Assembly (NCBI GenBank): GCA_003225295.1
Contig: QHYZ01000086.1
Span: forward strand, 1-61,753
Direction of reading: 5' to 3'
Length of the DNA stretch: 61,753 nucleotides
Source of the DNA: Acidobacteriota bacterium
Lineage (GTDB): Bacteria > Acidobacteriota > Terriglobia > Acidiferrales > UBA7541
The notes beneath the pieces are model-generated. The model was not told the origin of the DNA and ran no database searches. It was given only the letters and a program-made list of their open reading frames with translations. A program made the translations under genes and the position numbers. This document shows, in pieces, positions 1 to 61,753 of this stretch. Every line of letters starts with the position of its first letter. Within the stretch, counting starts at the first letter, position 1.

Positions 1-1
1 T

Positions 2-631
2 GGCCGGACGTGGTCCCATGTGGCTCTGCCTCGTCCGCTGTTGCCCGCACTAGCACGACTCCGCACCGCACAAAAACATCTCAGCCGCTGTACCAAGGGC
101 TCGAAGAACCGAGAGCAGGCTCGCCTGCGAGTTGCCAAGATGCACCAGCGGGTAGCGGATACGCGAACAGACTTTCTTCAGAAGTTGAGCACTCAACTCA
201 TTCATGAGAACCAAGTGATTGTTGTTGAGACGCTGTGCACCAAGAACATGCTCAAGAATGGCCGCCTTGCTGGGGTAATTTCGGATGCCGGATTCGGCGA
301 ATTCATTGGCATGCTGGAATACAAATGCACATGGTATGGGCGAACGCTCGTCAAGGTAGACAGGTTCTTCCCATCGTCAAAGTTGTGCTGCATTTGCCAT
401 GTCCAGAACGTTGAACTCCAGTGGCAAGACCGCTGGCAATGTCCCAACTGCCAGACGGACCACCAGCGGGACGAAAACGCCGTCGTCAATCTGTTTGTCG
501 AGGGCTTGAGAATCTTAGCCGAGGGACGCTCGGTGATAGCCTGCGGAGACACGGTAAGACTTGAGCGCCAGCCCAAGCACATGTCTGCGAAACAGGAAAC
601 ATCGTTGGAGACGTGCGGCCATGCCGCCTAG
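2..631 (+). CDS. tnpB: TnpB (IS605-type RNA-guided nuclease), C-terminal fragment
   Basis: The frame is open from position 2 and begins in the middle of the protein, at the residues matching GRTWSHVALP of the full copy at 60201-61436; the true start lies before the window. Visible parts are the basic helical linker, the RuvC-II segment with its Glu (IVVETL), a zinc ribbon of the CxxC...CxxC form (CICH ... CPNC region) and RuvC-III with its Asp (RDENAVVN). Compared with the right-hand copy only about four residues differ (E/D in GEFIG, F/Y in NLFVEG, T/P and A/V at the C-terminus). TnpB proteins are RNA-guided DNA nucleases that use an omegaRNA from the element's right end. Whether this copy is intact depends on sequence outside the window. 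Confidence 0.9.
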   Translation, partial: GRTWSHVALPRPLLPALARLRTAQKHLSRCTKGSKNREQARLRVAKMHQRVADTRTDFLQKLSTQLIHENQVIVVETLCTKNMLKNGRLAGVISDAGFGEFIGMLEYKCTWYGRTLVKVDRFFPSSKLCCICHVQNVELQWQDRWQCPNCQTDHQRDENAVVNLFVEGLRILAEGRSVIACGDTVRLERQPKHMSAKQETSLETCGHAA

Positions 632-675
632 TAACTCCAAAGAATCCCCCGCCTTTTGGCGTGGGGAGTCTTCAA
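632..675 (+). repeat. Right end (RE) hairpin of the left IS605-type element
   Basis: Directly after the tnpB stop, CCCCC-GCC / GGC-G-GGGG arms at 646-666 form an imperfect hairpin, followed by GAGTCTTCAA, the likely cleavage end. In IS605 elements this subterminal hairpin is recognised by TnpA, and the same region is the scaffold of the TnpB omegaRNA; the guide would then be the flanking DNA just after 675. That assignment follows family knowledge and is not shown directly. Confidence 0.7.
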
Positions 676-1102
676 TCTGTGCACGTTTACCCCCCACAAG
701 GTTGCCGCACGCCCGTGCACGCCCGTGTGTCATTTCGCCGCTGCCAACAAACTGAATTCAACGAACCGCCCCCTGATTAACCCGGTGGACCGCGGGCACT
801 AACATCGACCGCACATCCCCGTTCAAGATCAACTATGCGTTTCGCGCTCGCTGCGCTCCGAACAACAGCCGAACGCCTGGTTAGGGACCCGGGAGTACCG
901 CCCCGATTTCCGATGGGGCAGCCGCGCTGGGGGCCGCGCACACGGGAAATCTTTACAGGCACGCAGGCTTTCTCTGAGAATTGAGGAAAAAAGGAGATGC
1001 CTACTGGGCCGAACAAGTGAAGAAGCCGGGGTTGGCGTTTCCGGAACTCGAACCTATAACGCGCTGCGCTGGCTAGCAATGGCGGCGGATCATGAAGATG
1101 TT

Positions 1103-1134
1103 ATATCCCCGGCCGAACCCCGGGGCTTTACGGC
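1103..1134 (+). repeat. Orphan IS200-type terminal hairpin
   Basis: ATATCCCCGGCC at 1103-1114 and GGGGCTTTACGGC at 1122-1134 are the same two blocks, in the same order and nearly the same spacing, as the sequence following the tnpA relic near 24.7 kb (24703-24735, minus strand). CCCCGG at 1107-1112 can pair with CCGGGG at 1120-1125. No tnpA coding sequence is recognisable next to it, so it is read as a solo end or scar of an IS200-type (tnpA-only) element. Confidence 0.55.
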
Positions 1135-1465
1135 TAGGACGGGTAACGCCCGGCGCGGTATGGCCAGCACGCGAATTGCTCGGCGATCTGCTCATGGAAA
1201 TGCGCCACAGGCACTGTGCTAACCGAAAAACCCTAAAAGGCGTAGCCGAGACTGCTCGAATGCCTGATCTATCCAGCAAATCCCAGGGATACCTGGGGTT
1301 CATATTGCCAGCAGATAGATTGCCACTGGGCCTTTGGCCCTCGAGGTCTCCGGAGGCAGGTAAATTTTCGCGGGCGGTAGAGCTTTTTTACTTGGAATTC
1401 GTTCGGCAGTTCATTGAAAATAAAGATGTTAGAATTGGCCTGGGGCTTGCACTTCGAAAGTCCGT

Positions 1466-1533
1466 GGGGGAGGCGAACCGAGGATCCCTTTAGGGGATTG
1501 AGGGCTGGGCCGGTTCGCTACTCCCCCCTTTTT
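1466..1533 (+). terminator. Strong stem-loop with T-run: intrinsic terminator or end of an unidentified small RNA
   Basis: The arm 1466-1480 (GGGGGAGGCGAACCG) pairs with 1511-1527 (CGGTTCGC, then a bulged TA, then CTCCCCC), giving about 15 base pairs. An inner hairpin, ATCCC / GGGGAT, sits in the loop around 1484-1499, and TTTTT follows at 1529-1533. The form is that of a rho-independent terminator on the plus strand, but the 30-base structured loop is unusually elaborate and no gene can be recognised just upstream. It could be the 3' part of a small non-coding RNA. I cannot assign it to a known RNA family. Confidence 0.55.
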
Positions 1534-1791
1534 ATTTCTCACCGACAGGGAACCTGGTGTTCCGTGCCTACGGTCGCCGCCGGCTCCCCTCCCCAATCCA
1601 CGACCGAGGAAATTACGAAAGTGCGCCCGCCCGAAGTTAGGGTTTGAACTCCGAGGGCAAAAATGATAGGAAACGGCATTCCGGGTGCCGAATCCATTAT
1701 CAACTTTTTCGCGTGGCTTGCTAAATAGAGACGCCCCGCCGTCCGTGTTTGATGGCATCCTGAGCCTAGATCGATCCGCAAAGGAGAAGTC

Positions 1792-2298
1792 ATGAAAAAG
1801 CTCTCCCTGGTTACGACCCTAGCTCTGATCACCCTGGCACTGGTTCCAGCCAAAGCGCAGGCCCCCGGCGACACCTTCCCGCTCAACTGGACCGGAACAG
1901 GCCCCGAGATCGGCAGCGATCATTCCTTGCTCGCGACCGTCACCGCGCTGGACGAGCGCGGCAATGCAATTCACGGCACGGCCATCGACGTGACCGCGCT
2001 GTACGACAAGCCCGCCACGCAATGGTCGGAGGGCGTCACGTGCATCAACGGGTCCATGATTGAACTAAGTTACTTCCTCACGGATGGCTCGGCGGAATCG
2101 CTGGCGCTGCCCTTGAAGTGTGCGGGGAGTGGCACGGGCATGTCCGGCACGTTCAGCGGCGAAGACAACTCTGGCAGAATGGTCACTGGCAGCATCACCG
2201 TTCTGTTGAAGGTGGAATGCCGCCGGGAATGCTGGCGTAACGCCAAGAGCGTGTCGGTCAGTGTAGGCTATCCGGAGCGGCAATCGCCAAGGGATTAG
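1792..2298 (+). CDS. Small exported protein of unknown function
   Basis: A 168-residue protein preceded by a good ribosome binding site (AAAGGAGAAGTC directly before ATG). The N-terminus is a clear Sec signal peptide (MKKLSLVTTLALITLALVPA, cleavage probably after AKAQA), so the mature protein is periplasmic or secreted. The mature part is rich in short beta-type segments and contains four cysteines: C83 and C109, and C142 and C146 in a CRREC pair near the end. I recognise no family. It is convergent with the last oxidase gene: the two stop codons overlap, so the 3' ends share a few bases. Confidence 0.6.
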   Translation: MKKLSLVTTLALITLALVPAKAQAPGDTFPLNWTGTGPEIGSDHSLLATVTALDERGNAIHGTAIDVTALYDKPATQWSEGVTCINGSMIELSYFLTDGSAESLALPLKCAGSGTGMSGTFSGEDNSGRMVTGSITVLLKVECRRECWRNAKSVSVSVGYPERQSPRD

Positions 2299-2615
2299 GC
2301 CCGATAGCAGGTTGTGGCGGATGCCAAACGGCCCTCGTGCCGACGCGTGTTGTAGTCAGCGAGCGTGAGCGAGAGCATGATGGCGAGCCAAAAAACCGAA
2401 CAGACGATGACCAGCTGAGTGCGTTTGGGACTATAGCGGGCGTGCATGAAGTAGAGAACCACGAGCGTGGCCTTGATCGTGGCGATGGCCAGCGCGATGA
2501 CAATATTGAATTTACCAAAGTTCTGAAATGCCGCCCAAACGGTCATGCCGGTGCCGGCCATCAGCGTGGTAAAGATGGCCAAGTAAATCTTCGGCGAAAC
2601 AATGTGCTCGGACAC
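2295..2615 (-). CDS. coxD: Cytochrome c oxidase subunit IV-type protein
   Basis: A 106-residue membrane protein with three predicted helices (residues about 9-29, 36-56 and 67-86), including the motif LVVLYFMHARYS that is typical of the small subunit IV (CtaF/CoxD, CyoD-like) of heme-copper oxidases. It starts with GTG behind a purine-rich GGGGAG and follows coxC by 23 bases, making it the last gene of the ACIII-oxidase operon. Subunit IV stabilises the catalytic core in the cytoplasmic membrane. The C-terminal tail overlaps the stop of the convergent gene ending at 2298. Confidence 0.85.
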   Translation of the reverse strand: MSEHIVSPKIYLAIFTTLMAGTGMTVWAAFQNFGKFNIVIALAIATIKATLVVLYFMHARYSPKRTQLVIVCSVFWLAIMLSLTLADYNTRRHEGRLASATTCYRA

Positions 2616-2638
2616 GCGCGACTCTCCCCGAAACTCTC

Positions 2639-3370
2639 CTACCGGTGCCTATCAATCAGATATAACAACGGGAACAAATAGATCCACACAATATCGACAA
2701 AGTGCCAGTAAAGGCCCACGATTTCTACGGGCGTGTTGTACTGCGGGGTGAAACGGCCCGCAAATGATCCCTTGATGAGCCAGACGAGGAGCCCTGCGCC
2801 CACGATCATGTGCAGCGCATGCAGCCCGGTCATGGCGAAATACAGCGAGAAATATAGCTGGCCATGGGCATTGGTATCCGGATCAACGGCGAAGGTCTTT
2901 TCTACTTCTTCTTTCTCTATGGCCATTTCCTTAGGGTCATCCGTGGCCGTGGGATGTTCAGAACGGTAGCGCATATCGAAGCCCAGGCCGGGAATGAGAT
3001 GGTGGTCGAACTTCTGCTTGTATTCGATGACCTTGACGCCGAGAAAGATGGTGCCGAGGCCCAGCGTAGCGATCAAAAAAATGCTGACCAGTTTTTTCTT
3101 CCCCACCTGCGCGGACCACACCGCCATGGCCATGGTCAAGCTGCTCATGATCAGCACGACGGTGTTAAAGCCGCCGAGCTTGATATCCAGAGTGTTGCTT
3201 CCGGCGCCGAAGGCCGTGCTGAACGCACTGCGATTGACGGTGTAAGCGAGGAACAGGCCGCCGAAGAACAGCACCTCGGTGACCAGAAAAACCCACATGC
3301 CCAGCGCGGCGGTTTCCTTCTGCTGCTCGAGTGTTTCAAACTGTCCGTACAGCCGTCCGGTGCGGTGCAC
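2639..3370 (-). CDS. coxC: Cytochrome c oxidase subunit III
   Basis: A 243-residue membrane protein with about five hydrophobic helices. The first contains the family pattern [17 protein letters not shown]; the last two contain [14 protein letters not shown] and the [13 protein letters not shown] signature with the conserved Trp-His-Phe-Val-Asp. The start is GTG behind GAGGAG. It lies 91 bases after coxA and just before the subunit IV gene. Subunit III is a non-redox core subunit of A-type oxidases that supports proton uptake and enzyme stability. A hydrophilic charged insertion (about residues 131-165) sits between helices 3 and 4. Confidence 0.93.
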
Positions 3371-3461
3371 GCGGTACTCCTCTTCCTAAATCAATCTATG
3401 GCCTGGCCTCGGCCACAAACACGACAGATGAAAGTCCGTCCCTACCAATCCACATCACCTA

Positions 3462-5138
<1,677 letters not shown>

Positions 5139-5141
5139 GAC

Positions 5142-6125
5142 TTATCTCTTCCCCGTGGGCGGCGCAATCCCGGCGCCTGTCGCCGGTACCGGCTGCGACT
5201 GCAGGGACTTGATATAGGCGATGAGAGCGAAAATCTGCTCCTCCGTCAACTGTCCCTGGAAGGTAGGCATCAACGGCTGATACCCGGCCACAATTTTTGC
5301 GTTTGGTTGAAGAATTGATTCACGGATATAGGCTTCATCGGCGACGACGATGGAGCCATCCGCAAGGAGAACCTGGGCGCCATACACTCCGTTCAACGAG
5401 GGAGAACGTCCCGTGCCATTGGCGACATGACAAGTGCTGCAAGCCTTTTCGGCAAAAAGCTTTTCACCGGCCACGACCGGATTGGCGTTCCCGGCCGCTG
5501 AGCCGGAAAGCCAGGCCGCGTAATCCGACGGCTCCATGACGGTAACCCATCCGCCCATCAGCGCGTGGTTGGTGCCACAGTACTGCGAACAAAAAAAGTG
5601 ATAGCGGCCGGGCTTGGTGGGGCGGAACCACATCGTGTTGTAGTGCCCGGGAACGACGTCCATCTTCACGCGGAAGGCGGGAACGAAGAAATCGTGGATG
5701 ACGTCTTCGCTGGAGAGGATCAGACGAATGTTACGGCCCACGGGAACGTGACATTCATTGATTTCCTTCAATCCGTTGGGCTGCTGTGCCTTCCACATCC
5801 ACTGCTTGCCGATCACGTAAATATCGAGCGTGTCCCGCGGCACGTTGCGATAGTCCACGTAGACGACCGCGCCCCAGCCGAACATGGCCATGGACAGAAT
5901 CAGGGGAACGATCATCCATAGCGCCTCGAGCCGCGCGTCTTCCTCGATGGTAATGCCGACGGCATCCGGGGTCTTGCGGCGATACTTGAAAAAGAAAACG
6001 ACGATCGCGACGGTGACGCCGGCCGCAAAGAACACGCAGATACCGGTGATGAAAAGCATCAGCGCGTCCACTTGCGGCGCGAAGTTGGACGCTTGCTCCG
6101 GATAGATTGGCAATTGCGACTGCAC
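5142..6125 (-). CDS. coxB: Cytochrome c oxidase subunit II with fused cytochrome c domain (caa3 type)
   Basis: The protein has two membrane helices, a CuA cupredoxin domain and a C-terminal class I cytochrome c. Numbered from the longer possible start at 6155, CuA ligands are H154, C189, C193, H197 and M200 (CSQYCGTNHALM); the heme site is C239-S-T-C-H243 with a likely axial Met in LMPTFQ. It accepts electrons at the fused heme c and passes them via CuA to subunit I. I choose GTG at 6125: it comes after the SCO stop and has AGGAG about 12 bases upstream, whereas the GTG at 6155 overlaps SCO by 26 bases and has no ribosome binding site. Confidence 0.93.
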   Translation of the reverse strand: MQSQLPIYPEQASNFAPQVDALMLFITGICVFFAAGVTVAIVVFFFKYRRKTPDAVGITIEEDARLEALWMIVPLILSMAMFGWGAVVYVDYRNVPRDTLDIYVIGKQWMWKAQQPNGLKEINECHVPVGRNIRLILSSEDVIHDFFVPAFRVKMDVVPGHYNTMWFRPTKPGRYHFFCSQYCGTNHALMGGWVTVMEPSDYAAWLSGSAAGNANPVVAGEKLFAEKACSTCHVANGTGRSPSLNGVYGAQVLLADGSIVVADEAYIRESILQPNAKIVAGYQPLMPTFQGQLTEEQIFALIAYIKSLQSQPVPATGAGIAPPTGKR

Positions 6126-6129
6126 GGTT

Positions 6130-7008
6130 TTAGCGAGCTCCTCGTTCCTGGCCACCGGCCAGCGGCGGGCTCAAGTTCCGGGCCGCGGCCAGCGTTTCGC
6201 GGCGGCGGGAAATCAGAATTCCTCCGACCAGGCAGAGAATCGTGAGCACGCCGGCGAGGCGGATGATCCTCAGAATCGACGCGCTGTAGGTCGCGGCCGT
6301 CGGGTCGTAGTGATAGCAAAAGAGCAAAACGTGATCCAGGGGCGTGCCGATTTTTCCAGCGGAGGCATCCACGAGTCCGAGGCGCATGTCGCGGCCGGGA
6401 TACTCGACACCGTAAAAATAACGGGAGATGCGGCCATCCGGGGTAAGCAGCAAAACGCCGCTAGCGTGAGCGAAGAGATTGTTCTTGGCATCGAAGGAGA
6501 AACGAAAATTCGCGGCTTTGGTCGCGGCCTCCACGGATTCTCGCGAGCCGGTGAGGAAATGCCAGCCGGAATCGGCTTCCGGGCGGCGGAAATGAGCCAG
6601 CGCTTTCTTTTTCTTCTCGGCGGCCATCTCCGGCGTCTCGCGGGAATCGAAGCTGACGAAAACAACTTGGTAGTCGCGGCCGGGATTGAAGGAGAGCATG
6701 CGCAGCACGCCGACGACACCCTGTTCCACCTGATCGCAGAGCATCGGGCAGCGGTAATAAACGAAGGCGAGAACTACGGGCTTTTGCCCGAAATACTCAC
6801 GGAGCCGAACGCTGCGCCCGGTCTCGTCGCGAAAGAAGAGGTCCAGCGGCATGGGCCCGTTGAGCGGCGGCGAAAATCCGACGTCTTGCAAAGCCGCAGG
6901 CATGGCCGAAGCAGCAGGGCCGGCGTTGCCGGGAACTGCCTGCGCGCGCAGCATCCCCGCCGCCAGCAAGAGCGCGGCAATTCCGACGGTATGGCGAACT
7001 TCTTTCAT
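6130..7008 (-). CDS. SCO1/SenC-family copper chaperone for CuA assembly
   Basis: A 292-residue protein, counted from the ATG at 7008, with a signal peptide (residues about 1-23), a thioredoxin-like domain and a C-terminal membrane helix (RIIRLAGVLTILCLVGGILI). The copper ligands of SCO proteins are present: CPMLC (C87 and C91) and the distal His in FAHASGVLLL (H181). SCO proteins deliver copper to, or reduce, the CuA site of subunit II, which is encoded directly downstream. An in-frame upstream ATG at 7068 would overlap the preceding gene. The C-terminal helix is an extra compared with N-terminally anchored SCO proteins, but I believe it is common in this operon type. Confidence 0.9.
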   Translation of the reverse strand: MKEVRHTVGIAALLLAAGMLRAQAVPGNAGPAASAMPAALQDVGFSPPLNGPMPLDLFFRDETGRSVRLREYFGQKPVVLAFVYYRCPMLCDQVEQGVVGVLRMLSFNPGRDYQVVFVSFDSRETPEMAAEKKKKALAHFRRPEADSGWHFLTGSRESVEAATKAANFRFSFDAKNNLFAHASGVLLLTPDGRISRYFYGVEYPGRDMRLGLVDASAGKIGTPLDHVLLFCYHYDPTAATYSASILRIIRLAGVLTILCLVGGILISRRRETLAAARNLSPPLAGGQERGAR

Positions 7009-7012
7009 GGCC

Positions 7013-7465
7013 TTATTTCTTTTTCTCCACCGGCACGGCAGGCGCGGGGGACAAACCCTTTTCGGCAATGATTTTCATGGCCTCCTTGACGGGAATATGT
7101 ACGATGCCGCTGGATCGATCGATCCACTCCAGTTTTTCATTGGCCTCGGAATCGGCTCGGATCTTTTTGCGCAGATCGGCCTGTGGATCGGCTTCCTGGC
7201 CAGGAAAACCAAAACCCTGGAGCCGCGGCTCCGGCGGCAATTCCCTTTGATGAGTCTCCCGCGATGGTGGCGGAGGCGCATCGGTCGAAACCGTATAAGT
7301 GGTCGTAAGGCGCAGAATAAAAACACAAACCATCAAGGAGGCCACGACAGCGATGCCCAAGGCAAAAAGATATCCATAGATCACGCCCGGTTTGATGTCG
7401 CGTTCTTCAAACGAGACGTCCTTGTGGCGCGGTTCCTGGCCGGTGTTGTGAGACTCAGTGCTCAT
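7013..7465 (-). CDS. Single-helix membrane protein of the ACIII-oxidase operon, unknown function
   Basis: A 150-residue protein from MSTESHN. It has a short polar N-terminus, one membrane helix (GYLFALGIAVVASLMVCVFIL), a proline-rich linker, and a C-terminal periplasmic part with the segment WIDRSSGIVHIPVKEAMKII. The pattern D-x-x-x-G-x-V-x-IP-x-x-x-AM recurs, to my recollection, in small proteins beside ACIII, SCO and cox genes. The start overlaps the actF stop by 11 bases and the stop lies four bases before the SCO start, so it is translationally linked to both. It may be an accessory subunit analogous to the small extra ACIII subunits of other phyla, or an assembly factor; this is inference. 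Confidence 0.75.
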   Translation of the reverse strand: MSTESHNTGQEPRHKDVSFEERDIKPGVIYGYLFALGIAVVASLMVCVFILRLTTTYTVSTDAPPPPSRETHQRELPPEPRLQGFGFPGQEADPQADLRKKIRADSEANEKLEWIDRSSGIVHIPVKEAMKIIAEKGLSPAPAVPVEKKK

Positions 7466-8660
7466 GGTGCTCAATGGCCTCCGCAAGTTCTGGGTCGCCA
7501 AGCGGCAGCAGCGGGCACTGCTTTAAGTTGAATGCAAAGAAACCGAGCCACAAACCGCCGAGCGCGAGGGGCAAAACAACGTCCAGCCAAGTGGGCATAG
7601 CGCGAGAAGTAAATTCCGGACGCGTCATCCAGAATAGATCCACAAGACGCATAAAGATCAGCCAGATGGCAATCCTCGGAAGCACCTTGGCATTGCGCTT
7701 CACGTCCTGCGAGAGGAGCAGGAAAAAAGGCACGAAGAAATGGAACACCAGCACGATCACCGCGACGACGCCCCAGCCGCTGTACAGCCGCGTACGATAG
7801 AAGCTGATTTCTTCCGGTTGGTTTCCCGACCAGATGATCAGGAGCTGCGAGAAATCGAAATACGCCCAGAGCATCACAAAAGCGAGCAGCAATTTTCCCA
7901 AATCGTGCAGGTGGCGCTTCTGCAGGACGCTGGCGAAAGGTTCGGTGCGTGCCAGCAGGACGACCACGGCGATCATAAGCGACATTGAGGAGATCAACTG
8001 TCCCGCCACAAACAGGAAACCGTAAATCGTGGAAGCCCAGTGCGGCGACAGAGACATTGCCCAATCGATGGACGCAAAGGTCATCACAAATACGTAGAGA
8101 ATAATGCCCGGACCGGCCAACATCTTCAGCCGGAAGCGCAAGGCGCGGTCTTGGGGGTTGGCGTCCTGCTGCTTCGACGAAACATTGAAGATAAACATCA
8201 GCCCAAGCCAGATAACGAAATAAATGACCGCGCGCGTGTAAAAACCGCTGGTGGTGAGGTAGGTCTTCTGAAAATCGGAGAGTGCGCCTTCTCCGCTGGC
8301 CGGGGCGTTGAGCCAGCCCTTGTGCTCCCCTTGACCCATGTAGAGATACTTCATTCCGAAAATCGCAATGGGAAGAAAAGTGATGACCATCAATGGGAGC
8401 GCGCGTGTGGCCGATTCCAGCGGACGGCGGATGATGATGCCCCAGTGTCCGCTGGTGAGATGTTGCAACATCAGCAGGCCCAGCGAACCCACGGTCAGAC
8501 CGAGAATCAGGAGGAAACTCATCAAGTAAGACGGAAAAAAAAGTTCCGGGGCGCGCACGGCGCCAAACATGGAGACGAGCAGAGCGATGCCACCGACGAA
8601 ATACGCCCGCTGCTGAAGGCGGCTAACGCTTTCCGGCGCCTGATATTCCTGCGCAGCCAT
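7455..8660 (-). CDS. actF: Alternative complex III subunit ActF (integral membrane)
   Basis: A 401-residue polytopic protein from MAAQEYQAPE, with about ten hydrophobic helices. It is the second, shorter quinol:cytochrome c oxidoreductase membrane subunit, a paralogue-like partner of ActC. Motifs such as SGHWGIIIRRPLE and FASIDWAMSL are typical of the ActF family. The start codon overlaps the actE stop (TAATG). The frame stays open upstream to 8990, but that extension is arginine/proline-rich junk antisense to nothing useful and overlaps actE, so it is rejected. ActF and ActC together form the membrane core of ACIII next to the quinol-binding site. Confidence 0.92.
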   Translation of the reverse strand: MAAQEYQAPESVSRLQQRAYFVGGIALLVSMFGAVRAPELFFPSYLMSFLLILGLTVGSLGLLMLQHLTSGHWGIIIRRPLESATRALPLMVITFLPIAIFGMKYLYMGQGEHKGWLNAPASGEGALSDFQKTYLTTSGFYTRAVIYFVIWLGLMFIFNVSSKQQDANPQDRALRFRLKMLAGPGIILYVFVMTFASIDWAMSLSPHWASTIYGFLFVAGQLISSMSLMIAVVVLLARTEPFASVLQKRHLHDLGKLLLAFVMLWAYFDFSQLLIIWSGNQPEEISFYRTRLYSGWGVVAVIVLVFHFFVPFFLLLSQDVKRNAKVLPRIAIWLIFMRLVDLFWMTRPEFTSRAMPTWLDVVLPLALGGLWLGFFAFNLKQCPLLPLGDPELAEAIEHHEH

Positions 8661-9289
8661 TAGAAGCTGCCTCCTCGCGAATCGTTCGTCCCGCTCGGTT
8701 TGGCGGCCGGGGTTGCACCTTGATTGAGCTTCTCGCGAAGCTCCGCGGGCAGATCGGCAGCCTTGGCGTTGCGGCTGAGCTGCAGCGCGCGAATGTAGGC
8801 GACGATGGCCCAGCGGTCGCGCGGGGGTATCTGCGCGGAATAGCCCAGCATCTGGCCAAACCCGTTGGTGATGTTGTCGTAGAAATAGCCGTTGGCCGCC
8901 TGCCGGAGGCGGTCTTGATGATAGCTGGGCGGCCGCTTCATGCCGCGCACGGCCACCATGCCATTGCCGTCGCCCTGCAAACCGTGGCAAGGAGAGCAGA
9001 AAATTTTGTAGCGCTCTTCGCCGCGCTCCAGAAGCTTGAGGTCCACGGGCAACGGGAAATTGTTCGAATCCTTCGGCAGGAAGAGTTCGTCGTCAGCAAG
9101 CGCTCCGCGCGCCACGGCGTTTTCCACCAGCGGGCGTTCCGAGCGGCCATCGACAAAGAATTCGGAGGGCGAAAGCGGCCGGTTTTTCGGCTGGTTGGCC
9201 ATGTCCTGCCGGAGATATTCACAACCGCTGCCGAAACTCAGGCACAGAGCGACCGAGGCAGCCACGAGCAAGCGCGAGGTGTCATTCAT
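8660..9289 (-). CDS. actE: Alternative complex III subunit ActE, monoheme cytochrome c lipoprotein
   Basis: A 209-residue protein from MNDTSRLLVA. It has a lipoprotein signal with a probable lipobox ending at C23 (SFGSGC) and one heme-binding site CSPCH (C98-H102). Downstream is a Met-containing segment (FGQMLGY, M147) and the sequence RDRWAIVAYIRALQ typical of small cytochrome c domains. ActE is the monoheme subunit that is thought to pass electrons out of ACIII, here probably to the heme c of CoxB. The start overlaps the actD stop. A longer open frame to 9421 runs inside actD and is not used. Confidence 0.93.
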   Translation of the reverse strand: MNDTSRLLVAASVALCLSFGSGCEYLRQDMANQPKNRPLSPSEFFVDGRSERPLVENAVARGALADDELFLPKDSNNFPLPVDLKLLERGEERYKIFCSPCHGLQGDGNGMVAVRGMKRPPSYHQDRLRQAANGYFYDNITNGFGQMLGYSAQIPPRDRWAIVAYIRALQLSRNAKAADLPAELREKLNQGATPAAKPSGTNDSRGGSF

Positions 9290-9821
9290 TGGACACCTCG
9301 GTGATATGGTGGGCGTGAACTTCCTGGAGGAGGCGCGCGCATTTCTCCACATGGAAGTTAGGATCGTTGGCCTCGATACAAACAAAAAAACGGTCCGACG
9401 AAGCGTGCGTGAAACGCGCAACGTTGAAAACCGGATGATGGGGGTGGGGCAGTCTGTTCAGCGCGAGCATACCGAACACCGCGGCGAACGATGCCCCCAG
9501 AATGGTCAGCTCAAAGGTGACGGGAATAAAGGCCGGCCAGCTATTGAGCGGGCGGCCGCCAATGTTCAGCGGGTAGGTGATCGCCGCAGCCCAGTATTGA
9601 AGCCCAAATCCTCCGATGCCCCCGGCCAGGCCGCCGAGAAGCGTAATGGCAGGCACCAGATTGCGTTTCAGGCCGAGGGCGTCCGAAAGACCTTCGATAG
9701 GGAAGGGGGCATAGGCATCCAGGCGGCGGTAACCCGCCTGGCGGATTTTTTTGACCGCCTGAAGGAGTTCTTCCGGAGTGCCGAACTCGCCCATTACTCC
9801 GTATAGGTCCGAGCGCTGCAT
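9282..9821 (-). CDS. actD: Alternative complex III subunit ActD (DUF3341 type)
   Basis: A 179-residue protein that starts with the family-typical SDLYGVMGEFGTPEELLQAV and then AYAPFPIEGLSDALG. Two membrane helices follow (about residues 58-80 and 98-120) and then a soluble tail. ActD lies on the cytoplasmic side and is anchored by its helix pair; its exact role in ACIII is not settled. The start overlaps the actC stop (TAATG) and the stop overlaps the actE start, so translational coupling is likely. Confidence 0.92.
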   Translation of the reverse strand: MQRSDLYGVMGEFGTPEELLQAVKKIRQAGYRRLDAYAPFPIEGLSDALGLKRNLVPAITLLGGLAGGIGGFGLQYWAAAITYPLNIGGRPLNSWPAFIPVTFELTILGASFAAVFGMLALNRLPHPHHPVFNVARFTHASSDRFFVCIEANDPNFHVEKCARLLQEVHAHHITEVSNE

Positions 9822-11206
9822 TATTTCTCTTCCTCAGACGTCTCCGCCACCAGTTCGCGCATTTCCGCGATGGAAATCGCCGGGAGAACGCGCACGAACA
9901 GGAAGAGCAGCGTGACGAACATTCCCATGGTGCCGATGAAGGTGGCCCAATCCCAGAACGTCGGGCTGTAGCGGCCCCAGGCGGAAGGCACAAAGTCGCG
10001 CGTCAGGCTGATGACCACAATGACGAAGCGCTCCAGCCACATGCCGATATTCACGACGATGGACATGAGGAAGAGAACCACCACATTGTGGCGCACCTTG
10101 TAGGACCACAGCAGTTGCGGCACCAGGATGTTCGACAGAATCAGCGCAAAGTAAAACGGGGCATACGGACCGTGGAGCCGCTGCTGGACGAGGAAGACGT
10201 CAAACTTGTTGCCGCTGTAAAGCGACAGGAAGAACTCGAAAAAATAGCCATAAGCGACGATGAGCCCGGTGGCCAGCATGACCTTGGCCATGTTGTCCAG
10301 GTGCCGCATGGTGATGAAATCTTCGAGGGCGTAGGCTTTGCGCAGCGGAATCGCGATGGTCAAAACCATGGCGAAGCCCGAATAGATGGCCCCGGCCACG
10401 AAGTACGGCGGAAAGATTGTGGTGTGCCAGCCGGGAACGATGGCGATCGCGAAATCAAAGCTCACCACCGTGTGCACGGAAAGAACCAGCGGGGTGGCGA
10501 GTCCGGCGAGCAGCAAGTAAGCTGACTGGTAGCGATGCCAGTGGCGCCCCGAACCGCGCCAGCCCAGCGAAAGCATTCCGTAAATGATCTTCAAGGGTTT
10601 GCGGATGGAGCGATCGCGGAGCGTTGCCAGGTCCGGGATGAGACCCACGAACCAGAACATCAGCGAAACCGTGCCGTAGGTGGAAACCGCAAACACGTCC
10701 CAGATCAGCGGGCTTCGGAATTGCGGCCAGATCCCCATGGTGCTGGGGTACGGCATCATGTAAAACGCCAACCAGGGGCGGCCGGTGTGGATCAGGGGAA
10801 AAATGCCGGCGCAGGCCACGGCGAAGAGCGTCATCGCTTCGGCGAAACGGTTGATGGAGGTGCGCCACTTCTGATTCAACAAAAATAAGATCGCGGAGAT
10901 GAGCGTGCCCGCGTGGCCAATACCGATCCACCACACGAAATTGACGATCGCGAAGCCCCAGCCGATGGGGATGTTGATGCCCCAGATGCCGGTGCCTTTG
11001 ATGACCAGCCAGGCGATGGCAACGGTCATCATCCCCATGACACTGAAGGCGATCAAAAATCCAACATACCAGCCGAGGGACGTCGGGCGGGTCAGCACGA
11101 TCGCACTGATTTTGTCGGTGACCGACCCGTAGGTATGCCCGGGACCTATCACCGGGCTCAGCCGGCGGATTTCGGGAGAGTCGAATGGTGGTTGGCCGGC
11201 GCTCAT
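9821..11206 (-). CDS. actC: Alternative complex III subunit ActC (NrfD/PsrC-like)
   Basis: A 461-residue integral membrane protein of the NrfD family with about ten helices, including GWGFAIVNFVWWIGIGHAGTLIS and the late SAWGRYSPTFWDWATFIGT-type region. In ACIII, ActC is the large membrane subunit that, next to ActB, carries the quinol oxidation site. The ATG overlaps the actB stop by four bases (ATGA). Order and overlaps match the actA-F arrangement known from Bacteroidota, Rhodothermus and acidobacteria. Confidence 0.95.
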   Translation of the reverse strand: MSAGQPPFDSPEIRRLSPVIGPGHTYGSVTDKISAIVLTRPTSLGWYVGFLIAFSVMGMMTVAIAWLVIKGTGIWGINIPIGWGFAIVNFVWWIGIGHAGTLISAILFLLNQKWRTSINRFAEAMTLFAVACAGIFPLIHTGRPWLAFYMMPYPSTMGIWPQFRSPLIWDVFAVSTYGTVSLMFWFVGLIPDLATLRDRSIRKPLKIIYGMLSLGWRGSGRHWHRYQSAYLLLAGLATPLVLSVHTVVSFDFAIAIVPGWHTTIFPPYFVAGAIYSGFAMVLTIAIPLRKAYALEDFITMRHLDNMAKVMLATGLIVAYGYFFEFFLSLYSGNKFDVFLVQQRLHGPYAPFYFALILSNILVPQLLWSYKVRHNVVVLFLMSIVVNIGMWLERFVIVVISLTRDFVPSAWGRYSPTFWDWATFIGTMGMFVTLLFLFVRVLPAISIAEMRELVAETSEEEK

Positions 11207-14200
11207 GCCGACTCCAATTCCGGATTCGGATTGCGCACCGCCGCGAGATAGGTGGTGCGCGGTCGGGTGTTCAGTTCGCCAAGGAGTGCGTAATTGCGCT
11301 GCTGCGCTTTCAGTTTGGCGACGCGGCTGTCCTGGTCATTGGCATTGCCGAAGACTATGGCTTCGGTCGGGCAGGCTTGTTCGCACGCCGTCACGATCGC
11401 GCCGTCGTGAATCGGCGCGTTCAACTTTTCCGATTCGATGCGCGCGTCGTTGATGCGCTGCACACAATAGGTGCACTTCTCCATAACGCCGCGGCTGCGC
11501 ACGGTGACTTCCGGATTGCGCAGAAGTTTGAGTTGCGGCGTCTCCCAATCCTGGAAGCGCAGGAAGTTGAAGCGGCGAACTTTGTAGGGGCAGTTGTTCG
11601 AACAGTAGCGCGTGCCGACGCAGCGATTGTAGACCATATCGTTCAGGCCTTCGGCGCTGTGGACCGTGGCACCGACGGGGCAGACCTGCTCGCAAGGCGC
11701 GTTCTCGCACTGCTGGCAGGGCACGGGCTGGAAGAATGTCGGCGGATTAAAGAGCGACTCGTCGTAGCTGGACGGATCGTTGGTGGGGGACTTCACCGAC
11801 TTCTGGTAATAACGGTCGATGCGGATCCAATGCATTTCGCGTCCGCGCATGACTTGCTCTTTCCCGACGACCGGAATGTTGTTCTCCGACTGGCAAGCGA
11901 CGACGCAGGCGTTGCAGCCGTTGCATTTGTTCAAATCGATGGCCATCGCCCACTTGTCGCGATGGTAGGGAAATTCCGCTTCACCGTTGTAGAGCGAGAG
12001 TTCCTGGGGGGGCAATTCGGCGTGCTCGTTGGCAAAATTTGGATTCTTGAGATACTCCTCGAGAGTACCGGTGGCCAGAATCTGCCGGCCTTCCATGTTG
12101 AAGTGATACTGCGTGCACGCCAGAGGATACTCTTGGCCGGTTTTTCTAATGGCGCTGCTGGGGGCGAAGGCGGCCCACAGCGCGCCGGAAGTGCGCACGG
12201 CGTAGGCGTTGAAACCCTTGTTCGTTCCGGTGTAGCCGGCTCGCTTGCGGCCGTACCCCAGCGGAAGAACGACAGTATCATCGGCTTGGCCAGGCACGAT
12301 CCAGGCAGCCGCAGTGACTTTGCTGTTCGAAAGCGCAATGTCGATGACGTTCGAATAAACCTTGCCGTGTTCGCCGCCGCGCCAGGCGACGTTGTGGGCC
12401 ACTTTCAGATTTTCAGCGGTCTTCGGGCTGATCATTGCGGCGTTGTCCCAGGTGAGCTTGGTGACGGGTTTGGGCAACTCCTGCAGCCAGCCGTTATTGG
12501 CGAAGCGCCCGTCGTAGACGCAAGGATCGGGGCGGAAGATGAATTCCATCTCGTTAGCGGGTGCGGGCTTTGGCGTCGGGAGGCTCGCCGGACTGAACTT
12601 CAGCGTGGCCTTGAGGGGCGCAAAGGCCGAGCCCGCGACGACTCCATCATGGAGCGACTTGCGCCAGAATCTTTCGAAAGAGCCCGGTTCCGGCGAGGAC
12701 ATGGGAGAGAGACGTTGCCCCATGGCTTCCGAGTTGGCGCGGACGACGTCATAGTCGCTGACGCCGGGCTGGTCGCTGAAAGCCGCCAGCGCCGCCCGCA
12801 AGGAATGCGTGTGGTACAGCGGCGCGATCAACGGCTGAATCACGCCCACGGTGCCGTCGAACGCGCGCGCATCGCCCCAGGTTTCGAGGTAGTGCGATTC
12901 GGCAACGTGCCAGTCGCAGAGTTCCGAAGTCTCGTCAAAATGCGAGCTGACGTGGATGGTGGTTTTGACTTTCTTCTGCTTGGTCTTGTCGAATGCAATC
13001 TTTGCGGCGAAATCGAAATCATGCGGCGCGGTGTAAACCGGATTACCACCGAGAATCAGCAGCGTCTCGACCTTGCCCGCCTCGATATCAGCGCACAATT
13101 CCGCCAGCGATTCCAAGTGATTCACCGGATGCGCTTCCACTGGCTCGGTGTAGTAGAGTGTTGTCCCCACGTTGCCGAGCGCCGCGTTGATGGCATGCGC
13201 CAGAGCATGAACTTCAGCCGGCTGCTGTTCGCCTGCGACCACCAGCGACACGCCCTTGTGCTTCTGCAAATCTTTAGCGACGGTGTCGAGCCACTTCTCC
13301 GCGCCAGCCGCAAGGGTCACCGAACCGCCAAGACCGAGCTTCGCTGCAAGCGCGCGCGCGAAGAGCTCGACTTCGGAAGCCCGTAAGGGCCAGCGGTGAT
13401 CCGCGGTCGCACCAGTGACGCTCGGGGTCGGCTCGACCGCATAGAGCCGGTTCATGGTGTCGTCGGGGCCATTCAGTTTGCGGCGCCGCGAGAATTTCTT
13501 CGCGTAGGGAATGTGTCCCGGACCGCTGCCTAGAAAGTCGGAGTCGAGCGCAAGGATGACGTCAGCCTTCTCCGGGCGATAAACCGTGTTGAGGTAGCTG
13601 CCGAAAGCGAGCTTCGCGCCCTCGCGTGTGCCGTCACCGACGGCGGGCTCCCACTGGTGCCATTTGGCCTTCGGAAAAGTCGTGAGTAGTGATTGAATTT
13701 GCCCGGCCAGCGTCGGCGAAGTAACAATGCCGCTCAGGATGCGGAATCGCGCGCCGCCGTCGCCCTTCATCCCCGCTGCGAGCGCCTGCGCGCTCTCGAC
13801 AAACAACGACCAGGTCTGGATTTCTCCGAATTTCGTGACCGTCTGCGCACGATCCGGGTCGTAAAGATTCAGAACCGAAGCTTGCGCGAAGACGTTGGTC
13901 GCGCCCAGGCTGGACGGATGGTCGGGGTTGCCTTCGATTTTCGTGGGCCGCCCTTCGTGGCTTTCCACCAGCAGGCCAATGGCATCGGCACCAAACGGCA
14001 TCGCCGTGGCATAGAACTGCGGCCTTCCGAGAGTCAGCCCATCGGGCTGCTTGACGTACGGCACGAGGTACTGTTCGGGCGTACGGCCGCAGCCGGAAAG
14101 ACCGGCAAGAGCCAGCGAAGCGGCCATCAACTTCAGGAAATCGCGCCGGTCGACGGAGTTGTCCCAGTCCGAAGGCGCCTGGCGCGGGAATTCGCGATGC

Positions 14201-14400
14201 AGCAATTCTTCGAATTGCGGATCGCCAGCGAGCTCTTCGAGCGTGCGCCAGTACTGCTTGCCAGTTTTCGATTCCAGCTTGGCGCGTACCGCGGCCAAAT
14301 CCATCGGTCCATCCTGCAGCTTCCCGTCTCCGGCCGGATGGTTATGATCGTGCCGGCCCACGATGTGTTCGTGTTGTTCGCGCTCGCGCATACCGTCCAT
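11203..14400 (-). CDS. actB: Alternative complex III subunit ActB (molybdopterin-oxidoreductase-like plus FeS domain)
   Basis: A 1065-residue fusion. A Tat-type twin-arginine motif with hydrophobic core (RRDFLKLMAASLALAG) lies at residues 85-100. Next comes a molybdopterin-oxidoreductase-like domain (about 110-800) that in this family holds no molybdenum cofactor. A ferredoxin-like C-terminal domain (about 819-1010) has four cysteine clusters: CNGCNACVVAC, CQQCENAPCEQVCP, CVGTRYCSNNCP, and CTYC ... CEQACP. This corresponds to three [4Fe-4S] and one [3Fe-4S] cluster in characterised ACIII. ActB moves electrons from quinol to the heme subunits. The start overlaps the actA stop by one base. Large antisense frames (for example 11185-13386 plus) are shadows. 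Confidence 0.95.
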   Translation of the reverse strand: MDGMREREQHEHIVGRHDHNHPAGDGKLQDGPMDLAAVRAKLESKTGKQYWRTLEELAGDPQFEELLHREFPRQAPSDWDNSVDRRDFLKLMAASLALAGLSGCGRTPEQYLVPYVKQPDGLTLGRPQFYATAMPFGADAIGLLVESHEGRPTKIEGNPDHPSSLGATNVFAQASVLNLYDPDRAQTVTKFGEIQTWSLFVESAQALAAGMKGDGGARFRILSGIVTSPTLAGQIQSLLTTFPKAKWHQWEPAVGDGTREGAKLAFGSYLNTVYRPEKADVILALDSDFLGSGPGHIPYAKKFSRRRKLNGPDDTMNRLYAVEPTPSVTGATADHRWPLRASEVELFARALAAKLGLGGSVTLAAGAEKWLDTVAKDLQKHKGVSLVVAGEQQPAEVHALAHAINAALGNVGTTLYYTEPVEAHPVNHLESLAELCADIEAGKVETLLILGGNPVYTAPHDFDFAAKIAFDKTKQKKVKTTIHVSSHFDETSELCDWHVAESHYLETWGDARAFDGTVGVIQPLIAPLYHTHSLRAALAAFSDQPGVSDYDVVRANSEAMGQRLSPMSSPEPGSFERFWRKSLHDGVVAGSAFAPLKATLKFSPASLPTPKPAPANEMEFIFRPDPCVYDGRFANNGWLQELPKPVTKLTWDNAAMISPKTAENLKVAHNVAWRGGEHGKVYSNVIDIALSNSKVTAAAWIVPGQADDTVVLPLGYGRKRAGYTGTNKGFNAYAVRTSGALWAAFAPSSAIRKTGQEYPLACTQYHFNMEGRQILATGTLEEYLKNPNFANEHAELPPQELSLYNGEAEFPYHRDKWAMAIDLNKCNGCNACVVACQSENNIPVVGKEQVMRGREMHWIRIDRYYQKSVKSPTNDPSSYDESLFNPPTFFQPVPCQQCENAPCEQVCPVGATVHSAEGLNDMVYNRCVGTRYCSNNCPYKVRRFNFLRFQDWETPQLKLLRNPEVTVRSRGVMEKCTYCVQRINDARIESEKLNAPIHDGAIVTACEQACPTEAIVFGNANDQDSRVAKLKAQQRNYALLGELNTRPRTTYLAAVRNPNPELESA

Positions 14401-15059
14401 TAGCGATGACAGGTCGAGCAGCTCGTTAGCTCGGCCGTTGTCCGAAGCTGGTACTCTTCCCTCAGCTTGGCGCCGACTTCCTCCTGATTATCCGGGGCCC
14501 TCCAGTCCATATTGAAAATCTGATCTTTGGGGCGGAGAACCTGCTCGGGGTTGCGATGGCAGTCCAGGCACCATTGCATCAGCAAGGTATTGGCCTGGAA
14601 TACCAGCGGCATTTGGTTGACCTGCCCGTGGCACGACGAGCAGCCTACGCCCTTGTTGACGTGAATGCTGTGATTAAAATAGACGAAATCGGCCAAGCGG
14701 TGAACTTTGACCCACTGGATGGATTTATCGCTGCGATAGCTCTCGCGGATGGGCTCGAGGTAGGCCGCATTGTTGAATAGCACCGCATGGCAGTTCATGC
14801 AAGTCTTGGTCGGCGGAATCCCGGCAACGGCGGAAGTTTCCACGCCGGTATGACAGTAGCGGCAATCGATGCCGTCATCGCCCACGTGATGCTTGTGGCT
14901 GAATTGCAGGGGCTGCTCACGGGAAATGTTCTGTCGCGTCATATAGGGCGAGCGCGCCACCGCGAGCACGGCTATGAGCGCCACTCCGACCAAAAAAAGG
15001 GCCGAATACACACTGAACCGCGCGATGAAATTGGTACTGCGATGAAAAATCTGTGCCAT
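14400..15059 (-). CDS. actA: Alternative complex III subunit ActA, pentaheme cytochrome c
   Basis: A 219-residue protein with one N-terminal membrane anchor (about residues 14-34) and five CxxCH heme sites at C66, C87, C140, C164 and C214. Five hemes match ActA of characterised ACIII. The protein faces the periplasm and takes electrons from the ActB FeS clusters. It is the first gene of the operon; the promoter must lie in 15060 and beyond, but no clear -35/-10 pair stands out there. Confidence 0.95.
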   Translation of the reverse strand: MAQIFHRSTNFIARFSVYSALFLVGVALIAVLAVARSPYMTRQNISREQPLQFSHKHHVGDDGIDCRYCHTGVETSAVAGIPPTKTCMNCHAVLFNNAAYLEPIRESYRSDKSIQWVKVHRLADFVYFNHSIHVNKGVGCSSCHGQVNQMPLVFQANTLLMQWCLDCHRNPEQVLRPKDQIFNMDWRAPDNQEEVGAKLREEYQLRTTAELTSCSTCHR

Positions 15060-15773
15060 GTCTGTTCAGCACTCTGCGGGGGAGCGCTCCGGTAGGGAGC
15101 TGCGGTCAGGGCGTCCCACGAGTTAGCCGGAAAGTGCAAACCCGGATCATGCTTGACGCGATAGTGTCCAACAAAACATTCGGGAATGCAACCTTCCGAC
15201 AATTTGTCAGTCGCGGTTTCCAAGATTTCAGAGGCTCGCTTTTCGCCGCATATTCTTCGGAAAAAAGTCCGCCCCCTCGAAGCCCAACGTTTCGATCAAG
15301 AATGTCTACGGAGTGCCGTTGCTAACCCTTGGTCTCCACCGTCGACCGATTCCCATGCCAAAGGGAACTATTTTCCACGAAATTTCCGAGCGGTATCGGT
15401 GGTCGTCACGGGAGGTTTTTTTTCGGCCATGGGTCATCTCTTTCCCCAACCCGAGAGAGTGCACTCTGCCTGCCACAGATGCGTTCTAACCGAGGACTGA
15501 TTGAAGACAGAAGAGCTTTGCATGGCCAGACGGCGGTACCTTCTTCTGAGAGTGTCGGGACTTTCGACACCTTTCTCGACGACGGTCGAAGTCTACGACA
15601 CTCCAATCGGGATTTTCCTTCTCTTGCTTTGCTCCCCATAAGTTTTATTTACAAGCGTTCGCCGGAGCGCGCACCCGTGGTATCTTGGAAGTAGGCTGCG
15701 ACGTTCGTTTTGCGGCGGGGCCTGGTTAATACCTGAGCGTCCCTGGGACAAATCCGGGGCGAAGACAGCCCGC
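15060..15773. other. Leader/intergenic region between the ACIII operon and tRNA-Asn
   Basis: About 700 bases with no believable gene; the short frames (15053-15325, 15329-15694, 15593-15850) have no domain and one runs through the tRNA. It must hold the ACIII-oxidase promoter (minus strand) and the tRNA promoter (plus). A perfect 12-base palindrome, AGAGTGCACTCT, sits at 15456-15467, and GTGTCG / CGACAC arms at 15552-15570 can form a small hairpin. Either could be regulatory, but nothing in the sequence ties them to a regulator. Confidence 0.45.
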
Positions 15774-15849
15774 TGGGGCGTGGTCCAACTGGTAGGACAC
15801 CTCACTGTTAATGAGGACGGTGAAGGTTCGAATCCTTCCGCCCCAGCCA
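15774..15849 (+). tRNA. tRNA-Asn (GTT)
   Basis: A full cloverleaf: acceptor arms TGGGGCG (15774-15780) and CGCCCCA (15839-15845), discriminator G, and encoded CCA (15847-15849). The anticodon stem is CCTCA / TGAGG with loop CTGTTAA, giving anticodon GTT at 15807-15809. The T-loop region is GGTTCGAATCC. Seventy-three bases plus CCA. It stands alone with no integrase or attachment-site repeat next to it. Confidence 0.97.
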
Positions 15850-16392
15850 ATTTTTCCCTTATTACTGTAAAATGAAGGAAATGCGCGCTCCGGCCTTTTT
15901 AATACCGATTGCACCACCTTTATCACCGATATCTCCGGGCCAATTTCGCGGTTTCCAACCCGAAACAAAGTATCAACTAAGGGAACAACGAGCTTACAAA
16001 GGGGCTTCGTACGATGTTGGAGCGGAAGCCTCTATGACCGCCAACGATTTCCACAGGGCAATGTTAAGAGGAGATCATAGCGGTGCGGACGTCGAACCGC
16101 GCGTGGCGTCCCGCAGCCACCGATATTAACCTGTTCACTAAAGGCGCGCCACCCCGTAAACAAATACTAGCCAAGGGCTTCGCCCTTGAAATCCCAACGA
16201 CTTCCGGACAGCGAAGTAACAACGCGTTACATTGCCTCGGTATACGCAAAATTTGTTGAAGTGGTTCTGTTCATGAATTCGCAGCTAAGAATCTATAGAA
16301 GTCATGGTCAGGTGAGGGACGCCTTTCGTGGCCCTTGTCTGGCGCCGGTCTTCTCGCGCACAATAACCAGAAACGGCGAAGGCAGGCATGTC
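15850..16392. other. Intergenic region, no gene seen
   Basis: About 540 bases between the tRNA and the PHP metallohydrolase. Short frames have no domain or ribosome binding site. One tight hairpin, CAAGGGC / GCCCTTG around a TTC loop at 16172-16188, is present without a T-run. The promoter for the downstream gene is presumably here but is not evident. Confidence 0.4.
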
Positions 16393-18756
16393 ATGGAATA
16401 CAGAAATTCTCCTGTGCCAGCACGCATCTTCAGAATCACTTCTTATCTGATTCGAATTCTACTTCAGGCCATGATTGTTTTGCCCGTAGCCGCGCAGACG
16501 CGCGTTCCCCTTCAACCCTTTGCGCAGCAGGTGCGTCAAGTGGAAACGAGCCTTGCTTATCTCGGGCAGCCCCTCGCACAGGATGATGGGGACGCCATCA
16601 ATCAGGCTATCGGCAATGCCAGCGAGGCTGCCGCAATTGATCGTCTGGAGCAGATCCTTGACAAGTACACTCTGGCGATCGTGGACATCAATGCCGAGGG
16701 GCGCGTCAAAGTGCTGCCGGGCCCGGCGAAGCCCGGACTGGTGGAAGCTGGGACGCGCATCTTCCTGGTGAAAGTCATCAACAAGGCTGGAGTAACGGCT
16801 CCGCTCATAGCCGAAAGCCCAAATGCACTTCCTGTGTTTGCTCAATCGGATTCCAGCCCAGAACCGCCAAAGAAAATCTCTGCTGCCGATGCCCGCGACA
16901 GGTGGATGGGCCTGCAGCTCTACGACAAAGATCCGATGTCCTCGCGACTCTCAGGTCTGCCGCTCGAATATCGAATCCTCCAAATCTACAGCCGCGAACA
17001 AGGGCAGCGATCAGCCGCGATCAGTTTCAACGTCGGGCAGGGAACGCAAGACATTGGGTTTCGCAATGAGATCGTGCTGGTCTTCACAGCGCTACCCGCC
17101 CGCGCATTGCGGCTGCGGGTTCGCGACGAGAACGGCGCACCGTCGATGGCAGCCTTCACGATCCGCGACGCATTGGGCCGACTGTACCCCAATCCCGCAA
17201 AGCGTCTGGCACCCGACCTCTTTTTCCAGCCGCAGGTCTATCGTGAGAACGGCGACACGATTCTCGTGCCGGCGGGTTCTTATACCGTGACCTCTTCCAT
17301 GGGACCTGAATATCACCCGCAAACGAAACAAGTCGAGGTAACCGCAACGGGCCCAAACGAAGTTTCATTCGCCATGCATCGCTGGATCGACCCCGCGAAA
17401 TACCGCTGGTATTCCGGCGACCATCACGTGCATGCCGCCGGCTGTTCGCACTACCAGAATCCCACGGAAGGCGTCGAACCGGATGACATGATGCGCCAAA
17501 TCCTGGGCGAGAAATTGAATGTCGGCGCAGTTCTGACCTGGGGACCCTGTTACTACTACCAGAAACAGTTTTTCAGCGGCAAGGATCACCCTCTCTCGAA
17601 GCCGGATGGACTGATGCATTACGACCTGGAGGTTTCCGGGTTTCCATCGAGCCACGCCGGACATTTGGTATTACTCGGGTTAACGAATCAGGATTATCCG
17701 CATTGCCTACGGATCGAGCAGTGGCCCACCTGGGATCTCCCTGTTTTGCGATGGGCGAAATCGCAGGGAGCTTCGGCTGGCTTTGCGCACTCTGGCTGGG
17801 GACTTGCGGTGAAGTCGCGCGAACTTCCAAATTACGAAATTCCGGGCTTTGATTCCATTGGGGCTAATGAATACATCGTGGACGTGACGCATCCCGACGC
17901 GGTCGATTTCATTTCTACCATGGACACACCTTACCTTTGGGAACTCAACATTTGGTATCACACGCTGAATGTGGGGTTCCGCACGCGTATCTCCGGAGAG
18001 ACAGATTTCCCTTGCATCACAGACGCCCGCGTCGGGCAGGGGCGTGTCTATGCCAAGATTGACCGGTCGCTCAGTTACAGCGGCTGGGTAGAGGCGCTGC
18101 GCGCCGGCCGAAGCTACGTGTCCGATGGCAGGAGCCATCTGATGGACTTCAGCGTGAACAATATTGACGTGGGAACGAATGCCAGCGAGGTTAGGCTGAC
18201 GGGAACAGGGACGGTGCACGCTCGAGTGAAGGTCTCGGCTTACCTCAGTCCCGTTGCCTCGGGAACCGAGAGCATCCCTTCTGACCGAGGGGATCACTTC
18301 TGGAGGGACGCTCTCAACAACCGCAATAGCCCGGCGGACAATATCCATGATCGTCCGCTAGATCAAACACCTTACTGGCATCTCGAGCGTGCGCGCATCG
18401 GAAACACCCGCGAAGTGAGCGTTGAACTGGTGATGAACGGGAAACCCGTGGCTCACAAGAATCTCTTGGCCGACGGAGCGGTTCAGGAAATTTCCTTCGA
18501 TGTGCCCGTGGAGAAAAGTAGCTGGCTCGCAGTGCGCATCCTGGGCTCCTCGCACACTAACCCCATCTTCGTTCTGGTCGACGGCAAACCCATTCGCGCC
18601 TCACGCGAGAGCGCCCTATGGTGTCTTGCCAGCGTAAACCAATGCTGGACCCAGAAAGCTCCCAAAATCTCCAAGGCCGAGCTTTCCGAAGCGCAGGCCG
18701 CCTACGACCACGCTCGCGAGGTTTACACCAAACTCATCTCGGAGTGCCCGCAATAA
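16393..18756 (+). CDS. Exported CehA/McbA-type PHP-superfamily metallohydrolase
   Basis: A 787-residue protein from MEYRNSPVPA, with a signal peptide (hydrophobic SYLIRILLQAMIVLPVAAQ). The first third looks like beta-rich carboxypeptidase-regulatory material (for example VRDENGAPSMAAFTIRD). The catalytic region begins at WYSGDHHVHAAG, whose H345 and H347 fit the first metal motif of CehA/McbA-like PHP hydrolases. Further metal-type residues are H466 in GFAHSGWG and the SGETDFPC region, followed by VGQGRVYAKI. Relatives hydrolyse carbamates or phosphoester-like bonds; the substrate here is unknown. The frame is open upstream to 16186, but the N-terminus makes sense only from 16393. Confidence 0.8.
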   Translation: MEYRNSPVPARIFRITSYLIRILLQAMIVLPVAAQTRVPLQPFAQQVRQVETSLAYLGQPLAQDDGDAINQAIGNASEAAAIDRLEQILDKYTLAIVDINAEGRVKVLPGPAKPGLVEAGTRIFLVKVINKAGVTAPLIAESPNALPVFAQSDSSPEPPKKISAADARDRWMGLQLYDKDPMSSRLSGLPLEYRILQIYSREQGQRSAAISFNVGQGTQDIGFRNEIVLVFTALPARALRLRVRDENGAPSMAAFTIRDALGRLYPNPAKRLAPDLFFQPQVYRENGDTILVPAGSYTVTSSMGPEYHPQTKQVEVTATGPNEVSFAMHRWIDPAKYRWYSGDHHVHAAGCSHYQNPTEGVEPDDMMRQILGEKLNVGAVLTWGPCYYYQKQFFSGKDHPLSKPDGLMHYDLEVSGFPSSHAGHLVLLGLTNQDYPHCLRIEQWPTWDLPVLRWAKSQGASAGFAHSGWGLAVKSRELPNYEIPGFDSIGANEYIVDVTHPDAVDFISTMDTPYLWELNIWYHTLNVGFRTRISGETDFPCITDARVGQGRVYAKIDRSLSYSGWVEALRAGRSYVSDGRSHLMDFSVNNIDVGTNASEVRLTGTGTVHARVKVSAYLSPVASGTESIPSDRGDHFWRDALNNRNSPADNIHDRPLDQTPYWHLERARIGNTREVSVELVMNGKPVAHKNLLADGAVQEISFDVPVEKSSWLAVRILGSSHTNPIFVLVDGKPIRASRESALWCLASVNQCWTQKAPKISKAELSEAQAAYDHAREVYTKLISECPQ

Positions 18757-18890
18757 GTTGGCATTAGACCGGCCTTTTTATGGTGGCTCGCGCTTTTTGC
18801 GTCACCAGGCAAGCCGGTTACGGAAATTTGCTTTCTGTCAGGGCGTGCTTGCAGACCCAGTCCCGTCTAGATAGGGTCCGCGACTCGGAC

Positions 18891-18914
18891 AGGGCCAAGT
18901 CCAGGGCCAAGTCC
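18891..18914 (+). repeat. Two-copy 12-base tandem repeat
   Basis: AGGGCCAAGTCC occurs twice head to tail in the gap between the convergent genes ending at 18756 and 19003. It is most simply a small slippage duplication. Confidence 0.8.
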
Positions 18915-19002
18915 CCTTTTCCAATCCGAAACGAAGTAGCCATTATTAAGGGGCGAAGCGATGCCGGGCTTGCACATTCGGAGTACCGCGGGGGAGCCGG
19001 GG

Positions 19003-19827
19003 CTAGTACAGGATTTCTTTTTCGCCTTTTTCCGCGATAAGGGATTGGAAGGTGGCGACGATTTTGTCGCGGCGGGCCATGACGGCGTTCACTTCATCCT
19101 TGGTCAGATAGCCTTTGGTTTCTCCCGCCAGTTCATCAGCCTTGAGGGCTTTCAGTTTTTCGAGGAGCTGGCGGTCGCATTTCACCAGGTTTTTCGGGGC
19201 GCGCAGGTCCTTGTTCTTGCGGAAGGCGCGGCTGAAATCGACCCGCCAAACGGTCCAGTCTTCGCCAATGAGTACGTTGGTGAGATTGGGATCGGTATCG
19301 TAGACCAACTCGTCGAAAACGCGGATGCGGTACATCTGCTTGTTCCACTTGTCGGGATCAGGGGGCTCGATTTTCTTTTCGACGCGCTCCACATCGTCCA
19401 TCTTGGCGGGGAGCCACCAGCTGAGCGAACCGGTTTTGCCTTGCCATTTACGTTCGACATAGACCGGCAGCATGTCGTCGAGGCCCACGAGTTCGGCTAG
19501 CTGGTAGGCCGCGATATTGTACTTGTAGGAATCGACGAAATCGATTTCCACCTTGCCGCTGGCGAGCTTCATCTCCGATTTGTGCTCGTCGATTGACTGG
19601 AACGAGGCGTCGTGCGTGATGGCGCCGTTGCTGAGGGTGAGCCGCCATGGATGAGTGATGCCCTTGCTGGAGGGTTTGCTCTTGATGACTTCGGCGGTCT
19701 GGAGAAACTGCTTGACCTGTTCTTTGGTTAGCGGGGTGTTGTCAGCGGCACGCCCAGCGATGGGGAGGATGACGCAAGCGAGAACCACCAGGAGAGGTCT
19801 CGTCAAGGGCCTGAGATATTCTTGCAT
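19003..19827 (-). CDS. Exported protein resembling a FAM20C/HipA-like kinase fold
   Basis: A 274-residue protein from MQEYLRPLTR with a Sec signal peptide (cleavage near GRAA). After about residue 100 the pattern fits an uncharacterised family I associate with an atypical kinase fold: YNIAAYQLAELVGLDDMLPVYVER (101-125), then a catalytic-loop-like YDTDPNLTNVLI (176-187, D177/D179 and N184), then WRVDFSRAF with D197 at the metal-binding Asp position. The usual ATP-binding lysine of the N-lobe is not obvious (segment HDASFQSID). It could be an active secreted kinase, a degenerate relative, or a non-kinase. The gene is divergent from the small exported protein at 20020. Confidence 0.6.
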   Translation of the reverse strand: MQEYLRPLTRPLLVVLACVILPIAGRAADNTPLTKEQVKQFLQTAEVIKSKPSSKGITHPWRLTLSNGAITHDASFQSIDEHKSEMKLASGKVEIDFVDSYKYNIAAYQLAELVGLDDMLPVYVERKWQGKTGSLSWWLPAKMDDVERVEKKIEPPDPDKWNKQMYRIRVFDELVYDTDPNLTNVLIGEDWTVWRVDFSRAFRKNKDLRAPKNLVKCDRQLLEKLKALKADELAGETKGYLTKDEVNAVMARRDKIVATFQSLIAEKGEKEILY

Positions 19828-20019
19828 GGGAGGTGTCCTCCGGAAATTGCCTACACTGTACCCCCAGGGCACGCGCGGAGACAACACCTATCGCTGCTCG
19901 GAAGTCGTTTTCGGCAGATTTTTCTTTACTATTGCCCGGCGCGGGACTATCCTCTGGCAACGAAATCTAACCCCTCGCAGTCGGTCACGCATTAACTGCT
20001 ACTAGAATAGGGAGGTCCA

Positions 20020-20385
20020 ATGAAGGTTCCGGCAACTTTATTTTCCTTGGTGCTTGCAGGAGCGGTATTTGTTGCCATGCCCGCCAGCGGCAACCAGGCC
20101 GCAGCCGATAAGAAAGAAGCAACGGCTGTGAAAAAAGAGAAGAAGTGGCAGGGCAAGGTCATCAGAATTTACAAGGACGAGTCGATGATGGACATCCAGG
20201 GCGGCCCCGCCCCCTCGGTGCAATCCAGGAAGGTCGCCTACGGCAACTCCACGGAATGGACCAAGCTTGGAAAGCCCGGGCAACAGGACGAAGTGAAGGA
20301 AGGCTCGTTTGTAATTGTGCTGGGCAAGGTAGACGATAAGGGCGTGCTGCACGCAACTCGCATTGACCTGCGGCTGCCACGATAA
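20020..20385 (+). CDS. Small exported protein, possibly DUF5666/OB-fold-like
   Basis: A 121-residue protein behind a good ribosome binding site (GGGAGGTCCA before ATG). A signal peptide is followed by a lysine-rich linker (about 30-46) and a compact beta domain: WQGKVIRIYKDESMMDIQ ... FVIVLGKVDDKGVLHATRIDLR. This pattern of a short barrel ending in 'DGVLHATRI' is seen in DUF5666-like exported proteins. Function unknown. It is convergent with the large gene ending at 20507. Confidence 0.6.
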   Translation: MKVPATLFSLVLAGAVFVAMPASGNQAAADKKEATAVKKEKKWQGKVIRIYKDESMMDIQGGPAPSVQSRKVAYGNSTEWTKLGKPGQQDEVKEGSFVIVLGKVDDKGVLHATRIDLRLPR

Positions 20386-20506
20386 CTTTTCTTGAGATGT
20401 GACGTCCCGGGGCTCTGTCCGCCTGGACAGCGGGGTTCGCTTAAATCTGCACCCAGGGGCAGCTCCGAACGACGGGTGGGGGGATTTTCTACAGGGCCGC
20501 CAAGGA

Positions 20507-23275
20507 TCAGGAATTCGCGGCGAGAGCTTCGAGGCGGAGTTTCGCCGTGCGCGCCGTTTCGCGCAGCAAGGGATCCGGATGTTCGAGGCAGCGGTTCAAT
20601 TCCGCTTCTAGGGATTTCATTCCCAGTGTTCCAATGGCATAAGCGCCGCAGGATTTAAGCCACGGATCATCGCTGGCGACTAGTTCTGCAACGGCCTGTT
20701 CGCGATTTTCCACTTTTGCGCGCACCAGGCGCTCCGCGATCCCGGCTCTCTCCTTGGGGCTCACCTTGCCGTCCAGGAGCGGCACGAGCATGCCGCGCAA
20801 TTGGGATCTTAGGACGTTCTCCAGAAATTCCAACGCATTGTCGTAGACGGTCACGTCGCTCGATTGCAATCCAAAATACACCGAGTGCAAATCCAGATGC
20901 GGATACAAAAGCCCGAGGAGACGGAAAATTCTTTCGAGCTCCTGTTGAATGGATTCACCGAGCGCGCGCCTGACAGGTTCATCGGAGTTCCCAGGGATGC
21001 GCAGCGATTCCAAGATTTGATAGGAACGATAGTGGCCCATGATTTCAGCGGCGAGAACGGTTTCAAGCAATTGCGTGTCAAGTTCGATTTCGGGATGAAA
21101 CTGGTGAATTTTGTTTAGGGCACTGATGATTTGAAAACGAACTGTCGTGTCTCTTTCGAGGAGGTTGTCTAAGAGCGCATGTGCCGCGGCAGGCGTGCCG
21201 ATGCTTGCGAGAATGGGCGGGATCGCCCGCCGGACGTCAATTGCAGAGGCAGGATCGCCGAGATGGCCGCCCAGGAGGGCGACGACCTGGTCGCCGAATT
21301 TGGCCAGGGCCTGCGCGGCGTCGCCGGAAAGTTCGTGGTTGGAAAGATGCTGCAATAGAGTTGGAGCTAGGGAGAATTTTCTGAGCGCCCCGACGGAGCG
21401 GACGGCTTGGCGCACCACGAGATTGGCGGGATCGCGAAGGAGCGTCTCGAGCAAGGGATCGAAGGAATCGGAGAGTTCGCCGAGGAGGCGGGCGACTTCC
21501 AGGCGGGTGCGTTGACCCTCCTGGCCGCCCTCGCGGGACATTTCATTGAGGATTTGACGGGCGGTTTCGAGGCTTTGGGCTTCACCGGGACGCGCCAGGT
21601 ACGCGGCTACCGCGGAGCGGATGGAAAAATCGGCGCAGTCTCCAAGTTCTGCGACAAGCGTGAGGGGATCAACGTGGGCGTGGTAAACGAGATAGAGCAT
21701 TGCTTCGGTTCGAACGCTGTGGTCGGGGTCTTTCAGCAGAAGTTGGATGGATGGGAGAACAGACTTGTCGCCGACGGCGGAGAGAACAGAGATGGCCTTT
21801 TGGCGGACTTCAGGCGCGGGATGGCTCAGCAGACCACGAATCACAGGATGAGCGGCGCGCTGACGCTCGACTTCGAAGAGGCTGAGCGCATAGAGAATTT
21901 CTTCTGGGCCGGAGGCAAGGATTTTGCTGGCTAAGAAATCCGCCGTGGAGCGGTCCAGGGCCAGCGTGGAGGCTTGTTCGGCATCGAGGCGATGCTGGCT
22001 GATGGAATCTTTCAGAAGGGCGACGTACTGCTTCCCCGCCACGTAAACGGCGCCGAGCCATCCCACTGTCAACAGCATGGCCATCCAGCTGATTTGCTGT
22101 GGCGCCCAGTGGAGCTGCGCGGCAAAGATCAGCACCACGACGCCGGCCAAGCCGTCTCCCAGGCGCCACACTACCGTGTCAATAAACCATTTTGCCCGGA
22201 GTTTCACACGGTGCGGAAGCGGCAAGTAGAGTAATTCGATCGTGGAGCGGTCGATGGAGTAGCGAAGAACTTGATCACCGCCCTTAAGGAACAAGGCGGC
22301 GCCGACGGTTCCCAAGACGAGCAAGCCAGCGGAGCCCGCCAGCACCACAATGGGAAGAACGAAAAGCATGGGGCCGATGCCGAAGCGGCGGAGCAGGCGC
22401 GTGGTCAGCAGCAATTGAAACAGCAATGCGAGGAGGCCGGCGTAAAAATAGAAATCACCGAAGAAGATCGCAAGGGCGTCTTTGCCCACACTAGACTGCT
22501 TGGCCAGAGCTTTGAATTGCCAGCCGGTTAGAGTGGTGGCGAACGAGGAAATGCAGATGACCGCGGCGATGGCTCGGAGATAGGAGGACGAAAAAACGGA
22601 ACGCATGCTGTCCTGCAGATCCTTTTGGCCGGTTCCCGCCACACCTGCAGCCGGATCCTTGCTGAGATCCATCTGGGGCTGGCCGCCTCTAGAAAGTACG
22701 GCCATGAGCACGGAACAAATGAGCAGGAGAACGGTCATGCCCAGCAGGAGACTCTCGGTGCCGAAGGCTTGGGCGACAATTTTTGAGAAGTAGCCGGCGA
22801 AAATCCAACCGCAGATGCCACCGCCACCCACCATGCCGAAAATGCGTTTTGCCTCGCGTGTGGTGAGGAGATAATTCGCCAGAGTCCATACCTGAGTCGG
22901 CGCGAGGACTGCAAAGATGCCCACCCATATATAGAAGGCCGGATAAAGCCACGCCGGATGGTAGTAGTGAGCGAGAACCCACATCAACGCGCACACGGCG
23001 GCAAAGAACAAAGGGCTGCCCACCAGCAAACTACCGAGTGAGGTACGACGCCCCAATCGCAAGTAGACGACAACGACGAAGCCAACTAGTACGCCGCTAG
23101 CGATGTCCGCATAGGGCAGCCGAACGGCCGGGAATTGCGCGAGAAACAAGGCGTTGCTAGCTACTTTACCGATGACGCTGGCGCTGATGGTGAGAAACAG
23201 ACAAGAGCTCAGGAGGACGCCGCGGCGCAAATCCCCCGGATGAATATTCAGAGCCCGCTCAATCCAGCGGTTCAT
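20507..23275 (-). CDS. ATP/ADP-translocase-like membrane protein fused to HEAT repeats
   Basis: A 922-residue protein in two halves. Residues 1 to about 420 are a 10-12 helix carrier with features of the nucleotide transporter (Npt/TlcA) branch of the MFS superfamily: an EAKRIFGMVGGGGICGWIFAGYF segment, and STIELLYLPLPHRVKLRAKWFIDTVVWRLGDGLAG at about 340-375. From about 440 to the end there are tandem HEAT/armadillo-type repeats, such as HPAPEVRQKAISVLSAVGDKSVLP and DPDHSVRTEAMLYL. ATP/ADP carriers are best known from intracellular parasites and plastids, whereas soil acidobacteria do have this fusion. Transport substrate and the role of the repeat domain are unknown. Confidence 0.75.
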   Translation of the reverse strand: MNRWIERALNIHPGDLRRGVLLSSCLFLTISASVIGKVASNALFLAQFPAVRLPYADIASGVLVGFVVVVYLRLGRRTSLGSLLVGSPLFFAAVCALMWVLAHYYHPAWLYPAFYIWVGIFAVLAPTQVWTLANYLLTTREAKRIFGMVGGGGICGWIFAGYFSKIVAQAFGTESLLLGMTVLLLICSVLMAVLSRGGQPQMDLSKDPAAGVAGTGQKDLQDSMRSVFSSSYLRAIAAVICISSFATTLTGWQFKALAKQSSVGKDALAIFFGDFYFYAGLLALLFQLLLTTRLLRRFGIGPMLFVLPIVVLAGSAGLLVLGTVGAALFLKGGDQVLRYSIDRSTIELLYLPLPHRVKLRAKWFIDTVVWRLGDGLAGVVVLIFAAQLHWAPQQISWMAMLLTVGWLGAVYVAGKQYVALLKDSISQHRLDAEQASTLALDRSTADFLASKILASGPEEILYALSLFEVERQRAAHPVIRGLLSHPAPEVRQKAISVLSAVGDKSVLPSIQLLLKDPDHSVRTEAMLYLVYHAHVDPLTLVAELGDCADFSIRSAVAAYLARPGEAQSLETARQILNEMSREGGQEGQRTRLEVARLLGELSDSFDPLLETLLRDPANLVVRQAVRSVGALRKFSLAPTLLQHLSNHELSGDAAQALAKFGDQVVALLGGHLGDPASAIDVRRAIPPILASIGTPAAAHALLDNLLERDTTVRFQIISALNKIHQFHPEIELDTQLLETVLAAEIMGHYRSYQILESLRIPGNSDEPVRRALGESIQQELERIFRLLGLLYPHLDLHSVYFGLQSSDVTVYDNALEFLENVLRSQLRGMLVPLLDGKVSPKERAGIAERLVRAKVENREQAVAELVASDDPWLKSCGAYAIGTLGMKSLEAELNRCLEHPDPLLRETARTAKLRLEALAANS

Positions 23276-23314
23276 CTCTAGAACCCTTTCTCACGCGTGC
23301 CCCCAAGTTAACAT

Positions 23315-24562
23315 CTAGTGCTCTGTCCCCGCGGACTGCAGAGGTTTTTCCTCGAACAGCACCTCCTGTCCGCCCAAGTACTCGGCAGTGAATTTTCTTC
23401 CGGCGCGGATTTCGAGCGCCGAGGCCTGGCCGCCCCTCCAATAGGTCGAGAGCATGCCGGTGTCGATGAGGAAGACCTTTCCTCCAAAGCGGCATCGGAT
23501 GTGTGCCGCCTGCTGTACCGTGTGGCCGACGACGATGTGCGTTGCATCGTAGGCCGCGAGTACTTTGCCGACTTGCAGGGCGCCCTCCTCCTCGCTCCAT
23601 TGGTCGTAGCCGCGAAACCACAAAGGGCCGTCGTCACGCATGCACAGCCATTTGTCAAAACCGAGGAGGCGCACCAGCCTGGCTTGATATTCCGCGTCGG
23701 GCGCCGTATCCCCCGCTCGGTCGGCAATCAATTGCGCTTGTACCGCCATGGCCACTTCCTGGACGGTGAAGAACGACAGAATCAGCTTGCGCGAAATCAA
23801 ATATTCCTTTGTCTTGTCGAATTCTTCGATTTCTTCTTGTACTTGGGAGTTTATCTGATCGAGTTTCATGGAAGTCACATTGGGTGAGATTCCGCCGTGC
23901 AAGAAGATGACTCCCTCGATTTTGGCTACCGCTGCATGGTGTCGCAGCCACTTCCCGTACTTTCCCTCGGGACTCATGGCATCGCGATACTCCAGAAAGC
24001 CAGCCGGATGTTTCAACATCCACTCTTCTTCCGTGACGGGCAACAGAGGTTCTTTGAGAGCCGCCAACAATTGCGCGTGGCTCGTGTACCAAGCTGCGTA
24101 TTCCTGATAGGCAGCGCTGCGCCGCTTCTCGGACTGGTGGTCCGCAAAAATGGCGTAGTTCTGAGGCGTGACGTAGCGCAGGTCGCCCAAAAGGTTCATT
24201 ACCTCGTGGTTGCCGAGCAAGGCCACGACTTGCCCTCCCGTTTTTGCGGCTTCTTTCTCCAGCCCCATGAGTAGGTCCATGGCCTCACGTCCCTGGGGGC
24301 CGCGGTCGATGAGGTCTCCTGTTTGAACCAGCGCGGCGTTATCGCCGGTCCAATGGTGCTGGGCGTCTATTAAGCCAACCTTTTTGAGGAGCAGGCAAAA
24401 ATCATCAAAATCACCGTGCACGTCGCCTATAGCGATCAACAGTTCCGGTGGCTTGTCGGAACTTTTCGCGGAGTTCGAACAGAGGAGACCGAGAGCCAGC
24501 AACAAGAGCGCAAGCGCGCCACACGCTCGGCGGAAAAGGGTGCCAGCAGGACGGCTCACCAT
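23315..24562 (-). CDS. Exported PPP-family (Shewanella-like) phosphatase
   Basis: A 415-residue protein from MVSRPAGTLF, with AAAGGAGACAG just upstream and a signal peptide (residues about 12-33). The metallophosphatase motifs are in order: GDVHG (46-50), GDLIDRG (82-88), GNHE (117-120), HGGISPN and VVGHTV. GDxHG-GDxxDRG-GNHE with HGG and GHT is the PPP pattern; the exported bacterial form resembles Shewanella-like phosphatases, which dephosphorylate phosphotyrosine or small phosphoesters. The frame is open upstream to 24682, but that part is lysine-rich and has no ribosome binding site. It lies 39 bases upstream of the nucleotide-carrier gene, in the same direction. Confidence 0.88.
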   Translation of the reverse strand: MVSRPAGTLFRRACGALALLLLALGLLCSNSAKSSDKPPELLIAIGDVHGDFDDFCLLLKKVGLIDAQHHWTGDNAALVQTGDLIDRGPQGREAMDLLMGLEKEAAKTGGQVVALLGNHEVMNLLGDLRYVTPQNYAIFADHQSEKRRSAAYQEYAAWYTSHAQLLAALKEPLLPVTEEEWMLKHPAGFLEYRDAMSPEGKYGKWLRHHAAVAKIEGVIFLHGGISPNVTSMKLDQINSQVQEEIEEFDKTKEYLISRKLILSFFTVQEVAMAVQAQLIADRAGDTAPDAEYQARLVRLLGFDKWLCMRDDGPLWFRGYDQWSEEEGALQVGKVLAAYDATHIVVGHTVQQAAHIRCRFGGKVFLIDTGMLSTYWRGGQASALEIRAGRKFTAEYLGGQEVLFEEKPLQSAGTEH

Positions 24563-24702
24563 CTGGCTGTCTCCTTTTTCGAAGATGGAGCGGATTTCGT
24601 AGGAGCCCCTAGGTTCAGCACGCAGTGTGTGTTTGTGTTTTTTTTGTTTTTTGTTTGTATGCCCTTCTGGTGCGCAAGTCAAATGATTTCCCTACCCCTG
24701 GG

Positions 24703-24735
24703 GCCGTAAAGCCCCGAACTTCAGGCCGGGGATAT
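24703..24735 (-). repeat. IS200-type terminal hairpin after the tnpA relic
   Basis: On the minus strand, ATATCCCCGGCC followed by GGGGCTTTACGGC starts six bases after the tnpA stop. The same two blocks occur at 1103-1134 on the plus strand with no tnpA beside them. This is the expected place of the right-end hairpin of an IS200-type element. Confidence 0.6.
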
Positions 24736-24741
24736 ACGACG

Positions 24742-24919
24742 TCAGCGCGGCTTCTTGTGCTGCTCGATATAATTCTTGAGAATGTTGCGGGGGGCGCTGC
24801 CGCAACTGGCGGCGAAATAGGAAGGTGACCACAACACGCTTTGCCAATAGCGGCGCGCTAAATCAGGTCGCTCCTCCCCGGAGCATGCCACTGGAAACGG
24901 CTTTGAGCGAATTGACCTG
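24742..24919 (-). pseudogene. tnpA: IS200-type TnpA (Y1 transposase), frameshifted C-terminal relic
   Basis: On the minus strand the frame from 24919 reads QVNSLKAVSSGMLR and soon hits a stop; one base out of phase it continues ERPDLARRYWQSVLW-SPSYFAASCGSAPRN and ends with YIEQHKKPR at the TGA 24742-24744. Joined, these match the end of IS200/IS605 TnpA (NSLKGVSSRxLR ... LWSPSYFAxSCGGAP ... YIE). One extra C in the run at 24876-24879 explains the shift. The catalytic HUH motif and most of the protein are missing, so this is a dead relic. It lies between the ADOP permease and the phosphatase. Confidence 0.85.
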
Positions 24920-25034
24920 CCGCTGACCTCACGACCAGCAGCAAAACGCAGGGCCAGGATGGATCGCTTTCTCCTTTCCTGTGAGACTCTTTCATTCTCT
25001 ACTTCATGGCGGTTTAATCCTGCGCACCCATAAG

Positions 25035-27692
25035 CTATTCGTAACGCAGGGCGACCATGGGGTCGACACGCATGGCGCGGCGTGCCGGCACGTAGGACGC
25101 GGCAAGGGCCACGAGCAACAAAAGAATCGTGACGCCCGCGAAGGTCAGCGGGTCGTTTGCCGGAACGCCGTAGAGCAGGCCGGTCATCAGCCGTGTCAAC
25201 CCCAGAGCGGCGACCACGCCGATGGCCACCCCGCCGAGGGCCAGTGTAGTTCCCTGGCGCAGCACCAGGCTTAGCACGTCTTGGTGTTGTGCACCGAGCG
25301 CGACGCGAATTCCAATCTCGCGTGTGCGCTGGGCCACGGAATAGGCGGTGACTCCGTAGAGCCCCACGGTGGCCAGGGTGAGAGCAAGACCCGCGAAGAG
25401 ACCTAGCAGGAGGACGTTGAACGCCTGCGCGGCCACTGAAGCGGAACGTACCTGCGACATGGTGCGCATCCGCGAAATCGGCAGATCCTTGTCGATGCTC
25501 CAAATGGCATCGCGCACCTCCGAGGACACCGAAACAGGGTTGCCCGCTGAGCGGACCACCCAGTCACGCAACAAACCGTTCCCCTCGAATTGCGAGACCG
25601 AGAAATACATCGTTGGCCGGGGACGACTGGCGACGTCGAATTCACGAAGGTCTCCGATGACTCCCACGACTTGCAGCCAGGGCGCATGTTCATCGGGCGA
25701 GCCCTCGTTGATGCGCTTGCCGAGCGGATCTTCGTTCGGCCAGTAAGTACGCGCCATGCTCTGATTGATTACCACCACCTGCTGGGTTCCTGGCGTGTCG
25801 CTCCAGGAGAAGTCCCTTCCGGCAATCAAGGGAATCGCCATCGTTTCGAAGTATCCGGGAGAAACGATGTCATAGTCGGCCATAGGTAGTGCCCCGGGTA
25901 GTGCCACGGGACGGCCGTCGATGCGGAAACCTTTGCTCGCCCGATAAAGAGTCAGCGGCAAAAATGAGATGGCAGCGGCGTGTTGCACGCCGGGGAGAGT
26001 TCCAATTTTGTCCAAAGCCAGCTGGTAGTAAGCCGCTCTTTGCGACAATTGGGTGTACTTTTCGCCTCGCGGAATGACGCGGAACGTCAGCAGACCTTCT
26101 GGCTGGAATCCCAACGGAACTCGCTCAAGAGCCAGGAAGCTGCGGAGAAGAAGCCCGCCGCCGACCAGTACGACAACACCCAGCGCGGTTTCCGCTACGA
26201 TCAGCAAGTGGCGTACCCGCAGGCCCGAACCGGCTGGGGATTCGCGGGCTCCCTCTTTTAATGAGTCGCGCAAATTGCTCCGCGTCGCGGCGAGGGCGGG
26301 CGCGATTCCAAAGAGCAAGGCGGCCAAGAGCGAAATCGCCAGGGTAAACGCAAGCACTGTTCCATTGACGCCGATATCGCCGAAGAGCGGAAGGTCATGC
26401 GGGCTGATCGCCTGCAGCGCCTTCATGCCCCAGAGCGCTAGGAGCAGGCCCGAGCCACCACCTAGGAACGCAAGAAGCATGTTTTCCGTCAGCAGCTGGC
26501 GGAGAATGCGCATACGGTGGGCCCCGAGCGCCACACGCACAGCAATTTCACGCCTGCGTGCGGAAGCGCGGGCCATCAACAGATTCGCGACGTTGGCGCA
26601 AACCATGAGAAGGACAAAACCGACGGCACCAAGAAGAACTAAAAGAGCAGTGCGCACGTTCCCGACGATCTGATCGTGCAGCGAAACCAGATTGACACCA
26701 ACACCCGTGTTTGACTGCGGATACTGGTCGGCGAGGTGGCGCGCTACCCCATCCATGTGGGCCTGGGCCTGCGCCAGCGTCACACGAGATTTCAGTCGAG
26801 CGATGACGTTCAGATTGTGGCTCCCGTGATTGGCAAGCTGTGACGGGCTGAGGGCCAGTGGAACCCAGAGCTGGTCTTCTGGACCAGAGACGTGGAAGTT
26901 CGCGGGATCTGGGAACAGGAAATCGCGGGGCATAACGCCGACGACGGTGTAGCTGACCCCATCGAGAAGAATCTTCTTGTTCACGATTTCGGGATCTGCG
27001 CCAAAGCGGCTGACCCACAGGCCGTGGCCCATCACGACCACATGCGCACGGCCGGGGACGTCCTCGTCGGCGGTGAACACACGTCCGAAAGCAGCATTGA
27101 CCTGCAGCAGGGAAAACAGATTTGCCGAAACGGCCTCGCCCTCGACGCGCGCCGGTTCGCTGCCGCCAGTCAGATTGAAACTGCGGTCTTGGATGGCGCT
27201 CATAGCCTCAAAAACGGAGTTCTGCGTCTGCCAGTCGGCGAAATTCCCGGGCGCAGGCTCGTTTTGGTCCTTTTCATAGAACGGCAGGCGAACTTTTTCC
27301 CACACCATTACCAGACCATCAGCGTCGGGATAGGGCAGGCGCTGAAGCAGGACGACATTGACGACGGAGAAAATCGCGGTGTTGGCGCCGATGCCGAGCG
27401 CCAGAGTGAGAATAGCGATGGCGGTGAAGCTCGGATTCTTGCCGAGCATGCGCAGACCGTAGCGAACATCGGCGAGAAATTCCTCGACGGATGGCCATCG
27501 CCAGACCTTGTGGCTGTCCTCTTCAATCAAAGTTACGTTTCCAAACTCGCGACGAGCAGCCGCTGCGGCTTCCTTCCTAGACACGCCGCTCGCAACCAGC
27601 TCCTCGATCTTTTCCTCCAGGTGTTCCCGAATCTCTTCCGAGAGTTCGCCATAGAGCTTTCGCCGCGAGATCAGTTGCTTCGGCCAGTTCAT
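25035..27692 (-). CDS. ADOP-family (MacB/FtsX-like) orphan ABC permease
   Basis: An 885-residue protein. The N-terminal soluble part (about 1-75) is the ADOP prefix: EEIREHLEEKIEELVASGVS, EAAAAARREFGN. Then comes the MacB-type unit [20 protein letters not shown] with the first membrane helix, a large periplasmic domain, and the FtsX helices (about 345-480). A second periplasmic domain and helices at about 760-885 follow, ending in DPMVALRYE. ADOP proteins are duplicated permeases found without an ATPase gene; none is nearby. Export of lipids, peptides or toxins, or mechanotransduction, has been guessed from MacB. The ATG overlaps the TGA of the degenerate padR upstream. Confidence 0.92.
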   Translation of the reverse strand: MNWPKQLISRRKLYGELSEEIREHLEEKIEELVASGVSRKEAAAAARREFGNVTLIEEDSHKVWRWPSVEEFLADVRYGLRMLGKNPSFTAIAILTLALGIGANTAIFSVVNVVLLQRLPYPDADGLVMVWEKVRLPFYEKDQNEPAPGNFADWQTQNSVFEAMSAIQDRSFNLTGGSEPARVEGEAVSANLFSLLQVNAAFGRVFTADEDVPGRAHVVVMGHGLWVSRFGADPEIVNKKILLDGVSYTVVGVMPRDFLFPDPANFHVSGPEDQLWVPLALSPSQLANHGSHNLNVIARLKSRVTLAQAQAHMDGVARHLADQYPQSNTGVGVNLVSLHDQIVGNVRTALLVLLGAVGFVLLMVCANVANLLMARASARRREIAVRVALGAHRMRILRQLLTENMLLAFLGGGSGLLLALWGMKALQAISPHDLPLFGDIGVNGTVLAFTLAISLLAALLFGIAPALAATRSNLRDSLKEGARESPAGSGLRVRHLLIVAETALGVVVLVGGGLLLRSFLALERVPLGFQPEGLLTFRVIPRGEKYTQLSQRAAYYQLALDKIGTLPGVQHAAAISFLPLTLYRASKGFRIDGRPVALPGALPMADYDIVSPGYFETMAIPLIAGRDFSWSDTPGTQQVVVINQSMARTYWPNEDPLGKRINEGSPDEHAPWLQVVGVIGDLREFDVASRPRPTMYFSVSQFEGNGLLRDWVVRSAGNPVSVSSEVRDAIWSIDKDLPISRMRTMSQVRSASVAAQAFNVLLLGLFAGLALTLATVGLYGVTAYSVAQRTREIGIRVALGAQHQDVLSLVLRQGTTLALGGVAIGVVAALGLTRLMTGLLYGVPANDPLTFAGVTILLLLVALAASYVPARRAMRVDPMVALRYE

Positions 27693-27853
27693 GATTCACC
27701 CGGCCCCAAGACTCGCGTAATTCCTTCGAGCGTTCGCCTGAAACTCGACACTTCCCTTTCCAGGTGCTCTTCGATCTGCAGCAAATCGCTGGAGGTTCGC
27801 CCCAGGGTGTAGCCGTGCAGGGGCTGTCGTTCGAGCGTTCGAAGAACCATCAT
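27689..27853 (-). pseudogene. Internally deleted PadR-family regulator
   Basis: Minus strand from ATG at 27853, 54 residues: MMVLRTLERQPLHGYTLG, then RTSSDLLQIEE, then HLEREVSSFRRTLEGITRVL and the stop. The first part matches helices of PadR (compare LILKTLALEPMHGYGIAVRL in the intact regulator at 44879) and the last part matches the PadR C-terminal helix. About 40 residues between them (recognition helix and wing) and a few near the start are gone. The TGA overlaps the ATG of the ADOP gene, as in intact padR-adop pairs. It may now serve only as a translational leader. Confidence 0.72.
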
Positions 27854-27896
27854 CCTGGCTCATGATTTCGCCGGTCGGCTTTCGTCCTACACTTGT

Positions 27897-27943
27897 CTCT
27901 ACTAGGCGTAGAGTAACATAGTCTTACGAATTGCCCTTGTCAA
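27897..27943 (-). promoter_or_regulatory. Promoter with overlapping operator-like dyad for the padR-relic/ADOP operon
   Basis: On the minus strand TTGACA (27938-27943), 17 bases, then TATGTT (27915-27920) forms a near-consensus vegetative promoter. Immediately downstream, where transcription would start, is the dyad CTCTAC-N5-GTAGAG (27897-27913). A PadR-type repressor would be expected to bind such a site. Since the local PadR is broken, the operon may be unregulated or controlled by a paralogue (inference). Confidence 0.6.
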
Positions 27944-28310
27944 TAACCTATTCCAAGGCAATCCGCGCCACTGGCGCGGATTGACGAGGCGTCTCAAGAG
28001 GGTCCCCTATCCCCGCCGCTTGCGCCCCCAGTGGAAGCACAGCTATTTCCGGAAGCCCTTCACACTTGATCCGTACTTTGAAAATCAGCCTTAGAAGTAT
28101 GCGAAAATCAACCCCGGCGGAAATGGGCGAGTATTGGCGTGGCTTATACATCGAGATTCGTTTGGCCTCAGCGGATTGGTGCCACATATAGCGGACACTG
28201 GATATCGGAGGTTGGTTGCCGTCGCCGGCTTCCTTGATCCCTTCCGAACTGATTTACAATAAGTCCCGATAGACATTTATCGGAGAACTCGGATGCATTG
28301 GCCAGTGGCA
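27944..28310. other. Intergenic region with a perfect hairpin
   Basis: No gene is seen. An 11-base-pair stem, CAATCCGCGCC / GGCGCGGATTG with loop ACT, occupies 27959-27983, just upstream of the ADOP promoter and without a T-run. It could be a dispersed palindromic repeat, a regulator site, or a transcription barrier between the divergent genes. Confidence 0.5.
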
Positions 28311-28338
28311 TTGATTCGTGCGGGGGCGAATGTAGAAT
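28311..28338 (+). promoter_or_regulatory. Candidate promoter of the M16 peptidase gene
   Basis: TTGATT (28311-28316), 16 bases, TAGAAT (28333-28338). It would leave a leader of about 90 bases before the ATG at 28437. Judged by eye only. Confidence 0.35.
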
Positions 28339-28436
28339 ACCGCGCCGCTGCGACCATGCGCGGGCAGAAAAATAGACGGTATGCTGCTTTCCGATTGGCT
28401 GCGGTGGGCTGTGGATACTGCAAATGGAGGCAAATC

Positions 28437-31232
28437 ATGAAAAACGGGAGTTTGCGTGTGCTGGCGAGTTTCTTCGTCGTGTTGGGTCCGGCGAGCTTGG
28501 GTTTCGTTCGGGCATACGCGCAGTCCAACTCTGTTCCGAAGGTGGCCGCTGCGGCCAGCACGAAAATTCCCATCCCGGACATCTCGTACTCGAAGTTCAT
28601 GCTGGCGAATGGCTTGACCGTGCTGGTTCACGAGGACCACAAGGCTCCCATCGTGGCGGTGAACACGTGGTATCACGTGGGATCGAAAAACGAGAAGCCG
28701 GGAAAAACGGGCTTCGCACACCTGTTTGAGCACCTGATGTTCAGCGGGAGTGACAACTTCAATTACACCTACATCAACGCGATGGAACGCATCGGCGCGA
28801 CGAATCTGAACGGGACGACGAACAACGACCGGACGAATTATTTCGAAAACGTACCGACCTCAATGCTCGATTATGTGCTGTTTGCGGAGAGCGACCGCAT
28901 GGGCCATTTGCTCGGCGTGCTTGACCAAAAGAAACTGGATTTGCAGCGTGGGGTGGTGCAGAACGAAAAACGGCAGGGCGAAAACCAACCTTACGGCGTG
29001 ACCCGCCAGCTGCTGACGGAGAACACCTACCCGGTGGGCCATCCTTATTCCTGGACGGTGATCGGTGCGATGAAGGACCTTGATGCGGCTTCGATGAGTG
29101 ACGTGCAGGAGTGGTTCAAGACCTATTACGGGCCAAACAACGTCACGCTGGTCATCGCCGGCGACATCACCCCCGAAATGGCGCGTCAAAAAGTGGAGAA
29201 ATATTACGGCGAGATCCCGCCGGGTCCCCCCATCGCCAAGAACGAGGCGTGGGTGGCCAAAAGGAGCGGGTCACACCGCGGCTGGGTGCAGGATCGCGTT
29301 CCGCAGGCGCGTCTGTATCGGGTATGGAACGTGCCGCAGGCATTTTCACCGGAAGAGGCCACGCTTGATCTGGTGGCACTTGTTGTGGGCCAGGGAAAAA
29401 CGTCGCGGCTCTACAAGCGGCTTGTTTACAAGGATCAGATCGCGACGAGCGCCAGTGCCGACGACAGCAACAACGAGATCGCCGGGCAATTCTTCATCAC
29501 CTTGACAGCGAAACCGGGGGTCGAGCTGAAGAAAGTGGAAATAGCCGCGGATGAGGAGTTGCGGAATTTCCTGAAGAACGGACCCACCGAATCCGAATTG
29601 CAACTCGCGAAGACGCAGATCTTCGGGCAGTACGCGCGAATCATGGAGCGTATCGGAGGCTTCGGCGGCAAGAGTGACATCCTCGCGCGCTGCCAGTCGT
29701 TCGCGGGAAATCCTGATTGTTACAAGGAGTACCTGAAGCGCGTGCAGGCAGCGACACCGGCCACGGTGAAGAAGGTCGCGAACGACTGGCTAACTGACGG
29801 AGATTACATTCTGGAAGTGCAGCCGTATCCCACCACCTTGAAAGCTGGCGCCCCGCTTGACCGCTCGAAGGAGCCGGGACTGGGTTCTGCGATGTCACTG
29901 AACCTTCCGGCGATGCAGAAGGCGACGCTCTCGAACGGATTGAAAATCGTGCTGGCGGAACGCCACTCCGCGCCGGTGGTGAACTTCTCGCTTCTGGTGG
30001 AGAGTGGTTACGCGTCGGACCCAGCAGGCGCGCCGGGCACGTGTAGTTTCGCGCAGCGCATGCTGGAAGAAGGCACGCCCACGCGCGATTCGCTGAAAAT
30101 CAGCGAAGAACTGCAAGCGCTGAGCGCAGAATTTTCGGCGGGCGCCAATCTGGATTGGGCGACCGTCAATCTCAACGCGCTCAAGATCAATGTGGATCAA
30201 GCCCTGGAGATTTATGCCGACCTGATTCTTCATCCGGCGTTCCCGGAGAAGGAGTTCGAGCGGTTGCAAAAGGACCGGCTAGCGGCCATACAACGCGAGA
30301 AGGTGACGCCCAACAGCATGGCTCTGCGCGTCGTGCCGCCTCTGCTTTACGGCAAAGGGCATCCGTATGCAGGCGCTTTTGCGAGCACCGGCAGCGAATC
30401 CAGTGTGAGCAAAATGACTCGCCAGGATCTGGCGAAATTCCACGACACCTGGTACAAGCCGAACAAAGCCACGTTGCTGATCGTTGGCGATACGACGTTG
30501 GCGGAGATCACTCCGAAACTGGAAAAGCTGTTCGTTTCGTGGAAGCCCGGCGAAGTTGCGAAACGAACCATTCCGACAGCGCCAGAGCCGGAAAAAGATG
30601 TGGTCTACCTGATCGACCGGCCGGGCTCAGGGCAGAGTTTGATCATCGCCGCGCAACTCGCGCCGCCCTATAACGATCCCGACGAAGTGTCGTTGGATTT
30701 GGTGAATGACATGTTCGGAGGGACCTTCAGTTCACGCATCAACATGAACCTGCGCGAGGACAAACACTGGTCTTATGGGGTGGGCTCGCGTCTGCTGCCG
30801 GCGCGGGGCGAGCGGCCGTTTTTCAGTGTGTCGCCTGTGCAGACCGACAAGACCAAGGAGTCTTTAGCCGAACTGGTGGCTGAGTACAACAACATCGTGG
30901 GCGGCAAGCCAATTTCGGAGGCGGAACTCAAGGACGAGCAGTCTAACGCGACGTTGGGTCTACCGGGATCGTTCGAGACGGTGCAGCAACTGTCCGGCGC
31001 TTACAGCACGATCCTGGAGTACAACCTGCCGGAGGATTACTACAACACGTACACACAGAAAGTATTGGCCATTACGCCGGACACAGCAAACCAAGTCGCC
31101 AAGAAGTACATTCAGCCGAGACACCTCGTCTGGGTGGTGGTGGGTGACATGAGCAAAGTTGAAACTGGCATCCGCGAGTTGAACGTCGGTGAAGTGCACA
31201 AGATTGACGCCGACGGTAACCCCGTCGAGTGA
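28437..31232 (+). CDS. Exported M16-family zinc peptidase (two-domain)
   Basis: A 931-residue protein from MKNGSLRVLA behind GGAGG; signal peptide to about AYAQS (30). The first M16 unit has the inverted zinc motif H95-L-F-E-H99 (FAHLFEHLMFSG) and the downstream acidic partner region VVQNEKRQGE. The second unit (about 480-931) has lost the motif (FAQRMLEEGT in its place), which is normal for the inactive half of pitrilysin-type or Bacillus-type dimers. It likely degrades peptides in the periplasm. The start at 28437 is chosen for its ribosome binding site and signal peptide; an upstream in-frame ATG at 28293 lies before the candidate promoter. A BNR-repeat gene follows. Confidence 0.92.
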   Translation: MKNGSLRVLASFFVVLGPASLGFVRAYAQSNSVPKVAAAASTKIPIPDISYSKFMLANGLTVLVHEDHKAPIVAVNTWYHVGSKNEKPGKTGFAHLFEHLMFSGSDNFNYTYINAMERIGATNLNGTTNNDRTNYFENVPTSMLDYVLFAESDRMGHLLGVLDQKKLDLQRGVVQNEKRQGENQPYGVTRQLLTENTYPVGHPYSWTVIGAMKDLDAASMSDVQEWFKTYYGPNNVTLVIAGDITPEMARQKVEKYYGEIPPGPPIAKNEAWVAKRSGSHRGWVQDRVPQARLYRVWNVPQAFSPEEATLDLVALVVGQGKTSRLYKRLVYKDQIATSASADDSNNEIAGQFFITLTAKPGVELKKVEIAADEELRNFLKNGPTESELQLAKTQIFGQYARIMERIGGFGGKSDILARCQSFAGNPDCYKEYLKRVQAATPATVKKVANDWLTDGDYILEVQPYPTTLKAGAPLDRSKEPGLGSAMSLNLPAMQKATLSNGLKIVLAERHSAPVVNFSLLVESGYASDPAGAPGTCSFAQRMLEEGTPTRDSLKISEELQALSAEFSAGANLDWATVNLNALKINVDQALEIYADLILHPAFPEKEFERLQKDRLAAIQREKVTPNSMALRVVPPLLYGKGHPYAGAFASTGSESSVSKMTRQDLAKFHDTWYKPNKATLLIVGDTTLAEITPKLEKLFVSWKPGEVAKRTIPTAPEPEKDVVYLIDRPGSGQSLIIAAQLAPPYNDPDEVSLDLVNDMFGGTFSSRINMNLREDKHWSYGVGSRLLPARGERPFFSVSPVQTDKTKESLAELVAEYNNIVGGKPISEAELKDEQSNATLGLPGSFETVQQLSGAYSTILEYNLPEDYYNTYTQKVLAITPDTANQVAKKYIQPRHLVWVVVGDMSKVETGIRELNVGEVHKIDADGNPVE

Positions 31233-31352
31233 GCGACGGATGCTGAGGTTTCTACTAGGGCCTCCCGCGGAAAATACCAACCGACATCTCATGACGTTCG
31301 CGCGCACGCTGCCAGCAAACAGAATTGGACAGCATGCTGCCACGCCACGCCA

Positions 31353-31381
31353 TTGACGAGACGGACCTCCCCCGGTATCAT
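31353..31381 (+). promoter_or_regulatory. Candidate promoter of the BNR-repeat protein gene
   Basis: TTGACG (31353-31358), 17 bases, TATCAT (31376-31381), about 40 bases before the ATG at 31421. This gives the gene its own start besides read-through from the M16 peptidase gene. Confidence 0.5.
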
Positions 31382-31420
31382 CCGCGCAATCCCAGGTCAA
31401 ATTGGCGAGAGAGGTTTGCT

Positions 31421-34400
31421 ATGTTAAAGCGAGCGTGTCTTGTTCTGTTCATCAAAACTGGTTTATTGTTTGGCGCCGCCCCATTTGTTCGGGCCCAGCA
31501 GCCGCCGACGAATCCTGAGGTTTACAGCCAACTGCAGTTTCGCTACATCGGGCCAGTCGGGAATCGCACTACCGCGGTCACCGGAGTGCCGGGCCAGCCT
31601 TACCTTTATTACGTGGGAGCGGCGTCGGGCGGAATCTTCAAAACCACCGATGGCGGCATCCACTGGGAGCCGATTTTCGATGCACAGCCGGTGTCGTCGA
31701 TTGGATCTTTGGCGGTGGCGGGGAGCGACGCGAATGTGGTTTGGGCAGGCACCGGAGAATCGTTCATCCGGAGCCACATATCGGTTGGGAGTGGAATTTA
31801 CCGCTCGCTCGATGCGGGGAAGACCTGGACAGCCATGGGGCTGGAGAAAACGGGGCGCATTGGAAACGTCATCATCGATCCCCACCATCCGGAAATCGTG
31901 CTGGCCTGTGCACTGGGACACGCTTACGGTCCGCAGCCCGAACGCGGGGTCTTCCGCACCACCGACGGCGGAAAAAGTTGGGAGCGCGTGCTGTTTGTGA
32001 ACGAGAAAACGGGCTGCTCGGACCTGGCCATGGACCCAGGCAATCCGCATATCTTGTTTGCCGGGATGTGGCAAGTCGAGATCCATACCTATGGCCGGAC
32101 GAGCGGAGGGCCCGGGAGCGGATTATTCAAGTCCACCGACGGGGGCGCAACGTGGAAACGTCTAGAAGACCACGGGTTGCCGAAGCCGCCGGTCGGGAGG
32201 ATTGCGGTGCGCGTGGCGCAACGCGACTCCGAGCGTGTCTATGCTTTGATTGAGACCGGCGACGGTGTGCCCATCGACGGGAAGACCACCCAGAGCGGGC
32301 AACTGTGGCGTTCCGATGACGGTGGGGAAAACTGGCAATTGGTGAATTCCGACCGACAAATCCGGGGACGGACGCACTACTACACGCGAGAAGAGATCGC
32401 GCCGGACAATGAGAACGAGGTGTATTTCTTTTCGGCAGCTTTTTCAAGAACGCTCGACGGTGGCCACACGCTGACCAACATGCCCGCGGGCCCGGGAGGG
32501 GACAACCACGAAATGTGGATCGATCCTACGAACGGAGATCGCATGGCGGTAGTGAATGACGGAGGCGTGAGCATCTCGGTGAATCGGGGCCACACGTGGG
32601 ACCACGTTCAATTGCCGATAGCACAGATCTATCACGTAACCGTGGACGATCAGATTCCTTATTTCGTTTACGGCAACAAGCAGGACGGTCCATCTTACCG
32701 CGGGCCGAGCAATAGCTTGCAGTTCGCGGGCTTTGGGGGCGGTGGAGGCGGTGGAGGACAAATCCCGCGCAGTGTGTGGCATCCGGTCGCAGGGAGCGAA
32801 AGCGGTTTCGCGACACCGGATCCTGTGGACAACAACATCATTTGGTCCAGCGGCACGGGGTCCGGGAGCGTCGGGGGAGCGATGGCGCGCTTCGACGAGC
32901 GCAATCGACAGGCGCGCGACGTCGAGGTGTGGCCCGAAGATGTCTCCGGGGCCAGCGCCGCAGAAGTGAAGTACCGATTCAACTGGGAATTCCCGATCAC
33001 CATTTCTCCACACGACCACAATAAGGTTTACGTGGGCAGCCAATATGTCCACGTGACCACAGACGGCGGGAATAGCTGGCAGATGATAAGTCCTGACCTG
33101 ACGCGAAACGACAAGAGCAGGCAACAAATCTCCGGTGGGCTCACGCCAGACAACATCGGCGTGGAGTATGCGGGGACGGTTTTCGCCATCGCCGAGTCGC
33201 CGAAGGAGGCCGGGGTGATCTGGGCAGGCACCAACGACGGACTGGTGCAAATCACGCGTGACGGGGGAAAGAGCTGGAGTGACGTCACCAAGAATATTCC
33301 GAACCTGCCGGAATGGGGAACGGTGAGCAACATTGAAGCCTCACGATATGACGCAGGCACGGCTTATATCACCGTGGATTTCCATCAAATGGACAATCGC
33401 GATCCGTTCGCGTATGAGACGAGAGATTACGGGCGGGTCTGGACGGCGATTACCAAAGGAATTCCCCACAGCATGCTGAGCTATGCGCACTGCATCCGCG
33501 AAGATCCAGTGCGAAAGGGACTGCTGTACCTAGGGACAGAAAACGGGTTATACGTTTCGTTCGATGACGGGAAAAACTGGCAGCCACTGCAGAACAGTTT
33601 ACCGCACGCGCCGGTGTACTGGATCGCGGTTCAAGAGCGCTTTCATGATTTAGCGTTGGCCACCTACGGGCGCGGTTTCTGGATCCTGGATGACCTTACA
33701 CCATTGCAACAGCTGACGGCGGAAGTGCTGGCGTCGAACGCTCATTTGTTCGCGCCGCGCGCCGCTTACCGTTTCCGGCCCGTAGCGCAGCCGGCCGCAG
33801 TTTTCTATGACCCCGCGGCGGGTCACAATCCCCCTTTCGGCGCCGTACTCAACTTCTATCTCAAGGCCAACCTCGGTGAAAAGGACCGTGCTCGCCTGAC
33901 CATCAGCGATGCAAGCGGCAAAGTGGTGCGGGAAATCGAGTGCCGGCCAGCCAGACCCGAAGGCGCGCGGCCAGCCGCGGGGCCAGGCAGCCCCGGAGGC
34001 GCCGGACGTGGAGAGGGCGGCCCGGACGCCCGACCCTGCGAAGCGAAGGCCGGCATCAACCGCTACTGGTGGGACTTGCGATGCGAGCCGAGCAGGGAGA
34101 TCAAGCTGAGGACCACGCCACTCTACGCACCGGATGTCACTGTGGGGCCTGAGGGTTGGCGGCCCGCTCCCGGGGCGGGACGCATTTCCTTGCTTGCTCC
34201 GCCAGGGACGTACACGGTGACGTTGGCCTGGGGTGAAGAAAAGTTTAGCCAGAAGCTCAGCGTGCTGAAGGATCCGCATTCAAGTGGCTCGGAAAGCGAC
34301 ATCCAAACACAGACACAATTACTGACCGCGCTGAGAGAAGAGATGAACACGATTGCCGACAGCGTCAATCAAATCGAGTCGGTGCGTGCGCAGATCGGAG

Positions 34401-34762
34401 CCCTGGAGAAGGAATTGGGAACGGACGATAACGCGCAAGCGATCCGCAAGGCGGCCGAGGATCTAGCGGAAAAACTCGTGGCCGTCGAGGGGAAAGTGTT
34501 GCAGCTCAAGGCCACCGGCCGAGGGCAGGATGACGTGCGCTGGGCGCCCATGCTACTGCAGAAGATCAACTACTTGGCGAGCGCCGTGGGGTCATCTGAT
34601 TTTCCGCCCACCACGCAGCAAGTGGCGGTGAAGGAAGAGTTGAATCGGCAGGGCGAACAATACGCGCAAGAATTCCAGCAACTCCTGGCCAAGGATATCG
34701 CGGCCTTCAATACCATGCTTCGAGAGCGGAACGTTTCGAACATCATCGCCAAGACGCCTTAA
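31421..34762 (+). CDS. Exported BNR/sortilin-like beta-propeller protein
   Basis: A 1113-residue protein from MLKRACLVLF with a signal peptide ending near FVRAQ. About ten BNR/Asp-box repeats of the form S/T-x-D-x-G-x-x-W are visible, for example FKTTDGGIHW, YRSLDAGKTW, FRTTDGGKSW, FKSTDGGATW, VTTDGGNSW, ITRDGGKSW and VSFDDGKNW, giving one or two propellers (about 40-770). A glycine run interrupts the propeller region near residue 440. The C-terminal part carries a beta domain with a Pro/Gly/Arg-rich insertion and ends in a helical, coiled-coil-like stretch (about 990-1113). Relatives are annotated as glycosyl hydrolase or VPS10-like, but a catalytic role is not shown. Confidence 0.88.
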   Translation: MLKRACLVLFIKTGLLFGAAPFVRAQQPPTNPEVYSQLQFRYIGPVGNRTTAVTGVPGQPYLYYVGAASGGIFKTTDGGIHWEPIFDAQPVSSIGSLAVAGSDANVVWAGTGESFIRSHISVGSGIYRSLDAGKTWTAMGLEKTGRIGNVIIDPHHPEIVLACALGHAYGPQPERGVFRTTDGGKSWERVLFVNEKTGCSDLAMDPGNPHILFAGMWQVEIHTYGRTSGGPGSGLFKSTDGGATWKRLEDHGLPKPPVGRIAVRVAQRDSERVYALIETGDGVPIDGKTTQSGQLWRSDDGGENWQLVNSDRQIRGRTHYYTREEIAPDNENEVYFFSAAFSRTLDGGHTLTNMPAGPGGDNHEMWIDPTNGDRMAVVNDGGVSISVNRGHTWDHVQLPIAQIYHVTVDDQIPYFVYGNKQDGPSYRGPSNSLQFAGFGGGGGGGGQIPRSVWHPVAGSESGFATPDPVDNNIIWSSGTGSGSVGGAMARFDERNRQARDVEVWPEDVSGASAAEVKYRFNWEFPITISPHDHNKVYVGSQYVHVTTDGGNSWQMISPDLTRNDKSRQQISGGLTPDNIGVEYAGTVFAIAESPKEAGVIWAGTNDGLVQITRDGGKSWSDVTKNIPNLPEWGTVSNIEASRYDAGTAYITVDFHQMDNRDPFAYETRDYGRVWTAITKGIPHSMLSYAHCIREDPVRKGLLYLGTENGLYVSFDDGKNWQPLQNSLPHAPVYWIAVQERFHDLALATYGRGFWILDDLTPLQQLTAEVLASNAHLFAPRAAYRFRPVAQPAAVFYDPAAGHNPPFGAVLNFYLKANLGEKDRARLTISDASGKVVREIECRPARPEGARPAAGPGSPGGAGRGEGGPDARPCEAKAGINRYWWDLRCEPSREIKLRTTPLYAPDVTVGPEGWRPAPGAGRISLLAPPGTYTVTLAWGEEKFSQKLSVLKDPHSSGSESDIQTQTQLLTALREEMNTIADSVNQIESVRAQIGALEKELGTDDNAQAIRKAAEDLAEKLVAVEGKVLQLKATGRGQDDVRWAPMLLQKINYLASAVGSSDFPPTTQQVAVKEELNRQGEQYAQEFQQLLAKDIAAFNTMLRERNVSNIIAKTP

Positions 34763-34965
34763 GTGGAGAATATTTGACAGCTACACGGTTTTGCAAGGAC
34801 CAAGGCCGAGCACTGACCAGGAAGAAAAACCAGACCATGCGAATTGCCCCGCAGACGGAAATCTTTATCTCTCAGCATCAAGAATCTAAAGCCGCTAAGC
34901 GGCGATAGACCCGTTACCGGTGGGGTCACCCGGATTTCGCGAGACTTCGCGGCACTTGCCGTGAG

Positions 34966-36294
34966 CTAGGGCGCGTGGTCGAGAATGGCTTCCGCGCGGG
35001 GATCCCAATAGAGCTTCTTGCCGGACCAATAGGCTTGTGCCGCCATGATGCAGGCCACTGAATGCGCATATCCGTGGTGGACCGTGGCGTTCGGTTGTTT
35101 GCGGCTTCGCAAGCAATCCAGCCAGTTGGTCATGTGCGAGGGATCCTCGTCCCCTATAAACGTTGGCGGAAGTGACTTATCGTCGCTCAGAGTAACGTCC
35201 TTCACCGCTCGCCGGCTGTCAACGGTGGGATCGTCTTCGTGATTTCCTTTCTCTTCGACCATCTGCCATCGCGGACTGCCTTCGCCTCCGTGATTGATCA
35301 GCGTGGCATTCTTTCCCATGATCCGCGTAAAACTGGGCGCGTCATTGCCAAAACTCGTCGCGTAGCTCACCAGCAAGCCGCTCGAATAGGTGAACAGCGC
35401 TTGGAAGGTGTCGGGGTTCTCCCGCCCATCGTGCCAGGCAAAAACACCGCCATTGGCCACGACTGAGGCCGGATACTTTTCGTCCAGAAAAAAGTGGCAC
35501 AAGTCGATGCCATGACTCATCCACTGGTCGGGGATGCCGCTGGAAAAATCCTTGTAAAGACGAAATTCGAAGTACAGCTGAGGATCAAACGGCCGGGACG
35601 GCTTGCCCATCAACCAGGTTTGCCAGTCGGTATCCTGCTCGCGGATCATCTTCACTTCGGGACGCCCGCGCCAGCGTGGTCCGTGATAGTTCCACTCAAT
35701 CTCATATTTGGTAGCTTCGCCGAGAACTTTGGAGCGAACCAAGTCGCGCACGGCAATCTGATAGCGTTCGCTGCGGTGCTGCGTGCCAATCTGAACAATG
35801 AGATTCTTCACGAGCACCGCATCGCGGGCCGCTTTGACCTCTTCGAGAACGTTGCCCATAGGCTTTTCGCAGTAGGTATCTTTTCCGGCCCCGGCACTCA
35901 TCTTCAGCAGCGGTGAGTGCGAGTGCTCGGGCGTGGAGATCAGCACTGCGTCCACATCCTTTAGCGCCAGCAACTCCTGCGGATGCCGAAGCGCCCGGGG
36001 TGCTTTGCCATAGAACTGCTGATTGGCGGCCATCGCTCGTTCGACATTGTGAGTCCACAAATCGCAGACTGCCGTCATCTCCACATTCTTTTGATCTTTG
36101 AGAGACGCCACAATGCCATCGAGTTCGCTGCCGCGATTGCCGACCCCGATATGCCCGAGCGAGATCCGGTCGTTGGCCCCCGCGATGCGCGTGTAGGACA
36201 GCGCCGTGCTGCTCAATGCCGCACCTCCAGCCGCCACAACCGCGCCCTTGTGCAGAAATTCCCTCCGGTTGATTTTAGGGTCTGAGCTGTCCAT
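34966..36294 (-). CDS. Tat-exported Gfo/Idh/MocA-family oxidoreductase
   Basis: A 442-residue protein with a twin-arginine leader (INRREFLHKGAVVAAGG), so it is exported folded. The dinucleotide-binding start is ISLGHIGVGNRGSEL, and the family motif CEKPMGN with its Lys-Pro lies near residue 140. The C-terminal alpha/beta domain includes WMSHGIDLCHFFLDE. Exported Gfo/Idh/MocA proteins with Tat leaders keep NAD(P) bound and act on sugars or cyclitols. It is the third gene of a likely operon (TonB receptor, amidohydrolase, oxidoreductase), 59 bases after the amidohydrolase. Confidence 0.92.
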   Translation of the reverse strand: MDSSDPKINRREFLHKGAVVAAGGAALSSTALSYTRIAGANDRISLGHIGVGNRGSELDGIVASLKDQKNVEMTAVCDLWTHNVERAMAANQQFYGKAPRALRHPQELLALKDVDAVLISTPEHSHSPLLKMSAGAGKDTYCEKPMGNVLEEVKAARDAVLVKNLIVQIGTQHRSERYQIAVRDLVRSKVLGEATKYEIEWNYHGPRWRGRPEVKMIREQDTDWQTWLMGKPSRPFDPQLYFEFRLYKDFSSGIPDQWMSHGIDLCHFFLDEKYPASVVANGGVFAWHDGRENPDTFQALFTYSSGLLVSYATSFGNDAPSFTRIMGKNATLINHGGEGSPRWQMVEEKGNHEDDPTVDSRRAVKDVTLSDDKSLPPTFIGDEDPSHMTNWLDCLRSRKQPNATVHHGYAHSVACIMAAQAYWSGKKLYWDPRAEAILDHAP

Positions 36295-36353
36295 GGGCTC
36301 CTCCTCTGTGGTTCGATTATGGCCACCACCCTACCCCGCTTTCTAAGGGCAGG

Positions 36354-37313
36354 TCAATCAGGCAGTCCCAGCATTTTGCCCAGCGTTCCGCCCATAATCA
36401 TCTTGCGCGTACGCTCCGGAACATCACAGGCATCGAACATAGCGTGGTATTGATTCGCCACGGATTCGATCTCATTCAGGTCCGTGTCTGATCCAAAAAC
36501 GATCTTGATGAAGGCGTTCGGATCGTTGTTCGGTGTTCTTACATTCCATTCCGCACTGTGCCATTCTGTGGCCGACCACCAAAAGATCTTCTGAAATTCC
36601 GCGAGCCGTCCATGCATTTTGGTCAAGGTCGAACCACTGAGGTCAAAAAATACGTTCGGATTCCAGCGCGCGATCTCCGCCGCCCATTCATATTCGGGAT
36701 TGCCACAGTGTGCGCCGAGCACGGTGATCTTCGGAAAACGCCGGGCAATCTCCTCGAGATAAATCGGACGCATCCGACCCGACGCTACATCTTCCGGTTC
36801 ATCGAAATGTTCTCGCAACACGATGCCAGTGTGAAACAGGACGATCCAGCCGTACCGATTTGCCAGCTCGTACAAGGGAAAATACGAGGGATCATTGTAG
36901 GGCTTCTTCACAAATTCCATTTCGCCGAGGCCTCGGTAGCCCATGGCATGCAGCTCTTCTGCCTGCTGGACCACGTCCGGAGCGTCGAGGTCAACGAAGC
37001 CGAAGGGAACAATCTGTCGGGGATGCTGTTTTGCGGCTTCGGCAACAACCTTGCGATTTCGAAAGGGAGTGAGCAAACAGGCTGTTAGATTCAAGCGCTC
37101 CGAGAGCTTCAAAAGGTCGGAAATGAAATTGGCCTTCTTTTCGTCAAAATGCACATGCATATCGACGATGCGAGTTGGGTAGACGTGCGGCGCGGCCTGC
37201 TCCGGCAAGAACGCATGGAACGGAACGGCCTGCCGGGAGGCCCATAACTGTGGCATAACTGCGGCGGCGCTGGCGGTGCCAAGAAACTTTCTTCGTGACA
37301 CTCGATCCTTCAT
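36354..37313 (-). CDS. Tat-exported amidohydrolase (amidohydrolase_2-type)
   Basis: A 319-residue protein with a twin-arginine leader (SRRKFLGTASAAAVM). The metal motif H53-x-H55 is in VDMHVHFDE; further likely ligands are the His in ILFHTGIV and in VLGAHCGNPEYEW, and the Asp in IVFGSDTD. This layout fits TIM-barrel amidohydrolases of the decarboxylase/lactonase (ACMSD-like) branch. The substrate is unknown. It lies 68 bases after the TonB-dependent receptor gene and upstream of the Gfo/Idh/MocA gene, which suggests the imported compound is processed in the periplasm. Confidence 0.88.
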   Translation of the reverse strand: MKDRVSRRKFLGTASAAAVMPQLWASRQAVPFHAFLPEQAAPHVYPTRIVDMHVHFDEKKANFISDLLKLSERLNLTACLLTPFRNRKVVAEAAKQHPRQIVPFGFVDLDAPDVVQQAEELHAMGYRGLGEMEFVKKPYNDPSYFPLYELANRYGWIVLFHTGIVLREHFDEPEDVASGRMRPIYLEEIARRFPKITVLGAHCGNPEYEWAAEIARWNPNVFFDLSGSTLTKMHGRLAEFQKIFWWSATEWHSAEWNVRTPNNDPNAFIKIVFGSDTDLNEIESVANQYHAMFDACDVPERTRKMIMGGTLGKMLGLPD

Positions 37314-37381
37314 TTCGATCGCTCCATTTCTGAGGGCCTACCGGCGGCGCAAATAATGCAGCCCCGTACCCAATTTAGAAA

Positions 37382-40300
37382 TCACCAGATCAGCTTTAGC
37401 GCGAACTGAAGTTCACGGTTGTCGGCGGCGGTGCTGGTGATGGTGTTGAACGAGCCGCCGGCGTCCACGAACGGGTTGGGCATCGAAAAGATGGGATGAT
37501 TCAGGAAGTTGAAGGCTTCAAACCGGAACTGCAGTTTCAGCCGCTCCGTAATGGTGGTGGTCTTCATGGCGCTGAAGTCCATGCTCACGTACTTTGGTCC
37601 CCGCAAAATGTTGCGCCCGGCGTTACCGAAGACTTCCTGGTCGGTAGGTTGTGCAAGAGCAGTGGCGTTCCACCAATCGAGAATTTGTTTGGGGCCATCG
37701 TTAGGATTTCCTATGACCTCGCAATAGTCTTGTTCGAAGTTAACTTGATTGACGGCCGCATCACTGGCAGTGAGGCAGGACGCTGGCAAACCGGTTCGCA
37801 CAACGCTGATGCCTCCAATCTGCCAGCCCCCCAACACTTTGTCCACGGGAGCAGACCAGTTCGTGCCCCAGCGCCGGCCTTTGCCGAAGGGAAGTTCGTA
37901 TAGCACGCTGTTCACCCAGTTAATCTTGGCGTCAAAAACGGACGGTCCATAATCCAGCTTGAGGTCGTAAGTGTGCGGAGTGGCCATGCCATAACTGCCG
38001 CCGTCCCGTGTGGCTGAGGCCGTGTCCAGTGCCTTGGACCAAGTAAAGGAACTCAGGAACGAAAGACCCTGCGAGAAGCGCTTTTCCACTTTTGCCTGCA
38101 ACGAGTTGTAGTTGGCGGACGTGGCGTTTTCGAATAAATTGAAGTAAGAACCCAGTGACGCGATTTTTTGCGGCAGATAAGTTACCGGTTGTATGACTTT
38201 ATCCCCGCTCATCACCGGAAATGTTTGGTTTTGATCGGTCAAGTGCGGTAAGTGCGTCGACGCCGAACCCACATAGGCAACCTCCAAGGTCAGATTGGGC
38301 GCCAATTGTTGCTGGATTCCCAAGCTCCATTGTTGGACGCGCGGGGTTTTCAAATGCGGATCGACGGTGAACATGGAAGGCTGGATGATAACTTGCCCGG
38401 TATTTTGGAAAATCTGGTCCACGATCGAAAATTGACCCTTGCGGATAAACTTGGCCGAGCGCGGAGCATTGCGCGCAAAGTCAAACCAGGGATCGGCGTT
38501 CATCGGTGAATAAAAGATCCCCGCGCCACCGCGGATCACGGTCTTGTTCTGCCCCAACGCAGGTGTCCAGGCGAATCCAAATCGCGGCGACCAGTTGGTT
38601 TTGTCCGTGAACACCAGGTTATGGCCCAGACGGTTGTCGCGCACAAACGGTAGATAGGTGGGCGATGCTGGGTCGGTGTCAAACTGCACGCTGGGAAAGT
38701 CTTGGTAGGGATCACCAGAGCCCGGTCTCACGATGACCGGTTGGGGTCCGCTGAAATCCACGTTGACCATGGAGTCCTTCAAATCATGCCAATAGGGTGC
38801 CACTTCGTAACGCAAGCCGAAATTCAGCGTTAGGTTTCGCGACCGCTTAAAGTCGTCTTGAATGTAATAGGCCTGCGTCCAGCGGAACAGGTGGACATGC
38901 GAGTCTCCCGTGGCTACCTCGGAATCGTTGCTGATGCCCAGCAGCATGGAAGCGAGCGAGAGCCCGCCCGATCCGTCGAGCGCCGCGGTCGCATCAATGG
39001 GATTATTGAAGGACGCCCGGGCAAGATTGTGGGACAGCAGGTTCAGATTCTCGTGGCGGAAATCCACTCCCGCCTTTATCACATGACGCCCCCTGACCAG
39101 CGACCAGTCATCACCATATTCGTAGGTGGTCTGAACTTTTCGCAGCGGGTGGCCGAAGGCATCCTCTCCGAGGCTCTCAAAGTTGTCCCCCGCTCCGTTG
39201 AAGCTCGGCGTTCCAAAATCGATGGGGTCGCTCGAAGCGCCCTGTATGCCTAGTTGCCCGACAACATTCGTCTTGCCGGAAAGCGGACCTACTCGGCTGC
39301 CTTCCGCGCGCACGTAATTCGCTTTGACCTCGTTCACCATGTTTGCGCTAATCGTCCAAGTGTGATGCAAGGTGGCCGTCTCAGTTTTCACGGATTCGGT
39401 CAAATCCCGGATGGGCATTACATTGTTATTTACCGCGTCCTCCTTACCCCACGAATACCTTCCCCACAGACTCATGTTGGGTCTGAGGAGATAGTCGAGC
39501 CGTCCAGCACCCTGGTGGTAGTCTGTGGGCCTGCCAACCACGCCAGCGTAGTTGTTGAACAGCCCCGGCCGGTTCGGTGCCTGCACATAGGACGACGCCA
39601 GAAATTGTGCGGTCGCCGGATTCCAGCATTGTTGGGGAATGGTCATGTTGGGCCAAGGCACGTCGGTCGTGGGGTTGGAATTGAAGCAGCCGGCCGGGAG
39701 CGTATTGCCCGCGCGGAACTTCGCGGAGCCGTCCGGATTGGTAGTGTGCGGCATGTAAATCGGAACGCCGTAGTCCGAGAAGTCTCCGTTCTTTACGTTG
39801 GGCATCGGCACCGTAGCGCGGTCGGCGAAGTTAGTGCGGTCCGCCAATCCCTCGTAAGCAGCGAAGAAAAACAGCTTGTCCCTCACAATTCTTCCACCGC
39901 CAGTGGCCCCAAATTGATTGCGCTTAAAAGGCGGCTTGGGAGCCCCGGCGCCGAGGTTGATATCGTTGAAGAAGTCTTTTGCGTCCAGCGCGCTGTTTCG
40001 CAGAAAGTCGTAGGCCGTGCCATGAAACTCGTTGGTTCCCCCTTTGGTTACCGCGTTGATTTGAGCGGCGCCCCGGCCGAACTCTGCGGTGTATGAATTC
40101 GTCTGCACCTTGAATTCCTGGATTTCATCGATGGAAGGAATGGCCGCTACGGTATTGAAATCCGGCGAGGTATCGGTCGCGCCGTTCAGAAGGAAATTGG
40201 TGTCCTGAGCGCGCGCGCCGCCCACCGAGTATTGATCAGTGACGCGCCGGCCGACATCGCGAACTTCTTGAAACGACGTATTTGAGTCTTTTGTGAAGGT

Positions 40301-40807
40301 CACGCCAGGGCCGAGCGTGGCGAGATCCAGAAAGCTCCGCCCATTCAAGGGCAGGTCCACGACTCGCTTGTTATCAATCACCTGGCCGACGGTGCTTGAC
40401 TCGGTGGAGAGCAACGGGGCCTCGCCCGTGGTGGTGACCGTTTCCGTTGCTTCACCAAGGTTCAGAGTAACGTCCACGCGTGCCTTTTGGTCCACTTGCA
40501 ATTCAAACGCGGATACCGTAGCCGTGCGGAAGCTGACATGCTTCACGGTAACGGAATAGCGGCCCGGCTCCAGAGCTGTGACCGTATAATCGCCAGTGCT
40601 GGTGGTGCGCGTAACGTGGCGTGTGTTGCGATCGACATTGGTTACCGTGACCTCGGCGTCAGGAAGCACCGCGCCGCTGGCGTCAAATACAATACCGGTG
40701 ACCGTGCCGGTTCCGATCTGCGCAAATGTAGTTCCGACACTTAGCGCGGATACCCCAAGGCAAAAGAGCAACCAGAGTAAAATTCTGCTTTTGAAGATTT
40801 TGGACAT
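37382..40807 (-). CDS. TonB-dependent receptor with carboxypeptidase-regulatory N-domain (Oar-like)
   Basis: A 1141-residue outer-membrane protein from [10 protein letters not shown]; signal peptide to about TTFAQ. An N-terminal carboxypeptidase-regulatory-like beta domain follows ([20 protein letters not shown], about 32-115). The plug domain includes [20 protein letters not shown] and [14 protein letters not shown], and a long barrel ends in the typical aromatic terminus (LQFALKLIW). Such Oar-like receptors are strongly expanded in Acidobacteriota and import bulky ligands with TonB energy. It is the first gene of the operon with the amidohydrolase and oxidoreductase; no TonB/ExbB/ExbD genes are in the window. 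The open frame extends to 40927, but only this start gives a signal peptide. Confidence 0.93.
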
Positions 40808-41199
40808 AGTTGACACTCCCCTTGGTCGAACACGGATTTTCACCCTCACCAGGACGCCGTGTCTGCGCTTTTCGAGCCAACGAACGGCGGGCCCGATCCG
40901 CACGACTGCTGAACCCGGCGCGTCCATCGGGGCGCCCTAGTTGCGACAGAGCATACATCCGATGCTTCCGTCCGGCTAGTTCTTGGGTTTCCATCGAGGA
41001 ACGGCCCTACGAACTTAGACCGTGGGGGGGCTAAAACCTCCCGCATCCCCCTCGCTCCTTGATAACTGCATGGTTTCCGGAGGCCCCCTACTTTTTATGG
41101 GCTGTCTGCCGCGTGCGCTTTCGATTGCCACAGACCTAGGTGGCAGTCCCCCAACGGCGCTGTCGGTGCCATTCGAACCAGCGCCGGTTTTCGCCTAGA
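40808..41199. other. Divergent intergenic region, about 390 bases
   Basis: Must contain promoters for the TonB-dependent receptor (minus) and the TPR protein (plus). I see no gene; GGGGGG / CCTCCC near 41024-41043 could make a weak hairpin. No convincing -35/-10 pair was found by eye. Confidence 0.4.
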
Positions 41200-43092
41200 A
41201 TGGAAGCGTCTTCGACCAGGTTTGCCGGAGGCCTCGTGACCCCGTCTCGGTCGTGTCCAATTTTGTCAACGCCAAAGACGGCCGCATTGGCCCTGATCAC
41301 CGTCGGTCTGATGGTTGGCTACGCGCAGCCGATCACCGCGCAGGGCGGCATGAGCGGTGACCCCATGGACATGCGAGAGGCGGTCCCTCCGGAAAAACTG
41401 CCGCCCCCGCTGAAACTCACCGGAATTGGAAATGCCCACATCCCCATCACCGCGACTCCCGAGGCGCAGATGTGGTTTGATCAAGGCTTGAATTTGCTGC
41501 ACGACTTTTGGGATTACGAATCCGTTCGAGCCTTTGAGCAGAGCGTTCGCGTCGATCCGCAGTGCGCCATGTGCTACTGGGGTATTTACCGGGCGGCGAA
41601 AACTAACTACCGCGCGGCGAATAAATACTTCCGCGACCAAGCACTAACCAAAGCAGTCAGCTTGAAGGGCCACGCCAGCAAAACGGAGCGGCTGTACATC
41701 GAAGCGAGTGCCGCTGCCGAGGCCGCCGAGAAATCCGAAAAGAAAGATAAGAGCCCGACGGAGTCGAAGGAGGTTCAACTCTACCGCAAGCTCGTGAAAC
41801 GCGATCCCCAGGACATGCAGGCGCGCATTTTTTTGGCGTGGGCGCTCACGGATGGCTACGACGATGACGGCCAGCCGCGCGCCGGGCAAAAACAAGCGTT
41901 GGCGATTTTCCAAACCGTCCTCAAGGAGGACCCCGACAACTCTGCCGCGAATCACTACTGGATTCACGCCGTCGAAGCAAGTCCGCACCCTGAGCAAGCC
42001 CTGCACAGCGCAGAAATTCTCGGCCGCCTGGCCCCCACCTCAGGACACATGGTGCACATGCCCGGCCACATCTTTTATCGCATCGGCGACTACGCCCGCG
42101 CGAGGGAATCCTTTGCGGCATCCATGAAAGCGGATGAGCAGTACATGCAGGCGCAACACGTACAGGTCGACGACGACTGGAACTACGTGCACAACTTGAT
42201 GTATGCCATCGCGAACTTGATGGAAGCCGGCCAATTGAGCGAAGCGACGGCGCTCTCCGGCAAGTTGCGAGACGCGCGCGGCCAGCTGGCCAATACACTC
42301 TATCCGTGGTCGCCGCGTGATGCCATTGCGCGCCTCGACCCCCGCCTCCCGGTCGCCCTGCGCGCTGCAGATTGGGCCGCGGCTCTCGGGCTGCTGAAGT
42401 CCAGCGATCCGCCGCCGACCCTCCCGAATCTCCAGTTTCTGGCGCGCCAGCTAACTCAATTCGCTGTGGGCATGCAGGCCCTCGAGGAGCATGATCTGCC
42501 TCGCGCGGAAGCAGCCTCGGCGCAGTTCGATGCGGAGCTATGGCGACTCTCCAATCGCTTGAAAGACGAAGCGGACGCCAAGGCCAATGAAAAAGACAAA
42601 GACCCAGAGAACGCGGACACAGCGCCGCCAAAACTGCAAGTGATGCCCGACGCGCTGCCGAAGCCGCTCTTGAACAACTTATCCATCCTGTCTCTGGAAC
42701 TGCGCGGCGGTTTGTTCATGGCCAAGAAGCTCAACGAGGATGCGAAAAAACTTTATGCACAAGCCGCGCAAGAAGAAAAAGCGCTCGGATACCGCGAGCC
42801 TCCGGCCTACATTCGTCCCGTTGGCGAAACCGAAGCGGCGGCGTTCATGGCTGCTTCGGATTGGACCGACGCAAAGGCTGCTTACAGGGAGGCGCTCGCC
42901 GAGCGGCCGCGCTCTGGCTTCCCGCTGTACGGCATGGCCATGGCCAGCGAGCAGGCTGGTGACATCAAGGCGGCCACGGCAGGGTACGAGGACTTTTTGG
43001 CGGCGTGGAAATCCGCCGATTCCGGTCTTCCGCAACTCGCTCATGCGCGCTCTTACCTCGCCTCCCACAACGGAGTCACTGCCAGCAAATAG
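41200..43092 (+). CDS. Exported TPR-repeat protein
   Basis: A 630-residue protein from the ATG at 41200. It has a long leader with one hydrophobic stretch (AALALITVGLMVGYAQPITA) and then helical repeats: WFDQGLNLLHDFWDYESVRAFEQSVRVDPQCAMCYWG, the HYWIHAVEASPHPEQAL region, and GHMVHMPGHIFYRIGDYARARESF. These are hallmarks of a TPR family common in acidobacteria and planctomycetes. A later GTG at 41236 has GGAGG just upstream and is an equally plausible start. TPR proteins mediate protein-protein contacts; no enzymatic motif is evident. Divergent from the TonB receptor and 123 bases before a lipoprotein amidohydrolase. Confidence 0.82.
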   Translation: MEASSTRFAGGLVTPSRSCPILSTPKTAALALITVGLMVGYAQPITAQGGMSGDPMDMREAVPPEKLPPPLKLTGIGNAHIPITATPEAQMWFDQGLNLLHDFWDYESVRAFEQSVRVDPQCAMCYWGIYRAAKTNYRAANKYFRDQALTKAVSLKGHASKTERLYIEASAAAEAAEKSEKKDKSPTESKEVQLYRKLVKRDPQDMQARIFLAWALTDGYDDDGQPRAGQKQALAIFQTVLKEDPDNSAANHYWIHAVEASPHPEQALHSAEILGRLAPTSGHMVHMPGHIFYRIGDYARARESFAASMKADEQYMQAQHVQVDDDWNYVHNLMYAIANLMEAGQLSEATALSGKLRDARGQLANTLYPWSPRDAIARLDPRLPVALRAADWAAALGLLKSSDPPPTLPNLQFLARQLTQFAVGMQALEEHDLPRAEAASAQFDAELWRLSNRLKDEADAKANEKDKDPENADTAPPKLQVMPDALPKPLLNNLSILSLELRGGLFMAKKLNEDAKKLYAQAAQEEKALGYREPPAYIRPVGETEAAAFMAASDWTDAKAAYREALAERPRSGFPLYGMAMASEQAGDIKAATAGYEDFLAAWKSADSGLPQLAHARSYLASHNGVTASK

Positions 43093-43215
43093 CCGTGCAG
43101 ATTTGAGGTTAGAGTCTTCGAAACCGGAGGCGTTGGGCCTGCTTGACAGCCAGCCAATGGATGGGCCCGCCACACGATGCGGGGAACTTTCGACGTGGGG
43201 GCCTGGGGAGAGCCT

Positions 43216-44580
43216 ATGGATGGCACGGTAGCCGATCGGCGCTTGAACATCCTGGCGGTTCTCAGCCTTTTCGTGGTGGGCTGCGGGCACACTCCAACGG
43301 CTCAGCCGACAGGCGAGCAATCTCACGTTTCGCTCCCGGCTGACGGCTCCATCGCCATTACCAATGTGACGCTCGTTGATGTGGCCAGCGGCGCACGAGA
43401 GACTGCCGTGACAGTCGTGACCAAGGCTGGTTTGATCGCGGACATTGGTCGGGGAATCTCCATCCCACGCGAAATGGTGCGAGTGGACGGCGCGGGGAAG
43501 TTTCTCATTCCGGGCCTCTGGGACATGCACTCGCATCACCAAGCGACCGGCGGGGAAGCGCTAGACTTATTTCTCGCCAGCGGCGTGGTCGGCACCCGCG
43601 ACATGGGCGCAGATCTTGAATTCATCTTGCCGCTCCGAGAGCGCATAAATCGCGGCGAGTTGCTCGGACCCGAGATTGTCGCGTCCGGACCTATCCTCGA
43701 CGATGCTCCGCCAGAGTTTCCGTTCCGGCGCCGCGTGACTAGCGCCGAGGAGGCCCGAGAAGCGGTCAGAGACCTTAAGGCCCGCGGAGTCGATTTCATC
43801 AAAGTGCACGACCATACGCCGCGCGAGGCGTACTTCGCCATAGCGGAGGAAGCCCCAAAACTCGGCCTGCCGTTTGCCGGCCATGTTCCGATCACGGTCA
43901 CCGTCGAAGAGGCGGCCGACTCGGGAATCAAGAGTATCGAGCATCTCGCAAACTTCCGCGTCTTCACCGAGTGTTCTCCTGAAGGAGCCTACAGCGCGGT
44001 CCGCTGTCAGCCGCGGTTCGACAAACTTGCGGCCAAGGGCATATGGCAAACACCAACGATGGCCTTCTTTCGAGCCCTGCCGGAGGCGTTCTCGGGCCAA
44101 CCCCTGCCCCACGCTGAATACGCCAGCGATGCACTTCTCAAGCTCACGCGCCAGAACGCGGAAGCTTCTAAGCTTGATGAACAAGCATTGTTGTCTATCC
44201 GGAACCTCAGCAAGGCCAGCCTGGCTGCTATCCACGACCTGCATTCTCGGGGCAGCCGCTTCCTGGCAGGTTGCGATGGTCTGGTGCCCGGCTTCTGCCT
44301 TGAAGACGAGCTGCAATTGATGACCGATGCCGGGTTTTCCCCGCTCCAGGCGATTCAGACGGCGACGATCAACGCCGCGAAATTTCTCGGACGAGAGAAA
44401 ACGCAAGGCACGATCGAGGTCGGCAAGCGCGCCGATCTCGTGCTGCTCGAAGCTGATCCGCTGACGGACATAAACAACCTGCGCCGCATTGCCGCCGTGC
44501 TCGTGCGCGGCCGGCTGCTCTCCAGAGCAGATATCGACCGGATCATTTCTGCACACCGGCGTACTCTTCCGAACCCATGA
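43216..44580 (+). CDS. Amidohydrolase-family lipoprotein (imidazolonepropionase-like)
   Basis: A 454-residue protein from MDGTVADRRL, with GGGGAG upstream and a lipoprotein signal ending at a Cys in FVVGCGHT. The composite beta domain and the entry to the TIM barrel read FLIPGLWDMHSHH (the metal His pair). Further ligand-like residues are the Lys in VDFIKVHDH, the His in FAGHVPIT and SIEHLAN, and the Asp in LAGCDGLVPG. It ends with the TIEVGKRADLVLLEADPL signature, typical of imidazolonepropionase/prolidase-like amidohydrolases. Likely envelope-anchored; substrate unknown. The frame extends back to 43177, but that start gives no lipobox spacing. Confidence 0.88.
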   Translation: MDGTVADRRLNILAVLSLFVVGCGHTPTAQPTGEQSHVSLPADGSIAITNVTLVDVASGARETAVTVVTKAGLIADIGRGISIPREMVRVDGAGKFLIPGLWDMHSHHQATGGEALDLFLASGVVGTRDMGADLEFILPLRERINRGELLGPEIVASGPILDDAPPEFPFRRRVTSAEEAREAVRDLKARGVDFIKVHDHTPREAYFAIAEEAPKLGLPFAGHVPITVTVEEAADSGIKSIEHLANFRVFTECSPEGAYSAVRCQPRFDKLAAKGIWQTPTMAFFRALPEAFSGQPLPHAEYASDALLKLTRQNAEASKLDEQALLSIRNLSKASLAAIHDLHSRGSRFLAGCDGLVPGFCLEDELQLMTDAGFSPLQAIQTATINAAKFLGREKTQGTIEVGKRADLVLLEADPLTDINNLRRIAAVLVRGRLLSRADIDRIISAHRRTLPNP

Positions 44581-44821
44581 GCAGGCAGCACTCGTTCGGC
44601 GAGCGTCGACGGTGGGTGACGCTACTCGAGTGAGTAATACCGCGCAGGTGATCCGTCTTGTTGTCTTTGCTGGCCCCCGCGTGACCGACCCCATCCCTTA
44701 ACGCCCCGGCGAGCCGTGGATGTAACGGCCGGCAAACGTCAGGAACACTGGCCGCGGCCTCTACCGGTTCTCATGGCCCTTACGGTGGTCTCTCAAAGTG
44801 AAGACTGCCGTGGTTCTCCTC

Positions 44822-44849
44822 TTGACAATCAGTAGGAGAGGTGTATTCT
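44822..44849 (+). promoter_or_regulatory. Promoter of the padR-ADOP-ADOP operon
   Basis: TTGACA (44822-44827), 16 bases, TATTCT (44844-44849), about 30 bases before the padR ATG at 44879. It has the same general form as the promoter at 27915-27943 of the other ADOP operon, without the clear CTCTAC/GTAGAG dyad. Confidence 0.6.
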
Positions 44850-44878
44850 TCCTCCTGAACCTCAGGGGGAATGCGTCT

Positions 44879-45211
44879 ATGGCGGACAAGCCGAGTGATC
44901 TCGTCCAGGGAACTCTGGACATGCTCATTTTGAAAACGCTGGCGCTCGAACCCATGCACGGTTATGGGATCGCCGTCCGGCTCGAACAGATGAGCAAGGG
45001 CGTTTTCCGCCTGAATGCCGGTTCGCTGTTTGTCGCCTTTCAGCGGCTCGAACGAGCGGGGCTGATCAGCAGCGAATGGAAAGCCACCGAGAATAGCAGG
45101 CGCGCCAAGTATTACGTCCTAACAGACCAGGGACGAAAGAGGCTCAACAGCGAAACACGAGAATGGGGAAGGCAAGTGGCGGCGATCGCCAGAATCTTGG
45201 AGGCCTCGTAG
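44879..45211 (+). CDS. PadR-family transcriptional regulator
   Basis: A 110-residue winged-helix protein from MADKPSDLVQGTLDML. All elements are present: LILKTLALEPMHGYGIAVRL (helices 1-2), NAGSLFVAFQRLERAGLISS (recognition helix), the wing with RRAKYYVLTDQGRKRL, and a C-terminal dimerisation helix. GSLF replaces the commoner GSLYPALxRLE spelling. In acidobacteria such small PadR genes precede ADOP permease genes and probably repress the operon; the two permease genes follow after 14 bases. The earlier in-frame start at 44798 lies before the promoter and is rejected. Confidence 0.93.
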   Translation: MADKPSDLVQGTLDMLILKTLALEPMHGYGIAVRLEQMSKGVFRLNAGSLFVAFQRLERAGLISSEWKATENSRRAKYYVLTDQGRKRLNSETREWGRQVAAIARILEAS

Positions 45212-45225
45212 GGTAGGGAGGTTCC

Positions 45226-47889
45226 ATGTCATTACTGCGAAGCATGGTGGTTGGGCTCCAATCGCTGTTCCGAAAAGAGCAGGTCAGCCAGGAGCTAGAC
45301 GAAGAATTAAACGGCTTCCTGGAGATGGCCGCCGAAGAAAAGATGAAGCAGGGCATGAGCCGCAAGGATGCGCTTCGCGCCGTGCGCCTGGAGCGAGGGA
45401 ATCTCGAAACTTCGAAGGAAGTCGTGCGCTCTGCCGGCTGGGAATCTTTTGCGGAGATATGCTGGCAAGATTTGCGTTTCGCTGCTCGCATGCTGCGCAA
45501 GAACCCTAGCTTCACGGTTGTTGCCGTGCTCACGCTTGCCCTCGGCATCGGCGCCAACACAGCTATCTTCAGCGTGGTAAATGCCGTCTTACTTCGCCCA
45601 CTCCCCTATAAGGATTCAGACCAATTGGTTCAACTGATCGAGCACGATCAGAAGAGGGGCGTTGATTTCGATTGGGTCTCCTTTCCGAACTTCCACGACT
45701 GGGCCGAGCAAGGCAAAGCCTTCCAGTACATGGCCGCGTACAAGTTTCACGCGCTTAATCTTACAAATGTGAGCCAAGCCCAGATGTTATTCGGCCTAAA
45801 GGTCTCGGCCAACCTCTTGCCCACGCTTGGCGCTGAACCGATTTTGGGCCGTAACTTCCGGCCCGCTGAGGATCAGCCTGGTGGGGACCATGAAATTATC
45901 CTTAGTTATGACACTTGGAGGCAATCGTTTGGAGCCGATCCACAACTGATCGGCAAAACGCTCACTCTCAACGACCAGCCTTATACCGTCATTGGCGTGA
46001 TGCCTGCGGGTTTTAATTTTCCGCCGACGGTGCCTATTACATCGGCAGTCCCTTCAAGAAAGGCGGCGTTTTTGATTCCGCTTGGTCTCGCTGTTAATCC
46101 GGACCAGCGCGACTGGAACATGCTGGGGGTCATCGCTCGGCTTAAACCTGGCGCCACCATCGCGCAGGCACGCGCTGACTTGGATATCGTCTCCCGCAGT
46201 TTGGAAAGGCAATATCCCACTCAGAATCAGGGAATCACGGTACGAGTCGAGCCGCTGCTGAATCAAGTCGTCGGAGACATCCGTCCCGCTCTCTGGGTTT
46301 TTCTCGCAGCCATCTCGCTCGTGCTTTTGGTCGCGTGTGCGAATGTAACTAATCTGTTGCTCGCCCGCTCGACGATTCGCCAGAGAGAGATGGCACTGCG
46401 CACTTCATTAGGTGCCAGCCGATCACGGTTAGTTCGCCAACTGTTCACGGAGAGCCTGCTCCTGGCTGTCGGTGGCGGCGCATTCGGAATACTGCTTGCT
46501 TATGGTGGGATCTTGCTGCTCACTACTTTGAGTCCTGACAACCTCCCTCGCATTGGAGACGTTGCAATCGATGGCCGAGTTCTCGCCTATACGGCCGTCG
46601 TTTCTGTTTTGACGGGGATCATCTTTGGACTGGCTCCATCGCTGGGCGTTGCTCTTGTCGATGTTAGCCAACCGTTAAAAGGCCAAAGATCAACGCCAAC
46701 CCCGAAGCATTCTGGTCTCCGCAGCACGCTGGTGGTTTCCGAAGTTGCCCTGTCTTTGGCTCTTCTGATTGGCGCGGGTCTAATGCTCAAGAGTTTCGTA
46801 CGCATGGAGCGAGTCGATCCGGGCTTCAGGGCGGACAAAGTTCTAACCGTCTGGACCATCCTTTCCGAGGCTAAGTACGCGCCGCAAAAACGGGCCGCGT
46901 TCTATCAGCAAGCATGGCAACGCATTCAGGCTCTGCCTGGCGTGAAGTCGGTCGGCGCAATCGACAATCTTCCGTTGAGCGGCGTGCACGGAGGCGGTCC
47001 CTTTACCATCGAAGGTCATCCGACTACCTCAGACGCGGATGCTCCCGCCGCGTATCGTTGCGTCGTGAGCTTGAATTATTTTCAGACGATGAGTATCCCT
47101 CTGCTTCAGGGTCGAGAATTCACGGAGCACGACAGGGACGGCAGTCCCACAGCGCTCATTATCAACGAGACCGCAGCACGCCGTTACTGGCCCGCTCAAA
47201 ATCCTGTCGGCAGCCGCTTGAGTTTCACTACCGGCCGCACGCAACCGACTTGGCTTGAGATCGTTGGGGTGGTCAAGGATGTTTTGCATGATGGCCTGGA
47301 GTCACCTGCGAAACCCACAATCTATCTGACATTCCTTCAATCGCCTCAGGCGTTTATGGTAACGGTGGCGCGTACGGATGTTGATCCGGCTAGCCTGAGT
47401 CCCGCGGCCCGTGGAGCTATCGCAGCAGTGGATAAAGATCAGCCGGTCTTGATGACGCGCACGATGGCGGACATTTACTCAGACGCGGTCGCCCAACGCC
47501 GATTTAATACAGCTCTCATTGTCGCGTTCGGGGCGCTTGCCCTGCTCCTGGCCATGGTAGGCATCTACGGTCTGATGGCTTTCGCGGTGACGCAGCGTAC
47601 CCACGAGATAGGCGTGCGTATCGCGTTGGGTGCGCAACGGTGGGACGTACTGAAGCTTGTGCTTGGCCGAGGGCTCAGGCTCGCGCTCCTGGGCATCGTA
47701 TTTGGCCTGGCGGCGGCTTTCTTCCTGACTCGTTTCCTTTCTAAGCTGCTGTTTAACGTTCCGCAGACTGACCCCGCGACCTTCATTGTCGTTTCCCTGT
47801 GTTTGGGAGGGATCGCATTGCTCGCGTCTTATATCCCCGCGCGGCGGGCGATGCGTGCCGATCCGATGCTCGCACTCCGTTACGAGTGA
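45226..47889 (+). CDS. ADOP-family orphan permease, first tandem copy
   Basis: An 887-residue protein with the ADOP prefix ([21 protein letters not shown], residues about 23-43), then [20 protein letters not shown], a periplasmic MacB-like domain, the first FtsX helices (about 345-480), a second periplasmic domain and the last three helices (about 765-887), ending in DPMLALRYE. Its body resembles the permease at 25035 more than its neighbour at 47896, whereas its first 80 residues are closest to the neighbour. No ATPase gene is nearby. The start follows a GGGAGG ribosome binding site 14 bases after padR. Confidence 0.92.
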
Positions 47890-47895
47890 TAGTCC

Positions 47896-50652
47896 ATGTC
47901 ACTGCTACGAAACATATCAGACGGATTGCGATGGCTGTTCCGAAAGGAACGGGTCACCCAGGAGCTGGACGAAGAATTAAACGGCTTCCTGGAAATGGCA
48001 GCCGAAGAAAAGATGAAGCAGGGCATGGGCCGCAAGGATGCTCTTCGGGCGGTTCGATTGGAGCGAGGAAGCCTCGAAGTTACCAAGGAAATCGTCCACT
48101 CAGCCAGCTGGGAATCTTTTCTGGGGACGTGTTGGCGGGATTTGCGCTTCGCTCTCCGCATGCTCCGCAAATCGCCGGGCTTGATGTTCGCGGTCATACT
48201 ATCGCTAGGTATTGGTGTGGGAGCAAACACCGCAATCTTCAGCCTCGTCGATGCGGCGATCCTGAAACCTTTGCCGGTTGAGGACCCGGACTCGTTGCGA
48301 GTCATTGAGTGGAGCAACCCGGAGTTCCCCGAAGGAGTAAGCAACATAAACGGCGATTTCAATCAAATTTCCGGTGGTGGGGTCCAAGCATCTTCAGTAG
48401 GAGCGCATCTGTATCGTAAGTTGGCCCATGAGCAGACGGTTTTCGCAGCGCTAGTGGGAATCGCGGACTCGAACCCGGTCGGGATTGCCATCGATGCGCT
48501 CCCTGCCGAACAGGTGAGCCTGCAATACGTCAGTGACAACTTCTTTCAGGGCTTGGGGGTTTTGCCCGTTATTGGGCGGCCATTCCGCGCAGAGGAAGAC
48601 CGCGTCGGGCAAGAGCCACTGGTAGTCGTGAGCCATCGTTTCTGGGTCAGCCGACTTGGCGGCGCCGGAGACGCGTTAGACCGCAGCGTCCGCATCAACA
48701 ATGTGCCAGCTCGCATTGTTGGAGTGGCTCCGCCCGGATTCTTTGGTCTGAGGGCTGGGCAGTGGACTGACATTTACGCGCCGCTGGCAATGAGAGTTGC
48801 CTTTCAGCCTGGTCAGAGTGACGGCGCTCCGCGCGGCGAAGACGACAGTGATTGGTGGGTCCGTGAAATGGGCCGCCTGAAACCCGGCGTGTCGGAGACG
48901 GCCGCGAAGACGCAAATCGCTGGTCTGTTCCGTAGCCTCGCGGCTGAAGCCATGAACCTCGAACCGAAGAAGATTCCCGAACTGATCACTCTGTCCGGCC
49001 GCCGTGGCTTTGGTGCGCTCAACGCCAGAGATGCAAGCGCCCTGTGGATTCTGGTGCTGCTTGTTGGAGTGCTGCTGCTCATCGTCTGCGCCAACGTGGC
49101 CAATCTGCTGTTGTCCCGCTCCGTGGTTCGGCAACGCGAGTCGGCCGTGCGCCTGGCACTGGGAGCGACAAGAGCGCGGGTGTTCCGACAGCATTTGGTC
49201 GAGAGCGGAGTTTTGGCGCTTTTGGGAGGAGGAGCCGGTCTTGCATTCGGGAGTGTCCTGGCGCGAAGCATACATCTGGTCATTGAGTCTGGCCGCGACC
49301 CGAGCAGCATGTTTGACCTTCATCTCGACCTGCGGGTCTTAGGGTGCACCGGTGGGCTTTCGATCCTTACCGCACTTCTCTTTGGCTTGGCTCCGGCCGT
49401 TCAAGCTGCGCGCGCTGACCTTAATGACGCTCTCAAAGCACAGGTGGGGTCGGTGATGGGTGGCCGACTGAGGCTGCCGAAGCTCTTGGTTTCCTTGCAG
49501 ATCGCGTTATGCCTGACGGCTCTAGTCGCGGCTGGTTTGCTAGGCCGTTCACTAGAGAACCTCAGGTGGGTTGATATCGGGTTTGACCGGGAAAAGCTTG
49601 CATACGCATCCGTGAATCCCGGGCAAGCCGGATATTCGACAGAGCGCCTGGGACCCTATGTTGAGCGTGTCCGCCAGGAATTGGCCAGACTGCCCGGAGT
49701 CCTCCGAGTGAGTCCAGTTGAAGTGCGCTTGTTATCGGGCAACGGAAACTTGTCACGCGTCAGTGTTCCCGGACGCCCATCTTCGATCGAGAAGGGCGTT
49801 GTGGCGCCGACAGAGGCCGCCAATGTGAACAGCGTAGGAGACGGATTCTTCGAAACGCTGCGCATTCCTCTGATAGCTGGGAGGACGATTGAGCGGCGCG
49901 ACATTCGCCCAAATGCGGACGCAGTAGTCGTCGATGAACTTTTCACACGTCGGTTCTTCCCAAATGAGAATCCGTTGGGACGCCGCTTTGGATTCGACCC
50001 GAAGGACAGCAACCGGTACGAGATCGTCGGCGTCGTGCGCGACACTCTCTACAACAGCTTGCGCAGGGAACCGCTTCCGACGGTTTATGAACCTTATCTT
50101 CCCGATGTTAGAGACCCAATTCATTTCGCCATCCGCACAACGATGGATTCAGCCCGCCTGGCGCAAGCCGTCCGGGCCGTCGTTGCTTCCGTCGATCCGG
50201 CCGTGCCGCTGATTGAGTTTCACACGCAAAATGGTTTGATCGACCGACTACTTCGAACCGAGCGACTCTTGGCTTTGATGTCTGTAGCCTTTGGTCTCGT
50301 TGCGCTAATTCTCGCGGCGATCGGAATCGCTGGTGTACTGGCCTACGCAGTTGCTCGCCGAACAAACGAAATTGGAGTGCGAATGGCACTGGGTGCGACC
50401 GCGAGCGATGTGATTCGGATGGTGCTGCGCGACTCGCTTTGGATGGTAGGCGCTGGAATTCTCATCGGGTTTCCGTTCGCCTTCGCAATCGGGAAGCTGT
50501 TAAGGGCTATTCTTTTCCGGCTGGAGCCCTTAGATCCTTGGACGGCAACGGCAGCACTCTTCGCGCTGCTGGTGGTCACTCTCCTGGCATCTTGGCTACC
50601 CGCGCGCCGCGCGGTGTGTGTCGACCCGATAGTTGCCTTGCGCTACGAGTAA
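47896..50652 (+). CDS. ADOP-family orphan permease, second tandem copy
   Basis: A 918-residue protein that starts six bases after the first copy. Residues 1 to about 80 ([36 protein letters not shown]) are almost the same as in the first copy, at DNA level too. From the first helix on (KSPGLMFAVILSLGIGVGAN) the body belongs to a different ADOP subgroup. It keeps the two FtsX units (about 375-500 and 800-918) and ends in DPIVALRYE. A longer loop with many charged residues follows the first helix. Role unknown, presumably membrane-embedded with the first copy. Confidence 0.92.
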   Translation: MSLLRNISDGLRWLFRKERVTQELDEELNGFLEMAAEEKMKQGMGRKDALRAVRLERGSLEVTKEIVHSASWESFLGTCWRDLRFALRMLRKSPGLMFAVILSLGIGVGANTAIFSLVDAAILKPLPVEDPDSLRVIEWSNPEFPEGVSNINGDFNQISGGGVQASSVGAHLYRKLAHEQTVFAALVGIADSNPVGIAIDALPAEQVSLQYVSDNFFQGLGVLPVIGRPFRAEEDRVGQEPLVVVSHRFWVSRLGGAGDALDRSVRINNVPARIVGVAPPGFFGLRAGQWTDIYAPLAMRVAFQPGQSDGAPRGEDDSDWWVREMGRLKPGVSETAAKTQIAGLFRSLAAEAMNLEPKKIPELITLSGRRGFGALNARDASALWILVLLVGVLLLIVCANVANLLLSRSVVRQRESAVRLALGATRARVFRQHLVESGVLALLGGGAGLAFGSVLARSIHLVIESGRDPSSMFDLHLDLRVLGCTGGLSILTALLFGLAPAVQAARADLNDALKAQVGSVMGGRLRLPKLLVSLQIALCLTALVAAGLLGRSLENLRWVDIGFDREKLAYASVNPGQAGYSTERLGPYVERVRQELARLPGVLRVSPVEVRLLSGNGNLSRVSVPGRPSSIEKGVVAPTEAANVNSVGDGFFETLRIPLIAGRTIERRDIRPNADAVVVDELFTRRFFPNENPLGRRFGFDPKDSNRYEIVGVVRDTLYNSLRREPLPTVYEPYLPDVRDPIHFAIRTTMDSARLAQAVRAVVASVDPAVPLIEFHTQNGLIDRLLRTERLLALMSVAFGLVALILAAIGIAGVLAYAVARRTNEIGVRMALGATASDVIRMVLRDSLWMVGAGILIGFPFAFAIGKLLRAILFRLEPLDPWTATAALFALLVVTLLASWLPARRAVCVDPIVALRYE

Positions 50653-50767
50653 ATCATGGCTCTCAGAGAGCCTCAACGAAAGATGAAAATGGGCCCGAGA
50701 TGGCGTAGCGTTTGTGCAGCCGGGTCGGCGACAGAGGCCGACTTACTCTGGCGCCCGCAGCGCCCGC

Positions 50768-50905
50768 ATACGAGTAAATCATGTCACTGTCACTGCTGCG
50801 AAGCCTATCGGACGGATTGCCATGGCTGTTCCGAAAGGAACGGGTCACCAGGAGCTGGACGAAGAAGTAAACGGCTTCCTGAATGGTGCGCCCCGAGGTC
50901 TCAAG
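50768..50905 (+). pseudogene. Stump of a third ADOP permease
   Basis: CATACGAGTAAATCATG at 50766-50782 repeats the stop-to-start junction found at the end of the second copy (TACGAGTAAATCATG, 50644-50658). From ATG at 50781 the DNA matches the first 110 bases of the ADOP genes: LLRSLSDGLPWLFRKERVT, then a missing C shifts the frame to a stop at 50868-50870. Out of phase it continues QELDEEVNGFLNG and is lost by about 50905. It also carries a TCACTG duplication. So one further permease gene was deleted and only its junctions remain. Confidence 0.85.
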
Positions 50906-51065
50906 AATTTCGCTTGACAGTAAGAAAAAAGCCGCGCATATAGTTCGCGACACGAATTTAATGCCACCGTCGTTAGGCGTACGGTTTCCGAGAGCTCAAT
51001 CCAGGGGACAGCGAACGGTTGGAAATGAGTTGGCGCTCGACAATATAGTGCGAGACTAAAACTAA

Positions 51066-52283
51066 ATGAAGCGAATCGACTTTACGAATACTCAGGTGGC
51101 CTCGAGCCAAACAGCCCGAGACATCAACAGGGGTGTAGTCCTCAACCTCATCCGGCGGCGGCAGCCAATCTCACGAGCAGATCTGGCCCGGGTGTCGGGG
51201 CTTCAAAGGAGCACCGTTTCGCTGATCACCGAACAACTTATTCGTGAGCGCTGGGTGGTCCACGGGCCGATAGGGCGGCTGCCCCGAGGTCGCAGACCTA
51301 CCTTCCTCAGACTGAATGACCGGAGAGCGATCCTGGTGGCGGACCTTCGACCGCAGCAAACCAGGGTAGGCCTTGCCGACGTCAATGGCAATTTTCTCTC
51401 CCAGGAGACCATGCCCACGACGAACGACCCCCGCGCTACTGCTCAAGGTCTTGCCGCAAGAATTCGTCGCTTGATGGAGGTGCATCCCCATCTGCTTTTT
51501 GAGGGCGTGGGAATCAGCTTGCCGGGGCGCATCAGCGAGAAGACTCAGCACGTCATTTTCGCCCCGAATCTAGGGTGGCCGGATTTCGATTTGAAAGGCG
51601 CAATCGAACGAGCCACGGGCGTGCGGGTGGAGCTGGAAAACGCAGCGAATGCCTGTGCGCTCGCCGAAGTATGGTTCGGCCACACCGAGAAGATTCGCGA
51701 CTTCGTGGTCGTAACCGTCTCGGAGGGAATTGGTACCGGTGTTTTTCTGAACGGACAGCTGGTCCGCGGACGTACGGGAATGGCGGGAGAATTTGGCCAT
51801 GTCCCGCTTGATCCCAGCGGACCCTCCTGCGCTTGTGGTGGCAAGGGATGTTGGGAGGTTTACGGCTCGAATCGAGCGGCGTTGCGTTACTACCAGGAAT
51901 CGAGCGCTACCCAGCAGGAGTTGAGTTTTCAGGATTTGCTGGCATTGGCCCAGTCAGGAGATGCGCTGGCGCTCAAAGCATTGGAAAAGATGTTTCAGGC
52001 TATCGGCAGAGGCATGCGGATGATTGTCACCGGATTGGCACCGGAAGAAATTGTGGTTGTCGGGGAGCTGACTCGTCAATGGCGCCGGTTCGGTTCGCTG
52101 ATTGAAAAGGAAGTGGGAATGGGTTTTCTTGCGGGGCGGCCACCTCGGGTCAGACCGGTCGAAGGGGAAATGGCGCGTCTCCGGGGCACGGTGGCACTCG
52201 TGCTTCAAAAACATTTCGGACCTTCGGCAGGTGCACGGGAGAAAGAACACGAAAGTTCCCTTCAGGGTAAGGCCATCGCGTAG
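51066..52283 (+). CDS. ROK-family transcriptional repressor
   Basis: A 405-residue protein with an N-terminal winged helix (SRADLARVSGLQRSTVSLITEQLI, about 37-59) and a ROK sugar-kinase-like domain (about 85-390). The ROK zinc site is complete: GEFGHVPLD (H245) and CACGGKGCWE (C255, C257, C262). The catalytic Asp expected in ENDAN is an alanine here (ENAANACALAE, A193), so sugar phosphorylation is unlikely and a NagC/XylR-type repressor role fits. It lies 78 bases upstream of a TonB-dependent receptor, which it may control in response to a sugar or sugar derivative (inference). Confidence 0.9.
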   Translation: MKRIDFTNTQVASSQTARDINRGVVLNLIRRRQPISRADLARVSGLQRSTVSLITEQLIRERWVVHGPIGRLPRGRRPTFLRLNDRRAILVADLRPQQTRVGLADVNGNFLSQETMPTTNDPRATAQGLAARIRRLMEVHPHLLFEGVGISLPGRISEKTQHVIFAPNLGWPDFDLKGAIERATGVRVELENAANACALAEVWFGHTEKIRDFVVVTVSEGIGTGVFLNGQLVRGRTGMAGEFGHVPLDPSGPSCACGGKGCWEVYGSNRAALRYYQESSATQQELSFQDLLALAQSGDALALKALEKMFQAIGRGMRMIVTGLAPEEIVVVGELTRQWRRFGSLIEKEVGMGFLAGRPPRVRPVEGEMARLRGTVALVLQKHFGPSAGAREKEHESSLQGKAIA

Positions 52284-52361
52284 TTAAGGGTTCTAGCCGG
52301 CAAAGTGGCGGGGTGCCACGGCGCTTGGATCGATTAAATCACTGGGTGGAGGGGGGGCGTC

Positions 52362-55300
52362 ATGTGTGGACGGCCGGTGGTTTGCAATGCGGATGTTTTT
52401 TGCAGGAAAAACAAGCTCTGGAAGTTTATTTGCGCAGTGCTGTTGATGGCATTGTGCCTTTTCCCCCGCGCGGCGAAATCGCAAATACTGTATGGATCCT
52501 TGACGGGAAACGTTGCTGACCCTTCGAACGCGGTCCTGCCGGGAGCGCGGGTGGAAGCGCTCAACACGGCAACCGGCGTGTCGCGTCAGACAACGACCGA
52601 CTCGGCTGGCGTCTATCGGTTCGCTGAACTGCAACCGGGCATCTACAAAGTGACGGTATCGGCGACGAACTTTGGTGTTTTGGTGGCGGAAAATGTGCGC
52701 GTCGATGCGAACACCACACAACGCGTGGACGTGCAACTTCGACTGATGCAACAGGTCGAAACTGTAAACGTGACCAGCGCCGCACCTTTGCTCCAGACTG
52801 ACCGCGCCGACGTGCATACGGACCTAGGTGCGAGAGAAATTACGGACCTGCCGCTCCTGGCTTCCAACGGCCGGAATTTCCAGTCGGCCTACCGCATCGT
52901 CCCCGGGGCCGGCTTGCTGGGAGAAAACAACTCGGCCGCGGGGAATCCCCAGCGGGCCATGACCACCAACGTCAACGGGCTGTCCATTAACAACAACAAC
53001 ACCCGCATTGACGGGGCTTCGGACACTTACACTTGGCTCCCGGCGAACGTCGCCTACATCCCCTCCTCAGACGCCATCGAATCGGTGAACGTGGTCACCA
53101 ACAATTTTGACGCCGAGCAAGGCCTGGCAGGCGGAGCGGCTACGACTGTGATTATTAGGTCAGGCACAAACGCCTTTCACGGGACCGCGTACGAGTACCA
53201 CACCGACAATGCGCTTCGCACGCGCAATTACTTCAGACCGACTGCCGTGCAACCCGTGAAGCCAAAGAATATCTTCAACCAGTATGGCGGCACGATTGGC
53301 GGTCCGATCAAGAAGGACCGGCTGTTCTTCTTCGGGTCCTATGAAGGCACCAAAATCCGGACAGCCGGTGGAGCCTCGCGGAGCGTCGCGCCTACCTCCA
53401 TCCGCAACGGCGATTTTTCATCGTTGATACCCGCTGGAACCAACTGCAACGTCACGCCCATGGCGGGATGCCTATACGACCCCAATACCGGAAATGCTGA
53501 CGGCACCGGTCGCACGGCTTTTCCGGGCAACATCATTCCGGCCAATCGGCTTGATCCCGCGGCGCTGAAAATGGCTTCCTTGATTCCAACACCCAATGTG
53601 GGTAATCCCAACGACCCAACGAATATCTCGAACAATTACATTCCGGTTGGAGCACCTCAGTACAATCTCAGCAGAATTGACACCAAGGCTAACTACGTGC
53701 CGAGCAAAAAGTCCATGGTGTTCGCCAGGTACAGCATTTCGCCTTCGTTTATCTTCGACCCGCCGGCTCTGGGAGCGGCGGGCGGCGACGCAACCGGCGG
53801 CGGACAGAATGGCAACGCGTTTAGCCGGGTCCAGAGCGTCGCGCTGGGAGGCAGCTATCAGCTAACTCCGGCCATGCTGTGGGATGTGAATGCCGGCTAC
53901 ACGCGGCTGCGCCTCAATGCGGAAGACACGGATATTAATACGAATTTCGGGCTCGACACCCTGCACATCCCAGGTACCAACGGAACCGACCACGCCTACG
54001 GTGGGATTCCCGCGTTCCAGATCTCAAGCTGGGCCAATCTCGGGAACGCCAACACCGGCAACCCCTTCATCTTCCGGGATAATCAATATGTGGCTAACTC
54101 GAACCTCGGCTGGACTAAGGGACGGCACGATCTGCGCTTCGGTCTGGAGTACTACCACAGCGGGATCAACCACTTCCAGCCCCAAGGCGGGACCTTTGGC
54201 ACGCCGCGCGGCACTTTTGGGTTTGACGGAAGCGTTACCGCTCTGAATGGCGGGCCGGGGGCGAATGCCTACAACAGCTTTGCCCAATTCTTGCTCGGCC
54301 TCCCGCAAAGGAATGGCAAGGTCGTCCAAAACATCAACCCGAACGCACTGCGGTTCACCACGTGGGCCTGGTATGCGCGGGACCGCTGGCAGGTGACTCC
54401 CAAGCTGACTTTCAGCTACGGCGTGCGGTGGGAATACTATCCCTTTGCAATTAGCGACCATACTGGCGTGAAGTTCTTTGATCCTACGTCGGGCAACGTT
54501 TTCATCGGGGGTCTTGGATCCGAGCCGCGGGACGATGGCGTTGACGTAGGACACGGTATGTTTGCCCCACGCTTCGGAATCGCTTACCGACTGCGGAGCA
54601 AGACCGTGATCCGCGCCGGTTACGGAATCAGCGTGGACCCCAACAACTTCCGGGCTCTGCGGGATACCTTCCCTAACATCACTAACATGGATTACCAGGG
54701 AAATTCAATCTTTCAGGCCCAATGCGGTTTCTTGGATCCCCCCACTAATAAAAAGCCAAAGCGGTGCAACTTCGCGCCGTCAGCAAGTCTCACGGGCACA
54801 AATGCCACTCTCGCTCCGTACCCGGGCCTGGCAACAGGGATAGCTCTCATACCTTTCATTGGGCTTGGCAATGGCGTGATTCGTCTACCGAACAACGTGG
54901 GGACAACCACCGTGGCCAACCCTTTCCATCGTGGGTATGCAGAGTCCTACAACCTGACCCTGCAGCATGAGTTCGCCGGTTGGGTGGCTGAGGCAGGCTA
55001 CGTGGGAACCCGCGGGATTCGCATCCCCTTGGGTCTCAACATTAACCCCGCGCCCATCGGCGGCGGAAACGGGGGACGCCTGCTGAATCGAAATCCTGCG
55101 GTCTGCCCGACCGCCAACTGCTGGGGAGACATCAACGCCGTGACACCCTTCAAGGTCACCTACTACGATTCGCTGCAGACGCGATTGACACGCCGGTTGA
55201 GCGCGGGATCGGAAGTCGGCATCGTTTACACATTCTCCAAAGCCATTGATTTTGGCGAAAACGAGGGAGCGGTGTTCCATCCGTTTCCAGGCAATTGGGG

Positions 55301-55952
55301 GGATAACAAGGCGCTCGCGAGCTTTGACCGCCCGCACAATTTCCAAAGCTACGGTGTTTATGAGTTGCCTTTCGGCCGCAACAAGCGCTGGGCACAGCAC
55401 GGCATAGGAAACATCCTCGCTGGCGGTTGGCAATTGAACTGGATTCTGAGCCGTTACAGCGGCATTCCTCTCACCATCACTTCCAACGTCAATTCGTCCA
55501 ACGCCCTCGGAAGCACGAACACGCCCGATCTTGTTGGCCCGATCGTGATACTGGGAAATGTAGAGGGGCAAGATGCGACCGGCAAGTTTGTGAGCTGTGC
55601 CCTCACGAGCACCTCCTGCCAGTATTTCCAGACGAGTTCGTTCGCAGCGGTCCCATCCGCTCAATTGCGTTACGGCACCGCCGGACGCAACATCCTTCGA
55701 GGGCCCGGCTTCTTTGACTTGGATACCGGCCTTTTGCGAAACTTCCCGATCACCGAGCGGGTGAAATTTCAATTCCGCCTGGACGCATTCGCCGCGACCA
55801 ATACGCCAAATTTTGGCAACCCGAACACGAATATTTCGAATCCTAACTTCGGGGTCATCACCAGCACGGCAAGCGGACCTCAGTTTTCTAGCGAGGCCGG
55901 CAACCTCACCGGCCAGCGCACCTTCTGGTTTTCGGGGAAGGTCATCTTCTAG
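52362..55952 (+). CDS. TonB-dependent receptor with carboxypeptidase-regulatory N-domain (Oar-like)
   Basis: A 1196-residue outer-membrane protein behind a very purine-rich GGAGGGGGGG. Its signal peptide has an unusual Cys-containing start (MCGRPVVCNADVFCRKNK) before the hydrophobic core FICAVLLMALCLFPRA. Then come the carboxypeptidase-regulatory domain (GSLTGNVADPSNAVLPGARV, about 47-130), a plug (ITDLPLLASNGRNF, LSINNNNTRIDGAS) and a barrel ending in TGQRTFWFSGKVIF. Same superfamily as the receptor at 37382 but clearly a different subgroup. It follows the ROK repressor and precedes the M28 peptidase, so a regulator, importer and hydrolase set is possible. Confidence 0.93.
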   Translation: MCGRPVVCNADVFCRKNKLWKFICAVLLMALCLFPRAAKSQILYGSLTGNVADPSNAVLPGARVEALNTATGVSRQTTTDSAGVYRFAELQPGIYKVTVSATNFGVLVAENVRVDANTTQRVDVQLRLMQQVETVNVTSAAPLLQTDRADVHTDLGAREITDLPLLASNGRNFQSAYRIVPGAGLLGENNSAAGNPQRAMTTNVNGLSINNNNTRIDGASDTYTWLPANVAYIPSSDAIESVNVVTNNFDAEQGLAGGAATTVIIRSGTNAFHGTAYEYHTDNALRTRNYFRPTAVQPVKPKNIFNQYGGTIGGPIKKDRLFFFGSYEGTKIRTAGGASRSVAPTSIRNGDFSSLIPAGTNCNVTPMAGCLYDPNTGNADGTGRTAFPGNIIPANRLDPAALKMASLIPTPNVGNPNDPTNISNNYIPVGAPQYNLSRIDTKANYVPSKKSMVFARYSISPSFIFDPPALGAAGGDATGGGQNGNAFSRVQSVALGGSYQLTPAMLWDVNAGYTRLRLNAEDTDINTNFGLDTLHIPGTNGTDHAYGGIPAFQISSWANLGNANTGNPFIFRDNQYVANSNLGWTKGRHDLRFGLEYYHSGINHFQPQGGTFGTPRGTFGFDGSVTALNGGPGANAYNSFAQFLLGLPQRNGKVVQNINPNALRFTTWAWYARDRWQVTPKLTFSYGVRWEYYPFAISDHTGVKFFDPTSGNVFIGGLGSEPRDDGVDVGHGMFAPRFGIAYRLRSKTVIRAGYGISVDPNNFRALRDTFPNITNMDYQGNSIFQAQCGFLDPPTNKKPKRCNFAPSASLTGTNATLAPYPGLATGIALIPFIGLGNGVIRLPNNVGTTTVANPFHRGYAESYNLTLQHEFAGWVAEAGYVGTRGIRIPLGLNINPAPIGGGNGGRLLNRNPAVCPTANCWGDINAVTPFKVTYYDSLQTRLTRRLSAGSEVGIVYTFSKAIDFGENEGAVFHPFPGNWGDNKALASFDRPHNFQSYGVYELPFGRNKRWAQHGIGNILAGGWQLNWILSRYSGIPLTITSNVNSSNALGSTNTPDLVGPIVILGNVEGQDATGKFVSCALTSTSCQYFQTSSFAAVPSAQLRYGTAGRNILRGPGFFDLDTGLLRNFPITERVKFQFRLDAFAATNTPNFGNPNTNISNPNFGVITSTASGPQFSSEAGNLTGQRTFWFSGKVIF

Positions 55953-56083
55953 GCAAATACAGGTCCCCCAACCGTTGAGTTGGAACAGGATATGGCTGCA
56001 TTGTCTCGGGGGACGCCGGAGCGTATATTGACCTGCGACCGGGCGATGCGAGTTGAAAACTTCCGAAGAATCTGGGAGGTACC

Positions 56084-57838
56084 GTGGCGAGACTGTGCGG
56101 ATGGGTGCTGTGCTTGGTACTGCTGGTGGCCATGCCGCTGCCTGCCGAGGCCCCGGGACTCTCCGAGATGTATGCGCAGATCCGCGCCGAAGAGACCAAC
56201 AATTCCAAGATCATGTGGATCATCCACGAGATCGCGGATGTGTATGGCGCACGCCTGACGGGCACAACGAACTTGAAGGCGGCAGACGATTGGGCCGTTG
56301 AGACGATGACCTCGTGGGGACTAGCGAACGCGCACCTGGAGCCGTGGACGTTCCAGCCGCCGGGTGCCGCGACGCCGGCGCCCGGTTGGGAAAACATGGA
56401 TCTCTTGGCGGAAGCCGTTACCCCGTTCCACGGGCAACTGATGGTGAAGCCGCTGGCGTGGACGCCCAGCACCAAGGGAATCGTGACGGCGCAAGTGGTG
56501 ATGGTGGATCCGCCGGGATTGGCGCCACCGACGGGTGGCGGATTTAACTTTTTTGGAGGCGCGCCGCCACCACCGGAACCGAAATGGGCAGCACCGCCCA
56601 TGCCGGCAGCAGCCAAGCCAGCGGAGCCGAAGCAGCCGACACCGGCGGAGCTTGACGCGTATTTGAATTCAGTGAAGGACCAAGTTCGCGGCGCGATCGT
56701 ATTCGTGGGAAAGCACGTGGAAGTGGCCGAGGAGATGAACCCAGCGCCGATGCGACGTTCCGAAGACGAATGGAAATCGCGATTCGATGCCAAGAACCCG
56801 CGCCCGTTCCGCTTTCCCGAACCTCCAAAGGTGCCGGAAGGGCAGTTGTCGCGCGCGGAAGTTTCGCGGCAGGTGGATCAGTTTCTTGTGGACAACGGTG
56901 CGCTGGCACGGATCAACGATGCGGGGCGCGCGCACGGAATCATCATCGCGCAACAAAACAGCACGTACGACTGGACCAGGGCGGTGCCTACGCTGGTGAT
57001 GCGCAATGAAGACTACGGACGAATCTCGCGGTTGTGTGGCGATGGGACGGCCGTGACATTGCGCGTCAATATTCAGAACAAGGAGTACCCCGAGGGGACG
57101 ACCGCTTATAACGCGATTGGAGAAATTCCCGGCACGGACAAGAAAGACGAGATCGTCATGCTAGGGGGCCATTACGACTCGTGGCATGACGCGACTGGAG
57201 CTACGGACAACGGCATCGGCTCCTCGATGATGCTGGAGGCCATACGGATTTTGTCGGCGCTGCATGTGAAACCGCGACGGACCATTCGCATTGCGCTGTG
57301 GAGCGGCGAAGAAGAAGGATTGCTCGGTTCGCTGGCGTACGTGCAGCAGCATTTTGGCAGTTTTGAAAACCAGAAGCCGGAGTACCCCAAACTGGATGCC
57401 TATTTCAACATCGATTCCGGCACGGGGAAGCCACGAGGCGCAGGGGTGTTTGGGCCGGCGGGGGCGGCTGACATGGTTCGCGAGGCGCTGATGCCATTTG
57501 CAGATTGGGGATTCATGGGAGCCGTGGCGAGCGACAGCCGGAGGACCGGCGGGACGGACAGCACGTCCTTTAACAACGCCGGATTGCCCGGAATTGGATT
57601 AGCACAGGATGCGTTTGATTATGGTTCGTTTACGCATCACACCAATCTGGACACCTATGAGCGAATTTATGAACAGGACGTCAGAGAAGGAGCTGTGGAA
57701 ATTGCCTCGGTCGTGTATTCGCTAGCGATGGCCGACCAGATGGTGCCGCGGTTCAAGCCCGAGGAGATGCCCAAGCCTGTTCCTGAACCTGGACCGGGAT
57801 CGCAGGCTGCGCCGGTGCGGCATGTTCCGGCGAAATGA
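56084..57838 (+). CDS. Exported M28-family zinc aminopeptidase with PA-type insertion
   Basis: A 584-residue protein starting at GTG with GGGAGGT five bases upstream; signal peptide about 1-21. The N-terminal lid/PA-like region (about 25-335) has a Pro/Ala/Gly-rich insertion (about 150-190). The M28 catalytic ligands are present: H363 and D365 (LGGHYDSWHD), bridging D375 (TDNG), E409/E410 (SGEEEG), D444 (NIDSG), and the final His in SFTHHTNLD. M28 enzymes trim amino acids or dipeptides from peptides. Convergent with the acylase gene, 60 bases apart. Confidence 0.93.
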   Translation: MARLCGWVLCLVLLVAMPLPAEAPGLSEMYAQIRAEETNNSKIMWIIHEIADVYGARLTGTTNLKAADDWAVETMTSWGLANAHLEPWTFQPPGAATPAPGWENMDLLAEAVTPFHGQLMVKPLAWTPSTKGIVTAQVVMVDPPGLAPPTGGGFNFFGGAPPPPEPKWAAPPMPAAAKPAEPKQPTPAELDAYLNSVKDQVRGAIVFVGKHVEVAEEMNPAPMRRSEDEWKSRFDAKNPRPFRFPEPPKVPEGQLSRAEVSRQVDQFLVDNGALARINDAGRAHGIIIAQQNSTYDWTRAVPTLVMRNEDYGRISRLCGDGTAVTLRVNIQNKEYPEGTTAYNAIGEIPGTDKKDEIVMLGGHYDSWHDATGATDNGIGSSMMLEAIRILSALHVKPRRTIRIALWSGEEEGLLGSLAYVQQHFGSFENQKPEYPKLDAYFNIDSGTGKPRGAGVFGPAGAADMVREALMPFADWGFMGAVASDSRRTGGTDSTSFNNAGLPGIGLAQDAFDYGSFTHHTNLDTYERIYEQDVREGAVEIASVVYSLAMADQMVPRFKPEEMPKPVPEPGPGSQAAPVRHVPAK

Positions 57839-57898
57839 AGCGCGACTCTTCCACAATTCGGTGGTGTCTCGACGGCGACCTGGAGAATAGCGGGAGAC

Positions 57899-60082
57899 TC
57901 AGCTTCCGGGATGGTACTCGCGCTCGGTGTGCCCTTGGAGTTGCGACCGGTAGAAGTAGACCTCTCGCAAGTCGCCGGTCGTGTATCGCCCGGCCTCATC
58001 GTTGAAGTGCGGGGACGCCGGACTGCCGCTCTCGCCTCCAGCGGTCACGGCTTTAGCCCTAACCTTCTCGCCAAACTCGACCACGGCAACGAAGCTGTTT
58101 CCGCTGGTGCCATACCACTTCTTGGTCCCCGGGTACGCGTGGGCACCAAAGGAGGCCAGGGAGCCCCACTGCGCAGAAGTGAAACCGACAGGAAGGCTCG
58201 GCGCGGCATCGTTGAACGGCTGCACCATCTCGCCGGTCAAACGCTGGAATCGGTTGATGTTACTCCATGGCGTCTTCCAGTTCCCAAAATCCGCTTCTAG
58301 CCTGTCCGACGCCTCCGACAAGGACTGCAGCAGCACTTCCGACGGCACCTGGCTGCAAATGTAGTCGCTCAGGTACCTACCTGCCTTTCTGGCATCGCCG
58401 CCCACGCGCCGCTGGATGTCCTCGCCCCAGAACACCGCGAGTGATGTGGGCACGGAGTTCACTCCCCACCGCAAATCCCATCCCCGCAAAATTGCAATCT
58501 GCTCGGCCACTTTCGTTTTCAGCGCAATGTCCGCCGGCGTTTCGTCCCACGCCTTGATCAGGGCCGGGACGGGCTTTTCAAACCACGTCAGATAACTGTC
58601 GTAGGCCGCGGCGATAAGCGAGCTGAGCGTGAAATCCTTCTTGTCCTCTAAGACCCTGATGGCGTGAAGTCCGCGCGCGGTTTCGCCGCCCGTTTCTGCA
58701 TAAGGAGGATAGTCTTCCTTCTTCGGACTGCTCGACCCCGCTGCCGACCATGGCCAGTTGTTCGAATTGTATAGCCAGCCGCTACTAGGATTCAGCAGGT
58801 GCGGCGTCTCATCGACAGAAAGAAGCCCGTGCCACTCGGTCGCTGGATTGCTGCCATCGACCGGCTTGGTCCAGTCGAAGCTCGTGTTTCGTCTGGGAAT
58901 AAAATTGCCGTGAAAGTAGGCGATGTCCCCGTCGGCATCCGCGAAAATGGTGTTGTTCGAAGAGTTCGTATGGAGCTCCATGGTCTCGCGGAACCCCGCG
59001 TAGCTCTTGGCTTTGGTGCGTCCGTAGGACTGCATCAGCGCCTTCACCGGCTCTTGCATGAGCCGGATGCTCACCCATTTGCCGTCCGCCTCGCGGATGA
59101 TTGGCCCGTGATGCGTGCGATAGACGGTGAAGTTCTTTTCCGCCATCCCATGGTCTGTCTTGTACCGCACGGTGATCCCCTTGGCCTCCACCGACCGCTC
59201 CTCTTTCCCGTACTTGTAGTAAAACCGATCACCCTTCTTCTCCACTGTTTCGAGGTACTCACTGATGGCATTTACTCCGCTCGAGGTGTGCATCCACCCG
59301 ACGCGATCGTTGAACCCCTGGTAGATGAAAAACTGGCCCCAGGTCACCGCTCCGTACGCATCCAGCCCTGCTTCGCTCACCATCTGCAGCTCGGACCGAA
59401 AGAAAAAAGACGTATGCGGATTGATCAGCAGCAACGCGTGGTGCCCGGCGGTGTTCGAGGGCGCCACGGCGATCCCGTTCGATCCCCTAGGCTCCTCATT
59501 CTCGTCGTCACCCGCCGAACCAGAGTGCGTCTCGCTCCGGGGGACTCTCCCGTAAAACGCTTCCAGTTGGCTTAGGTTCACTCGCTCGATGTCGCCTCCG
59601 ATGCTCCCCTCGGTAAACGTCAGCGCCATCCACGGTTCAAATCGCTGGATGACCCTCGGTTTCACCTCGGGATGCTTCGCGAGGTAGTAGTTCAGCCCGT
59701 CGGCGAACGCCTTCATCAGCCTCTTCAGCCACTCGGGGCTCGCCGCGTATTGCTTCTTGGTTGCTTGGGGGTTGATGAAAAGTTTCATTCGCAGGTCCTG
59801 GTAGATCTTGGACGCGCCCTCCGCCTCCGCGAGCCGCCCCATGGCGTTGATGTAGTTCGTCTCCACACGATTGAAATCGTCCTCGGCCTGTGCGTAAATC
59901 ATGCCGAAGACCACATCGGCGTCCGTCTTCCCGTAAACGTGCGCGATGCCCCAATCGTCCCGGATAATGGCGACGTTCCGCGCCTCTTGCTCCCATCGCA
60001 CGGCTTCCTGGTTTTTGTCTGCCTGCGAAGCGAAAGAGGTCGATGCGGCCGCGAGAATGAAAACAAGAAAAAGCTTCTTCAT
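57899..60082 (-). CDS. Penicillin acylase-type Ntn hydrolase, exported
   Basis: A 727-residue precursor from MKKLFLVFIL with a signal peptide (about 1-19). The alpha chain carries RDDWGIAHVYGKTDADVVFG; the spacer ends in an acidic stretch (about 191-197), and the beta chain starts at the nucleophile S201 in EEPRGSNGIAVAP. The later NPHTSFFFRSELQMVSEAGLDAYGAVTWGQFF region matches the S45 peptidase/penicillin acylase family. Substrates could be N-acyl-homoserine lactones, beta-lactams or other N-acyl amides. The frame is open upstream to 60271, but that part lies inside the IS605 element. The IS end is 75 bases before the ATG. Confidence 0.93.
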   Translation of the reverse strand: MKKLFLVFILAAASTSFASQADKNQEAVRWEQEARNVAIIRDDWGIAHVYGKTDADVVFGMIYAQAEDDFNRVETNYINAMGRLAEAEGASKIYQDLRMKLFINPQATKKQYAASPEWLKRLMKAFADGLNYYLAKHPEVKPRVIQRFEPWMALTFTEGSIGGDIERVNLSQLEAFYGRVPRSETHSGSAGDDENEEPRGSNGIAVAPSNTAGHHALLLINPHTSFFFRSELQMVSEAGLDAYGAVTWGQFFIYQGFNDRVGWMHTSSGVNAISEYLETVEKKGDRFYYKYGKEERSVEAKGITVRYKTDHGMAEKNFTVYRTHHGPIIREADGKWVSIRLMQEPVKALMQSYGRTKAKSYAGFRETMELHTNSSNNTIFADADGDIAYFHGNFIPRRNTSFDWTKPVDGSNPATEWHGLLSVDETPHLLNPSSGWLYNSNNWPWSAAGSSSPKKEDYPPYAETGGETARGLHAIRVLEDKKDFTLSSLIAAAYDSYLTWFEKPVPALIKAWDETPADIALKTKVAEQIAILRGWDLRWGVNSVPTSLAVFWGEDIQRRVGGDARKAGRYLSDYICSQVPSEVLLQSLSEASDRLEADFGNWKTPWSNINRFQRLTGEMVQPFNDAAPSLPVGFTSAQWGSLASFGAHAYPGTKKWYGTSGNSFVAVVEFGEKVRAKAVTAGGESGSPASPHFNDEAGRYTTGDLREVYFYRSQLQGHTEREYHPGS

Positions 60083-60156
60083 GAGTGCCCCTCGAGGTGC
60101 CAGCGAAATTATGCGGCAACCACGAATAGCCTGTGCGGCGCTCTCCGGCGAACAGT

Positions 60157-60200
60157 TTGAAGACTCCCGACGCCTAAAGGCGGGGGATTCTTTGGAGTTA
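60157..60200 (-). repeat. Right end (RE) hairpin of the right IS605-type element
   Basis: After the tnpB stop, CCCCCGCC / GGCG-CGGG arms pair at 60166-60186, with two base differences from the left copy (T to A in the loop, G to C in the arm). TCTTCAA ends at 60157. By analogy with characterised TnpB systems, the omegaRNA guide would be the flank just below 60157. Confidence 0.7.
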
Positions 60201-61436
60201 CTAGGCGACATGGCCGCACGTCTCCAACGATGGTTCCTGTTTCGCAGACATGTGCTTGGGCTGGCGCTCAAGTCTTACCGTGTCTCCACAGGCTATCACC
60301 GAGCGTCCCTCGGCTAAGATTCTCAAGCCCTCGACATACAGATTGACGACGGCGTTTTCGTCCCGCTGGTGGTCCGTCTGGCAGTTGGGACATTGCCAGC
60401 GGTCTTGCCACTGGAGTTCGACGTTCTGGACATGGCAAATGCAGCACAACTTTGACGATGGGAAGAACCTGTCTACCTTGACGAGCGTTCGCCCATACCA
60501 TGTGCATTTGTATTCCAGCATGCCAATGAAATCGCCGAATCCGGCATCCGAAATTACTCCAGCAAGGCGGCCATTCTTGAGCATGTTCTTGGTGCACAGC
60601 GTCTCAACAACAATCACTTGGTTCTCATGAATGAGTTGAGTGCTCAACTTCTGAAGAAAGTCTGTTCGGGTATCCGCTACCCGCTGGTGCATCTTGGCAA
60701 CTCGCAGGCGAGCCTGCTCTCGGTTCTTCGAGCCCTTGGTACAGCGGCTGAGATGTTTCTGTGCGGTGCGGAGTCGTGCTAGTGCGGGCAACAGCGGACG
60801 AGGCAGAGCCACATGGGACCACGTCCGGCCATTGAAAAAGTTAAACGTCTTGGTGTTGATGTCCACAGACAGTGCGAAATTCTGTGCCGAGCCCACGACA
60901 CGCAAGGGCTGTTCGACTTGGAACGACACATGGTATCGACCAGATGGCGTCCTGCTGAGAACCACAGAAGACGGCTCACCCTTTACTCGGCGGTACCACG
61001 GTATTCGAATGTCTCCTATTTTGGAGAGCCTCAAGGTCCCGCTGTTCTTATCGAAACTGAAAGCACCGCGGGTGAATCTCGCTGATTGTCGCTGCGATTT
61101 TTTCTTGAACTTCGGTGGGTTTACTTTATCGGGTCGCTTGCCGGTGATGGAGTCGAACCAGTTCTGGTACGCCCTATCCAAGGCTCTCCCGGTTTGCTGA
61201 AGCGCTTGGGCGTTTACTTCCTGGAGCCACGGGGTTTCACTCTTCAGTCGAGTTAGCTCGAGGCTGCGTTCGGCTGGCGATGTTTTGCTTTTATTTGTGA
61301 AATATCTGCTTCTTGAGAATTCCAAAAGATGATTGTAAACAAAACGGGCGCAACCAAACTGGCGAGCCGCCGCAGGAGCTTCCTCAGGCGTGAGGTACAC
61401 CCTGCCTTTGACACCGTGTTTGGTTGGGCTAGACAT
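60201..61436 (-). CDS. tnpB: TnpB (IS605-type RNA-guided nuclease), full length
   Basis: A 411-residue protein, normal length for the family. The N-terminal wedge/recognition part (about 1-180) includes LRLSKIGDIRIPWYRR; the RuvC-like domain has all three acidic residues: D192 (ALSVDINTKTF), E278 (IVVETL) and D359 (RDENAVVN). The zinc ribbon is C331/C334 and C349/C352. TnpB is an omegaRNA-guided DNA endonuclease that helps retain the element at its donor site. All catalytic positions are present, so the protein looks active (inference). It is followed by the element's right-end hairpin and lies upstream of the acylase gene on the same strand. Confidence 0.95.
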   Translation of the reverse strand: MSSPTKHGVKGRVYLTPEEAPAAARQFGCARFVYNHLLEFSRSRYFTNKSKTSPAERSLELTRLKSETPWLQEVNAQALQQTGRALDRAYQNWFDSITGKRPDKVNPPKFKKKSQRQSARFTRGAFSFDKNSGTLRLSKIGDIRIPWYRRVKGEPSSVVLSRTPSGRYHVSFQVEQPLRVVGSAQNFALSVDINTKTFNFFNGRTWSHVALPRPLLPALARLRTAQKHLSRCTKGSKNREQARLRVAKMHQRVADTRTDFLQKLSTQLIHENQVIVVETLCTKNMLKNGRLAGVISDAGFGDFIGMLEYKCTWYGRTLVKVDRFFPSSKLCCICHVQNVELQWQDRWQCPNCQTDHQRDENAVVNLYVEGLRILAEGRSVIACGDTVRLERQPKHMSAKQEPSLETCGHVA

Positions 61437-61718
61437 GAGACCGCCCTCGGAGGAACGCCTTAGCCGCTCCTGTTAATTCTGCTTGGAAGCAAGGCATGCG
61501 CCTCTTTTGTTTGGGCCACAGACAGCGAGGCACGCCTGCGGTTTTCAGACTTGCAAGGTTGGTGCTCTTGTTCGATGGCTAGGACGCGGGACATCGCCAA
61601 AAGAGAACCACTTTGGCCGCCCGAGCCTGCGATTCGAAACGTCTTATCAGGCTGCAGTGCGACCTTGCTACCGCTGCAGTTACGCTCGGCACCAAGAGCC
61701 GTGGGCGTGATGTATTCG

Positions 61719-61753
61719 TCAGACATTCTTTTGATTCTCCACGTACTGCTGAA
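61719..61753 (-). CDS. tnpA: End of TnpA-like transposase (cut by window edge)
   Basis: On the minus strand the last bases of the window read CAG CAG TAC GTG GAG AAT CAA AAG AAT GTC TGA, that is QQYVENQKNV and stop. A Tyr-Val/Ile-Glu-rich tail (compare YIEQHKKPR of the tnpA relic at 24742) is the usual end of IS200/IS605 TnpA, and tnpA ahead of tnpB is the usual layout. Ten codons are too few for certainty. Confidence 0.45.
   Translation of the reverse strand, partial: QQYVENQKNV

Follow-up and report, generated by a model that had tools for sequence, protein, structure and literature searches.

The ADOP permeases of this soil acidobacterium are mosaics of two parts. The N-terminal head and the membrane body of these proteins almost certainly have separate histories, which meet at one seam before the first membrane helix (TM1). 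This mosaicism is a rule throughout the genome, and the two tandem permeases of the window (the whole stretch of 61,753 nucleotides that was analyzed, contig QHYZ01000086.1) are one case of it. The explanation favored here, with moderate confidence, is a PadR operon in which the heads, similar to those of HAAS-PadR pairs, would dock to the PadR of their own operon while the bodies are exchanged by recombination at the seam.

The locus reads as one operon, with a PadR gene that has its own promoter, two ADOP permease genes (ADOP1 and ADOP2) and the remains of a third. Its parts are:

44815-44849, forward strand: operon promoter, with TTGACA at 44822-44827, a 16 bp spacer and TATTCT at 44844-44849.
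44815-44820 and 44834-44839: palindrome TCTCCT...AGGAGA overlapping the promoter, a possible PadR operator.
44879-45211, forward strand: PadR-family regulator (TIGR03433, 134.3 bits, cut-off 101.8; Pfam PadR).
45226-45513, forward strand: ADOP1 head, codons 1-96 (perm_prefix_1, NF038403, 35.6 bits, cut-off 30).
45514-47889, forward strand: ADOP1 body, two MacB/FtsX halves (TIGR03434, 1003.6 bits, cut-off 622.3; MacB_PCD, FtsX).
About 45462-45530: equivalent of the ADOP2 seam in ADOP1.
47896-48183, forward strand: ADOP2 head, of the same head family as ADOP1 (NF038403, 34.0 bits).
48132-48200, forward strand: seam of ADOP2, a conserved stretch (DLRFALRMLRKSPG...) where the head and body histories change.
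48184-50652, forward strand: ADOP2 body (TIGR03434, 807.9 bits).
50650-50774, forward strand: decayed palindromic repeat copy, immediately 3' of the last Glu codon of ADOP2.
50787-50886, forward strand: stump, a frameshifted remnant of a third head that belongs to the family of the ADOP1 and ADOP2 heads.

The ATG start of the PadR gene was picked by reading, and a longer GTG start is also listed. The curated cut-offs of the three NCBIfam models (TIGR03434, TIGR03433 and NF038403) are all exceeded in the window, and that of NF038403 is exceeded by 94 of the 97 places listed in the source genome. The ADOP and PadR models name the families, to which exchange at the head/body joint is added here as a property. 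The promoter region is conserved in a 27-row alignment of PadR upstream regions. A sigma-70-like motif (TTGAC-N14-20-TAnnnT) precedes 46 of 77 PadR genes, a count that covers related, non-independent copies, where base shuffles give an expectation of 0.84; the same motif precedes none of the 124 ADOP heads analyzed. Since the motif is present before PadR and absent before the heads, the array is read as a single operon under PadR control. The palindromic repeat copy behind ADOP2 has TACGAG as its own end, and this decayed repeat (125 bp) sits behind other ADOP genes too. A search for Y1 transposases did not single out its source.

The first-pass annotation held that the two permeases are alike at the 5' end and then pass into different bodies, and this is borne out. 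A 300-nt direct repeat (45223-45522 and 47893-48192) is ungapped and 78% identical, and the 5' DNA common to ADOP1 and ADOP2 amounts to about 290 bp. At the DNA level the heads are 79-80% identical and the bodies 44%, the latter with an amino-acid identity of 34%, which means that they are related at the family level only. The identity profile is not uniform: 60-bp windows have an identity of 0.70-0.95 for starts at 0-210 bp and 0.52-0.68 for starts at 225-345 bp, with background beyond. The drop falls at codons ~90-100, just 5' of the first membrane helix. There is also an excess of synonymous identity in the head, where 43/66 codons (within codons 1-96) and 18/33 four-fold sites are identical, versus 72/260 and 38/164 in the body. 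The NF038403 domain of both permeases covers residues 11-65; the shared 5' DNA spans it and reaches codon ~96. The ADOP2 head DNA has 22 matches in the source genome at E<1e-30 (including itself, ADOP1 and the stump), which is far above chance. A search of 61 genomes, the source included, found matches at E<=0.001 in 23, all of one genus, and in 4 of the 23 the match is limited to the short seam.

The third copy of this cassette, also proposed in the first pass, is real but too short to show a seam. It consists of two pieces (50783-50881) that are 90% and 97% identical to ADOP2. Near 50848 the stump lacks one base relative to ADOP2, and an in-frame stop follows shortly. It is ~100 bp long and ends at codon ~33. 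Since this is well before the seam, the stump is a decayed head remnant and not evidence for the seam. The sequence beyond 50886 has no match among the loci compared.

The histories of head and body were compared in 124 headed full-length ADOP genes from 16 genomes, 66 from the source genome (an 8.13-Mb draft of 385 contigs that holds the window) and 58 from 15 relatives. The head profile matches 185 ORFs, of which 133 have a long body behind the head, and a head-coverage filter retained the 124; it keeps 66 of 74 in the source genome, where 29 partial ORFs were dropped. The genes of the relatives were taken from loci picked by head DNA similarity, with no more than 11 matches scored in each genome, so the heads of the relatives are alike by selection and one head type is over-represented. 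All 12 of the recorded Acidobacteria assemblies among the relatives are metagenome-derived, and six of these are labelled gp2. The gene pairs in all of the pairwise counts are not independent.

Pairs from the same array of the source genome (n=26) have a median identity of 0.72 in the head and 0.36 in the body, versus 0.37 and 0.35 for pairs from different arrays (n=2119). Neighbors therefore have a head in common, while their bodies are as unrelated as those of any headed pair. A head identity of 0.5 is reached by 183 of the 2119 different-array pairs. Like heads with unlike bodies occur in 318 pairs of the full set and like bodies with unlike heads in 9. Bodies that are 87-89% identical are found under different heads. 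For example, the genes at L008 4948-7782 and L022 121-3030 are 87% identical in the body (synonymous 0.76) and 42% in the head (synonymous 0.36), and the likeness begins at the seam and stops at the stop codon. On a body tree of the 66 source genes, the 16-gene head type of the window is scattered as at random, since it needs 14 changes compared to 14.3 in shuffles; a single clade for this head type is rejected (dlnL 1536, AU p 7e-7). G043, a genome of another family with 18 arrays and 23 genes, has head identities of 0.77 within arrays and 0.31 between them. The bodies of neighbors are somewhat alike in this genome (0.41 versus 0.33, 8 pairs).

Recombination at the head/body seam is shown by a change-point scan of third-position identity in which no joint was assumed. 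Strong change-points (lnL gain of at least 12, versus a maximum of 9.96 in 2000 permuted tracks) were found in 1425 of 7626 pairs, and 1257 of the 1425 cluster within 30 codons of the head/body joint. A scan of the bodies alone gave 9 of the 7626 pairs. A change-point within 30 codons of the joint is found in 302 of the 318 pairs with like heads and unlike bodies, and in only 6 of the 9 pairs with like bodies and unlike heads. In the structure model of ADOP1, the joint separates a helix at 72-92, the last of the head, from one at 94-123, the first in the membrane. The short DNA matches of ADOP2 to other ADOPs sit at about 48132-48182.

The head is also associated with the PadR gene. In the source genome, 48 of the 51 TIGR03433 PadR genes over the cut-off have a head at most 300 bp downstream. 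The 97 heads of this genome lie directly behind PadR (57), behind a headed gene (26) or behind neither (14). Several of the last 14 sit near contig ends. Among the best 67 of the 236 ADOP candidates in the source genome, 43 are headed and 24 have no head match (NF038403) within 350 bp upstream; a PadR gene is found within 900 bp of 27 of the 43 headed genes and of only one of the 24 headless genes, this one a weak match (Fisher p 1.4e-6, with genes in arrays not independent). A PadR gene is absent from the gap in 37 of the 39 adjacent headed pairs, and all 37 (17 source, 20 relatives) have a common head type, with a head identity of 0.56-0.87 and a body identity of at most 0.41. In each of the two pairs whose heads are unlike, a PadR gene lies between the permease genes.

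The similarity of PadR genes follows that of the heads (r=0.63, p=0.0002, 62 arrays), also in the source genome alone (r=0.37, p=0.0002, 38 arrays); p = 0.0002 is the permutation floor of the Mantel test. It does not follow that of the bodies, where r is 0.08 (62 arrays), -0.08 (source genome) and -0.15 (last gene of 19 arrays), none of them significant. In G043, with 20 of the 23 PadR places over the cut-off included, the correlation of PadR is r=0.46 (p=0.0005) with the head and r=0.21 (p=0.047) with the body. Pairs with like bodies (identity of at least 0.6) and unlike heads number 16, and in the seven of these for which both PadR genes are known the PadR identity is 0.29-0.51; in the 10 pairs with like bodies and like heads it is 0.61-1.0. 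A profile search of genomes G059 and G046 found no PadR that exceeds the cut-off of TIGR03433. For the first gene of an array, physical linkage alone could account for the covariation of PadR and head. The shared part had been suggested in the first pass as a possible recognition handle. The head is a separable module, and its association and covariation with PadR support such a role. The partner of the head is likely the local PadR, and from the sequences we infer a contact between the two. Matching of PadR and head by selection, not linkage alone, is likely but unproven.

It is possible, although unlikely, that the pattern results from neutral recombination, in which PadR and head are kept together as adjacent DNA and the seam is conserved DNA that permits crossover, with no matching involved. 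PadR and the first head are indeed adjacent, with a median gap of 49 bp in the source genome, and the seam DNA of unrelated pairs is among the most conserved (0.54-0.67 per 12 codons; the gene 3' end has 0.66). However, neutral recombination should bring foreign-headed or headless genes into the arrays. None of the 37 adjacent pairs without a PadR in between has unlike heads, and none of the 24 headless genes among the best 67 of 236 ADOPs adjoins a headed one. The longest exact common word at the seam has a median of only 9 bases in 300 pairs. In addition, the last heads of 19 multi-gene arrays lie at least 2.6 kb from PadR and follow it almost as closely as the first heads do (r=0.79, p=0.0002, and r=0.83, respectively).

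A relative of the source genome has part of the window locus. The segment 44816-48182, which holds PadR, ADOP1 and the ADOP2 head, aligns unbroken over 3367 bp with an identity of 86.6% to JABCZF010000001.1 (L131), the contig of G016:C1 from an assembly separate from the source. The alignment stops at 48182, which is codon 96 of the second gene. DNA identity is 0.925 in PadR (segment from 44880, one base inside the ATG), 0.84 in head 1, 0.868 in body 1 and 0.836 in head 2, and past head 2 it is 0.542 in the next 118 bp and 0.446 in body 2. The block shared with G016 runs from PadR to head 2 only, and the flanks of the two arrays differ. The reading offered here is that body 2 was replaced at the window locus while the head in front of it was kept, with an exchange of like heads possible besides.

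The synonymous comparisons of these heads are small, about 65 codons each. Head 1 has a synonymous identity of 0.77 to the head at the same position in G016 and head 2 has 0.80 to its counterpart, while the two heads have 0.67 to each other in the window and 0.65 within G016. The amino-acid identities (0.75-0.79) do not discriminate between these pairings. The gene conversion at the 5' end that the first-pass annotation suggested is therefore upheld as recombination at the 5' end but not as conversion between these two neighbors, since each head is closer to its G016 counterpart than to the other. The ADOP1 head is closer to the heads of C259, another array of the source genome (synonymous 0.82, 0.80 and 0.79), than to its G016 counterpart, so an exchange of like heads between arrays is possible. 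The ADOP2 head has 0.78 and 0.75 to the C259 heads, below the value for its own G016 counterpart.

These comparisons bear on the idea that exchange of the 5' end is the main process, with heads moving and bodies staying in place, which is improbable. The position of the ADOP1 head nearer to C259 fits this idea, as does the lower identity of head 1 than of PadR and body 1 in the block shared with L131. Heads have also been shared recently, with a synonymous identity of 0.91 between the heads of the L001 neighbors and of 0.98 (body 0.76) between those of L111 and L008. However, heads 1 and 2 of the window array are not closest to each other, and the nearest head is in the own array for just 15 of the 101 heads that have a relative with an amino-acid identity of at least 0.6. 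At the break against L131 in the second gene, the heads match and it is the body that changes.

The first pass also suggested that a common ATPase encoded elsewhere might dock to the head, but this partner is not supported and is very improbable, since in both occurrence and sequence the head goes with the adjacent PadR. Family-profile searches found no ATPase domain in the ADOPs, as such a role would have it. The best structure match of the ADOP1 body is YbbAP, then MacB (TM 0.38 and lower), and BceB also matches; YbbP, MacB and BceB work with ATPases. However, the heads differ between arrays (the median of 0.37 given above), unlike a handle for one partner, they track PadR, and the 24 headless genes among the best 67 of 236 ADOPs would do without one. 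The head part of the ADOP1 model has helices at 2-41, 46-56, 60-69 and 72-92, mostly with pLDDT <75, and a model of the isolated head is poor (pLDDT 63, pTM 0.31). A profile search of head alignments against solved structures gave only designed proteins and chance-level matches.

It is highly implausible that strong protein or DNA constraint keeps the heads alike while the bodies of tandem duplicates diverge. The heads are a recognized domain with conserved positions, but in the 29 pairs that are alike in both parts (body at least 0.7, head at least 0.6) the head is the less conserved part in 23, with median identities of 0.76 for the head and 0.81 for the body. The bodies of neighbors in the source genome are also as distant as those of other pairs (0.36 and 0.35). 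Constraint alone is refuted for this data set, since heads are not more constrained than bodies. A DNA-level role of the head coding sequence was likewise rejected, since the synonymous identity of the 29 like pairs is about equal in head (0.59) and body (0.57). Assembly chimeras, conceivable in drafts such as the 385 contigs of the source, are rejected because the same pairings of head and body are found in different assemblies (L111 and L008; window ADOP1 and L131) and few exact bases are common at the seams (median 9, maximum 28).

The PadR-head arrangement resembles a known system. Part of the account by Ravi et al. (2024, mSystems, PMC11237479) describes the HAAS-PadR dyad, in which a helical HAAS domain is always coupled with a stand-alone PadR. 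The fusions of this domain include FtsX/MacB permeases. From gene neighborhoods and domain analysis, the domain is proposed to relay a signal from the membrane to PadR, and the pair to be an alternative to two-component systems (PMC11237479). A portion of a second account describes the release of PadR by a sensor-fused HAAS domain (PMC12419801). As in the dyad outlined in these sections, the locus has a stand-alone PadR beside a membrane protein with a small N-terminal cytoplasmic domain, and the neighborhood expected of such pairs is found at 48 of the 51 PadR genes, which adjoin a head gene. Unlike what the same sections report, the present arrays have body exchange behind the heads, array-specific heads and PadR-head covariation. 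The two sequence marks of the HAAS domain that were compared, a profile and a motif, are mostly absent. The HAAS profile PF22564 matches only 3 of 66 heads at E<=0.1 (best 0.0023), with one head at 16.4 bits against a cut-off of 27, and it has no match in full-length ADOP1 (E<=1) or in the ADOP2 head. The GxP motif of the third helix is present in only 4 of 66 heads; the others have a near-invariant Gly without the Pro. Since the heads fit HAAS by position and covariation but fail these sequence marks, they may work like a HAAS-PadR pair but are not proven members of the family.

Other systems have some of these properties. In BceAB-BceS an FtsX-type permease is used as the input of a regulator. 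The ADOP arrays would likewise use a permease as input, but the output would be PadR rather than a histidine kinase and the inputs would be exchangeable. In Neisseria pilE/pilS and in type I HsdS, a conserved part is kept and recombination at conserved joints replaces the variable part, whereas here it is ~2.4-kb permease bodies that change among arrays and species. HAAS-PadR pairs have already been published. A description of ADOP bodies shuffled behind their heads was not found in the open-licence PubMed Central papers searched.

In the explanation favored here, each permease would consist of a ~95-residue cytoplasmic head and a ~800-residue membrane body joined at a fixed seam. PadR and the heads would belong together and to the locus, while recombination between the seam, at the joint of head and TM1, and the 3' end of the gene would exchange the bodies of different arrays and species. 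An occasional exchange of like heads may also take place. The head would be the docking site for the PadR of the same operon, as has been proposed for HAAS-PadR pairs, and the several bodies may be interchangeable inputs to one PadR, which would control the operon. Recombination at the seam would then change the input and leave the connection to PadR unbroken.

A more far-reaching form of this explanation can be offered only tentatively. The arrays may be a plug-in sensor system in which one PadR is served by several permease receptors through PadR-specific heads, with bodies traded within and between species. If this is true, a new input would be joined to an existing output in a single recombination step. 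The covariation of PadR with heads and not with bodies, including heads far from it, gives separate evidence that PadR and head are specifically paired and predicts the PadR to which each head should bind. The natural transplants, in which bodies 87-89% identical have different heads, are ready-made test pairs. Exchange of inputs with the regulatory connection intact would also be one possible explanation for the dozens of permeases in this genome.

The palindromic repeat is about 98-125 bp long and is present in 6 of 36 genomes of the genus. The copies are located as follows:

50650-50774 of the window, degraded palindromic repeat
L163-L182, L099, L102, L103, L107 and L109, fetched loci with copies from the relative G018

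FtsX-type permease genes end in the codons TACGAG (Tyr-Glu) and the repeat follows immediately. The first bases of the repeat are TAA; therefore, it supplies the stop codon of the permease gene, and a second stop codon is often found beyond it. A search of G018 for the 25-base core, allowing up to 2 mismatches, resulted in 38 matches, 34 of which are preceded by TACGAG. The surroundings were read for 22 copies in 20 fetched stretches. An ALRYE-like permease end lies upstream of 19, and the other three are preceded by another copy, a non-permease frame and a contig end.

The locus L096 is orthologous to L099 but lacks the repeat, which suggests that it offers a view of the empty site. The repeat has hairpins close to both ends, presumably reminiscent of IS200/IS605-derived or REP-like elements. 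A Y1-type (IS200-like) transposase fragment lies at 24757-24876 (-) of the window.

For some ADOP permeases, no adjacent PadR regulator was found:

25038-27695 (-), third ADOP of the window, whose head is of another type
G000:C69:10458-21357, example of headless ADOPs in the own genome

No PadR was found directly in front of the third window ADOP. Among the best 67 of 236 candidates in the own genome, 24 (about a third) are headless, with no NF038403 match within 350 bp upstream; these also lack PadR, save one weak exception, and some are arranged in tandem.

Downstream of the ADOP operon, the gene at 51066-52283 is, by eye, what we take to be a ROK-type repressor, and the one at 52362-55952 seems by eye to encode a large TonB-dependent outer-membrane protein.

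Between L111 4027-6879 and L008 4948-7782, ADOP loci from two genomes, synonymous identity is 0.98 in the heads and 0.76 in the bodies. This difference points to the head part having been transferred or converted very recently.
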